DNA of 49,841 bases from Kofleriaceae bacterium (GTDB taxonomy: Bacteria > Myxococcota_A > Polyangia > Haliangiales > Haliangiaceae), in the NCBI GenBank assembly GCA_025357755.1, contig JANXOP010000082.1, forward strand, positions 1-49,841. The letters are read 5' to 3'. Made by a program: the position numbers and the translations under genes. A model generated the notes under the pieces. It did no database searches, was not told where the DNA came from, and was given only the letters and a program-made list of their open reading frames with translations. This document shows, in pieces, positions 1 through 49,841 of the stretch (positions are counted from its first letter, which is position 1; each line of letters starts with the position of its first letter).

Positions 1-422
1 CGGTGCCGTGCAGGTGAACGAGCCCGAGATGCAGACGGCTCTCTCGTGTTCCGTGCTGATCCTTGCACATGTGCTGCGACCTCTACCCCGCCGAGGCCTT
101 CATCGCGTTGAGTGTCCCGCGCCGTCGGTGTTGCCTTCGCCGTGAAATGAGCGGCTCGGCCCTGGGATCGTAACTGTGACGAGGCTGCAGTCTTCACTTC
201 ATGTTGCGGCCCACGTGCTTGCCTCCCGGTGAGCAGCTCTCGCCGGTTTCCGGGCTCTCGACGCTCCGCTTCGGACACACGAATCTCTTCGTTTGCCGGG
301 AGCCTGCTACTCGGCGCGTTACCGCTTACCGAGACGGGACTTGCACCCGCTGGATCTTCACAGCATGACGCCGGGTTTCCGCCGGGATCCCCAGCGAAGT
401 TTCCGTCGTCTTCACGACGCAC
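1..422 (-). mobile_element. 5' part of a group II intron (domain I), truncated by window edge
   Basis: Read on the minus strand from 422 leftwards, the sequence begins GTGCGTCG, matching the GTGYG 5' end of bacterial group II introns. It is followed by strong stem-loop potential and, at 348-336, by GGGTGCAAGTCCC, a segment familiar from domain I of bacterial group II introns. Further left come hairpin-rich stretches (CCCGGAAACCGG, GGGAGGCAAGCACGTGGGCC) and blocks such as GGACACTCAACGCGATGAAGG and AAGGATCAGCACGG that I recall from proteobacterial reverse-transcriptase introns. No reading frame here is convincing, as expected because the reverse transcriptase ORF sits in domain IV, which would lie beyond the left edge. 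The exon junction would be 423/422, 49 nt downstream of the DUF3494 gene. Whether the intron is full length cannot be seen. Confidence 0.7.
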
Positions 423-471
423 CATCGCTCCAGGCTAACAGCGGTCGGGTAGGTTGGCAGATCGTTCGTGG

Positions 472-1269
472 TCAGAAGATGATCACGGGAATCGTGCGGA
501 CGACATTGTTGGTGTCGAGCGTCACGGCACCGGTCTGCGTGAGCAAGCGGCCACTGATGAGGGCGCCGGTCTGCGCGCTGATCGAGGTCTGCGTCAGGAA
601 GTTTCCGGCGACCTCCGCATAGGTGCCGATCACGGTCGACGAGCCCACCTGCCAGAACACGTTCGTGTCTCTGGCACCGTTGATCAGGACGACCTTGCGA
701 CCCGAGAACGCGATGAACGTGGTCGCCATCTGGAACACCCACACCGAGCTCGGATCGCCTTCGCCATCGAGGGTGAGATCACCCGCCGAGAGCTCCAGCG
801 ACGTATCCGAGACATACAGCCCGGGTGTGAGCGTGAGGCCGGCGAGGTCTCCGGTCGTCACGACCGGGGAGCCGCTGTGCGTCGCCGCGTTGTTGTACGC
901 CGTGTTGAGGTCGGCCTTGGCCTGCGCAGCGATCGCGTCCGCCGAATGAACGGTCCCATCCATCACCACGCCGGGTGGAAAGCCGGTGATCGCAGAGCCC
1001 GGACTGATGCCGACATCGCCCGTGATCACCGTGGGCCCGGTATTCGTGATCTCGGAGCCTGCAAGGATCGCGAAGGTCCCCGCCGTCCCGAGGTCCACAT
1101 CGCCTGGAGGACGGGCATCGACCGAGAGGCCATCCGTGAAGACGAAGTGGCTGTCGGCCGGAATGCTCGAATCGGGGGACGCGTCGGCCTTGGTAGCTTC
1201 GTGGTTCTTGGTGCTGTTGCAACTCGACGACAGGCACAACGCAACGAGAAGGGACAGCGATCGATTCAT
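472..1269 (-). CDS. DUF3494 (ice-binding-protein-like) lipoprotein
   Basis: 265 aa. Residues 1-17 form a lipoprotein signal with lipobox LSSSC (Cys17), so the protein should be anchored in the envelope. After an Asp/Pro/Ser-rich linker to about residue 58, the rest is one DUF3494 domain: LGTAGTFAILAGSEITN at its start, the characteristic TGDVGISPG motif, then repeated beta-helix strands ending in TLDTNNVVRTIPVIIF. The family adopts a right-handed beta-solenoid. Some members bind ice, but many bacterial members have no shown ice activity and may act as adhesins, so the function here is open. The ATG start is supported by CCGGAG just upstream. The gene appears complete, and the group II intron begins 49 nt after its stop codon, so it is not interrupted. 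No operon partner is visible. Confidence 0.85.
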   Translation of the reverse strand: MNRSLSLLVALCLSSSCNSTKNHEATKADASPDSSIPADSHFVFTDGLSVDARPPGDVDLGTAGTFAILAGSEITNTGPTVITGDVGISPGSAITGFPPGVVMDGTVHSADAIAAQAKADLNTAYNNAATHSGSPVVTTGDLAGLTLTPGLYVSDTSLELSAGDLTLDGEGDPSSVWVFQMATTFIAFSGRKVVLINGARDTNVFWQVGSSTVIGTYAEVAGNFLTQTSISAQTGALISGRLLTQTGAVTLDTNNVVRTIPVIIF

Positions 1270-1455
1270 TGGACTCCGGAGGCTAGTTGTTTCGCGGTGG
1301 CGTCGAACTAGCAGCCTGCGCCCCTGATTTCATTGCCGACTCTAGACGCTCCGCGCTCGACGACGTTCGACCTCACGCCTCTCTCACTGCGCGACGTTCG
1401 CGTCTCGCAGGTTCACGACCTACATGCACGAAGCTGCGCGCATCCGCGCTCTGCG

Positions 1456-1989
1456 TTACGGCTTCGGCGCGGACGCGCGCTTGGTGTAGAGCAGCGCGCC
1501 GCCGATGGCGGCGATCGAGACGAGCGTATCGATCGCGCGGGGCTCGCCCGCGTACATCATGCCCAGGTCGGAGAGCACGAAGAGCGCGAATGATCCTGCC
1601 CACACCGCGGTGATCGCGTTGTTGATCCGCATGAATGCGGGCCGGGTCCACACCTCGGGCGGCGTCTGCTCCTTCGCGTACTGCAGCGTGAATGGTCGAC
1701 CGATCACGAGCGAGCCCGCCACGATCGCGAAGAGGCCGAGGTCGATGCGCAATCCAGCATCCTGCGTCGACCAGGCGACGCCGGTCGCGAGCTTGTAGAG
1801 GCCGAGGCCACTGAACAGCGCGATCGTGCCGAGATCGAGCAGCTTGACGGTCTTGGTCGCAACCGAGATGTCTCGAAAGAGCAAGAGCGCCGCGACGACG
1901 GCCGCGCCGAGGTACGGCGTGGCGCCTCCGACGATCTTGGTGAGGATCGCGAACGTGACGAACGGGGCGAAGCCGAGCAAGAGACTCAC
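1456..1989 (-). CDS. Small polytopic inner-membrane protein (septation protein A-like)
   Basis: 177 aa from the GTG at 1989, which overlaps the stop of the carotenoid oxygenase gene by four bases (GTGA), so translation is probably coupled. Longer versions of this frame run into shadow sequence. Hydrophobic segments lie near the N-terminus (LLLGFAPFVTFAILTKIVGG, then an alanine/leucine run), around the middle (two helices) and near the C-terminus, suggesting five or six membrane passes. The hydrophobic pattern recalls the intracellular septation protein A/IspZ family of small integral membrane proteins, but I see no diagnostic motif and this is only a resemblance. Coupling to a carotenoid oxygenase suggests a role with membrane-embedded or apocarotenoid substrates. 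That is inference. Confidence 0.7.
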   Translation of the reverse strand: MSLLLGFAPFVTFAILTKIVGGATPYLGAAVVAALLLFRDISVATKTVKLLDLGTIALFSGLGLYKLATGVAWSTQDAGLRIDLGLFAIVAGSLVIGRPFTLQYAKEQTPPEVWTRPAFMRINNAITAVWAGSFALFVLSDLGMMYAGEPRAIDTLVSIAAIGGALLYTKRASAPKP

Positions 1990-3347
1990 GCGAACGTTCC
2001 GTGAAACGTGAGCGGGACATGGTGATCGATCCAGACCTTCGCGATCGGTCCGTTGGCGATCCGCGTGGCGTCGTAGACGGCGACGAAGGCTCGGTCGTGT
2101 TCGTGACACAGCGACAGCAAGTGGCCTTCGACGTAGAGCGGCTCGCTCGCACGTTGATGCGAAGGGAGCTCGTGCGCGGTGATCGTGCCGGCGTGATCGA
2201 TCGAGCCGATCGCACCGAGTTGATCGAAGGTCGCGAAGGTCAGCGCGTGCTCGCGCCCTCGCTCGCCGGGAATCACGGTCGGGAACTCGCACTCGCGGTC
2301 CGCGAGTTGCTCGGAGACCAGCGTCTTGCGATCGAGATCGACGATCGCCCGGTGGTAGCGCCCATCGGAGAGCGCGGCCTGATCCTCACCGCGCACGTAG
2401 CCACCGATCTCGTGGAAGGTATCGAGCGTGGGATACCGGACGTAGTCGATGACGAGCGCCTTGCCGCGCGTGTAGGCATTCGCGAAGTGCCACTGAAAGA
2501 ACGGCTCGGTCGTGAAGCGCACGACCTTCTCGGGATTCGCGATCGGGACGCAGATCACCTCGGTGCCGTGCTCCGGCTTCCACTGGATCAGATCGTTGAA
2601 GTCCCCGATCTGGAGCATCGCCCTCGCGATCGAGATCCGGATCGGCGAGACGAAGAACACCAGGTGCGTCTCGGTCGCGATGAAGTCGTGCAGCATCGTC
2701 GGACCGGCGAGCGGAATCGCGACGAGCTCGCGCGCCGCCCCGACCTCGGGTAACGCGTAGACGTGGAGCTTGGTCACGCGCCCGTACTCGAGCCCGAAAT
2801 TGTAGAGCGTGCGCGTCGCCGGCACGTAGTGCGGGTGGGCCGAGAACGCACCCTGGATCACGCCGAGGTCCTGCTCGCCCAGAAAGCCGAGGTCCGCGGG
2901 CGAGAGCTCCGTCGGCTTGCCGCCCTCCATCAGCGCGAACAGCCGGTGCTGCCACATCACGACGCTGGTGTTCGCGGTGTTCTTGATCTTGCCGCGCAGC
3001 GTATTCGCGATGCGGCGGTGCCACGGTGCACTGGTGCCGTAGATCATCTTGCGTGCGGCCCGCTCCTCGACGAGGCCCGTGGTCGGCGTGATCTTGGAGG
3101 CACCCGTTGCCTGACCGTTGTCGAAGCGAATCGCCGTGACCGCGCCGTCACCCTCGAACGGATGCGCGTAGTGCGCGCCGAATTGACCGAACTGGCCGGG
3201 CCCATTGCGATACAGCGTGCCGCGCAACGAGGCCGGTAAGGCACCCTCGACGCGTAGGGGCTCGAAGCCGTGCTCGCGGGTCAGGTCCTTCGACCAGAGC
3301 TCGAGCGCGAGGTCCGGGGTGGCGGGGTGCTTGATTGCGGCTACCAT
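1986..3347 (-). CDS. Carotenoid cleavage oxygenase (RPE65/CCD family)
   Basis: 453 aa, a normal length for this family. These iron(II) enzymes cleave a double bond of carotenoids, apocarotenoids or stilbenes with O2 to give aldehydes. The N-terminal signature LRGTLYRNGPGQF and HPFEGDGAV are typical. The four histidine ligands of the iron can be placed in SAHPH, MLHDF, FQWHFANAY and, at the extreme C-terminus, LTFHGTFA. So the seven-bladed propeller enzyme appears intact. There is no signal peptide, hence cytoplasmic or membrane-associated. It is divergent from a TetR regulator with two matching palindromes between them, and its stop overlaps the start of a small membrane protein. Regulation of the cleavage enzyme by TetR, perhaps with an apocarotenoid ligand, is inferred from this layout. 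The substrate cannot be read from sequence. Confidence 0.93.
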   Translation of the reverse strand: MVAAIKHPATPDLALELWSKDLTREHGFEPLRVEGALPASLRGTLYRNGPGQFGQFGAHYAHPFEGDGAVTAIRFDNGQATGASKITPTTGLVEERAARKMIYGTSAPWHRRIANTLRGKIKNTANTSVVMWQHRLFALMEGGKPTELSPADLGFLGEQDLGVIQGAFSAHPHYVPATRTLYNFGLEYGRVTKLHVYALPEVGAARELVAIPLAGPTMLHDFIATETHLVFFVSPIRISIARAMLQIGDFNDLIQWKPEHGTEVICVPIANPEKVVRFTTEPFFQWHFANAYTRGKALVIDYVRYPTLDTFHEIGGYVRGEDQAALSDGRYHRAIVDLDRKTLVSEQLADRECEFPTVIPGERGREHALTFATFDQLGAIGSIDHAGTITAHELPSHQRASEPLYVEGHLLSLCHEHDRAFVAVYDATRIANGPIAKVWIDHHVPLTFHGTFA

Positions 3348-4078
3348 GTGAACAGCGTAAACATAGAGGACTTGACCGACAAGTTAAAAATGCGAACAAT
3401 GTAAACATTCCGACCAAGAAGGCGTATCACCACGGGAATCTCCGAGCGGCCTTGGTGGCAGCGGCGCTCAAGGAGATCGCGAAGAGCGGTCCCGAGGGAT
3501 TCTCGCTCCGCGAGGTGGCGCGCCGTGCGGGCGTCTCGCCGCCCGCGGTGTATCGCCACTTCGAGGACAAGGACGCGCTGCTCGCCGCGGTGTCGTTGGA
3601 GTGTTACGAGCGCATCTCCACTGCGATGGCCAAGGCCGTCGCGGCGGTTCCGGAGGATGCCGACGCCCTCGATCGGTTTCGCGCGAAGGGCGTCGCGTAC
3701 GTGTGCTTCGCGGTCGAGCATCCCGAGCACTTTCGCGCGATGTCGATTCCTAACCTGTTCGAGCGCATGCCGCAGGAGGAGCTCGCTCGCGCGAACGAGG
3801 GTGGGGCCAAGGAGCGTGCCGCGCTCGAACGCGCCCAGGCCGCGGGCGAGATCGCGATGATTCCCATCGACGACCTGATGTTGACCGCACTCGCCGTCAC
3901 GCACGGCGTCGCGCAGATGATCGTCGAAGGCAAGTTCGGCAAGGTCGACGTCGCGCGCGCGACCGAGCTCGCGATCAAGGCGACCTCGGTGCTCGGCGCA
4001 GGCTTCGCTCCACGCTCGGAGCCGTACGACGATCCGCGTGGCAACCTGAAGCTGCCGGGCCGACCCGCCGGCGGCTAG
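3335..4078 (+). CDS. TetR/AcrR family transcriptional regulator
   Basis: Up to 247 aa. The DNA-binding domain starts at KKAYHHGNLRAALVAAALK and continues through FSLREVARRAGVSPPAVYRHF, the helix-turn-helix with its YRHF end. The C-terminal part resembles the TetR_C_33/WHG-type ligand domain (a segment HPEHFRAMSIPNLFERMP is conserved in such regulators). The start is uncertain. The only upstream standard start in frame is TTG 3335, which would make the gene overlap the divergent oxygenase start and both operator sites. The conserved domain begins around 3416, so a rare start such as ATT 3407 is possible and the N-terminal 24 residues may not exist. The likely targets are its own promoter and the oxygenase operon. 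Confidence 0.88.
   Translation: MRLPCEQRKHRGLDRQVKNANNVNIPTKKAYHHGNLRAALVAAALKEIAKSGPEGFSLREVARRAGVSPPAVYRHFEDKDALLAAVSLECYERISTAMAKAVAAVPEDADALDRFRAKGVAYVCFAVEHPEHFRAMSIPNLFERMPQEELARANEGGAKERAALERAQAAGEIAMIPIDDLMLTALAVTHGVAQMIVEGKFGKVDVARATELAIKATSVLGAGFAPRSEPYDDPRGNLKLPGRPAGG
3346..3408. promoter_or_regulatory. Two palindromic operator-like sites between oxygenase and TetR gene
   Basis: Two 19-bp sites lie in the divergent region: ATGTGAACAGCGTAAACAT at 3346-3364 and ATGCGAACAATGTAAACAT at 3390-3408. Each is an interrupted palindrome of form ATGT-NN-AC-NNN-GT-NN-ACAT (the second has one mismatch), and the two are near-identical direct copies with centres 44 bp apart, about four helical turns. 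TetR repressors commonly bind such sites and repress themselves and the divergent gene. The first site begins inside the start codon of the oxygenase gene. This region is also AT-richer than its surroundings, as expected for a promoter. Confidence 0.7.
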
Positions 4079-4137
4079 CGGCCGGATCGAAGCCAGCTCG
4101 CGAGCGCGTCGGTGGATGTCGTGCGAAGCTCTTCGCG

Positions 4138-6021
4138 ATGCGTACGCTCCTCGCTCTCTTCTTCATCACGAGCTCGGCCCTGGCGAGCCCGGGACCGCAG
4201 CCGCTCGCGGTGACCTCCACCATCCCCGCGGCCAAGGATGTCCCGTACCCCGGAACGCTCAAGATCGCGGTCGATACGACGGACACCGCGCGCCACGTGT
4301 ACAAGGTGCGGGAAGAACTGCCGGTCGCCGCAGGCGACGTTACCTTGCTCTATCCGCGCTGGATCCCGGGGGCGCATGCACCGGAGGGCACGATCGATCG
4401 GCTCGCTGGCCTCGTGATCACCGCGAACGGTAAGCGACTCGACTGGACGCGCGATGTCAGCGACGTGTTCGCGTTTCATGTCACCGCACCGGCGGGCACG
4501 CTCGTCATCGAGTTCCAATACCTCTCGCCGGTCGCGCGCACTGTGGGCGCGCCCGAGATCGCGCGCGAGCTGCTGGTCCTCGATTGGCCGCAGGTCACGC
4601 TCTATCCCGCCGGCTACTTCACGCGCCAGATCCCTGTCGAGGCAACCGTCCGCGTTCCGGACGGCTGGAAGATCGCGACTGCACTCGACCAGATCGCGCC
4701 CGGCACGTTCAAGGTCGTTCCGGTCGAGACATTGCTCGACAGTCCGGTGCATGCCGGCCGGTTCTACAAGAAGTACGATCTCGCGCCGGCCGGCGACAAG
4801 ATCGCGGTCGCGTTGGAGCTGATGGCGGATCGCCAGGACGCGGTCGAGCTGAAGCCCGAGGTGGTCACGCTCCAGCGGAACCTCGTCGCGCAGGCGTACA
4901 AGTTGTTCGGGACCAAGCACTACGACCACTACAACTTCCTGTACTCGCTCAGCGACGAGCTCGGAACGGAATCGACGATCGAGCACCATCGCGGCGCCGA
5001 GTACGTCGACCTGCTCGATACGTTCGCGGACTGGGAGCACACCAGCGCCTGGCGCGACACGTTCGCGCACGAGTACGTTCACTCGTGGGACGGAAAGTTC
5101 CGCCGCCCCGCCGATCTGTGGACCGCCGACTACAACACTGCACCGATGCGCAACTCGCTGCTCTGGGTCTACGAGGGCGGCACCGAGTACTGGGGCTCGG
5201 TCCTGACCGCGCGCTCCGGCTTGTGGACGAAGCAGCAGGCGCTCGATGAATTCGCGATCTATGTCGCTCGCATGCAGCAGCAGGCCGGCCGCAGCTGGCG
5301 CCCACTCCAGGACACGACGAACGACGAGATCGTCAACCCGCGGCGGCCGATGTCATGGGTCTCGCAGCAGCGCTTCGAGGACTACTACGTCGAGGGTGCG
5401 CTGATCTGGCTCGACGCCGACACCCTGATCCGCGAGAAGACCGGCAACAAGAAGTCGCTCGACGATTTCGCGCGCGCGTTCTTCGGTGATCACGACCGCG
5501 ATTACACGCCGCTCACCTATCAGTTCGACGACGTGGTCAAGGCGCTCAACGGCGTCTACGCGTACGACTGGACGACGTTCCTGCGCACGCGTCTCACCCA
5601 GCTCGCGAAGGTGCCGCTCGATGGCCTCGCGCGCAGCGGCTACAAGCTCGTATTCACCGCGGAGCCAACCGAGCACTGGAAGAACGGCGAGGAGGTCCGG
5701 CTCAAGGGTGTCGACCACTCGTTCTCCGTCGGATTCGTGGTCGACAAGGAAGCGATGCTCACGTACGTGGCGTGGGACTCGCCGGCGGCGAAGGCCGGGC
5801 TCACGGTCGGCATGAAGCTCCTGGCGGTGGACGGCCTCCAGTACGAGGCTGGCCGACTCGCGAGGGCGATCGCGGCGAAGAAACCCTTCGAGCTGATCCT
5901 CGTCTCCGGCGAGGTCTACGTGACGAAGCGGGTCGACTACCGGGGCGGCCTGCGCTACCCGCGGCTCGTGCGCGATCCATCGCACCCGGCGCTGCTCGAC
6001 GACATCCTCATGGCGAGGTGA
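4138..6021 (+). CDS. Secreted M61-family aminopeptidase with C-terminal PDZ domain
   Basis: 627 aa with a cleavable signal peptide (MRTLLALFFITSSALAS). The family is the M61 (glycyl) aminopeptidases, zinc enzymes that release N-terminal residues from peptides. An N-terminal beta-sandwich domain leads to the gluzincin core: HEYVH at residues 311-315 within FAHEYVHSWDGKFRRP, and WVYEGGTEYWG with the downstream glutamate (Glu346) as third zinc ligand. The C-terminal 90 residues form a PDZ domain (VVDKEAMLTYVAWDSPAAKA, then GLTVGMKLLAVDG), usual in this family. All key residues are present. Its location should be periplasmic or extracellular. It is followed after 32 nt by an ATPase gene on the same strand, with no evident functional link. 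Confidence 0.93.
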   Translation: MRTLLALFFITSSALASPGPQPLAVTSTIPAAKDVPYPGTLKIAVDTTDTARHVYKVREELPVAAGDVTLLYPRWIPGAHAPEGTIDRLAGLVITANGKRLDWTRDVSDVFAFHVTAPAGTLVIEFQYLSPVARTVGAPEIARELLVLDWPQVTLYPAGYFTRQIPVEATVRVPDGWKIATALDQIAPGTFKVVPVETLLDSPVHAGRFYKKYDLAPAGDKIAVALELMADRQDAVELKPEVVTLQRNLVAQAYKLFGTKHYDHYNFLYSLSDELGTESTIEHHRGAEYVDLLDTFADWEHTSAWRDTFAHEYVHSWDGKFRRPADLWTADYNTAPMRNSLLWVYEGGTEYWGSVLTARSGLWTKQQALDEFAIYVARMQQQAGRSWRPLQDTTNDEIVNPRRPMSWVSQQRFEDYYVEGALIWLDADTLIREKTGNKKSLDDFARAFFGDHDRDYTPLTYQFDDVVKALNGVYAYDWTTFLRTRLTQLAKVPLDGLARSGYKLVFTAEPTEHWKNGEEVRLKGVDHSFSVGFVVDKEAMLTYVAWDSPAAKAGLTVGMKLLAVDGLQYEAGRLARAIAAKKPFELILVSGEVYVTKRVDYRGGLRYPRLVRDPSHPALLDDILMAR

Positions 6022-6053
6022 GCGGCGGCTTCGAATTGACGTAGGCTCCGTCC

Positions 6054-8303
6054 GTGCTCGTCAAGATCGCGCAGCTGCTCCGCGTCGGGCGCTTCCAGCG
6101 CTGGGATGCTGCGACGGCCGGGCGCGCGACCTCGAAGCTGGCGCGGCTCACGCTGATCTTCGGGCGCAACGCGAGCGGCAAATCGACGCTCGTGCGAACG
6201 CTGCGCGCAGCTGCTGTCGCGAGCGCCCAGGACGTATTGCTCGATCGCACGCTCGACGCGACGCAGCCACCGCGCGTGCAGCTCGACTTCACCGCCGGGC
6301 CTTACACGTTCGACGGCGCCGCGTGGCAGGGCGAGCGACCGACGATCCACGTGCTCGATCGCAAGTTCGTCGAGGATAACGTGTTCGTGGGGACGCTGTC
6401 GTCGAAGCGGCACCGCACGCAGATCCTGCAGATCGCACTCGGTGCCGAGGAGGTCTCGCTCGCGGTCAACCTCGATCAGCTCTCGAAGCAGGGCCGCGAG
6501 CTCGCGCACGAACAGGGCCCGCACGACAAGCTCGTCCGCGCGATGGTCGCGAAGCACGCGATCACGGAGGTCGCGTTCCTTGCGCTGTCGCCCGTCGACG
6601 ATCCCGATGCGGCCCGCGCCGCGATCGAGATGCGCGGTCACGAAGCAGCGATCGAGCGCGAGCTCGCGCACCGCGTCCAGCCAGCGGCGCTGCCCGCGCT
6701 TCCGGCACTCGACTTCGCGGTGTTCGGGGCGTTGCTCGCGACGACCTCGACCGAGCTCGCCGCCACCGTTCGCACGCACTTCGACAAGCGGTTGCACGGC
6801 AATGGCGAGGCGTGGGTGCGCGGAGGGCTCGCGTTCGTCGACGGAAAGACGTGCCCGTTCTGTGCCCAAACGGTCACCGGCAAGGCCGGCGATCTGATCG
6901 ACGCGTTCGCGGAGCACTTCGATCGCGCGTATGTCGATCTCGCCGCTGCGATCACGATCGCACTCGCGGCGGCACGATCGATCACGACCTGGTGGCAGGA
7001 GGTCGCCAAGACCGCGGAGGTCAACGTGCGCGCGATCGCGGCGTGGGGAGAGCCGATCGCCTTCGACGCGCGCGAAGCCGACGCTACGGCGGTCGCGAAG
7101 GCGTTGACCACCTTGTTCGAGGCCAAGGCCAAGCGTCCGACGCGCGCCGTCGCCGCCACCGCGCTGTCCGACGCGCGCATCGCGTACGAACGGCTCGAGA
7201 TAGCCACGACCGACTACAATGCCGGCCTCGACGCCTTACGCGCGACGATCCGGACCCGGCTGACGAAGCCGGCGGGCGCCGCAGCCGCGATCGCTGCCGA
7301 GCGCCGGCGGCTCGATGCGGCCATCGATCGTTACAGCGAGCCGGTGGTCCGTGCGCTCGCCGAACGGGCGCGGCTGTTCGACGCGATCGCGCGGATCGAT
7401 ACCTTGAAGAAGCGCGCGGTCGAAGCGATGCACGCGAAGAAGCTCGGCCAGCTCACGCAATTCACGGCGCGGATGAACGAGCTGCTCGGCATGCTGTGCG
7501 CCGACTTCACGCTCGACGAGCTCGAGACCGAGCGATCGGGAGGCACGACCGGCGCTCGCTTCACCGTGCGCATCCCGGCCGGGCGGCTCGCGGTCGGGAG
7601 CGCGGAGGGCGAGGCCAAGTTCGCGCGCGTGTTGTCGGATGGCGATCGTTCGACGCTCGCACTCGCGCTCTTCGTGGTCTCGATCGAGCGCACGCCGGAT
7701 CTCGCCGAGGCGATCGTGGTGTTCGACGATCCGATGACCAGCCAGGATGCGCAGCGGTCCGAGGCCACTGCGGAGCAGATCACGCGGCTCGCGAAACGTG
7801 CGGACCAGGTGATCGTCGTGTCGCATCTCGCCCCGTTCCTGGTCCAGGTCGCCTACGACTGGCGGCGCCACGGTGGCGAGGCCAAGGCTCTCGCCGAGCT
7901 CGAGCTCGATCGCGCCGGGATGACCTTGCGGCCGTGGTCGGCCCAGGACCCTGCGACCGACGAGCACGCGCGCCGCGCCGCCGAGCTCCGCGCCTTCGCG
8001 AGCGATCCGGCGAGCGATGCGTTCGCACCGCGGATGCACGGCGAGATCCGAAAGGTCCTCGAGCACCACCTGCGCGAGACGCGCCCGGAGCTCTTCGCAA
8101 ACGGTGCGGTCACACTCGAAGCGCTCGTGCGGCGCGTGCGCGCGGATGCCGAGGCGCTCGCCGCGATGAAGTGGACGGTCGACGATCTCGAAGAGCTCGA
8201 TCGGCTCACCGCGTTCACCGCGCGAGCCGGAGTGCATCCTCTGCCAGAACCCGAGGTCGTGCGAGGGATGGCGCGGCGTGCGCTCGCGCTGGTCGAGCGT
8301 TGA
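6054..8303 (+). CDS. AAA_13-type (RloC/PrrC-like) ATPase with long coiled-coil insert
   Basis: 749 aa from GTG 6054. Walker A is GRNASGKST (residues 37-45), a signature-like motif LSDGDRSTLALALF begins at residue 527, Walker B is VVFDDP (Phe557-Asp559) and the H-loop is VVSHL. Together they form an SMC/ABC-like head split by a long helical insert. The insert holds CPFC (Cys267, Cys270), the place where AAA_13 proteins and the tRNase RloC have a zinc-hook-like CxxC. The roughly 150 residues after the ATPase core include IRKVLEHHLRETRPELF, typical of stand-alone AAA_13 proteins. I cannot recognise the Arg/Glu/His active site of the anticodon nucleases PrrC and RloC. So this is an ATP-driven sensor or motor of unknown output. 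A methyltransferase gene follows after 2 nt, so the two are probably cotranslated. Confidence 0.85.
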   Translation: MLVKIAQLLRVGRFQRWDAATAGRATSKLARLTLIFGRNASGKSTLVRTLRAAAVASAQDVLLDRTLDATQPPRVQLDFTAGPYTFDGAAWQGERPTIHVLDRKFVEDNVFVGTLSSKRHRTQILQIALGAEEVSLAVNLDQLSKQGRELAHEQGPHDKLVRAMVAKHAITEVAFLALSPVDDPDAARAAIEMRGHEAAIERELAHRVQPAALPALPALDFAVFGALLATTSTELAATVRTHFDKRLHGNGEAWVRGGLAFVDGKTCPFCAQTVTGKAGDLIDAFAEHFDRAYVDLAAAITIALAAARSITTWWQEVAKTAEVNVRAIAAWGEPIAFDAREADATAVAKALTTLFEAKAKRPTRAVAATALSDARIAYERLEIATTDYNAGLDALRATIRTRLTKPAGAAAAIAAERRRLDAAIDRYSEPVVRALAERARLFDAIARIDTLKKRAVEAMHAKKLGQLTQFTARMNELLGMLCADFTLDELETERSGGTTGARFTVRIPAGRLAVGSAEGEAKFARVLSDGDRSTLALALFVVSIERTPDLAEAIVVFDDPMTSQDAQRSEATAEQITRLAKRADQVIVVSHLAPFLVQVAYDWRRHGGEAKALAELELDRAGMTLRPWSAQDPATDEHARRAAELRAFASDPASDAFAPRMHGEIRKVLEHHLRETRPELFANGAVTLEALVRRVRADAEALAAMKWTVDDLEELDRLTAFTARAGVHPLPEPEVVRGMARRALALVER

Positions 8304-8305
8304 TC

Positions 8306-8959
8306 GTGTCGCGGTTCGACTCGATCATCGCCCGGCTCGACAGGATGCTCTTCGCGCAGCCGTTCGAAGGCCGCTTGGCCGAGCGCTATGCGATGCAGGC
8401 ACGCCCGGCGTTCGGCGACCTCGACGATCGGCTGCTCGATGCCTTGGCCGACCAGCTCGCGGACGCCACGACGCTGCTCGATGTCGGGTGCGGCCCGGCC
8501 ACGTTCGCGCGCCGAGCGGCCGAGCGGTTCCCGCATCTACACGTGCTCGCGATCGATCCGAGCCGCGACTTCGCGCGCCCGCACACCTCGTTCCAGGTCG
8601 CTCGTGCGCGCGGCGAGGCGCTCCCGCTCGGAGACGGCACGGTAGACGTCGCGATGTGTCTGTCATCGATCCGTTACGTCCGCGATCAGGCGACGACGCT
8701 GCGCGAGCTTCGCCGCGTCGTTCGACCAGGCGGCCGGCTCGCGATCGTCGAGCTCGATCCGGTTGCATCGCGCAGCCGGATCGAGGCGCACGCCGAGCGG
8801 CTTGGCTCGCCGTGGTTGCGCCACGCTTTCGGACCGCTGCTCCTGAGGACGGCTTCGAAGATCGAGAGGATCGAAGCCATCGCGCGCGCCGCGGGCTGGC
8901 ATCGAGCCGCACTGCGCGACGACCCCGTCCAGCCGGTGTACGTGCTCGAGCTCGACTGA
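8306..8959 (+). CDS. Class I SAM-dependent methyltransferase
   Basis: 217 aa from GTG 8306, two bases after the stop of the ATPase gene (an alternative TTG at 8300 would overlap it). Upstream parts of the same frame are shadow. Motif I is LLDVGCGPATFARRA, followed by VLAIDPS (acidic end of strand 2), ALPLGDGTVDVAMCLSSIRY (motif II region) and ELRRVVRPGGRLAIVELD (post-II). This is the Methyltransf_11 pattern, seen in enzymes acting on small molecules or quinone-like compounds. The substrate is not evident. The C-terminus is short, so the enzyme is probably a compact single domain. Coupling to the AAA_13 ATPase suggests a shared process but does not define it. Confidence 0.88.
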   Translation: MSRFDSIIARLDRMLFAQPFEGRLAERYAMQARPAFGDLDDRLLDALADQLADATTLLDVGCGPATFARRAAERFPHLHVLAIDPSRDFARPHTSFQVARARGEALPLGDGTVDVAMCLSSIRYVRDQATTLRELRRVVRPGGRLAIVELDPVASRSRIEAHAERLGSPWLRHAFGPLLLRTASKIERIEAIARAAGWHRAALRDDPVQPVYVLELD

Positions 8960-9008
8960 CCCGAACGCGAGCCATGGGCTCCAGCGAGCCACGTGGTACG
9001 TTTCCGGC

Positions 9009-11225
9009 ATGGGAGCTGTCGGAGCCCGCGAGGACGAAGCAGCCAGCATCGCGGCGTTGGCCGCGCTCGATGTCCTCGACACGGCTCCGGAAGCAATGTT
9101 CGACGCGCTCGTGCAAGCCGCGGCGAGCGTGTGCGGCACTTCGGTCTCCCTGATCAGTCTGATCGATAGCGAGCGGCAGTGGTTCAAAGCAAATCACGGG
9201 TTGCCCGGTCTGACCGAGACCCCACGCGACATCGCCTTCTGCGCTCATGCAGTGCTCGGTGAGGATTTGTTCGAGGTTCCGGACGCCGCGATCGATCCGC
9301 GGTTCTCGGCGAACCCGCTCGTGGTCGACGATCCATCGATCCGGTTCTATGCGGGGGTGCCGATCCAGCTCGCCGACGGCCACCGCATCGGAACGCTGTG
9401 CGTGATCGATCAAGCACCGCGATCTCTGACGGAACCCCAGCGCGCGACGCTGCGGTTGCTCGCACGCGCCGCATCACAAGCACTCGAGTGGCGGAAGGCC
9501 ACACGGGTCGTGCAGCGCCACGACGAGATCCAGCGGGCCACCGCGCTCGCGCTGAGCAAGAGCGAGCAGATCTATCGTGGCATCGTCCAGAACCTACCGA
9601 ACGGTGCCGTCCTGCTGCTCGATCGGTCGTTGCGTTACGTCGCGACCGACGGGCCCGCGCTCGACAGCTTGTTGTCGTATTTCAGCGTCACGTCGCTGAT
9701 CGGCAAGAGCGCGATCGACCTCGCATCCGATGCGACGCGCGACGAAGTGCATAGCCTCTATGCGCGCGTGTTCGCGGGCGAACGCGTGACTGTCGAGATC
9801 AAGCGCGGCGACCACTACTACGATGTCAGCATGGCACCGATCTACGAAGACGAGCGTCCGACGCTCGCCCTGGTGTTCCTGTACGACGTCACACGCCGCA
9901 AGACCGAGCTCGCGGCGCTGCAACGCAGCGAGGACTTTCTCGATCGCACCGGTCGCCTTGCCGGCGTCGGCGGTTGGCAGCTCGACCTCGAGACCCAGCA
10001 GCTCACGTGGTCCGACGAGACCTGCCGGATTCATGGCGTCGAGCCCGGCTACGTGCCGCGACTCGAAGAAGCGATCGAGTTCTACGCGCCCGAGAGCCGT
10101 GAGCCGATCCGAGCTGCGGTCGAACGCAGCATGCAAGACGGAACGCCGTGGGATCTCGAGCTCGCGCTCGTTCGTGCGGATCAGCGGCGGATCTGGGTGC
10201 GGACCGTTGGCGGCGCCGAGCTCGTCGCCGGCAAGGCCGTGCGTCTCGCCGGCGCCTTCCAGAACATCACGGAGCAGATCCGCCAGCGCAGCGCGCTCTC
10301 GGACATGAACGATCGGATCTCGGTGGCGACCGATAGTGGCGCGATCGGGATCTGGGACTTCAACCTCGCCACGAACGAGACCCACTGGGACCCGTGGATG
10401 TTTCGGCTCTACGGCATGCCCGAAGCCGCGTCGGTGTCGTACGAGACGTGGCGGGATTCGTTGCCGCCCGCGAGCCTCGCGGCGATCCGCAACGCGGTCG
10501 TCCAGGCTGTCGCGGGTGGGTCGCCGTTCGATCTCGAGTTCGATATCGTGTGGCCCGATGGAAGCGTCCACTACCTCCGCAGCGCCGCGCGGGTGATGCG
10601 CGACGCTGCGGGCAAGGCGACCCACCTGGTCGGCGCGAACTGGGATGTCACGAAGCGCAAGCTCGAGCTCGACGAGCTTCATGCGGCCCGCATCGCGCTC
10701 GAGGAACACGCGAACGAGCTGCGCTCGCTGTCGGTTACCGACGAGCTCACGGGCCTCCTGAACCGGCGTGGATTTCTCTTGGTCGCCGAGCCGGATCTGA
10801 AGCTCGCGGCCCGCAATCGCCAGAAGCGCGTGATCGTCTTCTTCGATCTCAACGGCATGAAGCAGATCAACGACACCCTCGGGCACAAGCTCGGCGACGT
10901 CGCGCTCGTCGAGACCGCGAAGATCTTGCGCAAGGTGTTTCGCGACTCCGATGTCGTCGCGCGTCTCGGTGGCGATGAATTCGTCGTGCTGGTCTCGGGC
11001 GCCGATGTAGCGACCGAGAAGATTCACGATCGGGTGCGCCAGGCCCTCATGGAGTTCAATGCGGGTGGCGCACCGTTTCGGCTGTCACTCAGTGTCGGAA
11101 CGTCGACCTACGATGGCGCGAACCCGGCGCCACTCGACCAGTTGCTGGTGCAGGCCGATGCGCGCATGTATGAACAAAAGCGAGCGCGCACGCCGTCGAT
11201 GCGGATCAAGCCGCCGTCGACCTGA
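9009..11225 (+). CDS. GAF-PAS-PAS-PAS-GGDEF diguanylate cyclase
   Basis: 738 aa, with no signal peptide or membrane helix, so a cytoplasmic sensor. Order: GAF domain (about 10-165, with VCGTSVSLISLIDSERQWFK and the DIAFCAHAV motif), a PAS domain (about 180-300), two further PAS_3-like domains (about 315-425 and 440-555, each with a WxLD/WDFNLAT-type core), a short coiled coil, then a GGDEF domain (about 575-735). The catalytic RLGGDEF is intact (GGDEF at 654-658), and the product-inhibition I-site RDSD lies exactly five residues before it, so an active, feedback-inhibited c-di-GMP synthase is expected. No EAL domain is present. The stop codon falls inside sequence that continues in another frame as the remnant described next. 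Confidence 0.93.
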   Translation: MGAVGAREDEAASIAALAALDVLDTAPEAMFDALVQAAASVCGTSVSLISLIDSERQWFKANHGLPGLTETPRDIAFCAHAVLGEDLFEVPDAAIDPRFSANPLVVDDPSIRFYAGVPIQLADGHRIGTLCVIDQAPRSLTEPQRATLRLLARAASQALEWRKATRVVQRHDEIQRATALALSKSEQIYRGIVQNLPNGAVLLLDRSLRYVATDGPALDSLLSYFSVTSLIGKSAIDLASDATRDEVHSLYARVFAGERVTVEIKRGDHYYDVSMAPIYEDERPTLALVFLYDVTRRKTELAALQRSEDFLDRTGRLAGVGGWQLDLETQQLTWSDETCRIHGVEPGYVPRLEEAIEFYAPESREPIRAAVERSMQDGTPWDLELALVRADQRRIWVRTVGGAELVAGKAVRLAGAFQNITEQIRQRSALSDMNDRISVATDSGAIGIWDFNLATNETHWDPWMFRLYGMPEAASVSYETWRDSLPPASLAAIRNAVVQAVAGGSPFDLEFDIVWPDGSVHYLRSAARVMRDAAGKATHLVGANWDVTKRKLELDELHAARIALEEHANELRSLSVTDELTGLLNRRGFLLVAEPDLKLAARNRQKRVIVFFDLNGMKQINDTLGHKLGDVALVETAKILRKVFRDSDVVARLGGDEFVVLVSGADVATEKIHDRVRQALMEFNAGGAPFRLSLSVGTSTYDGANPAPLDQLLVQADARMYEQKRARTPSMRIKPPST

Positions 11226-11659
11226 ACGCCTGGTCGTCCTCTCGAGGCGATCTCGGCGCAGCGGTCTCCGGAACGTTCCAAGGCGAGCTCGGAGCGGTCT
11301 CGATCGGCGGCACCTATTACGTCGCGTACGACGATGGCGCCGCTGTTCGGCTGTCGAACATCGATCGTGATGGCGCGGTCGTGAAGACCGTGGTCGTACA
11401 AGCGAGCGCCTACACCGCACCGCAGCTCGTGGCCGCGAGCAACCAGCTCTACGTGGTCACCCAAGATGCCGGTGGTCGCGGCTATCTCACCGTGTTCGAT
11501 CCGAGCTTGACCAAGCTCGCCGGCCAGCTGATCGGCGGTGGCCTCGGACGCACGATGGTCCACCCGACGCTCGCCGTCGACGGTGCGAGCTGGGTCGTCG
11601 CGTACACCGACGCGGATCCAGGCAACGTCAACGTTCAGCTCCTCACGCCTCAGCCCTGA
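11225..11659 (+). pseudogene. C-terminal remnant of a lost secreted beta-propeller-like protein
   Basis: From about 11225, directly at the end of the GGDEF gene but in another frame, 144 codons read as convincing protein without a proper start: NAWSSSRGDLGAAVSG, then GGTYYVAYDDGAAVRL, QLVAASNQLYVVTQDAGG and ASWVVAYTDADPGNVNVQLL before TGA. The repeating pattern of about 45 residues ending in YVAYDD, YVVTQD and VVAYTD looks like blades of a beta-propeller or Kelch-like secreted protein. The first in-frame GTG is at 11381, in mid-blade, and an in-frame stop lies at 11169. So the 5' part appears to have been deleted or displaced, with the cyclase gene joined to the scar. It is probably not expressed as a functional protein. 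Confidence 0.65.
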
Positions 11660-11665
11660 CGACGA

Positions 11666-12430
11666 TCAGGAGGACTGATCCACGCTCGCGAAGGTCGAGC
11701 CTGCGAACGTGACTTCCTCGGTCTGCGGGGTCTGACAGTAACGGTGCTTCGCGAGCACGATCTCGTGGGTCTGAAGATCCGCACGCAGGTACACGACGGC
11801 GGTCGCGATGCTCTCGAGGGTCGTGCGCTGATGCGAGTCGGCGAGATGCTGCGAGACGAGCAGGAGCGAAGCACCGCTCTGCTTCGCAGTTCCGAGTAAC
11901 GAGCGCAGCACCGCCATCGGATCGCACTCTTCCGCGACGAGCTGGAGATAATCGACGATGACGAGCAAGCGCGAGGCCGTGGTAGCGGCGCGCCACGCAC
12001 GCGTGGCTTCGCGAATCGCGGGTGCCGTGAGATCGATCGCGTCCTCGATGTGCAATTGAAACTTGCCGAGCGTGACCGCCGCATACGTCAGGTCCGTGAA
12101 GTCCTGGCGCTGCAAGTTGCCCGTTCGCAGCCCGAGCAGCGAGATGTTCGTCACATGGAGATGAAAGCGTTCGATGGTCTGCACCGTGGTTTCGGCGAGC
12201 GAGAACCACAGCACCGCACTGTCCGGAGCCCGAGCGGCATGGCATGCGATCGAGATGGCGAGCGAGGTCTTGCCGACACCCGGATGGCCCGCGAGCACGA
12301 AGAGCTCACCCGCACGCAGACCACCGGCCTTGTCGATCGCGGCGATGCCAGTTGGAACACCCGCTTCCGACTTGAAGCGAGCATCGAGCGCCGCGAACAA
12401 CCTCTGCACCGATGTCCGCGCGTCTTCCAT
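11666..12430 (-). CDS. Stand-alone DnaB-helicase C-terminal (RecA-fold) ATPase
   Basis: 254 aa from ATG 12430, chosen because GAGGA lies just before it. ATG 12445 is an alternative. The protein resembles the C-terminal motor of replicative helicase DnaB: VPTGIAAIDKAGGLRAGELF, Walker A GHPGVGKTS, a strand with SLAE (DnaB SLEM region), Walker B LLVIVDYLQLV and the SQHL region after it. DnaB's N-terminal primase-binding domain is entirely missing, and the length (254 aa against about 450) fits a motor-only protein. Such proteins occur scattered in myxobacterial genomes with unknown roles. The last 40 residues (LRADLQTHEIVLAKHRYCQT) match the DnaB end. It is convergent with the remnant at 11225-11659 and divergent from the repeat protein at 12549, with no operon partner. 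Confidence 0.85.
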   Translation of the reverse strand: MEDARTSVQRLFAALDARFKSEAGVPTGIAAIDKAGGLRAGELFVLAGHPGVGKTSLAISIACHAARAPDSAVLWFSLAETTVQTIERFHLHVTNISLLGLRTGNLQRQDFTDLTYAAVTLGKFQLHIEDAIDLTAPAIREATRAWRAATTASRLLVIVDYLQLVAEECDPMAVLRSLLGTAKQSGASLLLVSQHLADSHQRTTLESIATAVVYLRADLQTHEIVLAKHRYCQTPQTEEVTFAGSTFASVDQSS

Positions 12431-12548
12431 GTCGCATCCTCGCATCAGGCACTGACGCTCCGGAGACCAGCTCGCCGCAAAGTCGCGGAGTAGATGCGGT
12501 CGCCGCCGCTTGAAATAGCCGGACCGGCTCGGTCGTTGGCGCGAGACC

Positions 12549-14162
12549 GTGCGCACACCGATCCTCACCGTCCTCGTCGGGCTCTGGCTCGTGGGCACCG
12601 CCTCGGCGCAAGCGCCGAACACGGCGCGTTCGTTTCGCGAGGGTGCGAATCACCACCTCGGTGATGATGCATTCATCGCGGAGCTCGGTCGTCCACCGAC
12701 TGATGGCGAGGAGAAGCTGCGCATTCGTACGCACTTCCTCGCGGTCGAGGCATTGCTCGGATCGCGGCCCGCGACCCGGCCGGAGCTCGCGGAGAATCGC
12801 GCGAAGCTGCTCGCTCACTTCGCCGACTACATCGCGAAGGGCACGACACCGAAGAACGCCCACCTGCCCTGGCGCACGCCGGTGTTCATCGATGACGAAG
12901 GCACGATCTGCGCGGTCGGCTACCTGATCGAGCAGAGCGCCGGTCGTCCCGTCGCCGAGAAGATCGCTCGCGGTCATCGCTACGCATATCTCGAGGAGAT
13001 CGTCGAGGCGATGCCCGAGGTGAAGCAATGGGTCGCGCAATCGGGGTTCACGCTCGAGGAGCTCGCCTCGATCCAGCCGGGCTACGAAGGTCCCGATATC
13101 GCGCACGAGACCGGGTGGACGCTCGCGAAGGTTCCCGACGGTGCCTATGCCAACGATCACGTCACCGGCACGATCCGTCATCACCACATGCAAGGCCTGT
13201 GGTCCGTCACCGCGGGAGATCGCGTCGTCGGTAGCGGCACGTTCGTGAACGGCAAGGCCATGTGGCACAGCCTCTACGCGGATGGCAAGCCGATGGCCGA
13301 GGGTCACTATCGTGGCGATCAGCCGAGCGGAACGTGGAAGTTCTTTCATCCGAGCGGACAGCTCGCCGCCGAAGGCACGCTCTCGCACGGCAGTCGCGAC
13401 GGGCGCTGGACGTTCTTCTACGACAACGCGAAGCGGACCGAGCTCGCGGTCGGACACTTCGATCACGGTTGGACGCTCGGCACGTGGAAGCACTTCGATG
13501 CCGAGGGCAAGCTCCTCGCCGTATCGACCGCGACCTCGGCGGACGGACGCTTCCTACTCGACGTGGTGCCGGGTCGCGATGGCGTCGGCCATCAGATCGA
13601 TCAGCAGGGCAACACCGGCGATCACCATCGCCTCGACATGATGACCATGGGCACCGAGCGCCTCTTCGTGCAGGAAGGTGTCGATGCGATCTACGATCAG
13701 CGTGGCAACGAGCTCGTGCGCGAGGGCGAGACCTGGAGCTCGCGCGACTGCAGCTGGACGAGCGAGCGCAGGCGATTCGCACAGCGCGGCGAGCTCGCCG
13801 CGCTGCACACGCTGATGATGGACGACCGCTTCGCGGAGCATGTCCGCTGCGCGGGAGCGCCGAGTGAGCTCTCGGTCGAACGCGGCAAGACGATCGAGAC
13901 CATGCTCGCATCGGCGCGGGCCGTGCGCGCGCAGACCCCGGACTTCATGCGCGCGGTCGCCCTCGGCGAAGCAACGGTCGCCGACGCCGAGGGTCCAAGC
14001 GAGGGTGACAACGTGCTAGGTAGCCGGAATGTCGAGGATCTTGCCAAAGTGCTCGCCTCTAGCATGACCTGGTACATCGAGTGGCCTCACATCGATGGGA
14101 GGTTCGTGGCGGTGTTCGCGACGCTCGCCGGGGTAAGCCCGCTGAACATGATAAGTCCATGA
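12549..14162 (+). CDS. Secreted protein with N-terminal conserved domain and MORN/YwqK-type repeats
   Basis: 537 aa from GTG 12549, with a signal peptide ending at GTASA. Residues about 30-185 form a domain with LPWRTPVFIDDEGTICAVGY and KIARGHRYAYLEEI, which I recall from secreted proteins of Bacteroidetes and myxobacteria without a named function. Residues about 235-330 are MORN_2/YwqK-antitoxin-type repeats (MAEGHYRGDQPSGTWKFF, AAEGTLSHGSRDGRWTFFY, and a third copy ending GTWKHFDAEGK). YwqK-like repeats are common in secreted proteins and do not by themselves mean an antitoxin. The remaining 200 residues contain no recognised domain. It is monocistronic. The 90 nt after it are AT-rich and hold the putative promoter of the next operon. 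Confidence 0.8.
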   Translation: MRTPILTVLVGLWLVGTASAQAPNTARSFREGANHHLGDDAFIAELGRPPTDGEEKLRIRTHFLAVEALLGSRPATRPELAENRAKLLAHFADYIAKGTTPKNAHLPWRTPVFIDDEGTICAVGYLIEQSAGRPVAEKIARGHRYAYLEEIVEAMPEVKQWVAQSGFTLEELASIQPGYEGPDIAHETGWTLAKVPDGAYANDHVTGTIRHHHMQGLWSVTAGDRVVGSGTFVNGKAMWHSLYADGKPMAEGHYRGDQPSGTWKFFHPSGQLAAEGTLSHGSRDGRWTFFYDNAKRTELAVGHFDHGWTLGTWKHFDAEGKLLAVSTATSADGRFLLDVVPGRDGVGHQIDQQGNTGDHHRLDMMTMGTERLFVQEGVDAIYDQRGNELVREGETWSSRDCSWTSERRRFAQRGELAALHTLMMDDRFAEHVRCAGAPSELSVERGKTIETMLASARAVRAQTPDFMRAVALGEATVADAEGPSEGDNVLGSRNVEDLAKVLASSMTWYIEWPHIDGRFVAVFATLAGVSPLNMISP

Positions 14163-14175
14163 GATGTGACTGAAA

Positions 14176-14194
14176 TTGCCAACCGAGGTGGCAA
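14176..14194. promoter_or_regulatory. Inverted repeat upstream of the glycoconjugate operon
   Basis: TTGCCA (14176-14181), a 7-nt spacer, then TGGCAA (14189-14194) form a perfect 6-bp inverted repeat. It sits immediately upstream of the putative -35 box in the AT-rich patch between the repeat-protein gene and the SGNH hydrolase gene. It lacks the T-run expected of a terminator, so an operator is at least as likely. Confidence 0.4.
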
Positions 14195-14195
14195 A

Positions 14196-14224
14196 GTGAC
14201 ACCTTAATAAAAACCAAAGATAAG
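14196..14224 (+). promoter_or_regulatory. Putative sigma-70-type promoter for the 14254-20864 operon
   Basis: GTGACA (14196-14201) is followed after exactly 17 nt by GATAAG (14219-14224), inside a markedly AT-rich stretch (TTAATAAAAACC) that stands out from the GC-rich window. A start near 14231 would leave a leader of roughly 20 nt containing GGGG before GTG 14254. It was matched by eye to the -35/-10 pattern. Myxobacterial promoters vary, so confidence is moderate. Confidence 0.4.
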
Positions 14225-14253
14225 AACTGTGAAGAAGCGGGGACAACAGACCC

Positions 14254-14844
14254 GTGGAACCGCAGCCCCGACGGTCGAATGTTTACGGAGTGATCGCGTG
14301 CCAGGGTGACTCGCTCACCTACGGTTCGCGCGATCCGGACGGCATGAGCTACCCGCTGTATCTCGGCCGGATCCTGTCGCAGAAGCACAGCCAGACCTGG
14401 GTGACGACCAACTTCGGCGTCCCCGGCGAGTGCTGGTCTGATCTGTGGCGCCGCAACTATCACGAGTTGCTCTCGGTGCCGGAGGCCGGCGAGGTGTGCT
14501 TGTGGATGGGCACGAACGACGCGTGGAAGGACCGCTCGTTCGAGCAGAGCTCGATCGCTTGCGAGGCGGTGCTCGACCAGTGTCGCGCGCTCGGCCGGTT
14601 CGTATATCTCGCGACGCTACCGGGCAAGCGTGGGTTCGGAGCGCCGCGCGAGCCTTGGACGATGAATGACGGCATCGCGAAGCTCAACGACCTGTATCGC
14701 AAGATCGCGGAGCGACGGAAGCTCGCGATCGTCGATCTCGAGGAGCTGCCCGTCGAGCACTTCTGCGACGGCATCCACCTCACGCAAGCGGGTAACAAGT
14801 GGGTGGCCGAGAAGTTCGCAGCGGCGATCGAGGCCCGGCGATGA
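14254..14844 (+). CDS. SGNH/GDSL-family hydrolase
   Basis: 196 aa from GTG 14254. The four SGNH blocks are visible: CQGDSLTYGS with the nucleophile Ser20, GVPGE (block II Gly), WMGTNDAW (block III Asn) and CDGIHLTQAG (block V Asp-x-x-His). This fold covers esterases, lipases, acyltransferases acting in reverse, and sugar deacetylases or deacylases. No signal peptide is seen, so a cytoplasmic role is likely. It is the first gene of a five-gene operon. Its stop overlaps the next start (ATGA), so it is probably made together with an amino-sugar epimerase. Removing or adding an acyl or acetyl group on the glycoconjugate is therefore a reasonable guess. Confidence 0.88.
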   Translation: MEPQPRRSNVYGVIACQGDSLTYGSRDPDGMSYPLYLGRILSQKHSQTWVTTNFGVPGECWSDLWRRNYHELLSVPEAGEVCLWMGTNDAWKDRSFEQSSIACEAVLDQCRALGRFVYLATLPGKRGFGAPREPWTMNDGIAKLNDLYRKIAERRKLAIVDLEELPVEHFCDGIHLTQAGNKWVAEKFAAAIEARR

Positions 14845-15908
14845 TCGCGTGCGTCGTCGGAACACGGCCCGAGGTCGTGAAGATGGCGCCGATCATCGCA
14901 GCTCTGCGCCGGCGCAACCTTCCACACTGCGTGATCGCGACCGGCCAGCACCACGACTGGTCGATGATGGGGAGCTTCCTCACTGGCTTCGGGATCACGG
15001 TCGATCACCAGCTCGTCCTCACCGACCGCAGCCTGCTCGGCAGCTTCGTCGAGATCACGGCAGGACTCGGCGCCTTGTTCGCCGCCGAGCCACCGAAGCT
15101 CGTGCTCGCCGTCGGTGACACCACGACCGTCGTCGCCGCGGCGTTTGCCGCGCGCAAGACCGGGAGTGCGTTCGGTCATGTCGAGGCCGGCCTGCGCGCG
15201 TTCTCGCGCGAGCTCCCCGAGGAGGAGCATCGGATCTGCGCCGATGCGCTCGCGGATCTCCTGTTCGCACCGACCAGCTTCGCCGTCGCGAACCTCACCC
15301 GCGAGCATGTCAACGGTCGGGTGATCCTGACCGGTAACACGGTCCTCGATGCACTGCGCGAACACCGCCCTGCGGTCGCGACCGAGCGCCACGGCGTGCT
15401 GGTCACGATCCATCGCCAGGAGACCGTCGACGATCCGCAAGCGCTCGCGAGCGTGATCGCGCAGATCGATCGGCTCGGACGCGATCACGACGTGGTGTGG
15501 CCACTCCACCTGCGCACGCGCGCGAAGGCGCAAGAAGCACAGCTGACCCTACCGAGGCACGCGACGATCACCGAGCCCCTCGGCCACGTCGAGTTCCTCG
15601 CACGACTCGCGAATGCACGGCTGGTCGTCACCGATTCTGGCGGGGTTCAAGAAGAGGCAGCGATCCTCGGGACGCCGTGCGTGACGGTGCGTGCCCATAC
15701 CGAGCGCGTCGAGACCCTCGAGGCCGGGGTCGGGCTGCTCGCCCTGCCCGGTGAGATCTACGAGGTCGCCAGCCGGATCTTTGCCGATTGGGCAGCGTTC
15801 GCGCGCCCGTTGCCGGAGCTCTACGGGGATGGCCGCGCTGGCGAGAAGATCGCGCATGCCTGCGACGAATGGTTGAGCCGCTCCATCCTGCGCGAACTGG
15901 TGGCCTGA
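14841..15908 (+). CDS. wecB: Non-hydrolysing UDP-N-acetylglucosamine 2-epimerase
   Basis: 355 aa from ATG 14841, which overlaps the preceding stop by ATGA. The family interconverts UDP-GlcNAc and UDP-ManNAc, the entry to ManNAc-containing polysaccharides and glycolipids. Signature segments are in place: VVGTRPEVVKMAPI at the N-terminus, AVGDTTT, GHVEAGLRAF, LPEEEHR (catalytic acid region), VTIHRQETV (usually HRREN) and VTDSGGVQEEA. The length fits the family. No ManNAc dehydrogenase (WecC) gene lies in the window, so the product may be used as ManNAc itself or completed elsewhere. The symbol refers to the family and the in vivo role is inferred. Confidence 0.92.
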   Translation: MIACVVGTRPEVVKMAPIIAALRRRNLPHCVIATGQHHDWSMMGSFLTGFGITVDHQLVLTDRSLLGSFVEITAGLGALFAAEPPKLVLAVGDTTTVVAAAFAARKTGSAFGHVEAGLRAFSRELPEEEHRICADALADLLFAPTSFAVANLTREHVNGRVILTGNTVLDALREHRPAVATERHGVLVTIHRQETVDDPQALASVIAQIDRLGRDHDVVWPLHLRTRAKAQEAQLTLPRHATITEPLGHVEFLARLANARLVVTDSGGVQEEAAILGTPCVTVRAHTERVETLEAGVGLLALPGEIYEVASRIFADWAAFARPLPELYGDGRAGEKIAHACDEWLSRSILRELVA

Positions 15909-17045
15909 GTGCGGATCGGTATGGTCGTGCCGTACGACCTCTCCGAGGAGGGCGGGGTCAAGAAGCACGCGATGCAGCTCGCGGCGACGCTGCGCTCGCT
16001 CGGCGACGAGGTCGACGTGATCGGTCCGAGCCGGCGTTCGGTGGGGCTCGAGCACGTGTTCACGTTCGGCGGCGTCGTCAACGTGCCGAGCAATGGCTCG
16101 GCGAATCACATCGGCCTGTTCTCGCGCCCGGATCGCGTGCGAGCGTTCGTGCGCGAGCGAGCGTATGACGTGCTCCACGTTCACGAGCCACTCGTGCCGG
16201 CGTTGCCGTACTACGCGATCTGGAGCGCGGGCGAGGCCGCGCGCATCGCGACCTTTCACGCCTACACCGAACATCAGAGTGCCTTCGGCCACGCCGTGCG
16301 GGTCGGGACCTCGGCGATCGCGCTCGGCATGTTCGATCGTGGCATCGCCGTGTCGCCGGCGGCGGCTCAGCTCGCCCGCACGACGTTCTCGCGGCCGCTC
16401 GCGATCATTCCGAATGGCATCGACCTCGGCAACTACCACCCGACACCCGCGCGCGACGTGCCCGGAGGTCCGGTGCGCTTGCTGTTCGTCGGTCACTGGC
16501 GCGATCCACGAAAGGGGCTCCCACACCTGCTCGATGCGTGCGCCGCGTTGTCGCGACCGTGGTCCCTCGATGTCGTTGGCGATGGTGGGGCGGTAGCCAA
16601 ACGCGAGCATCCGAACATTCGCTATCACGGCGCGATCGGCTCGGAGGCGCGGCTGCGCGAGTTGTACGCCGGATGCGACGTGTTCGTCGCGCCCTCGACC
16701 GGCATGGAGTCCTTCGGCATCGTGCTCCTCGAGGCGATGGCTGCTGGCCGCGCGATCGTGTGCTCCGACATCGAGGGCTATCGCGCGGTCTGCGGCACCG
16801 CCGCGGTGCTCGTCCCGCCGGGTGACAGCGGCGCCCTCGCGCGGGCGATCGAGGTGCTCACCGCGACCCCGGGAGCCCGCACGCAGCTCGTCGCCGCCGG
16901 CCGTGCGCGGGTCCAACAGTTCGATTGGGCCACGTTGGTCGGGGATGTTCGCGCCGAGTATCTCGCGGCGATCGCCGCGCGTCACGGCGAGGTTGCATCG
17001 CGCAAGCACGTCAGCCAGCGAACGAGGTCGAGACATACGCGATGA
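15909..17045 (+). CDS. GT4-family glycosyltransferase, PimA-like
   Basis: 378 aa from GTG 15909, which abuts the epimerase stop with no gap. The N-terminal Rossmann domain has IGMVVPYDLSEEGGVKKHA and DVLHVHEPLVPALPYYA, very close to the actinobacterial phosphatidylinositol mannosyltransferase PimA pattern. The C-terminal donor domain has IIPNGIDLGNYHP, LLFVGHWRDPRKG and the acidic FVAPSTGMESFGIVLLEA motif typical of retaining GT4 enzymes. PimA-like enzymes put a mannose or other sugar from a nucleotide donor onto a membrane lipid at the cytoplasmic face. The acceptor here is unknown. The stop overlaps the exporter start (ATGA), a strong sign that glycosylation and export belong together. Confidence 0.92.
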   Translation: MRIGMVVPYDLSEEGGVKKHAMQLAATLRSLGDEVDVIGPSRRSVGLEHVFTFGGVVNVPSNGSANHIGLFSRPDRVRAFVRERAYDVLHVHEPLVPALPYYAIWSAGEAARIATFHAYTEHQSAFGHAVRVGTSAIALGMFDRGIAVSPAAAQLARTTFSRPLAIIPNGIDLGNYHPTPARDVPGGPVRLLFVGHWRDPRKGLPHLLDACAALSRPWSLDVVGDGGAVAKREHPNIRYHGAIGSEARLRELYAGCDVFVAPSTGMESFGIVLLEAMAAGRAIVCSDIEGYRAVCGTAAVLVPPGDSGALARAIEVLTATPGARTQLVAAGRARVQQFDWATLVGDVRAEYLAAIAARHGEVASRKHVSQRTRSRHTR

Positions 17046-19441
17046 TCTGGTTGGTGCGGCTCGCGGTGCGACGCGCGCGCTGGGTGATCGCGATCGGCTT
17101 CGCGATCGTGTGTGTGAGTGGAGTCCTGGCATCGCGCCTTTCGCTGCAGACCGATCTCGCCGAGCTACTTCCCGCACGGGCGCCGAGCGTGATCGCGCTG
17201 CGTGCGCTCGCGAAGCGAGTCGGAGGCACCGGCAACGTCGCGATCGCGATCGAGTCGATCGATGGTCGACCGCAGGCCTTGCGGGCGTACGTACCAGAGC
17301 TCGCGACCGCGCTCCGCGCGAAGCTCGGAACGCGCTTGTTATCGCTGCGCTACCGCCGCACCGAGATCGAGCAGTACTACCGACGCTTCGCGGCGTACTA
17401 CGTCGCGTTCGCGGATCTCGAGCGCTGGACCGAGCGCACCGAGCATGCAGTCGGGATCCGCGAGAATCCGCTCTACTTCGACCTCGACGACCATGACGAC
17501 GTCGCGGAGCTCGCCGACGAGCTGCGCGCCTCGCGGACCCGACTCGAGCCGAGCAATGCCGCCGATCCGGACTCCGGCTTGTTCATGACCGAACACGGTG
17601 CGCTCGCGGTGATCTTCGTTCGGCCCGCGGCCGACAGCCTCGATCTCGGAGCCTCCGAGGGGCTGTTGCACGAGATCGAGGGCATCGTCGCGGCCACTCA
17701 TCCGGAGCGCGCGGGCGCGCGGATCGCAGGCTACACCGGCTCGATCCCGAGCGCGCTCTCGGAGGTCGAAGCGGTACGTCACGACATCGCGAGCACCTCG
17801 ATCCTCGTGCTCGTGTGCGTGGGTGGCGTCGTGATCTGGTACTTCCGCGGTGTCCGCGAGCTGTTCCTACTCGGCGCACCCCTCGTCGTCGGGATCGCCG
17901 TCGCGCTCGGGTTCGCGGAGCTCGCGATCGGCCACCTCAACGCGCAGACCGCGTTTCTCGGCTCGGTGATCGTGGGCACCGGGATCAACTACGGAGTGAT
18001 CCTGCTCGATCGGTTTCGACAACATCGCTGGCAAGGCGATCGCACCGAGGTCGCGATCGTCGCCGCATGTGCGGGCACGCTGCAAGCGACCTCGGTGGCA
18101 GCGGCGGCGACCGCGATCGCGTTCGGGACGCTCGCCGCCGGTGAGGTCGAGAGCTTTCGCCAGTTCGGCTGGATCGGCGGGCTCGGGATCCTCGCGTGCT
18201 GGCTCGCGACGTTCACGATCGTGCCCGCATGCCTCGTGCTCCTCGACCATCGTCCGCAACCACCGCGCAGGACACGCCCGCTCGAGACGATGTGTCGCGC
18301 GATCGGCGAGCTCGCGACGCGGGCACCGCGCACGGTGATCGCGGCCGTCACCGCGCTCGCCCTCACCGGGGCGGCGCTCGCGATCCACGCGCGCGATCAC
18401 GCGGTCGAGACCGACATGCACGCGCTCGCGACGCGCTCCTCGAGCATCGATGGGATCGAGCGGCTCGATAACCGGCTGCGCGCGATGGACGACCGGTCCT
18501 CGACACCGGCGGTGATCGCGACCGAGCAACGAAGCGATGCGCGGCCGGTGTGCGCCGAGCTCAATCGCCGAGCCAAGACCGACCTCGCCGGGGTCGTCGT
18601 GCGTTGCTACACGGTCGATGATCTGTTCCCCGAGGACCTCGAGCGGCGAGCGCCGCTCCTCGCGCGCCTGCGGACATCGGTGGCCAAGATCGAGCTCGAC
18701 GAGATCGCCCCCGCCGATCGCGCGGAGCTCGCCGAGTTGACCCGCGCCCTCGCCGAGCACCCGCCGGGTGACAGCGATCTGCCCCCCGAGCTGTCGGAGT
18801 ATTTTCTCGAGCGCGATGGCTCGCTGGGCAAGCTCGCGTATGTCGATCCCGTCGACGAGCACCTCGAGCCGAACCTGTATCGCCTGACCGATGCGATCCG
18901 CGAGATCCACCTGCCCTCGGGCAAGGTCGTCTCTTCGAGCGGCGAGCTGGTCGTGTTCGCCGATGTCCTGCGCGCGGTGCGTCGTGATAGCCGCACGCTC
19001 ACGGCCGCGGCAGCCGGACTCGTGCTGCTCGTGCTCGTCGTCATCACACGGCGGGGCGCCACGATCGCGCGCGTCGGCTTCGCGCTCGCGGCCGGCGTGG
19101 CGGTCATGCTCGGCATCGCGGTGGTGACCGGGCAGAAGCTGAACTTCTTCAACTTCGTCGCCCTGCCGACGACGTTCGGGGTCGGCATCGACTACGCGAT
19201 CAACATCGAGGAGCGGATCCGCCAGCGCGGTGGCCGCGCGATCGCGCAGGCCATCGCCGAAGCCGGGCCGGCGGTCGTGCTCGCCTCGCTGACCTCGATC
19301 CTCGGATACGCCTCGCTGTTGATCGCGGATAGCCGCGCCCTCGCGTCGTTCGGTGCGCTCGCCATGCTGGGCGAGCTCGCGTGCATCGTCCTCGCGATCA
19401 CGCTGATCCCCGCGTTGTGGGCCGTGCGTCGTGACGGCTAG
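17042..19441 (+). CDS. MMPL/RND-family lipid exporter (HpnN-like)
   Basis: 799 aa from ATG 17042 (longer frames run into the glycosyltransferase gene). Two homologous halves each contain one N-terminal helix (RRARWVIAIGFAIVCVSGVL; APRTVIAAVTALALTGAALA), a large periplasmic loop, then five helices, twelve in all. The loops and helix spacing resemble HpnN, the hopanoid exporter, and mycobacterial MmpL. The second half has the family motif GVGIDYAINIEERI with Asp717-Tyr718. The matching place in the first half reads GTGINYGVILLDRF, with Asn316 in place of the usual Asp. In MmpL3 both Asp-Tyr pairs serve proton relay, so the exporter may be asymmetric. The cargo is probably the glycolipid made by the flanking enzymes. 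Confidence 0.88.
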   Translation: MIWLVRLAVRRARWVIAIGFAIVCVSGVLASRLSLQTDLAELLPARAPSVIALRALAKRVGGTGNVAIAIESIDGRPQALRAYVPELATALRAKLGTRLLSLRYRRTEIEQYYRRFAAYYVAFADLERWTERTEHAVGIRENPLYFDLDDHDDVAELADELRASRTRLEPSNAADPDSGLFMTEHGALAVIFVRPAADSLDLGASEGLLHEIEGIVAATHPERAGARIAGYTGSIPSALSEVEAVRHDIASTSILVLVCVGGVVIWYFRGVRELFLLGAPLVVGIAVALGFAELAIGHLNAQTAFLGSVIVGTGINYGVILLDRFRQHRWQGDRTEVAIVAACAGTLQATSVAAAATAIAFGTLAAGEVESFRQFGWIGGLGILACWLATFTIVPACLVLLDHRPQPPRRTRPLETMCRAIGELATRAPRTVIAAVTALALTGAALAIHARDHAVETDMHALATRSSSIDGIERLDNRLRAMDDRSSTPAVIATEQRSDARPVCAELNRRAKTDLAGVVVRCYTVDDLFPEDLERRAPLLARLRTSVAKIELDEIAPADRAELAELTRALAEHPPGDSDLPPELSEYFLERDGSLGKLAYVDPVDEHLEPNLYRLTDAIREIHLPSGKVVSSSGELVVFADVLRAVRRDSRTLTAAAAGLVLLVLVVITRRGATIARVGFALAAGVAVMLGIAVVTGQKLNFFNFVALPTTFGVGIDYAINIEERIRQRGGRAIAQAIAEAGPAVVLASLTSILGYASLLIADSRALASFGALAMLGELACIVLAITLIPALWAVRRDG

Positions 19442-20864
19442 ACGGGCCGCGGCGCTGTTGATCGCGTGCACCGTACTGCGCGTGGTCTCGCTGTATCGGC
19501 CGTGCTTGTCGGATGACGAGGCGATCTACGCGGTGACCGGGCGCGAGATGCTGACCCACCACGCCCTGTATCGCGACATCGTCGATCACAAGCCACCCGC
19601 GATCTACGTGCTCGACGCGCTCGCGCAGGCGCTGGGTGGCATGGTGGTGCTTCACGTGCTGTTGATCCTCGCCGTGTGGGCGACCGGCCTCTTGCTCGCG
19701 CGGATCGTGCGAGGCGATGCCGGCTGGATCGCGGCCCTGCTGTGGTGTGTCTTCACGACGACGCTGATCGATGTCGATGCACTCGCCGCGAACTGCGAGC
19801 TGTGGATGATGTTGCCGCTGGTCGGCGCGGTCGCGGCGTTTCTCGAGGAGCGGCTCGTGCTCGCCGGGGCGCTCGTCGGGATCGCGATGCTGTTCAAGTA
19901 CCAGGCAGGGATCCAGCTCCCGCTGTTCGCGGTGACCTGGCTCGCGCATCACCGGTGGCGCGCGCTCCCGGGGCTCGCTCGCCTCGCGCTGGGCACGGCC
20001 CTCCCGCTCGCGGCCACGGTGCTCGCGTTCGCGGCCACCGGAACGCTCGCGTCCGCGCGCTTCTGGTTCTTGTTCAACTTCTCGTACATCGACGCCGGGC
20101 CCCCGCTCGCCGAGCGTCTCGTTCGCTTGGTCGTGCGCGGCGGGCTCGTTGCAGGTTCGGCGGCGCTGCTCTACGGCTGCGCGATCGCGGGCATGCGCGA
20201 GGCGTGGATGACCGCGCGAGGCAGGTTCGTCCTCGGCTGGCTGGTCGTCAGCGCGCTGTGTGTCGGTCTCGGTGGCCGGTTCTTCGGTCACTACTTCCAT
20301 CAGTTGACCGCGCCGTTGTGCGTGCTCGCCGCTCCGGTCGCGGTCCGCGTGGCGAGCCGGCGGTGGTTCACCGCCGCGCTCGTGTTGCCTGCGGCGATCT
20401 ATCTCGTCCTCGGCGTCCTCCACACGCGCGTGATGGTGTGGGCCGGCGAGCCCGATCCGGACTACCGCGGAGTGATCGCGCGCCTCGATGCGCTCGCACC
20501 GCGCACGGCGACGATCTGCATCTGGGGGAATTCGCCGGTCCTGTACTTCGAAGCCGAACGACCACTCGGGTGCAGGTTCACGTTCGCGAACTACCTGACC
20601 GGCTTGGTGGCGGGCGAGCCGCGCAAGGATGCGGCGTCGCACGTGGTGCCCGAGGCGTGGACGATGTTCGAAGCCGACCTCGTCGAACGGCGGCCCGACT
20701 TCATCCTCGACGCGTCGCCGGGTGACGTCGCGTTCTACGGCGCGTTTCCACCGGACCACTTTGCGATCCTGGCGCGGGCGCTGCGCTGTGGCTATCGGGA
20801 TGTCGCGACGGTCGACGGCATCCGGATCTTCGAGCGTCTCGCGACTCGCTCGTGTCAGTACTGA
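19431..20864 (+). CDS. ArnT/PMT-like membrane glycosyltransferase (GT39/GT83 type)
   Basis: 477 aa from GTG 19431, overlapping the exporter gene by 11 bp. It is a polytopic protein whose first periplasmic loop has LSDDEAIYAVTGREML and DHKPPAIYVLDAL. This is the acidic-residue and HKPP pattern of undecaprenyl/dolichyl-phosphate-sugar transferases such as ArnT and protein O-mannosyltransferases. About ten hydrophobic segments follow, with a soluble C-terminal tail (from about residue 340) containing RTATICIWGNSPVLYFEAER. Enzymes of this type move a sugar from a polyprenyl-phosphate carrier onto lipid A, protein or glycan in the periplasm. As last gene of the operon it could modify the exported product. 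Donor and acceptor are unknown. Confidence 0.87.
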   Translation: MTARRAAALLIACTVLRVVSLYRPCLSDDEAIYAVTGREMLTHHALYRDIVDHKPPAIYVLDALAQALGGMVVLHVLLILAVWATGLLLARIVRGDAGWIAALLWCVFTTTLIDVDALAANCELWMMLPLVGAVAAFLEERLVLAGALVGIAMLFKYQAGIQLPLFAVTWLAHHRWRALPGLARLALGTALPLAATVLAFAATGTLASARFWFLFNFSYIDAGPPLAERLVRLVVRGGLVAGSAALLYGCAIAGMREAWMTARGRFVLGWLVVSALCVGLGGRFFGHYFHQLTAPLCVLAAPVAVRVASRRWFTAALVLPAAIYLVLGVLHTRVMVWAGEPDPDYRGVIARLDALAPRTATICIWGNSPVLYFEAERPLGCRFTFANYLTGLVAGEPRKDAASHVVPEAWTMFEADLVERRPDFILDASPGDVAFYGAFPPDHFAILARALRCGYRDVATVDGIRIFERLATRSCQY

Positions 20865-20912
20865 GCGCCCATCGCGGCGAAGAGTTGGACTCATGCACGC
20901 CGAGCTCGCTTC

Positions 20913-21542
20913 TCAGATGCCGCTGAACGTCGTGACCTCGCTGTCGTCTTGATCGTCAGCGGCACCGAGAAGCTCTTCGACCGTCGACGGAGGCTCGTAG
21001 GGTGGATACGCGAGACCGAGGTCGAGCATAGTCGCCTCGTAGTCGTGCGTGACGACCCCCGAAGTCACCATCGTCACCTCTGCATAGAAGATCATGATCG
21101 TGTAGTTCGCGGTCTCGAGGCCCAGGATCTCGTAGTTTCCGTGCTCGTCGGTGATCGCCGTCTGATCCCCGTTTGCGCCTCGTGCGATCACCGTACAGCC
21201 CACCAACGACGTGCCATCGCGCGAGTTCGTCACGTGGCCACGGATCGCGTGGCGCTCGTGAACTTGCTGATTGGCCAGCATCTGGGCCTTCGCGAGCGCG
21301 GCGCCGACGTCCTGTCCGTCATCTTCGATCGCCTCGTGGTCAGCGGCCACGGCGACGTCGAGCGTCGGCGTCGGCGTCGGCGTCGGCGTCGACGCTCGTG
21401 GCCGGAGTGCCGCGCGAGTCACCGGCGGTGGAGGCGCGGCCTCCGCGATCGCCGCGATCTCCGACGACGGTCGCGTCGCGCGGCCAGCGACGAGGCCCAC
21501 GATGCCGCACACGCCTGCAAAGACGAGGGATCCTAGCTGCAT
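20913..21542 (-). CDS. Membrane-anchored protein with carboxypeptidase-regulatory-like domain
   Basis: 209 aa. A hydrophobic N-terminus (LVFAGVCGIVGLVAG) serves as signal anchor. A Pro/Thr linker (PTPTPTPT, encoded by a GGCGTC-type tandem repeat at about 21364-21392) leads to an acidic helix and then to residues about 98-150, a CarboxypepD_reg-like beta-sandwich: IRGHVTNSRDGTSLVGCTV, DEHGNYEILGLETANYTI. These domains occur in many secreted myxobacterial proteins and in TonB-dependent receptors as structural modules. The acidic C-terminus (GAADDQDDSEV) has no known motif. The start is uncertain because GGAGG lies directly against the ATG, too close to serve it well. It is divergent from the lipoprotein gene at 21661 and convergent with the operon ending at 20864. 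Confidence 0.75.
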   Translation of the reverse strand: MQLGSLVFAGVCGIVGLVAGRATRPSSEIAAIAEAAPPPPVTRAALRPRASTPTPTPTPTLDVAVAADHEAIEDDGQDVGAALAKAQMLANQQVHERHAIRGHVTNSRDGTSLVGCTVIARGANGDQTAITDEHGNYEILGLETANYTIMIFYAEVTMVTSGVVTHDYEATMLDLGLAYPPYEPPSTVEELLGAADDQDDSEVTTFSGI

Positions 21543-21635
21543 CCTCCAGCGATACGCCGTGGGCCGGCGGGTCGCGAGGTCTCGCTGTTAACGGCTCTGC
21601 AAACCCTGCCACGCGCTCGTAGCGTCGCGGTGTCG

Positions 21636-21647
21636 CACCGTACGGTG
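21636..21647. promoter_or_regulatory. Perfect 12-bp palindrome upstream of lipoprotein gene
   Basis: CACCGTACGGTG reads identically on both strands and ends 13 nt before the ATG at 21661, in the 118-bp divergent region between two envelope genes. It could be an operator or a small stem in the leader. No regulator gene sits next to it. Confidence 0.3.
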
Positions 21648-21660
21648 TTAGAGTACGCGC

Positions 21661-22287
21661 ATGCGGTACGCGGTTGGTGCATTCGTCGTCGTGGTCGCGT
21701 GCAGCTACACGCGACCCGCGGATGTCGTCGATGATGGCCGGCATCCAATCGATATGAGCTCGGGGTCGGGATCGGGATCGGGATCGGGATCGGGCTCCGG
21801 TACGTGTACGGCGAAGGCCAGCTACGGTGCCGTCTCGTTTGCGCCTGGCGAAAATGCGGCGTTCAATGTCGCCGCCGCTGGCTCGACCCCTCACTACACG
21901 TTCTGGCAGGGCGACCTCCACGATGGCAGCAACATCGGAAGCATCCAGCTCACCGCCGGGCTCGCTCCGTTCGCGGGCGACCCGACACCAGGCTCCTTCA
22001 CGCTCGGCGCCGACCTGAACTTCCAGACCTGCGGGGTCTGCGTCGCGGTCGCGACCAAGGGTACGAGCTCGAGCGGCTTCGCGGAGTATTACATCGCGAC
22101 GGCGGGCACCTTGGCGGTCACCGTCGTCCCTCCCGCGTCGGGTGCGGGCCAGTTCACGGCCGAGCTCTCCGGAGCCACGTTCGTGCACGTGGTCACGACG
22201 AATGGCGAGCCGACGACGACGCTCGATCCATCGTGTACGACCGCGATCGATCACCTGAGCTTCGACCTCACCGCCGGCGCGATGTAG
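21661..22287 (+). CDS. Lipoprotein with Ser-Gly linker and beta-rich domain
   Basis: 208 aa. Lipobox VVAC (Cys14) in a short signal. A flexible linker of alternating Ser and Gly (residues about 34-47), encoded by a GGATCG tandem repeat, joins the anchor to a beta-rich domain with SYGAVSFAPGENAAFNV, FWQGDLHDGSN and a CGVC pair. I do not recognise the family. Gly-Ser linkers behind lipoboxes are frequent in myxobacterial surface proteins. The domain ends with a hydrophobic strand (LSFDLTAG) and the gene stops four bases before the convergent TPR gene. It is presumably displayed on the outer membrane, with unknown function. Confidence 0.78.
   Translation: MRYAVGAFVVVVACSYTRPADVVDDGRHPIDMSSGSGSGSGSGSGSGTCTAKASYGAVSFAPGENAAFNVAAAGSTPHYTFWQGDLHDGSNIGSIQLTAGLAPFAGDPTPGSFTLGADLNFQTCGVCVAVATKGTSSSGFAEYYIATAGTLAVTVVPPASGAGQFTAELSGATFVHVVTTNGEPTTTLDPSCTTAIDHLSFDLTAGAM
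21761..21800 (+). repeat. Imperfect 6-bp tandem repeat coding a Ser-Gly linker
   Basis: About six copies of GGATCG/GGGTCG in a row lie inside the lipoprotein gene. The 6-bp unit keeps the frame, so slippage would lengthen or shorten the linker without breaking the protein. Confidence 0.85.
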
Positions 22288-22290
22288 CTG

Positions 22291-23283
22291 CTAGTAGCTG
22301 CGCGAGAAGGTGAGGCCGATGTGATCGGCACCGATGCTCGGAACGACGAGTGCGGCGCTTTCGGCTTTCGGATCGTGGCTGCCGCGAATCCAGAGATAGA
22401 TCGCGACCCCGGTCACGGCGACCGCCGCGACGCCGAGTCCCTGCGCGACGTAGTGGCGCGTGTTCGCATCGTCGTAGAGCGAGCTCTGCCGCATGTTGTC
22501 GGGCTCCTTGCGCGCATCGTCGAGGAGCCCACGCCCCCAGAGCTCGAACCCGATCGCGCCACCCGCGAGCACGACCGCGGCAACCGTCGCGACGACCGCA
22601 CCCGTATGCGCATGCGCGGGCACCTCGCCATGCGTTGATGGGGCCTGGTCGATCGGCTTCTCCCGTGCGACCACGGGGACGTCAAGTGCCGCCGGATGAT
22701 CGAGCGTCGAGAGTTTCGGGACATCGATGACCTTGGCATCGTGCTCGATCGCGAGGTCGAGCTCGGTCGCCCAGGGCTTCGCGTTCGGTGCCGTGGCCGC
22801 GAGCTTGTAGTGGCCACCGTCGAGCGGCAGCGCACTACCCCACGTGCCCGGGAGCACGACCTCGCCGTCGAGCTTGATCTCGAGGCCCGGGAGCTTCGCG
22901 TCGCTCGCGACCTGGATCGTCAGCTTCGAGAGCCGCGCGGCGAGCTTCTGCGCGCGAACATGCGCGACGCTCGCGAGCTTGGCCTCGCCCTTGTCGCCGC
23001 GGGTCTGGCGCTCGACCTCCGTGAACAGGCCCCACGCAGTGGTGAGCTGGCCGTTCTTCTCGCGACAGTCACCGAGGTTGAGGAGCGTCGTGATCGCGGG
23101 ATCGAGCTTCTGGCTGCTCTCGAACTTGTCGCACGCCTCGGCGAACTTCTTCTGGGTCATCAACGCCTTGCCGTCGTCGAACAAGGCTTCGGCCTGCGCG
23201 CTCGCCGCGGGCTTGGCGTTCACCGTTGCAACGAGGCCGACGAGGCTGACGACCACCGCAGAGACGATCCAGTATTTCTTCAT
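22291..23283 (-). CDS. Periplasmic TPR protein with two C-terminal membrane segments
   Basis: 330 aa from ATG 23283, which overlaps the kinase stop by ATGA. Further upstream codons are shadow. A signal peptide (KKYWIVSAVVVSLVGLVA) is followed by a TPR-like helical repeat (AEALFDDGKALMTQKKFAEA, then TTLLNLGDCREKNGQLTTAW), a helical stretch, and a PEGA-like beta segment (LTIQVASDAKLPGLEIKLDG). Two hydrophobic segments (VVATVAAVVLAGGAIGFEL and LGVAAVAVTGVAIYLWI) lie in the last third. The overall plan is the same as in the protein at 28130-29092. Coupling to a transmembrane Ser/Thr kinase suggests it works in the kinase's envelope pathway, possibly as a partner of its outer domain. This is inference. 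Confidence 0.82.
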   Translation of the reverse strand: MKKYWIVSAVVVSLVGLVATVNAKPAASAQAEALFDDGKALMTQKKFAEACDKFESSQKLDPAITTLLNLGDCREKNGQLTTAWGLFTEVERQTRGDKGEAKLASVAHVRAQKLAARLSKLTIQVASDAKLPGLEIKLDGEVVLPGTWGSALPLDGGHYKLAATAPNAKPWATELDLAIEHDAKVIDVPKLSTLDHPAALDVPVVAREKPIDQAPSTHGEVPAHAHTGAVVATVAAVVLAGGAIGFELWGRGLLDDARKEPDNMRQSSLYDDANTRHYVAQGLGVAAVAVTGVAIYLWIRGSHDPKAESAALVVPSIGADHIGLTFSRSY

Positions 23284-24845
23284 CGGCGATCCGGGATGCC
23301 ATCGCCATCGAGATCGACGAAGCCATCGTTCGTCGTCGGCTTGGCGGCAGGCTTGGTTGGCGGTTTCTTGGTCGCAGCAGGCTTGGGTCGCGCGGTCGTG
23401 AAGGCATCGGAGACGGGCACCCGGGTCGGTGTCCACCGCGCGCCGTGGGCGAGGGCGCTCGTCGCGGCGATCGCCCACGATTGCAGATCATCGGCGGTGT
23501 CGAAGGCGCGGTCCGGACCGGCCGAGGTCACGCCGACGATCTGATCACCGGGTTGTTCGGTACAGGTCAGGACGAGTGGCGTGCCCCACGCATCCGCGCC
23601 GACTCCCGCGAGCGCGCTGATCGGTGGGCATGGCTCGCCAGGGTGCGCGGTCGTCCAGGTCTTGAACGCGGTCACCGCCGCGGCGAGCTGCTGCGTCGTG
23701 TCCGCGGCGCGGAGGTCGCTCGGCTCTGCCGCGGCCCGGGCCGGTAGCGACGACGCGGGTGGAACGACGGGGGCGACGGCGACAGGCTTCGCCGATTCAC
23801 TACTCGTTGTCGCGATCACGATCCCTACGATCGCGCCGATGGCAAACAAGCTCCCTACGATGACCAGGCCGCGCTTACTGCGCGGTGGCGCGGAGGTCAA
23901 CGCTGGGCGTGCGGTCATGCCCGACGCGGACGAGAGCGTGGTGGGTACGGAGCCGGCGTGGCCCGGCTGCGCGTGCTGGACCTGCGCGGCCACCGGATAG
24001 GTCGCGCGGTTGATCAGATACTCGATCGCGGCCGCGAGCTCGGTCCCGTTCGCGAAGCGGTGATCGGGATGCTTCGCGAGGCAGCGAAGCACGAGCGCAT
24101 CGAGCTCCGGCGGAATTCCGCCTGCGCGCACGGAGGGCGGCGGTGGCTGCATCTGGATGTGCATCACGATCAGCTCGCCCGTGCCTTCGGCTTCGAACGG
24201 CGCGCCACCGGTCAGCAACTTCATGAGCACGCAACCGAGCGAGTAGACATCGGAGCGCTGATCGACCTGCCCGGCCCCGCGGCATTGCTCCGGCGACATG
24301 TACATCGGCGTGCCGATCACCGCCTTGGTGTTGGTCACCGGACCGGTGTCCTGCGTGAGCTTCGCGATGCCGAAATCGAGGATCTTCGCGCGCTCGCCAC
24401 CCACGACTTCCGGATCGCGGCAGAGGAAGAGGTTGTCGGGCTTGATGTCGCGATGAACGATGCCGCGCGCGTGCGCGGCACCGAGCGAGCTCGCGACCTG
24501 GCGCATCACGCGAAGTGCGTCGACGATCGGAAAGGCACCGATCCGCGCGAGCCGGCGATCGAGGCCTTCGCCGACCAGCAGCTCCATCACGATGTACGCG
24601 CTGCCGTCCGTGTGATGACCGAAATCGAAGATCTGGACGATGCCCGGATCCGCGACCTGGGTGGCCGCACGCGCTTCGTTGAAGAAGCGCGTCACGACGT
24701 CGGGCCGAGCGTTGTACTCGGGATGCAGCACCTTCACGGCGGCCTCGCGGCCCAGCATCACGTGTTGCGCGCGATACACCGAGCCCATGCCTCCAGCACC
24801 GATCTGCTCGATGATCCGGTACGCGCCGATCTGGGTGCCGATCAC
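23280..24845 (-). CDS. Transmembrane Ser/Thr protein kinase with pseudopilin (GspG)-like outer domain
   Basis: 521 aa from GTG 24845. Kinase domain residues 9-280: GAGGMGSVY glycine loop, Lys38, HRDIKPDN (HRD 131-133), DFG 157-159, GTPMYMSPEQ. A membrane helix spans about 327-346. Outside, after a Pro/Ala linker, residues 387-457 resemble the C-terminal half of type II secretion major pseudopilins: LAAAVTAFKTWTTAHPG, DAWGTPLVLTC, then SAGPDRAFDTADDLQSWA, which matches the GspG pattern DxWGxP ... SxGPDG ... DDI. The tail ends DLDGDGIPDRR, a calcium-binding thrombospondin-3-like motif. The kinase looks catalytically complete. The outer domain could sense calcium or a secretion state. It is coupled to the TPR protein at 22291. 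Confidence 0.92.
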   Translation of the reverse strand: MIGTQIGAYRIIEQIGAGGMGSVYRAQHVMLGREAAVKVLHPEYNARPDVVTRFFNEARAATQVADPGIVQIFDFGHHTDGSAYIVMELLVGEGLDRRLARIGAFPIVDALRVMRQVASSLGAAHARGIVHRDIKPDNLFLCRDPEVVGGERAKILDFGIAKLTQDTGPVTNTKAVIGTPMYMSPEQCRGAGQVDQRSDVYSLGCVLMKLLTGGAPFEAEGTGELIVMHIQMQPPPPSVRAGGIPPELDALVLRCLAKHPDHRFANGTELAAAIEYLINRATYPVAAQVQHAQPGHAGSVPTTLSSASGMTARPALTSAPPRSKRGLVIVGSLFAIGAIVGIVIATTSSESAKPVAVAPVVPPASSLPARAAAEPSDLRAADTTQQLAAAVTAFKTWTTAHPGEPCPPISALAGVGADAWGTPLVLTCTEQPGDQIVGVTSAGPDRAFDTADDLQSWAIAATSALAHGARWTPTRVPVSDAFTTARPKPAATKKPPTKPAAKPTTNDGFVDLDGDGIPDRR

Positions 24846-25034
24846 CGACGGAGATTAACACGCGACCCGTGCGAAGAAGAAACTTGTAACAACGGTTCGC
24901 GGCGACCGAGCTATCCTATCGATGCGGCACACAGGCACGTGTCTCGCCTTGCGCGGCGTGCAGGTCCAGGTCCTGGCACTCGATCAGCCCCGGTACCGTC
25001 GCGTCGCGTAGGTTCGAGGATCAGGCAGGCCTGA

Positions 25035-25622
25035 TCAGCGGCCGAGCTTCTTCGCCAGCTCGGCTTTGACGCGCTCGAACTGCTTGCGCAGCGAGGCCGA
25101 TTTCTTCGTCAGCTCGGGTTCGCTCGCATCTTCACCGAGCAGCACGACCGCGATCTCGCTCCACGACAGGTTGCGATCGATGCGCAGCACGAGCAGCGTG
25201 CGATCATCGGGATCGAGCGCTTCCTTGGCCTCGGTATAGACCTCGTGCTGATGAGCGCCCTCGACGAGCGAGGCCGAGAACATCTCGGTCGCGGCCTGCT
25301 GGATCGAGGGGAACGACGACACGAGTTGCTCGCGCTGATGGCGCGGCAGCGTGCGGATGTAGATCGCAGAGTGGCGAGCGAGCATGTAGCACCACGTGCG
25401 CGTCGAGCACCGGCCATCGAAGTGCGCGAGCGACTTCCAGAGCTGCTCGGACATCCGCGAGAACGCCTCTTGCGCGTCGGCGTCGCTGGCGAGCTGCGAG
25501 CGAAGATAGCGCGCGAGCTCGTCGCCATACTCGCGCAAGATCTTCTCGGTCGCGCGATCTGCCTGACCTCGCGCGACGTACGCGCGGACCTTCGCATCGA
25601 GCTCGTCGGTGTCCATGGTCAA
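25035..25622 (-). CDS. ECF-like sigma-70 family RNA polymerase sigma factor
   Basis: 195 aa from ATG 25622, overlapping the stop of the kinase gene by ATGA. Region 2 spans about 30-95 (LASDADAQEAFSRMSEQLWK, HFDGRCSTRTWCYMLARHSA, the latter being the region 2.3-2.4 promoter-melting segment). Region 4 spans about 135-195 (LDPDDRTLLVLRIDRNLSWS, EIAVVLL). The usual acidic D-A-E-D motif of region 2.2 is altered to DADAQEAF. No anti-sigma gene is adjacent. Instead the only coupled gene encodes a Ser/Thr kinase, so control by phosphorylation is likely. Kinase-linked ECF groups of this kind (for example EcfP-PknT in Vibrio) are established elsewhere. Target promoters are unknown. Confidence 0.87.
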   Translation of the reverse strand: MTMDTDELDAKVRAYVARGQADRATEKILREYGDELARYLRSQLASDADAQEAFSRMSEQLWKSLAHFDGRCSTRTWCYMLARHSAIYIRTLPRHQREQLVSSFPSIQQAATEMFSASLVEGAHQHEVYTEAKEALDPDDRTLLVLRIDRNLSWSEIAVVLLGEDASEPELTKKSASLRKQFERVKAELAKKLGR

Positions 25623-27001
25623 TGCGGATCGCTGGGCTGGGTGGGAATCAGCTCGAGATCAGGCAACCCGGCATCGGGTCTCGCGGGTGGATGACCCTTC
25701 GGCGTCGGGCGAAGCGCCGGTGGCGCAGCATCGGACGACGGAGCGACGACCGGCGCCGCCGCAGCATCGATCACGGGTGCCACGATCGGCACGGGTGCCA
25801 CGATCGGCACGGGTGCAACGATCGGTGCCACGATCGCTGCCCCGTCGCGCGGCCCGGGGGTGACCGCGTGCGAACGCATCGCGAGCGCACCGAGGCCCCC
25901 GGCGCCGAGACCCACGACGATCGCCCCCGCGGCCAGCGGCCACATCGATCGCTTCTTCGCGGGCTTCACGGGAAGTGGCGGCGGCGTGGCCAGGAGGGCG
26001 TTCGAGCCTCCTTCGACGACGGCCAGGAGCGCTTCCTTCACGAGCGCCGCACTCGCGGGGCGCTCGACTGGATCTTTCGCGAGACACCGCATGACGAGGC
26101 TCGCGAGCGAACGCGGCACATCGTCGGGAAGCGGCGGTACTTGCTCGTGAAGATGCGCGCTCAACACCGCGTTCGTCGCGGGGTTGCGATCGAAGGGAGG
26201 GTGGCCCGTGATCATCTGATACAGCAGGCACCCGAGCGCGTAGAGATCGGCGCGCTGATCGACCTCCCGACCGAGGATCTGCTCGGGTGGCATGTACTGT
26301 GGGGTTCCCAGCAGCGCGTCGGTACCGGTGATACCGGTCTCTTCGGCCGTGAAGCTCTTCGCGAGTCCGAAGTCGAGGACCTTCACGCGATCGCCATCGA
26401 GGAGCATCACGTTGTGCGGTTTGAGATCGCGATGAACGATGCCTTCGCGATGAGCGGCGGCGAGCGCGTCGCAGATCTGCGAGCCGATCCGGATCGTGCG
26501 CGAGAGGGGAAGACGCTGACGGCGCTGGAGCTCGTCGACGAGCGGCTTGCCGGTCGAGAGCTCCATCACGATGTACAGCACGCCGTCGTCGGCTTGCCCG
26601 AAATCGAAGACCGACACGATCGCGGGGTGCTGCAGCCGACTCGAGAGCCTCGCCTCGCGCAGAAACCGCTTCGCGACCGCGCGGATCGTCGCGAGCTTTG
26701 GATGGATCACCTTGATCGCGACCTCGCGGTCAACCGAGAGCTGCCAGCCGCGGTACACGGTGCCCATGCCACCGTTGCCGAGCACGCCACGGACCTCGTA
26801 GCGATGGTCGAAGATCCGGCCGATCAGTGAATCGGCCTTTGCGACGAGCTTGACCAGCCGGCTGCCGTCCGTCGGGCAGAACAGCTCGTCGATACCATAC
26901 GAGCGATTGCACGCCGGGCAGTACGCCTCGTCGCCGTCGACGGACGTCGCCTCCGGCGCCTCTGGCGCGGAGATCATCGTGGGTTCGAACGGGCTCGTCA
27001 C
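25619..27001 (-). CDS. Transmembrane Ser/Thr kinase with N-terminal zinc-ribbon-like motif, coupled to sigma factor
   Basis: 460 aa from GTG 27001, overlapping the stop of the upstream lipoprotein gene (GTGA). Residues 28-45 hold CPAC then FCPTDG, a CxxC...CxxD zinc-ribbon-like motif shared with the kinase at 35858-37774. Kinase domain 69-330: GNGGMGTVY, Lys97, HRDLKPHN (HRD 190-192), DFG 210-212, GTPQYMPPEQ. A membrane helix lies at 354-375, then a Pro-rich tail containing PVPIVA repeats and a short C-terminus without a clear sensor domain. All catalytic residues are present. The gene overlaps the sigma factor start by four bases, so the sigma factor is its probable substrate. Its activating signal is unknown. 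Confidence 0.93.
   Translation of the reverse strand: MTSPFEPTMISAPEAPEATSVDGDEAYCPACNRSYGIDELFCPTDGSRLVKLVAKADSLIGRIFDHRYEVRGVLGNGGMGTVYRGWQLSVDREVAIKVIHPKLATIRAVAKRFLREARLSSRLQHPAIVSVFDFGQADDGVLYIVMELSTGKPLVDELQRRQRLPLSRTIRIGSQICDALAAAHREGIVHRDLKPHNVMLLDGDRVKVLDFGLAKSFTAEETGITGTDALLGTPQYMPPEQILGREVDQRADLYALGCLLYQMITGHPPFDRNPATNAVLSAHLHEQVPPLPDDVPRSLASLVMRCLAKDPVERPASAALVKEALLAVVEGGSNALLATPPPLPVKPAKKRSMWPLAAGAIVVGLGAGGLGALAMRSHAVTPGPRDGAAIVAPIVAPVPIVAPVPIVAPVIDAAAAPVVAPSSDAAPPALRPTPKGHPPARPDAGLPDLELIPTQPSDPH
25773..25826 (-). repeat. Three 18-bp in-frame tandem repeats in kinase tail
   Basis: Three consecutive copies of an 18-bp unit (ACGGGTGCCACGATCGGC on the plus strand, the third with two changes) encode the PVPIVA repeats of the kinase's Pro-rich periplasmic tail. 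The units keep frame, so copy number could vary between strains. Confidence 0.85.
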
Positions 27002-28104
27002 TGCGGCGTGATCGTGATGGTCTCACCGGCGACGAGACCGTCGGGAAAGAATAGCAGGAAGCGCGTACCGAGCTCGCGCTGGGGCACGCCGACGGTGGTG
27101 CCGAGGTCGGGGGTGCGGGTGATGGTCGCGTGATCGGTCGCTCCCAGATCGACCGAGATCGCCCAGCCCGGCGCGATCCTCGTTGGCGTCCGAATCTCGA
27201 ACGCGCCCGTGCGAACGCCCGAGTCGCGATAGATGCCGTCGTGATCGGTGAACGGGTACGTGGTGCCAGCGATCTCGATCGGTGCATCGTAGAGAGGCTG
27301 CATGATCTGAGCGCAGGTCTGCCCAGCGCTGCCGAGGTTGATCGCCGAGGTCATCGAATGCGTGTCGGTGGACAGCGAGGTCGCACCCGCGACCCAATGG
27401 AGGACATGCGCTGAAGTCGCGCCGAGCTGGAACTCCGTGCTCGTACTGCCCCCGCCGGCGAACGAAACCGCGATGCCGTGATCGCCGTACATGGAGCATG
27501 CCTGGGTCGCGCCAGCGGTGACCGGGTTGCCATCGGTCAGGACCTGCGATGCGCCGGTCCCCGCGAAGGCCCAGAAGGTCGAGACAGCGAAGTTCTGCTG
27601 CGTCGTCGCACAGCCGCAACTCGGCGAGGCCGAGAGCGCTAGCGTCGTCGCCTGGACACCTAGATCCTCGCGCACGATCCGGCCGCTCGGAAAGATCGTG
27701 AAGTCGGTGGCGCCACCGAGCTGAGTCGCGGCCGGGCAGCTGTACGCCGAGGCGTACGTGACGTGAGCCTTCACGATCGCGGGCCCCGCATTCTCGATCA
27801 GGAGCTCCGAGGTGGTCGCGCTCGCGGCGCCGTCGAGCGTGATCGCCGGTGCCGCCGAGACACCGACGAGGCTCGCCGCCGCGCAACCCGGATCGCGCCC
27901 GAGCAACTCGACGCCGGCCGCGTTGTAGAGATGGTCCGGTAGCTTCACGCCGATCGCCGGGAACGCGAGCTCGAACGTAGCGCTCTTGACGTGCGTGCCA
28001 TCGCCATCGGTCGTGACCGCGAGCGATGGACCCGCGAACGATGCAGGCGTCGGCACATCCGCACACGCGACGAGCACCGTGCAGACAAGGACGACCCTCG
28101 GCAT
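26998..28104 (-). CDS. Predicted lipoprotein, beta-rich, of unknown function
   Basis: 368 aa from ATG 28104. The short signal ends in a lipobox LVAC (CTVLVACADVP). Upstream in-frame codons are shadow. The mature protein is rich in Ala, Thr and Gly with many predicted strands, and contains VELLGRDPGCAAASLVG, SPSCGCATTQQNF and TDHDGIYRDSGVRTGAFEI. The conserved-looking Cys pairs suggest disulfides outside the cytoplasm. I do not recognise the family. Its stop overlaps the start of the kinase gene (GTGA), so it heads a lipoprotein-kinase-sigma operon and may provide the outer signal for that kinase. It starts only 25 bp from the divergent GTG at 28130. Confidence 0.75.
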   Translation of the reverse strand: MPRVVLVCTVLVACADVPTPASFAGPSLAVTTDGDGTHVKSATFELAFPAIGVKLPDHLYNAAGVELLGRDPGCAAASLVGVSAAPAITLDGAASATTSELLIENAGPAIVKAHVTYASAYSCPAATQLGGATDFTIFPSGRIVREDLGVQATTLALSASPSCGCATTQQNFAVSTFWAFAGTGASQVLTDGNPVTAGATQACSMYGDHGIAVSFAGGGSTSTEFQLGATSAHVLHWVAGATSLSTDTHSMTSAINLGSAGQTCAQIMQPLYDAPIEIAGTTYPFTDHDGIYRDSGVRTGAFEIRTPTRIAPGWAISVDLGATDHATITRTPDLGTTVGVPQRELGTRFLLFFPDGLVAGETITITPQ

Positions 28105-28129
28105 CGCGGGAGAGTATACGTGGTAGTTT

Positions 28130-29092
28130 GTGCGCGTGAAACGCAGCGTGATCGCTGTTGCGTTGTGCGCCCTGAGTGCACGCGTCTTCGCGGATCCAGC
28201 GACGGCCGACACGCTCGCAGCCGAGGCCGAAGCGTTCGCGAAGGTTGGCAAGTTCAGCGAGGCCGCCGAGCGCTTTCGCGACGCGTGGCGCAACGACAAG
28301 CTGCGCCCGACCTTGCTGTGCAATGTCGGTATCTCCTACTACAAGGCCAAGGATCTGGTGCGCGCGCACCTGTTGCTCGGCCAGTGCCTCGAGCAGAGCG
28401 CGCTCGATCCCAAGACGGCGGATGGTGTACGCAAGGCCCTTGCATCGGTGGAGGCGGTGCTCCGCTCCGGAGGCAACTCCCCGGTGCGCGTCCTGAGCGA
28501 TCCTTCGGCGACGTCGATCGCGATCCTCGAGCTCGGCAACGATGAAGCGTTCGTCGGCTCGCGGGTGGTGTGGTTGCCTTTTGGCACGTATCACGTGCGG
28601 GCGCACGCCGAGGGCTACATCGACCAGATCCAGACGATCGCGCCGAAGGCGCCGGACCCGATGACCGTGACGATCACACTCGAACGTGTGAAAGGCGAGC
28701 CGAGCCCGAACCCGAGCGCGAGCCCGAGCACGATCGCGGCGAAACCGATCGTCGCCGTCGTGCCCGAGCGCGGGCGCCCGTCGCGGCCGGGTATCGCGCT
28801 GCCGATCGCGACGAGTGTCGTGACCGCGGCCGCCGTCGTGCTCGCGGTGGTCGCGCGCGACCAAGCCGGCAGCAAGGCCGAGCGCGCAGCCACGGCGCTC
28901 GATCCGGCTACCTTCCAGGATGACAAGCAGACGGTCGGAACCTGGAACGCCACGTTCGTCCTCGGTACGAGCGCGGCGGTCGTCGGGGCGGTCGCATCGG
29001 TGTTGCTGTGGCACCGCGCGCTCGCCGCGCCGCCGCTCGAGGTCCAGGCTACGACGACCCGCTTCTCGCTCGGTTACACCGCGCGATTTTAG
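28130..29092 (+). CDS. Periplasmic TPR/PEGA-like protein with two membrane segments
   Basis: 320 aa from GTG 28130 (GTG 28136 is equally possible). A signal peptide (KRSVIAVALCALSARVFA) leads to TPR-like helices (EAFAKVGKFSEAAERFRDAW, LLCNVGISYYKAKDLVRAHL), a PEGA-like strand region (VWLPFGTYHVRAHAEGYID) and a Pro/Ser linker (PSPNPSASPS). Then come two hydrophobic helices (GIALPIATSVVTAAAVVLAV and FVLGTSAAVVGAVASVLLW). The plan matches the protein at 22291-23283, so the two look like distant paralogues, each lying next to a kinase operon. The 25-bp gap to the divergent lipoprotein gene means their promoters must overlap each other's leaders. Function unknown, presumably envelope signalling or scaffolding. 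Confidence 0.8.
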   Translation: MRVKRSVIAVALCALSARVFADPATADTLAAEAEAFAKVGKFSEAAERFRDAWRNDKLRPTLLCNVGISYYKAKDLVRAHLLLGQCLEQSALDPKTADGVRKALASVEAVLRSGGNSPVRVLSDPSATSIAILELGNDEAFVGSRVVWLPFGTYHVRAHAEGYIDQIQTIAPKAPDPMTVTITLERVKGEPSPNPSASPSTIAAKPIVAVVPERGRPSRPGIALPIATSVVTAAAVVLAVVARDQAGSKAERAATALDPATFQDDKQTVGTWNATFVLGTSAAVVGAVASVLLWHRALAAPPLEVQATTTRFSLGYTARF

Positions 29093-29115
29093 GGCTCGCG
29101 TGAGATTGTCGAGCC

Positions 29116-29646
29116 ATGAAGATGGCCGACTTGATGTGCGTCGAGCTGAGCGTCGCGGTCGCGTGCAGCAACTGTCAGGCGCGCGTGCCCGTCAACGGTC
29201 CGCGCGAAGTCTCGCGCTGCGCCGAGTGCGATACCGATACGCCCCTGACCGGCCCGTTGCGCTGGAGAGAGCTCCTCCTGGTCCGCAGCCCCGGCATCGA
29301 CGTGTTCAAGGTGATGGCGCCGCTCAAGGACGGCGTCGTCGAAAAAGGCGAGCACCTGACCGCGACGCGCGGCTGGCCGACCTGCGTGTGCGGGCGCAAG
29401 TTCGAGGGCGTGAAGCTCGCGGGCGCGTTCGCGAACTTGAGTGACGCGATCGAGTGCCCGAAGTGCACCAAGGCGCTGAGCATCTTGCGGCCGCCCGCGT
29501 CGTTTCGTGCCGATACGAAATCGGTCGTCGCGGTCGTCGGCGCCGAGGTCGTCCCCGATGGTCCGCCGAAGCCGCACCTCCCGCGCCAAGCGGCGGGCAA
29601 GGATCGCGGTCCGTGGTGGGCGATGTTCGATCGCAGCCTCGCCTGA
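29116..29646 (+). CDS. Cytoplasmic zinc-ribbon-like protein of unknown function
   Basis: 176 aa, starting 23 bp after the preceding gene. Several cysteine pairs suggest two metal-binding modules: CSNC then CAEC in the first 45 residues, and CVCG with CPKC around residues 93-118. Between them is a strand-rich region (LRWRELLLVRSPGIDVFKVM). There is no signal peptide. The C-terminus (LPRQAAGKDRGPWWAMFDRS) ends in a tryptophan-rich motif of unknown meaning. I do not recognise the family. The CxxC spacing resembles the rubredoxin-like zinc ribbons of regulatory proteins. Its stop directly abuts the stop of the convergent ribonuclease D gene. Confidence 0.7.
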   Translation: MKMADLMCVELSVAVACSNCQARVPVNGPREVSRCAECDTDTPLTGPLRWRELLLVRSPGIDVFKVMAPLKDGVVEKGEHLTATRGWPTCVCGRKFEGVKLAGAFANLSDAIECPKCTKALSILRPPASFRADTKSVVAVVGAEVVPDGPPKPHLPRQAAGKDRGPWWAMFDRSLA

Positions 29647-30774
29647 CTACGCGCACGCGGCGAGGAGCGCCGGGCCCCACTCGGTCACGCGCCATCCGCG
29701 AATCCCCTCGACGGCGGCGAGCTCGGCAAGGGACTGTGGTCCCGCAAGCGCGAGCCGATCGAGCACGCGCTGCGACATCACGATCGAAGGATCGAGCTTC
29801 GAGAGTGCTGCTTGCGCCGTGCGCCAGCTCCGCAAGGCCTCGGTGCGCTTGCGTGCCGCTGCGGACAGCGGCGGGTGCGAAGGGCTCGATCCTCGACGAG
29901 GCAGATCCGCCTCGGGCAGCTCGAGCCCGCGCACGATCGCATCGAATACGACGTCGGCTTCACGCGCCTGGCGCGGATACGAGGCGAACGCATCCTCGAC
30001 ATCCTCGATCGTCGGCGCTTCGATCTCGGCGAGTGCGAGCAGCACCTCGGGACCGACGATCTTGAACGGTGGCCGATCGGCAGCGGCCGCGCGTTGCTCG
30101 CGCCACTGATAGATCTCGCGCAGCACGGCTTGCTGGCGACGCGACAGCTTCGCCGACCCTTTGATCCGACGAAAGTCCTCGGGGCCGCGCTTCTTCTCGG
30201 CGGGTGGTAGCGAGGCGAGGGCCTCGAACTCTTCGCGCGCCCACTCCGTGCGACCAGCCTCGGCGAGGCGCATGGTGAGATTCGTTGCGAGCGCGAACAG
30301 ATGCTCGACATCGGCCAGCGCGTACGCCTCCTGCTTCGGGGTCAGCGGGCGCTTCGACCAGTCGTCTTTCTGGCTGCCCTTGCTGAGCTCGATGCCGAGC
30401 TCGTTGCGCACGAGGGCTTGCAGCCCGAGCTCGGTATCGCCAAGCAGGCGCGCCGCGATCGAGGTATCGAACATGGTGCGAAACGAGAACCCGAAATCGC
30501 GTCGCATCGCGGTGACGTCGTTGTCACCGCCGTGGACCACCTTGAGGATCTTCGCATTTGCCATGAGCGGCGCGAGCGGCGACAGATCGGGAAGCGCGAT
30601 CGGATCGATCAGACACGATCCGCCGTCGAGGGCCTTCAACTGGATCAGGCAGATCTTGTCCGTGTAGTGATGCAAGCTGTCGCCTTCGGTATCGATGCCG
30701 ACGGCACGGCAAGCCACCAGTTCTTCGACGAGAACGACGAGCTCTGCCTTGGTACGGATCCAGCGGACGGCCAC
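29647..30774 (-). CDS. rnd: Ribonuclease D
   Basis: 375 aa. This 3'-5' exoribonuclease trims tRNA precursors and other structured RNAs in the cytoplasm. The DEDDy exonuclease domain is complete: GIDTEGDSLHHYTDK (first Asp and Glu), VVHGGDNDVTAMRRDFG (second Asp), and YALADVEHLFAL with the Tyr and final Asp. An HRDC domain follows (SRRQQAVLREIYQWREQRA), and the last 80 residues form a second helical segment that fits the HRDC tandem of RNase D. Length and order match the E. coli enzyme. It is convergent with the zinc-ribbon gene, with the two stop codons adjoining (TGACTA), so no terminator fits between them. About 100 bp separates it from the divergent gene at 30875. Confidence 0.93.
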   Translation of the reverse strand: MAVRWIRTKAELVVLVEELVACRAVGIDTEGDSLHHYTDKICLIQLKALDGGSCLIDPIALPDLSPLAPLMANAKILKVVHGGDNDVTAMRRDFGFSFRTMFDTSIAARLLGDTELGLQALVRNELGIELSKGSQKDDWSKRPLTPKQEAYALADVEHLFALATNLTMRLAEAGRTEWAREEFEALASLPPAEKKRGPEDFRRIKGSAKLSRRQQAVLREIYQWREQRAAAADRPPFKIVGPEVLLALAEIEAPTIEDVEDAFASYPRQAREADVVFDAIVRGLELPEADLPRRGSSPSHPPLSAAARKRTEALRSWRTAQAALSKLDPSIVMSQRVLDRLALAGPQSLAELAAVEGIRGWRVTEWGPALLAACA

Positions 30775-30874
30775 GCCGTACCATAGCAGTCGCGAACGTT
30801 AGCTCAATCACAGGCCGCCTCGATCCGCGGGGGAGCTGCGGTGAGGGATTCGAAGAACGTGGTAAGGGACGAGG

Positions 30875-31774
30875 GTGTTCGCGGCACCGCCACCGATCGT
30901 CGTACGCGACGTGGCGCTACGCTGGACGAGTGCCTCCGGTTGTATCGGTGATCGCGAGCTCGCCGACGCGGTGACGGCGCGACTCGGTCGGGCTGACCAT
31001 CCAGGGCGCGCAAGTATCGTGATCGACGGGAGCATCGCGCCGTCCGAAACGGGTTGGACGGCGTCGATCCGGACCAGCGACGAGCACGGGGCGGTGCTCG
31101 GCCAGCGAGACCTGCACGAGCCGGCCGCGAATTGTCGAGAGATCGACGACAAGCTCGTGCTCGTGCTCGCCCTGATCATCGATCCGGAGCTGTTCGAAGA
31201 GCCGGCCCAAACGCCAACACCGCCAACGCCGCCACCACGACGCGCACGCCCGGTCGTGACCGCGCGCGCGCCCTGGCGATTTGGCGCCAGTGTCGTCGGT
31301 CTCGTCGCAGCCGGCATGTTGCCGGGGGTTGCCGTCGGCACCGGGCTCGCCGCGACGATCGAACCATCGAACGCGTGGCCGATCGAGATCGCCGCGATCC
31401 TGTGGCCGTACGATCGCGCGATCGCTGCACCGGGCGGAGTGAAGATGCTGGAGCTCACCGGGGGCGTCGCGATCTGTCCGCACCTCGTCGGGACGCTGTC
31501 CGCGTGCGTCGGCGCACAAGCCGGCGAGGTCCGGGCCCGCGGTTACGGCTACGATCGAAATCAACTGCAGCACGAGCTCGTCGCGGATGGCACCCTCATG
31601 CTGCGACTCGAGCGGCGGTTCGCGCCGGGCCTCGGCGCACGGCTCGACGCTGGTGTCTGGGTCCCGATCTCGCGCCCGAAATTCGTGACCCGGGCAGGCA
31701 CCACGGACATGGTGGTCTACCAGCCGGCGCCAGCGGCCTTCGTCAGCGCAATCGCCCTGTGGACGCAGTTTTGA
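30875..31774 (+). CDS. Hypothetical envelope protein, first gene of a sigma factor operon
   Basis: 299 aa from GTG 30875, the first start after an in-frame TAA. Residues 1-115 (WTSASGCIGDRELADAVTAR) resemble the small N-terminal domain that myxobacterial sigma-operon proteins place before a Pro-rich linker (TPTPPTPPPRRARP). The rest is strand-rich with glycine repeats (LVAAGMLPGVAVGTGLAATI, FAPGLGARLDAGVWVPI) and ends with a terminal aromatic (IALWTQF), the pattern of an outer-membrane beta-barrel. No signal peptide is seen, which is odd for a barrel. The true N-terminus may be missing or the start misplaced. It is followed after 28 bp by the sigma factor gene. Confidence 0.65.
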   Translation: MFAAPPPIVVRDVALRWTSASGCIGDRELADAVTARLGRADHPGRASIVIDGSIAPSETGWTASIRTSDEHGAVLGQRDLHEPAANCREIDDKLVLVLALIIDPELFEEPAQTPTPPTPPPRRARPVVTARAPWRFGASVVGLVAAGMLPGVAVGTGLAATIEPSNAWPIEIAAILWPYDRAIAAPGGVKMLELTGGVAICPHLVGTLSACVGAQAGEVRARGYGYDRNQLQHELVADGTLMLRLERRFAPGLGARLDAGVWVPISRPKFVTRAGTTDMVVYQPAPAAFVSAIALWTQF

Positions 31775-31802
31775 TCATAAAACGGCTCCCGACGCGGCAC
31801 TC

Positions 31803-32354
31803 ATGCAGCGAGCCGTGGATTCCAGCCCTAGCCTGACCGCCCCCGCAGGGCTGCCGCCCTTCGCGACGGTCTACGACGATCACGCGACCTTCGTCTGGCG
31901 CGTCCTCGGCCGGCTCGGCGTGGCGCGCGCGGATCTCGAAGACGTATGCCAGGAGGTGTTCATCGTGGTCCACCGCCGGCTCGGCGAGTTCGAAGGCCGC
32001 TCGTCGCTGCGCACCTGGATCTATGGCATCGCGCTGCGGTGCGCGTCGGACTACCGGCGGCGCACCGCGCGACGCGGAGCGACCTCACCGGTGGTCGATG
32101 TTGCGGTCGCGGGATCCCAACTCGAAGAGCTCGATGCGCGCGATGCGCGCGCGACGCTCGATCGGTTACTCGAGCTCCTCGATCCAGAGAAGCGCGAGGT
32201 CTTCGTGTTGTTCGAGCTAGAGGAGCTTACGATGGTCGAAGTCATCGCGATCGTCGGATGTCCGTTGCAGACGGGCTACTCGCGCTTGCACGCCGCACGC
32301 GAGATCGTGGCAGCGGCAGCCGCGCGGATGCGCGCGAAGGAGCGTCGGTCATGA
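31803..32354 (+). CDS. ECF sigma factor (sigma-70 family)
   Basis: 183 aa. Region 2: FVWRVLGRLGVARADLEDVC then QEVFIVVHRR (standard acidic 2.2 motif), and GRSSLRTWIYGIALRCASDY (2.3-2.4). Region 4: LDPEKREVFVLFELEELTM followed by EVIAIVGCPLQTGYSRLHAA, the DNA-binding helix-turn-helix. The size and two-region layout are those of ECF factors, which turn on small regulons when freed from a partner. Its stop overlaps the start of a membrane protein gene (ATGA), whose product is the probable anti-sigma factor. Unlike the sigma factor at 25035, this one keeps the normal D-L-E-D motif and has no kinase beside it. Confidence 0.9.
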   Translation: MQRAVDSSPSLTAPAGLPPFATVYDDHATFVWRVLGRLGVARADLEDVCQEVFIVVHRRLGEFEGRSSLRTWIYGIALRCASDYRRRTARRGATSPVVDVAVAGSQLEELDARDARATLDRLLELLDPEKREVFVLFELEELTMVEVIAIVGCPLQTGYSRLHAAREIVAAAAARMRAKERRS

Positions 32355-33058
32355 GCGGCGACATCGTGCGGTGGTCCGCGGATCCGGATGCGCCCCCGGG
32401 GATGCACGAGTTGTTGCAGGCAGCTCGCGCGGACGGGCCGACACCCGCCGAGCTCGCGAGGCTGCGCACGAAGGTGCTCGCGCCGAAGGTCGGCTGGCTG
32501 GCGGCGAAGTGGATCCTCGTCGGCCTGGTCGTGATCGGCGGTGGCATCGCCGGGTATCTCGTGACGCGTCCCGAGCCACGGCAGATCTTCGTCGAGGCAC
32601 CGATGGTCGCGCGGCCGGGTCCCGTCGTCGCGACGCCCGCGCCCGCGCACGCGCCCGTGCTGGTGGTCACCGTTCCACCCGCGCCGGTCGCTCCACCCGT
32701 CGTGATCACGCCGCCCAAGCCGCATCGGTCACCAGCGCCTGCCGTCGTCACCCCTGTTCCGCCGGTGCTCGTCCCACCCGCACAGGTCTCGGAGGTCTCG
32801 GAGGTCGCGCTGCTCGAACAAGCGCGCGCCGCGCTTCGCGGGGGTGATCTCGCGCACGCGCTAGAGCTGACCGATCGAGCGGCCACGCTATATTCGGACG
32901 GTGTTCTCGTCGAGGAACGCGAAGCCCTCGAGATCGAGGCCTTGGCCAAGCTCGGTCGTCACGACGATGCGGCGGCGCGGTGGTCGAAGTTTGTCACCTC
33001 GTATCCCCACTCGAACTATCGTCCGCGCCTGCAGCGTTTGATCGAGATTTCTCGATAA
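32351..33058 (+). CDS. Single-pass membrane protein, probable anti-sigma partner with TPR-like outer end
   Basis: 235 aa from ATG 32351, overlapping the sigma factor stop. A cytoplasmic stretch of about 50 residues (PPGMHELLQAARADGPTPAE) precedes a membrane helix (WLAAKWILVGLVVIGGGIAG). Then come about 100 residues of Pro/Val/Ala linker, and finally a helical TPR-like pair (ALLEQARAALRGGDLAHALE, EALEIEALAKLGRHDDAAAR). This is the usual topology of anti-sigma partners in ECF operons: short cytoplasmic sigma-binding end, one helix, outer sensor. It lacks the zinc-finger HxxxCxxC motif of classical anti-sigma factors, so the assignment rests on position and topology. Confidence 0.75.
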   Translation: MSGDIVRWSADPDAPPGMHELLQAARADGPTPAELARLRTKVLAPKVGWLAAKWILVGLVVIGGGIAGYLVTRPEPRQIFVEAPMVARPGPVVATPAPAHAPVLVVTVPPAPVAPPVVITPPKPHRSPAPAVVTPVPPVLVPPAQVSEVSEVALLEQARAALRGGDLAHALELTDRAATLYSDGVLVEEREALEIEALAKLGRHDDAAARWSKFVTSYPHSNYRPRLQRLIEISR

Positions 33059-33088
33059 TCGCGCGGCGAGCCAACCACTCACCTGTAT

Positions 33089-33601
33089 ATGAAGCGCTTA
33101 CTCGTCTCGATTCTCATAGGCGGCTGCTCGCCGGTCTCCCAGATCGGTGCGCAGGTCGATGGCTCGCTCGCCACGAACACCTGCAACGGCACGGGTGATG
33201 CGTTCACGTACGCCGGCGCGTTCACGTTCGATGCCTATGATTTCGGCATGGTCACATCGGCAGGCAAGATCGTCGGCCTCGCGGGCTCGGCGACCAACGC
33301 CGACTTGCTCGCTTTCAACACGACTCCACTCGGTGAGATCGAGACGCTCGGAGATCACGACGTCGCCGCTCGGCACCTCACCGCGTTGCGCGGGCCGGCG
33401 ATGGCGCAGTGCGATACCGGCAACACCGTCTGTCACGGCTACTTCGCTCACGCAGGCACGCTCACGGTGCACGCGCTCCATCCGCGCTACCAGGTCACGT
33501 TCACGCTCTCGGAGCTGTTCGAGCGCGTCGACAATTCGGGTCCCGAGGGCTCGGCGATCGCGGGTTCGATCACCGGTTGCATCGACAAGGCAAACCCGTG
33601 A
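33089..33601 (+). CDS. Small lipoprotein of unknown function
   Basis: 170 aa. The signal ends in a lipobox-like LIGGC (Cys13). The mature part has GTGDAFTYAGAFTFDAYDFG, four further cysteines (in NTCNGTG, QCDTGNTVCHG and GCIDK) that could form two disulfides, and strand-rich segments (YQVTFTLSELFERV). It is not a family I know. It lies 30 bp after the anti-sigma partner and its stop overlaps the next lipoprotein start (GTGA), so it belongs to the sigma operon and is a probable envelope effector or signal protein of that system. Confidence 0.72.
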   Translation: MKRLLVSILIGGCSPVSQIGAQVDGSLATNTCNGTGDAFTYAGAFTFDAYDFGMVTSAGKIVGLAGSATNADLLAFNTTPLGEIETLGDHDVAARHLTALRGPAMAQCDTGNTVCHGYFAHAGTLTVHALHPRYQVTFTLSELFERVDNSGPEGSAIAGSITGCIDKANP

Positions 33602-34269
33602 AGCGCGCCCTCTCGTTGCTCGCCGTGATGAGCTGCACGCCTGTCAATTCCGACCTCATCGCGACCTCGGACCTACGCGCCGATATCCAGGTCCAGGCGA
33701 CCGGCATCGGTGGGAGCACCGTCTCGGCATCGCTGATCAGTCACAAGGACGGCGATCCGCCACTCAACTTCGAGTCGATCCGGCTCGTCGACGGCGACCA
33801 GATCTCGGCGGCGACGAACGGGACCACGGTCGCGATGCAGCGCTCGAATCTCGTCGTCGAGTATCGCTACGACGCCGCCTTCGAGACGGCCGCGCCGGAC
33901 CAGCGCTACGACGTGGCGCTCGATCGCAGCACGGACGAGAGTGCACCGCATTCGTTCGTGACCTTGCCGGCTCCGTTCGTGCTCGACGTACCGACCACCG
34001 CGTCGCGCAGCGCGCCGCTGACGATCCGCTGGTCCGCCGGCTCCAGCGATCCGGTCTCGATCGCCGTTACCGGATGTGCGACCGCGCACCTCGGACCGCT
34101 CGTCGATACCGGCTCGACCGTGTTGCCGAAGCTCGAGGGCAGCGGGACCTGTGACATCACGATCACCGTGGTCCGGACGCGCACCGGCAGCCTCGATCTC
34201 GCGTATGGCCAAGGTGGATCGATCGTCGCCGAGCAGCGCCGCACCACGACGGTCTCGACCACGCCCTAG
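33598..34269 (+). CDS. Lipoprotein of unknown function, paired with preceding gene
   Basis: 223 aa from GTG 33598, overlapping the previous stop. Signal KRALSLLAVMSC has its lipobox Cys at position 13. The mature protein is rich in Thr, Ser and Val with an immunoglobulin-like strand pattern: LRADIQVQATGIGGSTVSAS, NLVVEYRYDAAFETAAPDQR, TIRWSAGSSDPVSIAVTG and a Cys pair (VTGCAT, SGTCDIT). No family is recognised. It closes the sigma operon. Its stop codon TAG shares the CTAG palindrome at 34266-34269 with the stop codon of the convergent gene. Confidence 0.72.
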   Translation: MKRALSLLAVMSCTPVNSDLIATSDLRADIQVQATGIGGSTVSASLISHKDGDPPLNFESIRLVDGDQISAATNGTTVAMQRSNLVVEYRYDAAFETAAPDQRYDVALDRSTDESAPHSFVTLPAPFVLDVPTTASRSAPLTIRWSAGSSDPVSIAVTGCATAHLGPLVDTGSTVLPKLEGSGTCDITITVVRTRTGSLDLAYGQGGSIVAEQRRTTTVSTTP

Positions 34270-34796
34270 TGCTCGACCACGCCGGGCGGTGGCTGGAGCA
34301 TCTGATAGATCAGCCCGATCGGGACGTGGACGGTGAAGACGAACGCCTGATCGTTGTCGCGCGGTCCCGAGATTCGGCGCTGATACTCGGCGCCGAACAC
34401 TGCCCATCCGAGCTGCGCTTCGACGATCGTGCCACCGACGCAATCGATCGGGAAGATGCCGACCTGGCCGGATGCGCCGTGAAAGACCTCGGTGTAGCTC
34501 AGCTCGACGCCGAGCGACGACGAGGCGAGCGGGCCGAGTTGTCCTGCCACACCGAGGCTCCAGAACGAAGGCTCCGTGAAGGCGAGGACCCCGACCCGCG
34601 CACGCGCGAACCACGCCCGCGAATCACCATCCGCGTGCAGGCGCACGCCCCCGGCGACATCGAGATCGAGCCCGAGACCCTGGCGCGACATCGAGCCCGA
34701 GGTGTCGTACGGCTCGGCGTGAGCCTCGGAGGCAACGAACACGAAGAGCGCGACGAGCGCGACGTACGCGACGAGTGCGACGTACTTAGCCGACAC
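34266..34796 (-). CDS. Small exported protein, possible outer-membrane beta-barrel
   Basis: 176 aa from GTG 34796, inside the end of the upstream gene (11-bp overlap). Longer versions of the frame are shadow. A signal peptide (ALVAYVALVALFVFVASEAH) is cleaved after AHA. The mature protein has alternating strands: QGLGLDLDVAGGVRLHADGD, SRAWFARARVGVLAFTEPS, FWSLGVAGQLGPLASSSLGV, VPIGLIYQML. This suggests a small eight-stranded outer-membrane barrel. Function unknown. Together with the two small lipoproteins upstream it forms a three-gene minus-strand group. Confidence 0.72.
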   Translation of the reverse strand: MSAKYVALVAYVALVALFVFVASEAHAEPYDTSGSMSRQGLGLDLDVAGGVRLHADGDSRAWFARARVGVLAFTEPSFWSLGVAGQLGPLASSSLGVELSYTEVFHGASGQVGIFPIDCVGGTIVEAQLGWAVFGAEYQRRISGPRDNDQAFVFTVHVPIGLIYQMLQPPPGVVEH

Positions 34797-35166
34797 TGAC
34801 CAACAGCTCGACGACGTAGTCGGTATCGTCGATCGCCGTGCCGTCGATCGCATGCGCGAGACATGCCGCGCTCGCGCTGCGTGCCTTCGCGTGCAGTGAC
34901 TTGTTGCGAACTTCGAGGTCGAGGTGAGCCGCGAGATCGGGCTTCGAGCAGCGCGTGCGCGCGTGCGCGAGCGCCGCCGCGATCGGTTGGATGTGAGAGG
35001 AGGGATCGAGCTTCGCGACGAACGTCGCCTGGATCTCGAACCGAGGAAGACCGGCAGCCCGTTCGAGCACGACCTCGACGTGAGAAGCAGGCGGGGGCTC
35101 GACCGCTCGCGATCCTTCGTCGCAACCGAAGCCGCACGTGAAAAGGATCGCGAGCATCGAACGCAC
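34786..35166 (-). CDS. Small predicted lipoprotein
   Basis: 126 aa from GTG 35166 (ATG 35157 also possible). The signal ends at a lipobox-like FGC (CGFGCDEG). The mature protein is helical, with IQPIAAALAHARTRCSKPDL and LHAKARSASAACLAHAIDGT, and ends VDYVVELLVS-like (DTDYVVELLVSVG). This resembles the AgmX/PglI-type C-terminal segments in myxobacterial envelope proteins, where a helix with CLxxAI precedes a final strand. The match is weak. It follows the 63-aa lipoprotein by 3 bp and overlaps the barrel-like gene, so the three are probably cotranscribed. Confidence 0.65.
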   Translation of the reverse strand: MRSMLAILFTCGFGCDEGSRAVEPPPASHVEVVLERAAGLPRFEIQATFVAKLDPSSHIQPIAAALAHARTRCSKPDLAAHLDLEVRNKSLHAKARSASAACLAHAIDGTAIDDTDYVVELLVSVG

Positions 35167-35169
35167 GGG

Positions 35170-35361
35170 TTACGGCGCGTCCTGCGATTGGCAGTTCGTG
35201 AGCCCTGCGGGCGTGACCGCGCAGACGTAGATAGCCTTACCGAAGAAGCCGTTCTTCGCGACGAGTGCCTTGCCGTCCGCCGTGGCGCCGACGGCTGCGT
35301 ACGTGCTGCAGCCGGCCGAGGCGCAAGCGATACCGAGAATCAGTGCGGATAGTTTTTTCAT
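35170..35361 (-). CDS. 63-aa lipoprotein
   Basis: A textbook lipoprotein signal (MKKLSALILGIACASAGC, Cys18) with only 45 residues after it, among them VGATADGKALVAKNGFFGKA and two more cysteines (VCAV, NCQS) that could form a disulfide. The N-terminal MKKLSAL and the clear lipobox make it a real gene despite its size. Its function is unknown. It heads the three-gene group at 34266-35361. The 132 bp up to the divergent gene at 35494 contain a small hairpin (CCTGAG...CTCAGG at 35416-35432) that lacks a T-run. Confidence 0.78.
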   Translation of the reverse strand: MKKLSALILGIACASAGCSTYAAVGATADGKALVAKNGFFGKAIYVCAVTPAGLTNCQSQDAP

Positions 35362-35493
35362 ACGTGGGCAGGACGCGCACCTCCGACAAAGTGGGCAGCT
35401 TTTCTTTCGAGCCCGCCTGAGCAGTCCTCAGGACAGCGGTGCGGGTTCGCGTGGACGTCCGGGTGTCGGAGCTAGTCCTGCTAGGCTCGGCGT

Positions 35494-35835
35494 GTGACCG
35501 CCAACATCGCACCGTTCACGATCGCCGAAACCAGCCCGGGGAAGTTCAGCCTGTTGCTGACCGTGTTCGAGCCTGCAAGCGCCGTGTTCGACGAAGCCGG
35601 CGTCGAGGGCGGCGGCTACGCATGGGAAGCCATCGCGCGCCACGTCGTCGAGCATGTCGCCCTCGAGCTTCAAGAGCGGCTCGACTTCGATCCGGAGGCG
35701 AGCATGTTCTGCGCGTACGGCGAAGACCGCGACGCGTTGCTGGAGCTAGGCGCTCGCCTCGCCGCGCTGTTTCATGACCGTGATGCGCTCGCGAAGATGA
35801 TCGGTACCATCGGTCCCGAGAACTTCGAGGACTAG
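35494..35835 (+). CDS. Imm51-like immunity protein, without visible toxin
   Basis: 113 aa from GTG 35494. The sequence resembles the Imm51 family of polymorphic-toxin immunity proteins: VFDEAGVEGGGYAWEAIARH, then LDFDPEASMFCAYGEDRDAL, which matches the GGGYxWxxxA and FDPExxMFxAY patterns of that family. Length fits a complete member. Such proteins normally sit directly after the toxin gene whose nuclease or other domain they block. No toxin, RHS, LXG or secretion-linked gene lies nearby, so this may be an orphan that protects against kin, or a housekeeping relative. It is monocistronic. The next gene is convergent. Confidence 0.75.
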   Translation: MTANIAPFTIAETSPGKFSLLLTVFEPASAVFDEAGVEGGGYAWEAIARHVVEHVALELQERLDFDPEASMFCAYGEDRDALLELGARLAALFHDRDALAKMIGTIGPENFED

Positions 35836-35857
35836 CGGCAGGCTGCGCGTCTCGGCG

Positions 35858-37774
35858 TCATGGACACCGATCGGGGAACGAGGTCACGAGCCCTTTGCCA
35901 TCGTACTCGTTGTCGAAGAACCACTTGCCGTCCTCGAGAAACTCGACCTTCGCGACCGTATTGACCGCCGCGCCCGCAGCCTTTGCAGCGTTCCAGACTC
36001 CCGCGAGCGAGCATGCAGGAAATCTCCGGATCGGCCACCGGCAGTTCTGATCGGTCGGATTCATGGCGCGTGCGCGGACCTCGACGGAGGTCGTCCCGAC
36101 GGTGACCTCGACGTAGCACTTCAGCTCGAGCGGGAGATTCGCGGGCACGTCCGCGGGGCGCGCCGAATGCGCGGGCGAGCGATAGAGGTAACTCGACGTG
36201 TTGTCCGTGAGCCCGAGATCCGCGTGACCATCGGGATACACCCCCGCGATGTCCATCCGCACGAAGCCAGCATCCGGATAGATCGCGCGTGCGAGCGCGA
36301 AGGCTTTCGGTGCGTACGCGTTGGCGTCGAAGTGTTTTGGATCGTAATCGACGGCGTGTGAAGACGTGGTCGGCACGGAAGGAGTCGGCGGCACACCGCC
36401 GCCGATCACGACGTCGTGTCCGATGGTCACGCCGTCGCCGATGATCACGCCGTGCTTTGCCGCCTCCGCTCGGGTCTTGGGGTCGACGTGGCCCGGCGCG
36501 ACGGCCACTTTCGGCGGTGCTGCGGGCGTCGCTGGTTGCACGACCGGTGACGCGATTGGTGGCGCGACCGGGACCGGGGCGACCGGCACAGCGACCGGGA
36601 CCGGGGCGACCGGCGTGGTCGTGACGAGCTCGCGGTCGCCACCTCTGGCCGCGACGAAGCTCGCGATCGCGATCGCGATCACCGCGATCACGCCCACCGC
36701 GATCCAAGCGCCCTTCTTACTCTCGCGCTTGGGCTCGACCGGGACCGTCGCCATGTTTGCGGGCTGCGCTCGCGAGCCCGCACCACTTCGCGAGATCAGC
36801 GGCATGCCACCTCGCGACGACAGAGGTCGCCACGCTTCGGGCGGCAGCGTCGACGAGGCCTCGTGGAGCGCGTGCGCCATGTGCGCGACGGTCTGGAACC
36901 GATCGTTGGGATGCTTCGCCATCGCGGTGAGCACGACCTGCTCCATCGCCGCGGGCACCTCGGGCCGCAGGGCGCGCAGCGAGGGTGGCGCCTGCTCGAG
37001 GTGTGCGCGCATGAGATCGAACAGGGTCTCGCCCTCGAATGGACGCTTGCCGCTGATCGCTTCGAACAGCATCACACCTGCCGAGTAGATATCGGCGCGC
37101 GCATCGATCGTCGTCGCTCCGGAGATTTGCTCGGGCGCCATGTATTGCGGTGTCCCGAGCAACGCCCCCGTCTGCGTGCGCGGCGACAGGCCCGATTGGA
37201 GCTCCGGCGCGAGCTTCGCGATGCCGAAGTCGAGCACCTTCGCGTGGCCCTCGGCGGTCACGAGTACGTTGTCGGGCTTGAGATCGCGATGGACGATGCC
37301 GATCGCATGCGCCGCCGCGAGCGCGGAGAACACCTCGCTCGCGACATTGACCAGACCACCGAGCGGCAACGGGCCCGCACGCAAGGCATCGGCGAGCGTG
37401 CCACCCTCGACGAACTCCATCACGATGTACGGTCGCCCGTCCGGCAACTGTGCCATGTCGATGACATTGACGATGCCCTCGTGGCGGATGAGATTTACCG
37501 CGCGAGCCTCGGCGAAGAACCGCTCGAGCAACTCGGGATTGCGCGCGCACTGGTCCGAGAGGACCTTGACCGCGACGCGCGAGCCGATCTGCGGCTGGAC
37601 GGCGAGATAGACCCGGCCCATGCCGCCTTCGCCGAGCAGCTTCGCCAGGCGATACCGTCCGATCTCGCTGCCGAGCAGCGGATCCTCCGCGACCCGAAGC
37701 GGCGAGCCATCACTCGAGCAGAAGCCACCTTCGCCATACGACTGCCCGCACGATGGACAGACAAAACGCGCCAC
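35858..37774 (-). CDS. Transmembrane Ser/Thr kinase with zinc-ribbon N-terminus and unknown outer domain
   Basis: 638 aa from GTG 37774, chosen because ARFVCPSCGQSYGEGGFC begins there and GAGG lies upstream. GTG 37786 or 37804 (overlapping the preceding stop) are alternatives. Residues 6-22 form CxxC...CxxD like the kinase at 25619. Kinase domain 41-305: GEGGMGRVY, Lys70, HRDLKPDN (HRD 162-164), DFG 182-184. A membrane helix lies at 357-376, then a PV/PA-rich linker and a domain of about 170 residues outside (YDPKHFDANAYAPKAFALAR, KCYVEVTVGTTSVEVRA, NCRWPIRRFPACSLAGVW) that I do not recognise but whose Cys pair suggests a disulfide. It follows the gene at 37801 and lies one gene away from the FHA-type sigma-54 activator, a possible substrate. 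Confidence 0.92.
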   Translation of the reverse strand: MARFVCPSCGQSYGEGGFCSSDGSPLRVAEDPLLGSEIGRYRLAKLLGEGGMGRVYLAVQPQIGSRVAVKVLSDQCARNPELLERFFAEARAVNLIRHEGIVNVIDMAQLPDGRPYIVMEFVEGGTLADALRAGPLPLGGLVNVASEVFSALAAAHAIGIVHRDLKPDNVLVTAEGHAKVLDFGIAKLAPELQSGLSPRTQTGALLGTPQYMAPEQISGATTIDARADIYSAGVMLFEAISGKRPFEGETLFDLMRAHLEQAPPSLRALRPEVPAAMEQVVLTAMAKHPNDRFQTVAHMAHALHEASSTLPPEAWRPLSSRGGMPLISRSGAGSRAQPANMATVPVEPKRESKKGAWIAVGVIAVIAIAIASFVAARGGDRELVTTTPVAPVPVAVPVAPVPVAPPIASPVVQPATPAAPPKVAVAPGHVDPKTRAEAAKHGVIIGDGVTIGHDVVIGGGVPPTPSVPTTSSHAVDYDPKHFDANAYAPKAFALARAIYPDAGFVRMDIAGVYPDGHADLGLTDNTSSYLYRSPAHSARPADVPANLPLELKCYVEVTVGTTSVEVRARAMNPTDQNCRWPIRRFPACSLAGVWNAAKAAGAAVNTVAKVEFLEDGKWFFDNEYDGKGLVTSFPDRCP

Positions 37775-37800
37775 GGCAGCGACCACCTCGAGAGGATATC

Positions 37801-38772
37801 TCACTCGAACGAGATATCTGGATACTTTGCCGCGAGCTTCGCCTCGACACTCTTGTGGATCGCCTCGTACGTCTTCCAATCGCGCACGCCCGTGCGGTGG
37901 AAGTGATAGCCCATGAACGTGCCGAGGTCGGTCCAATCGACGATCGACAGGCCGCTCGCCTTCAACGCCTGCACCGGATCCTTGCCCTGCTTCGCGGCGT
38001 ACTTCTGCTCGTACAGGATCTCGTAGTACTGCTCGTACGGCATCGGGGGCTCCATCGCGAGCTCGCGATTCGCGGCGCGCGCGGCCGCGGCTTCACGCGC
38101 GTAGGGGCCGTACGTGCCTTGCGACGCGGCCTGAAACGCGGCGCCGTAGATCTGCGCGATCGCGAACGTCGTGTCGCTCGCCATCCGAGCGTTCCACGCC
38201 TCGTTGATCCGCTGCCAGCTCTCGGCGCTGATGCCCGCGCCCTTCAAAAGATCCTCGTGGTTCGCGCCGCCGACGATCGCCGCGTTGATCGCCGCCCACG
38301 CCTCGAGCGTGGTCCCCTCGACAGGCTCGAACGCGCCCCCCGATCGCGCACTCGCGACCTGGTTCGTCATCCGCTGCGTCATCTGCGCGGTGCGCCAGTT
38401 CATCTCGCGCTGGCCGACCTCTTCGTACGAGCCGTACTTGCGCGAGAGCAGCGCGTAGACCGACTCCTTCACGGTGTGCCAGTGGCTGCGATCCCGAATG
38501 CCGAACCGCGCACAGATCTCCGCGCGCGACTCGTCCGTGCCGCCGTACACACCTTCCGATTCCATGTGGAGCACGGCGTTGAAGAATGCGTCTTCGTCAT
38601 CGGGGTCGAAGCCCGCGACGTCGAAGGCGACTTCGTCGTCGGCCTCTGGCTCTTCTGGCTCTTCTGGCACGACCTGTGGCTCGGGCGCGTGCTGAGGTTG
38701 GACGGCGGACTGTTGCTTCGCCGGAGCCATCGCGGACTCGGCCAGCTTCTTCACTTTGTCGAATAAACCCAT
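37801..38772 (-). CDS. Cytoplasmic protein of unknown function between kinase and sigma-54 activator
   Basis: 323 aa from ATG 38772 (GLFDKVKKLAES). An acidic, Pro/Glu-rich stretch (PEEPEEPEADDE) follows the N-terminal amphipathic helix. Then come three or four repeats of a helical unit with tryptophan, such as RDRSHWHTVKESVYALLSRK, EAWAAINAAIVGGANHEDLL, SAESWQRINEAWNARM and SIVDWTDLGTFMGYHFHRT. Many tyrosines occur in the middle (YEQYYEILYEQKYA). It reminds me of DUF6620-type myxobacterial proteins, but this is uncertain. No signal peptide. Position between an FHA-containing activator and a kinase suggests a regulatory or substrate role. A -24/-12-like sequence lies just upstream. Confidence 0.75.
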   Translation of the reverse strand: MGLFDKVKKLAESAMAPAKQQSAVQPQHAPEPQVVPEEPEEPEADDEVAFDVAGFDPDDEDAFFNAVLHMESEGVYGGTDESRAEICARFGIRDRSHWHTVKESVYALLSRKYGSYEEVGQREMNWRTAQMTQRMTNQVASARSGGAFEPVEGTTLEAWAAINAAIVGGANHEDLLKGAGISAESWQRINEAWNARMASDTTFAIAQIYGAAFQAASQGTYGPYAREAAAARAANRELAMEPPMPYEQYYEILYEQKYAAKQGKDPVQALKASGLSIVDWTDLGTFMGYHFHRTGVRDWKTYEAIHKSVEAKLAAKYPDISFE

Positions 38773-38784
38773 GCCGACCTCATC

Positions 38785-38800
38785 AGCAAGGTCCGGGCCG
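38785..38800 (-). promoter_or_regulatory. Possible sigma-54 -24/-12 element upstream of the 37801-38772 gene
   Basis: On the minus strand the sequence reads CGGCCCGGACCTTGCT, matching TGGCACGNNNNTTGCW except at two positions and with exact -24/-12 spacing. Its transcription start would fall about 2-3 nt before the ATG at 38772, which would be nearly leaderless, while GAGG sits in the ribosome-binding position. Chance similarity in GC-rich DNA is possible. Confidence 0.3.
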
Positions 38801-38867
38801 GCCGTAACTCGCTGTTCCCCCGTAGCCTCGAGGGGTGGATCAAGCAACGACTTGCGCGATCGCGCAG

Positions 38868-40553
38868 TCAGCGATCGAACTTCTTCTTGATGCTGTAGAG
38901 CTGGAGCTTGTGGACCAGCGTGCGTAGCGGCAGGCCGAGTGCCTTGGCCGCTTCGGTCTGATTGCCGCCGTGCTTGTGCAGCGCGCGCACGATCAGCTGC
39001 GCCTCGTACTTGCGCAGGTGCTCGCGATAATCGGTCGGCACATCACCATCGAGCTCGTCCAGTGGCGGCGTGGGCGCGCGGGTGATGCGATCCGCGAGAT
39101 CCGCGACCGTGATCGCCTTGCCCTCCGCGAGCACGACCGCGCGCTCGATCGCGTTGCGCAGCTCGCGCACGTTCCCCCGCCAACTATACGACTGCAGCGC
39201 GACGAGCGCCTCGGGGGAAATCTCGCGCACGTCCGAGCCCGCCTGCTTCGCTGCTTCTTTCAGGAACCGCTCGGCGAGTGGCTTGATCTCCTCGACGCGC
39301 TCGCGTAGCGCAGGGATCCACAGCGTCATCGAGTTCAGCCGATACAGCAGGTCCTGCCTGAACAGGCCCGCGGTCACCATGGCCTCGAGGTCGCGATGGG
39401 TCGCCGCGATCACGCGAACATCGACGGTGATCTCCTGCGTGCCACCGACGCGCGTGACGCGCTTGGTCTCGAGCACGCGCAGCAACGCGGCCTGCGCCGA
39501 CCCGGCGAGCTCCCCGATCTCGTCGAGCAGCACGGTGCCACCATCAGCTTGCTCGAAGATGCCAGGCGCGGATCGCTCCGCACCCGTGAACGCGCCGGCC
39601 TCGTGGCCGAACAACACCGTCTCGATCAGCGTCGATGGAATCGCGCCGCAGTTGATCGTGCGAAGAGGACCCTTACTGCGTGGTCCGCTGTCATGGATCG
39701 CGTGCGTGATGACTTCCTTGCCCGTGCCGGTCTCGCCGTGGATCAAGACCGCGATCGTCGATTGCGCGAGCCGCTTCACGGTCTGCATCACCTGCTTCAT
39801 CGCGACGCTCTTGATCACGACCGCCGCGGTGTCCTGATCTTTCTTCGCACCGGAGCGTGTCACCTTGAGCGCGGCGATGAGCTCTTCGACGGAAGATCCG
39901 TCGCCGGGAAAGCTCACGGTGTTGCACGCGAGCCGTGGCTCACCACCCGTGAGCTCTGCCGAGAGCGTGCGCACGTACTCCGGCGTGGCCTCGGGCAACG
40001 CGATCAACACGGCCGTAGGCCCGTACATACCCACGCGATCGACCGGCCGTAACCGCATGCGCAACCGGCTCGCCCACATGCTGACGTGATCCGCGGCCTT
40101 GACGAGCATCAGCGCGAGTGGGCGCTGAAACGTTCGGGCGCGGAGGATCTCGTCGCCGAGTTGCGCGACGAAGCGATCGTGCCCGTCGAAGCCGCGCAGC
40201 TCCTGATCGACCGAAGAGATGATGTGAATCTTCACGACCACCGGTCCGATGCTGACCTCGTCGGTTGGCACGATCCGGGTCGACTTGATCTTCTCGCCGT
40301 TGCGCGTGGTGCCGTTCGTGCTGCCGAGATCCTCGATCCAGATCCCCTGATCGTTCCACACGAGGCGCGCGTGTTGCCGCGACAACCCGGGATCCGGAAT
40401 CGCGACATCGGACGGCGCCGCTCGCCCGATGATCAGCGGGCGATCCTTGGCGAGCTGCGCGACCGTCGCGCCATCGCGGTGATAGAGCACGAGCGTGGTG
40501 CGCGCATGGCGCACCGTCTCGGTCCCCTTCACGGTGGTCTGCTCGGCGGTCAT
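38868..40553 (-). CDS. FHA-GGDEF-like-AAA+-Fis sigma-54-dependent activator
   Basis: 561 aa. The N-terminal FHA domain (about 38-110) has IIGRAAPSD, LSRQHARL (58-65) and GSTNGT (77-82), the phosphothreonine-binding residues. Residues 115-235 form a degenerate GGDEF-like fold (EILRARTFQRPLALMLVKAA, PGDGSSVEELIAAL) without the catalytic motif. The AAA+ core has Walker A GETGTGKE (273-280), the sigma-54 contact loop GAFTGA (320-325) intact, and Walker B LLDEIG (342-347). The Fis-type helix-turn-helix is GNQTEAAKALGLPLRTLVHK. It should open sigma-54 promoters when its FHA domain binds a phosphorylated partner. A Ser/Thr kinase gene lies 1.1 kb downstream on the same strand. Such FHA activators are a known myxobacterial group. 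Confidence 0.94.
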   Translation of the reverse strand: MTAEQTTVKGTETVRHARTTLVLYHRDGATVAQLAKDRPLIIGRAAPSDVAIPDPGLSRQHARLVWNDQGIWIEDLGSTNGTTRNGEKIKSTRIVPTDEVSIGPVVVKIHIISSVDQELRGFDGHDRFVAQLGDEILRARTFQRPLALMLVKAADHVSMWASRLRMRLRPVDRVGMYGPTAVLIALPEATPEYVRTLSAELTGGEPRLACNTVSFPGDGSSVEELIAALKVTRSGAKKDQDTAAVVIKSVAMKQVMQTVKRLAQSTIAVLIHGETGTGKEVITHAIHDSGPRSKGPLRTINCGAIPSTLIETVLFGHEAGAFTGAERSAPGIFEQADGGTVLLDEIGELAGSAQAALLRVLETKRVTRVGGTQEITVDVRVIAATHRDLEAMVTAGLFRQDLLYRLNSMTLWIPALRERVEEIKPLAERFLKEAAKQAGSDVREISPEALVALQSYSWRGNVRELRNAIERAVVLAEGKAITVADLADRITRAPTPPLDELDGDVPTDYREHLRKYEAQLIVRALHKHGGNQTEAAKALGLPLRTLVHKLQLYSIKKKFDR

Positions 40554-40623
40554 GTTGCGCGATCACGCAAGTTCTTGCTCGACAGCATGGGGGCGAGCGC
40601 CAGCAAACACAACCACTTACGGC

Positions 40624-40639
40624 TGGCTCGCGAGTTGCG
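40624..40639 (+). promoter_or_regulatory. Possible sigma-54 -24/-12 element upstream of the 40652 gene
   Basis: TGGCTCGCGAGTTGCG has exact spacing and matches TGGCACGNNNNTTGCW at all but two positions. It is in the 98-bp divergent region between the sigma-54 activator gene and a small membrane protein gene. As with the element at 38785, its start site would lie within a few bases of the ATG (40652), although GAGAGGGG is in ribosome-binding position. Confidence 0.3.
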
Positions 40640-40651
40640 AGAGGGGTCGCC

Positions 40652-41062
40652 ATGCAAATTCTCGCGGGACTCATCACCATCGTCGGCGGCCTGATCGCAG
40701 CTTCGAACTTGATCGTCGCTCGCAAACCGAACGCCCAGCAGTTGATCGACAAGCTGACCCCCTATCAAGGCTGGGTCGGCATCGTGATGTTCTTCTGGGG
40801 GATCTGGGGCTGCATCAACTGCGTGCGCTGGCTCGGCCTGTTGTCGAGTCACCCGATCTACTGGGCGCTCGCGACGGCATCGAGCGTCTCGGATCTCGTC
40901 GTCGGTTTCCTGCTCGGCTTCGCGCTGATCTCGAAGTACACGCTCGGCAGCAGCGCCGCAGCCCAGATGCGCGGCCAGCAATTCCGGACGCGCCTGATGC
41001 CGTGGCAGGGCACGTTCGGCCTCGTCGCGATCGTGATGGGCGTGCTCTACCTCGTCATGTAG
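40652..41062 (+). CDS. Small membrane protein with four predicted helices
   Basis: 136 aa from ATG 40652, preceded by GAGAGGGG. Hydrophobic segments: ILAGLITIVGGLIAASNLIV (first), GIVMFFWGIWGCINCV, ATASSVSDLVVGFLLGFALI, and GTFGLVAIVMGVLYLVM at the end. The loops contain RKPNAQQLIDKLTPYQGWV and RGQQFRTRLMPWQG, whose YQGWVG and WQGTFG look like two related half-repeats, suggesting an internal duplication. It is not a family I can name. It is divergent from the sigma-54 activator and followed by a convergent lipoprotein gene, so it is monocistronic and could be a target of that activator. Confidence 0.8.
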   Translation: MQILAGLITIVGGLIAASNLIVARKPNAQQLIDKLTPYQGWVGIVMFFWGIWGCINCVRWLGLLSSHPIYWALATASSVSDLVVGFLLGFALISKYTLGSSAAAQMRGQQFRTRLMPWQGTFGLVAIVMGVLYLVM

Positions 41063-41065
41063 CCG

Positions 41066-42451
41066 CTATTCGAGCCAGATCGCGGCGACGTACGTGTTGT
41101 GCGTCACATCGAAGAAGCCCGCTTGCGATGCACTGATCTGGACCGAGATCGTCGTCGTGCCCGCGGGAATCACGGCCGACAGAAAGTCCTCCTGGTACGT
41201 CTGGTCCGGGCTCGTGCCCAGCGTCGTGGTGCCTGCGAGGTTCGATTGGACCATGACCACGGCATCGGTCTTCGCATCACCAGTCGTCGTGACGTGGACG
41301 TGCTTGCCGACGTCACCCACCGCGACGGTGAACTTCACCCAATCCTGATCCGCGAGGGTCAGCAGCGAGGCGTTGTTGAGGAGCGCTTGCTTGGACACGG
41401 TCTGCGCCGTCGCGGCGGTCGTGGTGTTCGCGGCTTCGTTGACCGAGACGAGCGGGAACGCGGTGGCGAGCATCGAGAACGCAGACGCGCTGCCGTCGTC
41501 GACGTAGATCGCGTAGAACGTCGTGGCCGCGGTCGCGACCCCGTCGAGCTGGGTGAGGGCGGTGCCTTGATCGTCGTAGCCTCCGGGGAGCTGATCGGCG
41601 AAGTGGCCCGACGCCGGCAAGAGGATCAGCTGAGGTGTCGTGCCCGCCGTCGTCGGCGTCGCGACGAACTTGTTCGCCGTAGTCGCGCCGGCCGCGAGTT
41701 GAAACAGCACCGAGCCGCCGGCCGTGACCGTGTTGCTCGACGCGGTCGCTGCGGTCAACGGCTTCGCGGTGCGCGCCGTGATGGGGAGCGCGGCGCCGAG
41801 CGTCGAGCTCACCATGCCGCTCGTCACCGAGTAGGTGCCGCCGACCGCGGGCGCATCGACATCGATGAACAGCGTGCCCTGGATCTGGTAGTCGGACGCG
41901 GAGCTGATCCGCGCGGCCACACCGGCGGGCGTCGTCACCGAGAGGTGGGAGTAGAGCAGGCACTGGCCCGTGAACGGATTCGAGAACCCGCACGTCAGAT
42001 CGAACGGCGCGCCGAAGTCGAGCTGGCGGATCGCGAACGGGGCGATCGAGCCCTGGGCGACATCCCCGCCGGTCTGCATGATGATCGGCGAGTCGACCTC
42101 GAACGCCTTGGTCAACGTGGTGACGCTCGTCCCGTCGGTGACGGTGACGTCGTGCATGCCGACGGCGGCGGTGTCGGCGATCGTGATCTCGGCGAACAGA
42201 TCGGTCGGGCTCGCGACGGAGATCGTGCCGACGGTGATTCCCGCGCCGAAGCTCATCGTGGTCGACGCTGACCACTTGGTCGAGTCGCCCGTGACCTCGA
42301 CTCGCACGACCCGGCCGGAGTAGCCCGACGCCGGGAACACGCCATTGGCGGTGGGAGGAATGGGCGGCGTGGCATCCGGAGTTGCGGCCGTGTTGTCGCT
42401 GCTACACGCGGCGACGGAGAGTGAGAGAACGAGGAACGAGAATGAGCGCAT
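41066..42451 (-). CDS. Lipoprotein with IPT/TIG-like N-terminal domain
   Basis: 461 aa from ATG 42451 (a further ATG at 42469 is possible). Signal peptide with lipobox VAAC (SLSVAACSSD). After a Pro/Ala linker, residues about 33-120 resemble an IPT/TIG immunoglobulin fold: NGVFPASGYSGRVVRVEVTG, FAEITIADTAAVGMHDVTVT. The rest is strand-rich and Thr-rich, with a Cys pair (LTCGFSNPFTGQCLL) and a C-terminal region containing DQDWVKFTVAVGDVGKHVHV, like the prepeptidase-C-type beta-sandwich found at the end of secreted proteins. It probably sits on the outer membrane. No enzymatic motif is seen. The next gene is divergent, with about 180 bp between. Confidence 0.75.
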   Translation of the reverse strand: MRSFSFLVLSLSVAACSSDNTAATPDATPPIPPTANGVFPASGYSGRVVRVEVTGDSTKWSASTTMSFGAGITVGTISVASPTDLFAEITIADTAAVGMHDVTVTDGTSVTTLTKAFEVDSPIIMQTGGDVAQGSIAPFAIRQLDFGAPFDLTCGFSNPFTGQCLLYSHLSVTTPAGVAARISSASDYQIQGTLFIDVDAPAVGGTYSVTSGMVSSTLGAALPITARTAKPLTAATASSNTVTAGGSVLFQLAAGATTANKFVATPTTAGTTPQLILLPASGHFADQLPGGYDDQGTALTQLDGVATAATTFYAIYVDDGSASAFSMLATAFPLVSVNEAANTTTAATAQTVSKQALLNNASLLTLADQDWVKFTVAVGDVGKHVHVTTTGDAKTDAVVMVQSNLAGTTTLGTSPDQTYQEDFLSAVIPAGTTTISVQISASQAGFFDVTHNTYVAAIWLE

Positions 42452-42633
42452 CGCCGCGGACCCTTGCATGCCGCTTTGTTCGCGATCCACTCGAACGGCA
42501 CGTGCGGCGTGACCTTAACTAAATCGTAGGCCGGCGCGGGCGGCTCTCATCCGGATGGTGAGAACGCCCCACCCGTTTCGTAGCATGCGTCACGCTTTGC
42601 TCGTGGCGACGCGCGATGCAGTACCGTCGCAGC

Positions 42634-43944
42634 ATGAGATGGCTGGCGATCGTGGGGCTCGCGGCGTGTGGCTCCGGCGAGCCTGCGCCGACCGTGGATG
42701 CCAGCAACAGCGGCGGCGCACCCGAGGTGATCTTCCCACGCACGGGCATCACACCGGATCAGCTGGCGGTCCTCGTCAACGACGATGATCCGCTCTCGGT
42801 CTCGATCGCCGCCTACTACGTGACCGCACGCAGCATTCCGGCGGCGAACGTCGTGCACCTGCACGTCCCCGCGGGCGCGAACTTATCCGTCGCGAGCTTC
42901 ATGCCGCTGGCCGCGCAGGTCGAGGCAGCCCTCGCCGGCACCACCGCGGAGGCGCTCGCGATCACGTGGACGCAGCCCTATGCGGTCGACTACATGTCGA
43001 TCACGAGTGCGTTCGCGCTCGGTTACATTCCTCAGGACGCGACGACGAACGCGTGTAGCAACACGAGCCCCAAGTGCGGCCCCGACAACCCGTACGTCGC
43101 GGATCCGAATTCGACCTCTCCGTTTACCGACCACGCGTTCCGCCCGGCGATGACGATTCCGGCGACGACGCTCGCCGAGGCGACCGCGCTGATCGATCGC
43201 GGCGTTGCCTCCGACAATACGTGGCCGACCGGCAGCGCATACCTCATGAGCACGAGCGATCACGTACGCAGCGCGCGTTGCGTGCTCGACACGATGTACG
43301 GCTACATCAACGAGTGCCAGCTCTTCCTCGATACCTGGGACACCGCGGCGTCCGGGATCGACGCGAACATCGTGATGGCCGACAGCATCGCGAACAAGAC
43401 CGACGTGTTGTTCTACGTGCAAGGCCTCGCGAGCGTGCCGGATCTCGCGACGAACACGTACCTGCCCGGTGCGATCGCGGATCACCTGACCTCCTACGGT
43501 GGAGACATTCCTACGTCGGGTCAGATGAGCTGCTTCGAGTTCATCAAGGCAGGCGCGACCGGCAGCTTCGGCACCGTGGTCGAGCCATACGCGTTCCAGC
43601 AGAAGTTCCCGGATCCGCGCGTGTTGATCCCGCGCTACTTCGGCGGCGAGACGCTGATCGAGGCGTACTGGAAATCGGTCGCATCGCCGGGCATGGGCAT
43701 CTTCATCGGCGAGCCGCTCGCTCGCCCGTTCGGCACGGGCTTTCGCTCGAGCTTCGCGGAAGGTGCGCTCACGATCGAGACCACGGTGATGCTGCCGGGT
43801 CACCTGTACGTGATCGAGGCCGGCGATTCGGCAGCAGGTCCGTTCACGCCCGTGCTCTCGAACCTGAGCGTCACGAAGTCCCAGATCTCGACGTTCACGA
43901 TCCCCGCCGCGACCGCGCATACCTATCGCTTTCGGGCGAGCTGA
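42634..43944 (+). CDS. TIGR03790-family lipoprotein
   Basis: 436 aa from ATG 42634, which puts a good lipobox (GLAACGSG) at residue 11. ATG 42616 would extend it by six residues. The sequence fits TIGR03790, a family from myxobacteria, Acidobacteria and Planctomycetes with no assigned activity: LAVLVNDDDPLSVSIAAYYV, TARSIPAANVVHLHVP, then a C-terminal block with GATGSFGTVVEPYAFQQKFP, LIEAYWKSVASPGMGIFIGE and PLARPFG. That last block resembles the conserved core used to define the family. The protein is probably surface-attached. It appears complete and monocistronic, ending directly against the convergent gene at 43945. Confidence 0.85.
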   Translation: MRWLAIVGLAACGSGEPAPTVDASNSGGAPEVIFPRTGITPDQLAVLVNDDDPLSVSIAAYYVTARSIPAANVVHLHVPAGANLSVASFMPLAAQVEAALAGTTAEALAITWTQPYAVDYMSITSAFALGYIPQDATTNACSNTSPKCGPDNPYVADPNSTSPFTDHAFRPAMTIPATTLAEATALIDRGVASDNTWPTGSAYLMSTSDHVRSARCVLDTMYGYINECQLFLDTWDTAASGIDANIVMADSIANKTDVLFYVQGLASVPDLATNTYLPGAIADHLTSYGGDIPTSGQMSCFEFIKAGATGSFGTVVEPYAFQQKFPDPRVLIPRYFGGETLIEAYWKSVASPGMGIFIGEPLARPFGTGFRSSFAEGALTIETTVMLPGHLYVIEAGDSAAGPFTPVLSNLSVTKSQISTFTIPAATAHTYRFRAS

Positions 43945-44250
43945 CTACTTCTGCAGGTGGAGGTGCGGCCCGCTCCACGCGGAGTTGCCGCCGCCGCGCT
44001 CGTCGATCACCGTGATGCCGTCGCGCCGGGCATCGCGCATGAAGCTGTTGACCGAGGCCGCGCTATGACCACGGGTCCGGACATCGACGGCGCGACCCGC
44101 CTTGTGGGCCCAGCCGAGGTGATGGCCGCCCGTCGAGGACGTCACGACATAGCCGTGATCGTGCGCGAAGGCGGTCAGCTCGCCGACGGTCTGACGACCA
44201 CCCGTGGAATCGAGGAGGAGCTCGGTCGGGATCGCTTCGAGTTTCGACAT
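43945..44250 (-). CDS. M15-like peptidase domain; true N-terminus probably extends to 44371 through a frameshift
   Basis: The open part is 101 aa and ends with GHHLGWAHKAGRAVDVRTRG and WSGPHLHLQK, the His...Asp and HxH zinc-ligand pattern of M15 (LAS) peptidases, which cleave peptidoglycan cross-links or stems. Upstream of ATG 44250 the same frame stays coding-like without a start (LVCGEKSPGCALERAGTRT, then ALFQLMSKLEA). A well-placed start exists at ATG 44371 with GGGAG before it, but it is in the other frame. Removing one G at about 44365 would join them as M-A-T-E-E-A-S. So the gene is either frameshifted, or the assembly has an extra base, or a rare start is used. No signal peptide is seen in either version. 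Confidence 0.68.
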   Translation of the reverse strand: MSKLEAIPTELLLDSTGGRQTVGELTAFAHDHGYVVTSSTGGHHLGWAHKAGRAVDVRTRGHSAASVNSFMRDARRDGITVIDERGGGNSAWSGPHLHLQK

Positions 44251-44416
44251 GAGCTGGAACAGTGCAGTGCGGGTGCCAGCTCGCTCGAGCGCGCAACCCG
44301 GTGATTTCTCGCCGCAGACCAGGCCTGGGCTCCCCGCGGTACCCGCGGTAGACGCTTCCTCGGTTCGCCATCTCGCTCCCTTTCGGCGTCAGTCGTCGTT
44401 CGTATATCGTGCGTTC

Positions 44417-45835
44417 ATGATCGCGGACGCCAGCATCGATGTCGCGTTGATCGGTGGTGGGATCATGAGCGCGACGCTCGCGACGATCCTGCGCAAGCTC
44501 GATCCCGGCCTCCGCATGGTCGCGTACGAGCGACTCGACCGCGCCGCGTCCGAGAGCTCCGATGCGTGGAACAATGCGGGCACCGGTCACTCCGGGTTCT
44601 GCGAGCTCAACTACACGACCACGAAGCCGGACGGCACCGTCGATTGCAGCAAGGCCGTGAAGGTCGCCGCACAGTTCGCCCAGAGCCTCGCCTTGTGGCG
44701 CTCGCTCAGCGCGTGCGGCGAGCTTCCCGACGAACACACGTACCTGCGCGAGGTGCCACACGTGTCGTTCGTCACCGGTGCCGACGACGTCGCGTTCTTG
44801 CGAGCCCGCGCCGCCCACCTGAACCAGGCGCCGCTGTTTCACGGCCTCGAGTACAGCGAGGACCGCGCGCAGATCGCAGAGTGGATCCCGCTCGTCATGG
44901 ACGGTCGCGATCCGAGCGCGCCGGTGGCCGCGACCCGCATGGCCCGCGGCTCCGACGTGAACTTCGGTGCGCTCGCGCGCGCGATGATCACGTGGGTCGA
45001 CGAGGTCTCCGGCTTCGCGATCGAGCTGTCCAGTGAAGTCCGCGACATCCATCGCGCCGACGATGGCTGGCTCGTCGCGATCAAGAACCGGCTGACCGGC
45101 AAGGAGCACACGGTGCACGCCAAGTTCGTGTTCATCGGTGCGGGCGGCTATTCGCTCAAGCTGCTCGAGCAGACCAAGATTCCGGAGGCCCGCGGCTACG
45201 GAGCGTTTCCGGTCAGCGGCCAGTGGTTGCGCTGCACGAACCGCGACGTGATCGCGCGCCATCAAGCGAAGGTCTACGGCATGGCCGAGACTGGCGCGCC
45301 GCCGATGTCGGTGCCGCACCTCGACACCCGCTGGATCGATGGCTCGCAAGAGCTGCTGTTCGGCCCCTACGCGGGTTTCACGACGAAGTTCCTCAAGGAC
45401 GGATCGTGGCTCGACCTCCTGGGCTCGATCGGGATTCACAACCTGCGCGCCGTGATGGCGGCCGGGCTTCGCAACATGGATCTGACGAAGTACCTCGTCG
45501 GCCAGGTGATGCTCTCGGAGCCCGAGCGCGTCGAGCTGTTGCGCCGCTACTGCCCGACCGCGCGGGATGAAGATTGGGAGGTCCAGATCGCGGGCCTGCG
45601 GGTCCAGATCATCAAGAGCGATGGCCACGGAGGCGGCGAGCTGAAGTTCGGCACCGAGGTCGTGACCAGTGCCGATGGCTCGATCGCGGCGCTGCTCGGT
45701 GCTTCACCCGGTGCATCGACCGCCGTCGCGATCATGCTCGAGCTGATCGCGCGATGCTTTCCGGATCGCTGGAAGAGCGCGGAGTGGCAGCGCGCGATCG
45801 CGCACTGGATCGGTCAGCCGCCAGTCGAGGCTTAG
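44417..45835 (+). CDS. mqo: Malate:quinone oxidoreductase
   Basis: 472 aa from ATG 44417. This FAD enzyme oxidises malate to oxaloacetate at the membrane and passes electrons to quinone, an alternative to NAD-malate dehydrogenase in the citric acid cycle. The FAD-binding N-terminus is DVALIGGGIMSATLATILRK, followed by YERLDRAASESSDAWNNAGT and GHSGFCELNYT, typical of Mqo. LLFGPYAGFTTKFLKDGS and TSADGSIAALLGASPGASTA are further family signatures. Length is close to that of the E. coli enzyme, and the cysteine-free FAD site looks intact. It is transcribed alone. The start of the divergent peptidase-like gene (44371) is only 45 bp away. Confidence 0.93.
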   Translation: MIADASIDVALIGGGIMSATLATILRKLDPGLRMVAYERLDRAASESSDAWNNAGTGHSGFCELNYTTTKPDGTVDCSKAVKVAAQFAQSLALWRSLSACGELPDEHTYLREVPHVSFVTGADDVAFLRARAAHLNQAPLFHGLEYSEDRAQIAEWIPLVMDGRDPSAPVAATRMARGSDVNFGALARAMITWVDEVSGFAIELSSEVRDIHRADDGWLVAIKNRLTGKEHTVHAKFVFIGAGGYSLKLLEQTKIPEARGYGAFPVSGQWLRCTNRDVIARHQAKVYGMAETGAPPMSVPHLDTRWIDGSQELLFGPYAGFTTKFLKDGSWLDLLGSIGIHNLRAVMAAGLRNMDLTKYLVGQVMLSEPERVELLRRYCPTARDEDWEVQIAGLRVQIIKSDGHGGGELKFGTEVVTSADGSIAALLGASPGASTAVAIMLELIARCFPDRWKSAEWQRAIAHWIGQPPVEA

Positions 45836-45869
45836 TCGGCGCCGCCGCGCTGACGAAGCGCCAACGGCA

Positions 45870-46619
45870 TCACGAGTGCGTCAAGGCTTGTTGCACCGCG
45901 ACGAAGCCTTCGTGGAGCGGGCCCTGTGTCTCGGCCTGCTTCGCGAGGTTGTCGCGAATCGTCTGTTGCGTCGCCGGGTCGGCGAAGGGGAGCAGCTTCG
46001 GCATCACCGCCGACACGTAGCCGAGCATCGCGCGACGATCCTGCTCGGGTACGCGCGTGTCCTCGGCGATCAGGAGGCCGCCGCGCAACATCTCGCCGTA
46101 GCCGTGCTTCATCTGCGCGAGGCCGTCGAGGCGCGCTCGATGCTTCGGGTCATCGGAGCCGAACGTCGCGACGAATGCATCGGCGGTGACCGCGAGCGTG
46201 GCCGCCTCGCCGAGGTACGTGCCCATCACCTCGATGAACTCGCGCGATGGCGCGGCAAGAAGGTTCTCCGTGTAGAGCTTGGAGAGCTGGTTGAGGGCTT
46301 CGCCGCGCTGCGCGTGCACCGCGAACTGGTCGCTGGTCGACGCCGCGCGGGCGTCGGCGAGCGGTGCGAGCAACTTGGCGAACACCGGACCCGACTTCGC
46401 GCCGCGAAAGTGCGGCAGCCGCTCGCGGTGATCGCTGCATTGCTCTTTCAGCACCGTGGCAGCGGTCGTGAGGTCATCCGGATGCCACGGCTTGTCGATC
46501 ACCAGCCCGGCCTTCGCGTAGTCCGCGACATCCCACGCCTCGGCAGGAAGATCGTTCGGTTTGGTCTTCGCGCAACCAAGCAACCCGAGCGTAACCACCA
46601 CGAGCAGGGCGCGTTCCAT
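45870..46619 (-). CDS. Helical lipoprotein of unknown function
   Basis: 249 aa. Signal with lipobox LLGC (LVVVTLGLLGCAKTK). The mature protein is almost wholly helical, with LTTAATVLKEQCSDHRERLP, EALNQLSKLYTENLLAAPSR, EFIEVMGTYLGEAATLAVTA and AMLGYVSAVMPKLLPFADPA. I do not know the family. The all-helical fold with lipid anchor suggests an envelope scaffold or substrate-binding role. It is convergent with mqo (34 bp apart) and divergent from the DUF427 gene, so it is monocistronic. GC content and codon use match the surroundings. Confidence 0.77.
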   Translation of the reverse strand: MERALLVVVTLGLLGCAKTKPNDLPAEAWDVADYAKAGLVIDKPWHPDDLTTAATVLKEQCSDHRERLPHFRGAKSGPVFAKLLAPLADARAASTSDQFAVHAQRGEALNQLSKLYTENLLAAPSREFIEVMGTYLGEAATLAVTADAFVATFGSDDPKHRARLDGLAQMKHGYGEMLRGGLLIAEDTRVPEQDRRAMLGYVSAVMPKLLPFADPATQQTIRDNLAKQAETQGPLHEGFVAVQQALTHS

Positions 46620-46710
46620 GGCTGGAACATATCGTCGAACGACGCAACTTGGTCGCGCCCGGAGGCCTCAGAATCCTAGCGCCGTGGCCGAAATCTCGTA
46701 CGGTGCTGCT

Positions 46711-47250
46711 GTGCCCAGCGATGAATGGCTGACCCGTGCGCGCGAGCAGTGGACCTGGCGAGGTGCGAAGCGACCGGAGTTCGCGGTCGAACCGGGCCCG
46801 GGACAGGAATCGGTGTGGGACTACCCTCGCCCGCCCGCGCTCGTCGCGGATCCGCGCGAGGTGATCGTGCAACACCGCGGCGTCGAGGTCGCGCGCTCTC
46901 GCGCCACGATTCGCTTGCTCGAGACCTCGCATCCGCCGACGTTCTACATTCCGCGGGCCGACGTGCGTGGCGATCAGCTCGTGCGCGCCACCGGTGCTTC
47001 GTTCTGCGAGTGGAAGGGCCCGTGCACCTATTACGACGTCGCAGGGGTCGCGCGTGCCGGGTGGTCGTACGACGAGCCGTTTCCGGAAGCGGAGGTGATC
47101 CGTGGCTGCGTGGCGTTCTATGCCACGGAGCTCGCATGCTTCGTTGCTGGCGAACGTGTTCGTGCGCAACGCGGTGGCTTCTACGGTGGCTGGATCACGA
47201 GCGAGCTCGTCGGTCCGTTCAAGGGCGACCCGGGGACGTCAGGCTGGTGA
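46711..47250 (+). CDS. DUF427 domain protein
   Basis: 179 aa from GTG 46711, chosen because the family's usual N-terminus (SDEWLTRAREQWTWRGAKRP) begins there. GTG 46684 is possible. DUF427 proteins are small beta-barrel-like enzymes or binding proteins of unknown activity. The domain is visible as REVIVQHRGVEVARSRATIR, LLETSHPPTFYIPRADVRGD, FCEWKGPCTYYDVAG and VAFYATELACFVAGERV. The last residues ([15 protein letters not shown]) also match. It overlaps the end of the convergent histidine kinase gene by 12 bp. Confidence 0.9.
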   Translation: MPSDEWLTRAREQWTWRGAKRPEFAVEPGPGQESVWDYPRPPALVADPREVIVQHRGVEVARSRATIRLLETSHPPTFYIPRADVRGDQLVRATGASFCEWKGPCTYYDVAGVARAGWSYDEPFPEAEVIRGCVAFYATELACFVAGERVRAQRGGFYGGWITSELVGPFKGDPGTSGW

Positions 47251-49071
47251 GTGCCGTGCCGCCGTATCGATCGCGTGGCGTAGCTGCTTCTCGGTGAATG
47301 GCTTCTCGAGATGGGCCGAGCCTCGGTCGACGAGGAACTCGCGCGCTTGCGGCGTGAACGCACCCCCGGTGACGAACACGATGCGCTCGCGATAGTACGG
47401 TGTGAGCTGGGCGTAGAGCTCCATGCCGTTCATCTCCGGCATCATCAGGTCGCACAAGATCACGTCGAATTCCTCACCCGAACCGAGGCGAGCGAGCGCG
47501 ATACTGGCGCGGGTCACGGGCGTGACTTCGTGCTCCGGCGACAGGAGCATGGCGACGGCCCGACCGACCGCGACTTCGTCGTCGATCAGGAGGATGTGCA
47601 GCCCACGCGTGACCTCCGGGGCCGGGGCACTCGGTTCGGCGAGGGTCTTGGCCGAGGCCGCGCGCAGCACGATCCGGAACGTCGTGCCCTTGCCGAGCTC
47701 GCTGGTGACGGAGATCTCACCGCCGATCGACGTGATGATCTGGTGCGAGATGGCAAGCCCCAGCCCGATACCGATGCCGAGCGGCTTCGTCGTGAAAAAG
47801 GGATCGAAGACGCGGCCGAGGTTCTCGGCAGGGATCCCGATGCCGGTATCCTCGACCTCGACGAAGACTCGATCATCGCGGGTCGAGGTTCGCACGCGCA
47901 CCTCGGCGACCTCGCCATGGCTATCGATCATCGCGTGGGCCGCGTTGACGAGGAGGTTGAGAAACACCTGACCGAGCCGCGACGGGCTTGCATGCACGAG
48001 CGGTACGTCGGGCGCGTAGCACGTGATCAGCTTCGCTCGATGCCGCAGCTCGTTCGTCGACATCTTGATCGATGATTCGAGGATCGCGACCACGTCTACG
48101 GGACGGAGCTCGTCATCGGAGGGGCGCGTGAGCTCGCGGAGATCGCGCACGATCGAGCTGACGCGTTCCGCCGCATCGCGTGCATCCGCGAGTTGCCCCG
48201 CGTGCTGCGGCGGAAGATCGCGCGCGAGCAGCTCGAGGTTCGAGATGAGGTACGCGAGAGGATTGTTGATCTCGTGCGCGACGCCCGCCGCGAGCGTCCC
48301 CATCGACACCAGACGATCGGCGGTCGCCACCCGGGCAAACAGCTCGCGCCGTTCGGTGATGTCGTGCGCGATCACGACGTTGGCCGGATGGCCGTCGAAG
48401 TCGAGCATGATCGCCTCGGCTTCGATCACCGCGATCGATCCATCGCGCCGGATCATCCGCGATTCCGCTACGGGAGCCGTACCCTCGCGTGCGGTCTGCT
48501 CGCCGCGCGCCTTGATCAGCTCGTGATCGGCCGGATGGATGAAGTCGAGCAACGGTCGACCGACGAGGTCCGCCGCATCGTCGAAGCGCAACCCGCGAAC
48601 CGCCGCCGGGTTGATGTAGATGATGATGCCTTGGCGATGGACGATCGTCCCGATCGGCATGCGTTCGATCAGCGTGCGGAAATTTTGTTCGGAGCGCCGC
48701 AGCGAGGTCTCGCCCTCGGTCAGCTCGAGGATCACGGCGAGCGTGCAAACGCGCCCCTGAAACTCGAGGCGCGACATCTCGACGTCGACATCGAACGCAC
48801 GCCCGGCCTTCGTGATGTGCCGGCTCAGCCGCTTGAAGCGCACCTTCGAGTGTTCGCGCTCACGAGCGATCGCGTGGTCGAATTGCGGCAGCTCGTCGGT
48901 GTGGCGAAGCTCGCGGACGCTCATGACGAGGAGCTCGTCGCGCGTCCAACCGTACAGCGCACACATCGCGGCATTGACCGCGACGAGCGCGAGCGACACG
49001 CGATCGAACACGAACATCGGCCGCGGATTCGCGTCGAAGAGCACCTCGAAACCGTCCGACACCGAGCCCAC
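47239..49071 (-). CDS. Hybrid sensor histidine kinase (PAS-PAS-HisKA-HATPase-REC)
   Basis: 610 aa from GTG 49071, without membrane helices, so cytoplasmic. Two PAS domains (about 8-115 and 130-240), then HisKA with the phosphoacceptor His266 in [13 protein letters not shown], the HATPase with N-box [14 protein letters not shown]-box [13 protein letters not shown]-box FDPFFTTKP and G2 GIGLGLAIS. At the C-terminus is a receiver domain (about 490-605) with Asp541 in [12 protein letters not shown] and Lys590 in LEKPF. All catalytic residues are present. The order PAS-PAS-HK-REC without Hpt suggests it passes phosphate to a separate Hpt or acts through its receiver. No response regulator gene lies beside it. 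It shares 12 bp with the convergent DUF427 gene. Confidence 0.95.
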
Positions 49072-49240
49072 GCTAGCACCTGCTTCACCAAATGTGCCGG
49101 GCGTGCGCCTACCTCGGCCCCGGGGTCATACCCCCACAGTGTCGCTTGGTTACCCCAGCCTTACCCAGCTAAGTCGTTTGGATGTGACCGTCCTGCATGG
49201 CACGCATTGCGCAATACGTGCAAGTGACGTCGGGGGGATC

Positions 49241-49841
49241 ATGAAACACATCTCGCACATACGCGCACTCGGAACGGCACTCGGCCTCGCGGCGATGTTG
49301 GTCCCTGGTTGTTCCGGCGACATCACCAGTGGTGGTGGTGATGATACCGGCGGCAGCAACGACATCCCGTTCGAAGCGGTCGCGCCTGCGGTCTACGTGC
49401 CGAAGGTCAAGAATCTGATGACCGGACTCGCGGCGACCGACGCCGAGATCGCAGCCGTGGTCGCGGATCCCTCGACCTTGCGTGACGAGATCGATGGCTG
49501 GATGCAGTTGCCGGAGTTCCAGGCACGCATGCTGGATTTCTTTCGCAACGCATTCCAACAGAATCAGGTAACGCTCGCGGATCTGACCGCGAACATCGGC
49601 AACAACGCGAACAACCTGACCAACTTCAATCAGAACTATCGCGCGCGGTTCGAGCGCAGCTTGATGGATTCGTTTCCCCTGACCGCGTGGCAGCTCGTGC
49701 AAGAGGGCCGGCCGTTCACCGAGACGCTGACCACCAATCGCTTCATGTTGACGACCGCGCAGATGAGCGTGCTGTCGTACATCGACGAGCGGCCGACCGA
49801 CGACAACAACAAGACCACCGATCGGCTCGCGAATCGCCAGG
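49241..49841 (+). CDS. N-terminal part of a lipoprotein, running off the window
   Basis: 200 codons are visible from ATG 49241, with GGGGGG just upstream. Lipobox LVPGC (HIRALGTALGLAAMLVPGC). After a Gly/Asp linker (TSGGGDDTGGSNDIPFEA) come VAPAVYVPKVKNLMTGLAAT, LPEFQARMLDFFRNAFQQNQ and ERSLMDSFPLTAWQLVQEGR, ending with FTETLTTNRFMLTTAQMSVL. The last segment recalls the DUF1592/DUF1588 proteins of myxobacteria and planctomycetes, which are large secreted proteins, but the evidence is thin. The frame stays open to the right edge, so the length and C-terminal domains are unknown. Confidence 0.75.
   Translation, partial: MKHISHIRALGTALGLAAMLVPGCSGDITSGGGDDTGGSNDIPFEAVAPAVYVPKVKNLMTGLAATDAEIAAVVADPSTLRDEIDGWMQLPEFQARMLDFFRNAFQQNQVTLADLTANIGNNANNLTNFNQNYRARFERSLMDSFPLTAWQLVQEGRPFTETLTTNRFMLTTAQMSVLSYIDERPTDDNNKTTDRLANRQ

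Follow-up and report, generated by a model that had tools for sequence, protein, structure and literature searches.

A candidate operon for a PIM-like glycolipid in a Kofleriaceae bacterium, with a PimA-like glycosyltransferase beside an MMPL transporter

Introduction

What do a PimA-like glycosyltransferase and an MMPL transporter do together in a myxobacterium? The question is raised by five same-strand genes in a 49,841-nucleotide stretch of Kofleriaceae DNA (contig JANXOP010000082.1), here called the window, which encode an SGNH hydrolase, a WecB-type UDP-GlcNAc 2-epimerase, a PimA-like GT4, an MMPL transporter and a GT-C transferase (Table 1). An earlier note on this DNA suggested that they make and export a ManNAc- or hexose-bearing glycolipid. 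The reading we prefer, tentatively and with a probability of roughly 0.4, is that the operon makes a PIM-like inositol glycolipid, probably with a changed sugar, and exports it. Mannosylated inositol phospholipids are known from actinobacteria and eukaryotes. Excerpts of one source describe inositol lipids as relatively rare in bacteria and report ceramide phosphoinositol in Myxococcus xanthus (PMC9246714).

Table 1. Features of the five-gene operon and its upstream region, in window coordinates.
Feature	Position	Strand	Details
AT-rich intergenic stretch upstream of operon, possible control region	14163..14253	.	GC 0.45
SGNH/GDSL hydrolase gene	14254..14844	+	196 aa; GTG start; PF13472 1.1e-20
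WecB-type non-hydrolysing UDP-GlcNAc 2-epimerase gene	14841..15908	+	355 aa; ATGA joint; TIGR00236 263 bits
PimA-like GT4 gene	15909..17045	+	378 aa; GTG start abuts upstream TGA; PDB PimA 3.5e-46
MMPL-family RND transporter gene	17042..19441	+	799 aa; ATGA joint; PF03176 6.2e-38
GT-C (PMT_2/ArnT-type) membrane glycosyltransferase gene	19431..20864	+	477 aa; 11-bp overlap; relatives match PMT_2

Architecture and distribution of the operon

The five open reading frames and all four of their tight joints lie where the earlier note had placed them. Overlaps of -4 are ordinary in the window, occurring in 8 of 25 same-strand neighbour pairs (gene-finder calls, the operon's own pairs counted). The patch in front of the operon had been called AT-rich and promoter-like. 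The first description holds, since only 69 of the window's 49,751 90-mers are as low in GC or lower. The second was set aside for want of a consensus site, a search of positions 13900-21100 having found no sigma-70-like site (0.5 expected). DNA similarity to the sister species G012 starts only at 14266 and the patch is not alignable.

The order of the genes is more than chance because the first four are conserved in that order in G012 and their four-fold sites have decayed equally (49/87, 83/155, 75/129 and 174/304 identical). The joints there have gaps of +1, +15 and -4 bp, so tightness is partly conserved. The SGNH hydrolase is 86% identical to its G012 counterpart and the neighbouring operon proteins only 58-68%. 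Recent transfer of this gene alone was rejected on the equal decay across all four genes, although the comparison is a weak clock because the sites are near saturation. The SGNH hydrolase is simply more constrained than its neighbours.

The idea of the operon as a widely conserved myxobacterial set was rejected. All five genes were seen in the window genome only, and the operon type of SGNH hydrolase is present in 2 of 16 genomes of the genus, the window genome counted. The other carrier, G012, keeps four genes in order and no GT-C relative was found in its genome (assembly about 93% complete; that of the window genome, G000, about 90%). The GT-C gene is therefore optional in the operon. When 84,980 species were scanned, each through one genome, the search returned the G012 contig as its sole match; divergent copies may have been missed because the queries were two short peptides, and the window genome's own records were possibly absent from the set.

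A PimA-like GT4 and its candidate acceptor

The description of the GT4 as PimA-like was borne out: its sole strong PDB relatives are PimA (3.5e-46), with the next family at 1.5e-12. PimA numbering was mapped onto the GT4 by alignment, with donor and catalytic residues taken from excerpts of PMC9883506 and PMC4506291. Gly16, His118, Lys202, Glu274 and Glu282 are kept (five of six), whereas Arg196 is replaced by His, and the window GT4 thus falls short of the full set. His occupies this position in the window and G012 proteins and Arg in the other nine of the 11 compared. On what we take to be the acceptor side, the NGS motif is kept and the preceding Tyr and Lys123 are not.

What if the likeness to PimA reflects only the fold and lipid binding? 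The acceptor might then be a lipid without inositol, such as diacylglycerol, phosphatidylglycerol or ceramide. The partial loss of the presumed acceptor residues is in keeping with this, as are weak NCBIfam matches of the GT4 to other lipid-acting GT4s, e.g., N-acetylglucosaminyl-phosphatidylglycerol synthase (57.5 bits; cut-off 480). However, PimA is the only strong relative of solved structure, an inositol-1-phosphate synthase gene (INO1, PF01658) is present in the genome, and an AUR1-like gene is intact in two sister loci (see below). A non-inositol acceptor is possible but somewhat unlikely.

INO1 was found in 49 of the 56 genomes searched, including those of the window and G012. In the window genome it sits on another contig, of 3.4 kb, and there is no inositol gene within the operon. 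In G012, the 13-kb contig with INO1 has no MMPL gene. Four other genomes of the genus (G002, G003, G004 and G007) have an MMPL gene, INO1 and a CDP-alcohol phosphatidyltransferase gene in one short stretch; the INO1-linked MMPLs of the genus fall outside the window MMPL's own branch.

The recurrent GT4-MMPL pair

The link between the GT4 and an MMPL transporter was upheld as a recurrent pair. An MMPL gene adjoins the GT4 gene, or lies one gene away, in 7 of the 12 close subfamily members found; of the five others, one is on an 8.5-kb contig. Six more distant relatives (family f30, 33-36%) showed no MMPL match within stretches of 13-20 kb. A flippase-like gene of the PF03706 type lies three genes or fewer from the GT4 in 6 of the 12 close members. 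Pfam identified it in L023, L154 and L156, and the assignments in L079, L060 and L129 come from 42-63% identity to L023. In G012, the operon is preceded by such a gene at a distance of about 7.5 kb.

The same-genus loci L023, L079, L154 and L060 share the GT4 subfamily (46-50% identity) and the MMPL partner with the window operon. They differ from it in having a PALP gene and one of the PF03706 type, and their stretches have no SGNH, epimerase or GT-C match. An AUR1-like PAP2_3 gene is present in two of these four, the L060 copy with an internal stop. The AUR1-like gene adjoins the GT4 gene in L154 and lies three genes away in L129, and in these two sister loci it is intact. The PALP gene is common to five loci, within about 10 kb, which means that the five are not fully independent. 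Both the PF03706-type gene of the sister loci and the inositol-lipid context are beyond view from the window alone.

Does one MMPL lineage specialise in this partnership? A single dedicated lineage was ruled out: the MMPLs paired with the GT4 fall in four lineages and one clade is rejected (p-AU 2.5e-27), for a group defined by gene adjacency and with a first tree already inspected before the AU test. The tree tested omitted L134, L137, L138 and L085 (long branches or far outside), which an earlier 59-row MMPL tree had included, and added L175. In the MMPL trees, the window MMPL and its G012 counterpart group with each other and stand isolated.

The transporter itself matches PF03176 in two stretches (131 bits; gathering cut-off 20.5). 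It belongs to the same superfamily as HpnN and HAE3-type transporters, which give its best model scores, and this raises the idea of a hopanoid transporter locus with unrelated sugar genes beside it. The best NCBIfam model is HpnN (TIGR03480) and the best PDB matches are the RND transporter 5khn, which we take to be HpnN, and HpnN 6wu0. However, curated cut-offs are not reached, the HpnN score of 206 bits being far below 751.85, and no squalene-hopene cyclase domain (PF13243) was found in G000 or G012 at the assembly completeness given above. Hopanoid cargo was rejected and that reading is nearly refuted, in agreement with the earlier note, which had proposed a glycolipid as cargo. At the TM4 relay site, 57 of 59 MMPL relatives compared, the window MMPL included, have Asn, where HpnN and MmpL3 presumably have Asp.

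Other PDB matches include the siderophore exporter MmpL4. MMPLs can thus export siderophores, and the operon's narrow, patchy distribution would also suit a specialised-metabolite glycosylation and efflux operon with the MMPL as metabolite exporter. Nevertheless, Pfam scanning of five window neighbours found no polyketide, peptide-synthetase or terpene gene, and the nearest solved relatives of the GT4 act on lipid, which makes this very unlikely. The cargo of the MMPL and the direction in which it moves are beyond reading from sequence.

The hydrolase, the epimerase and the GT-C transferase

The SGNH hydrolase matches Lipase_GDSL_2 and has the motifs GDSL (GDSLT), GTND and DGIH, all kept in G012, which we take to be the GDSL serine, block III (GxND) and block V (DxxH). 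It is probably cytosolic because a simple scan of its sequence found no hydrophobic segment.

The epimerase matches Epimerase_2/wecB and passes the equivalog cut-off of TIGR00236 (263 against 210.15 bits); it matches PDB 4neq (1.1e-53). A second gene, 41% identical, lies elsewhere in the window genome. Epimerases of the WecB type usually belong to polysaccharide pathways. Perhaps, then, the operon contributes to a polyprenyl-linked surface polysaccharide, with UDP-ManNAc destined for the repeat unit, the GT4 extending it, the GT-C enzyme decorating it and the MMPL as a passenger. This would fit the use of lipid-linked donors by the GT-C enzymes PimE, ALG6 and ArnT, as stated in excerpts of PMC12041525. 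However, neither the five operon genes nor the five window neighbours scanned in Pfam include an initiating transferase, Wzx, polymerase or ligase, the GT4-MMPL pairing recurs without an epimerase, and contig C26 has a separate epimerase gene with GT4 matches close by. A polysaccharide role is quite unlikely.

The fifth protein had been called ArnT/PMT-like, and this stands through its relatives but not through the protein itself, which has no Pfam match up to E=1. Relatives 55-57% identical to it narrowly pass the PMT_2 (PF13231) cut-off of 26.1 bits (the L015 fusion with 29.7 and L016 with 28.4), and the GT-C assignment is supported through them. The protein has DE and HKPP motifs, with D29 and E30, in the first loop, invariant in 12 rows, and seven hydrophobic segments by simple scan. 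PDB searches with the sequence and the 12-row alignment gave nothing up to E=1, and an AlphaFold model built from the single sequence without an alignment was too poor for use (mean pLDDT 41). A natural fusion of GT4 and GT-C in one 960-aa open reading frame in G006 supports a link between the two.

A proposed route and its relation to known systems

The GT4-MMPL pair and the GT4/GT-C link speak for the glycolipid that the earlier note had proposed; the ManNAc portion of that proposal has the epimerase as its single pointer. For the acceptor, the sugars, the transport direction and the SGNH step, we infer the following. Like PimA, the GT4 would add a sugar to a membrane lipid on the cytoplasmic side, and this lipid would most likely be an inositol phospholipid. 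UDP-ManNAc from the epimerase could go to the GT4, in which His replaces the donor-phosphate contact Arg196 only in this operon type, or to a later step. The hydrolase, probably in the cytosol, may trim or proofread an acyl or acetyl group. Extraction of the glycolipid from the inner membrane would then fall to the MMPL. In the window strain, the GT-C enzyme could add a further sugar on the periplasmic side from a polyprenyl-phosphate donor.

The actinobacterial PIM pathway likewise has a PimA GT4 as its cytosolic first step and a later GT-C enzyme such as PimE, to which the operon's candidate for periplasmic extension would correspond, and an inositol-phosphate synthase is encoded in the genome. 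The differences are a non-actinobacterial host, a GT4 beside an MMPL exporter, the Arg196 to His change, and the added epimerase and SGNH genes. Excerpts of PMC12041525 describe the PIM flippase in mycobacteria as unknown. A PimA-like GT4 found repeatedly beside an MMPL, and often beside a flippase-like protein, in Myxococcota is a concrete, testable candidate for lipid movement, and a core pair of GT4 and lipid pump in related genomes hints at inositol glycolipids outside actinobacteria. A bolder and unlikely extension is that Myxococcota have their own PIM-like system, in which a PimA-like GT4 glycosylates an inositol phosphoglycerolipid or sphingolipid, a PF03706 flippase-like protein provides turnover and an MMPL provides export. 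The window operon would be a derived form with a ManNAc donor and a periplasmic GT-C step, making an undescribed inositol glycolipid.

No description of such a gene set appeared in the titles and abstract openings of the literature surveyed. Mycobacterial MmpL loci for lipooligosaccharides (LOS) use LOS glycosyltransferases, whereas the window operon has a PimA-like GT4 and five genes without a polyketide synthase or acyltransferase. Common to both is the linkage of glycolipid-making genes to an MMPL exporter, e.g., MmpL12 for lipooligosaccharides in excerpts of PMC12507525.

Operon architecture

The operon of five packed genes proposed in the earlier note is borne out. All five lie on the plus strand, with the positions and joints that had been claimed for them (see table), and we read the operon as one for PimA-type glycolipid synthesis with MMPL export. 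The source assembly (8.6 Mb in 450 contigs, the window being contig C121) is 89.9% complete and 5.7% contaminated. With our own gene finder, 4-bp overlaps were found at 8 of 25 same-strand pairs in the window, the operon's included. Overlaps of this kind being common, those of the operon show ordinary operon packing. The AT-rich patch upstream, which had been called promoter-like, is real, but a recognisable promoter was not found there. On its far side, 91 bp upstream of the operon, is a same-strand gene with a MORN-repeat-variant match (12549-14162). Beyond the other end of the operon, a GTCGGC repeat run (21364-21391) lies within a minus-strand gene (20913-21542) whose product has a carboxypeptidase-regulatory-like domain.

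Genes of the operon in the window
Gene	Product	Position	Strand	Joint and matches
1	SGNH hydrolase	14254-14844	+	Lipase_GDSL_2
2	UDP-GlcNAc 2-epimerase	14841-15908	+	ATGA joint to gene 1; Epimerase_2, wecB score above its cut-off
3	GT4	15909-17045	+	abuts gene 2
4	MMPL	17042-19441	+	ATGA joint to gene 3
5	GT-C candidate	19431-20864	+	11-bp overlap with gene 4; no Pfam match

Conservation of the gene set

The five-gene combination is narrow. In the genomes searched, the full set was seen in the window's genome alone. A sister species in the genus (G012) keeps SGNH, epimerase, GT4 and MMPL genes in the same order (86, 68, 59 and 58% identity), with joints of +1, +15 and -4 bp. There the gene after MMPL sits on the opposite strand, and a relative of the fifth gene was not found in the genome (93% complete). 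Decay at four-fold degenerate sites is equal across the four shared genes, which is consistent with joint descent. The operon-type SGNH is present in 2 of 16 genus genomes. Of 282 phylum genomes, 22 contain a match to it (E <= 0.001), and the strongest one beyond the own genome has 30% identity (9e-7); G012 is absent from these matches, presumably because it was not drawn into the sample. A scan of 84,980 species, one genome each, returned a single relative, apparently the G012 contig. The nearest named carrier is JAFAOG010000034.1, labelled Deltaproteobacteria, with NCBI ranks Myxococcota and Myxococcia. The unit thus consists of four genes, with the fifth optional.

A recurrent GT4-MMPL pairing

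More interesting than the five-gene combination is that PimA-like GT4 genes recur beside MMPL genes, and that a flippase-like gene is often nearby. The close GT4 subfamily has 11 genes in 6 of the 56 genomes searched, own included (E <= 1e-40), and one more close member, from another family (G368), emerged when 377 genomes of the phylum were searched with a profile, five candidates being scored per genome. An MMPL gene adjoins the GT4 or is one gene away in 7 of these 12 (window, G012, G010:C139, G006:C140, G015:C414, G000:C285 and G368). No MMPL neighbours the other five: G010:C260, G006:C166 (the GT4/GT-C fusion), G006:C95 (on an 8.5-kb contig), G000:C391 and G035, whose GT4 has an internal stop. 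With four MMPL matches in the own 8.6-Mb genome, we estimate chance adjacency at well under 1% per GT4. Five of the loci are not fully independent, since they have in common a PALP gene within ~10 kb.

A flippase-like PF03706-type gene is found within three genes of the GT4 in half of the 12 (G000:C285, G006:C140, G010:C139, G015:C414, G000:C391 and G035), assigned by Pfam match in L023, L154 and L156 and by 42-63% identity to the L023 protein in the other three. G012 also has a PF03706 gene, but ~7.5 kb away, on the upstream side of its operon.

The MMPL partners fall in four tree parts: the window and G012 proteins, an isolated pair; those of loci L060, L079 and L154, grouped with two MMPLs whose genes lack a neighbouring GT4 of this type; that of L023; and that of L175. 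A single clade of all seven was rejected (p-AU 2.5e-27, 56-row tree). With four lineages among the partners, the pairing has probably arisen more than once, and this speaks for a functional link. Around six more distant GT4 relatives (33-36%, family f30), the retrieved sequence gave no match to MMPL. Three f30 loci (L176, L179 and L180) have matching downstream gene lengths (541, ~390, ~253, 371, 304 and 249 aa), which suggests another conserved cluster.

The GT4 and the proposed exporter

The likeness of the GT4 to PimA holds up. In a PDB search mycobacterial PimA enzymes are its only strong solved relatives (3.5e-46; next 1.5e-12). According to published work on PimA, donor phosphates, mannose, ribose and catalysis involve Gly16, Arg196, Lys202, Glu274, Glu282 and His118 (PMC9883506, PMC4506291). 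By our alignment mapping the window GT4 keeps all of these except Arg196, which is His. Among 11 subfamily members compared, His occurs here in the window and G012 only and Arg in the other nine. This substitution might reflect a donor change tied to the epimerase.

The best model for the MMPL protein is HpnN, at 206 bits far under the 752 cut-off. A squalene-hopene cyclase domain was not found in the own genome or G012; 13 of 29 genomes searched match at E <= 0.001. When the window protein was compared with 58 relatives, 57 of the 59 had Asn at the first relay site and all 59 had Asp or Glu at the second; the role of these sites is known from MmpL3 and HpnN work.

Probable acceptor and order of events

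What might the GT4 glycosylate? Inositol-1-phosphate synthase (INO1, PF01658) occurs in 49 of 56 genomes searched, the own genome (on a 3.4-kb contig) and G012 among them. In four genomes (G002, G003, G004 and G007; loci L130, L131, L135 and L136) INO1, MMPL and CDP-alcohol phosphatidyltransferase genes share one contig stretch; the contigs of G002, G004 and G007 end within INO1. L130 also has an FGGY sugar kinase, and L130 and L131 a class-V aminotransferase. Such a stretch is possibly an inositol-lipid synthesis and export operon. In the MMPL tree these MMPLs fall in a well-supported group with three GT4-linked MMPLs, not next to the window MMPL, and in G012 MMPL is absent from INO1's 13-kb contig.

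An intact PAP2_3 gene is present in two GT4 sister loci (L129 and L154), and a third copy, in L060, has an internal stop. AUR1, inositol phosphorylceramide synthase, gives the only PDB matches of the L154 protein up to E=1 (~6e-4). According to work cited in PMC9246714, Myxococcus xanthus contains ceramide phosphoinositol. INO1 distribution, the INO1/MMPL loci, the AUR1-like genes and the M. xanthus lipid make an inositol lipid, in our view, the most likely acceptor, though no such fact links the window's own operon to inositol.

The most likely order of events would start with the epimerase supplying UDP-ManNAc. The GT4 would glycosylate the (inositol) lipid on the inner side of the membrane. 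Editing of an acyl or acetyl group would fall to the SGNH enzyme, export of the glycolipid to the MMPL and its extension outside to the GT-C; here we infer the acceptor, both sugars, the transport direction and the SGNH step. Among the papers surveyed, none was found to describe a system with these genes.

The putative GT-C identity of the fifth protein comes from its relatives. The gene has a second copy in the own genome (56% identical), and 7 of the 56 genomes searched, own included, contain a match. In G006 a PimA-like GT4 and a GT-C (PMT_2) domain are naturally fused in a single 960-aa frame (L015:11909-14791). In another locus (L018:2653-9518) two GT-C-like genes flank an MMPL gene and are followed by a gene of GT87, the family of PimE.
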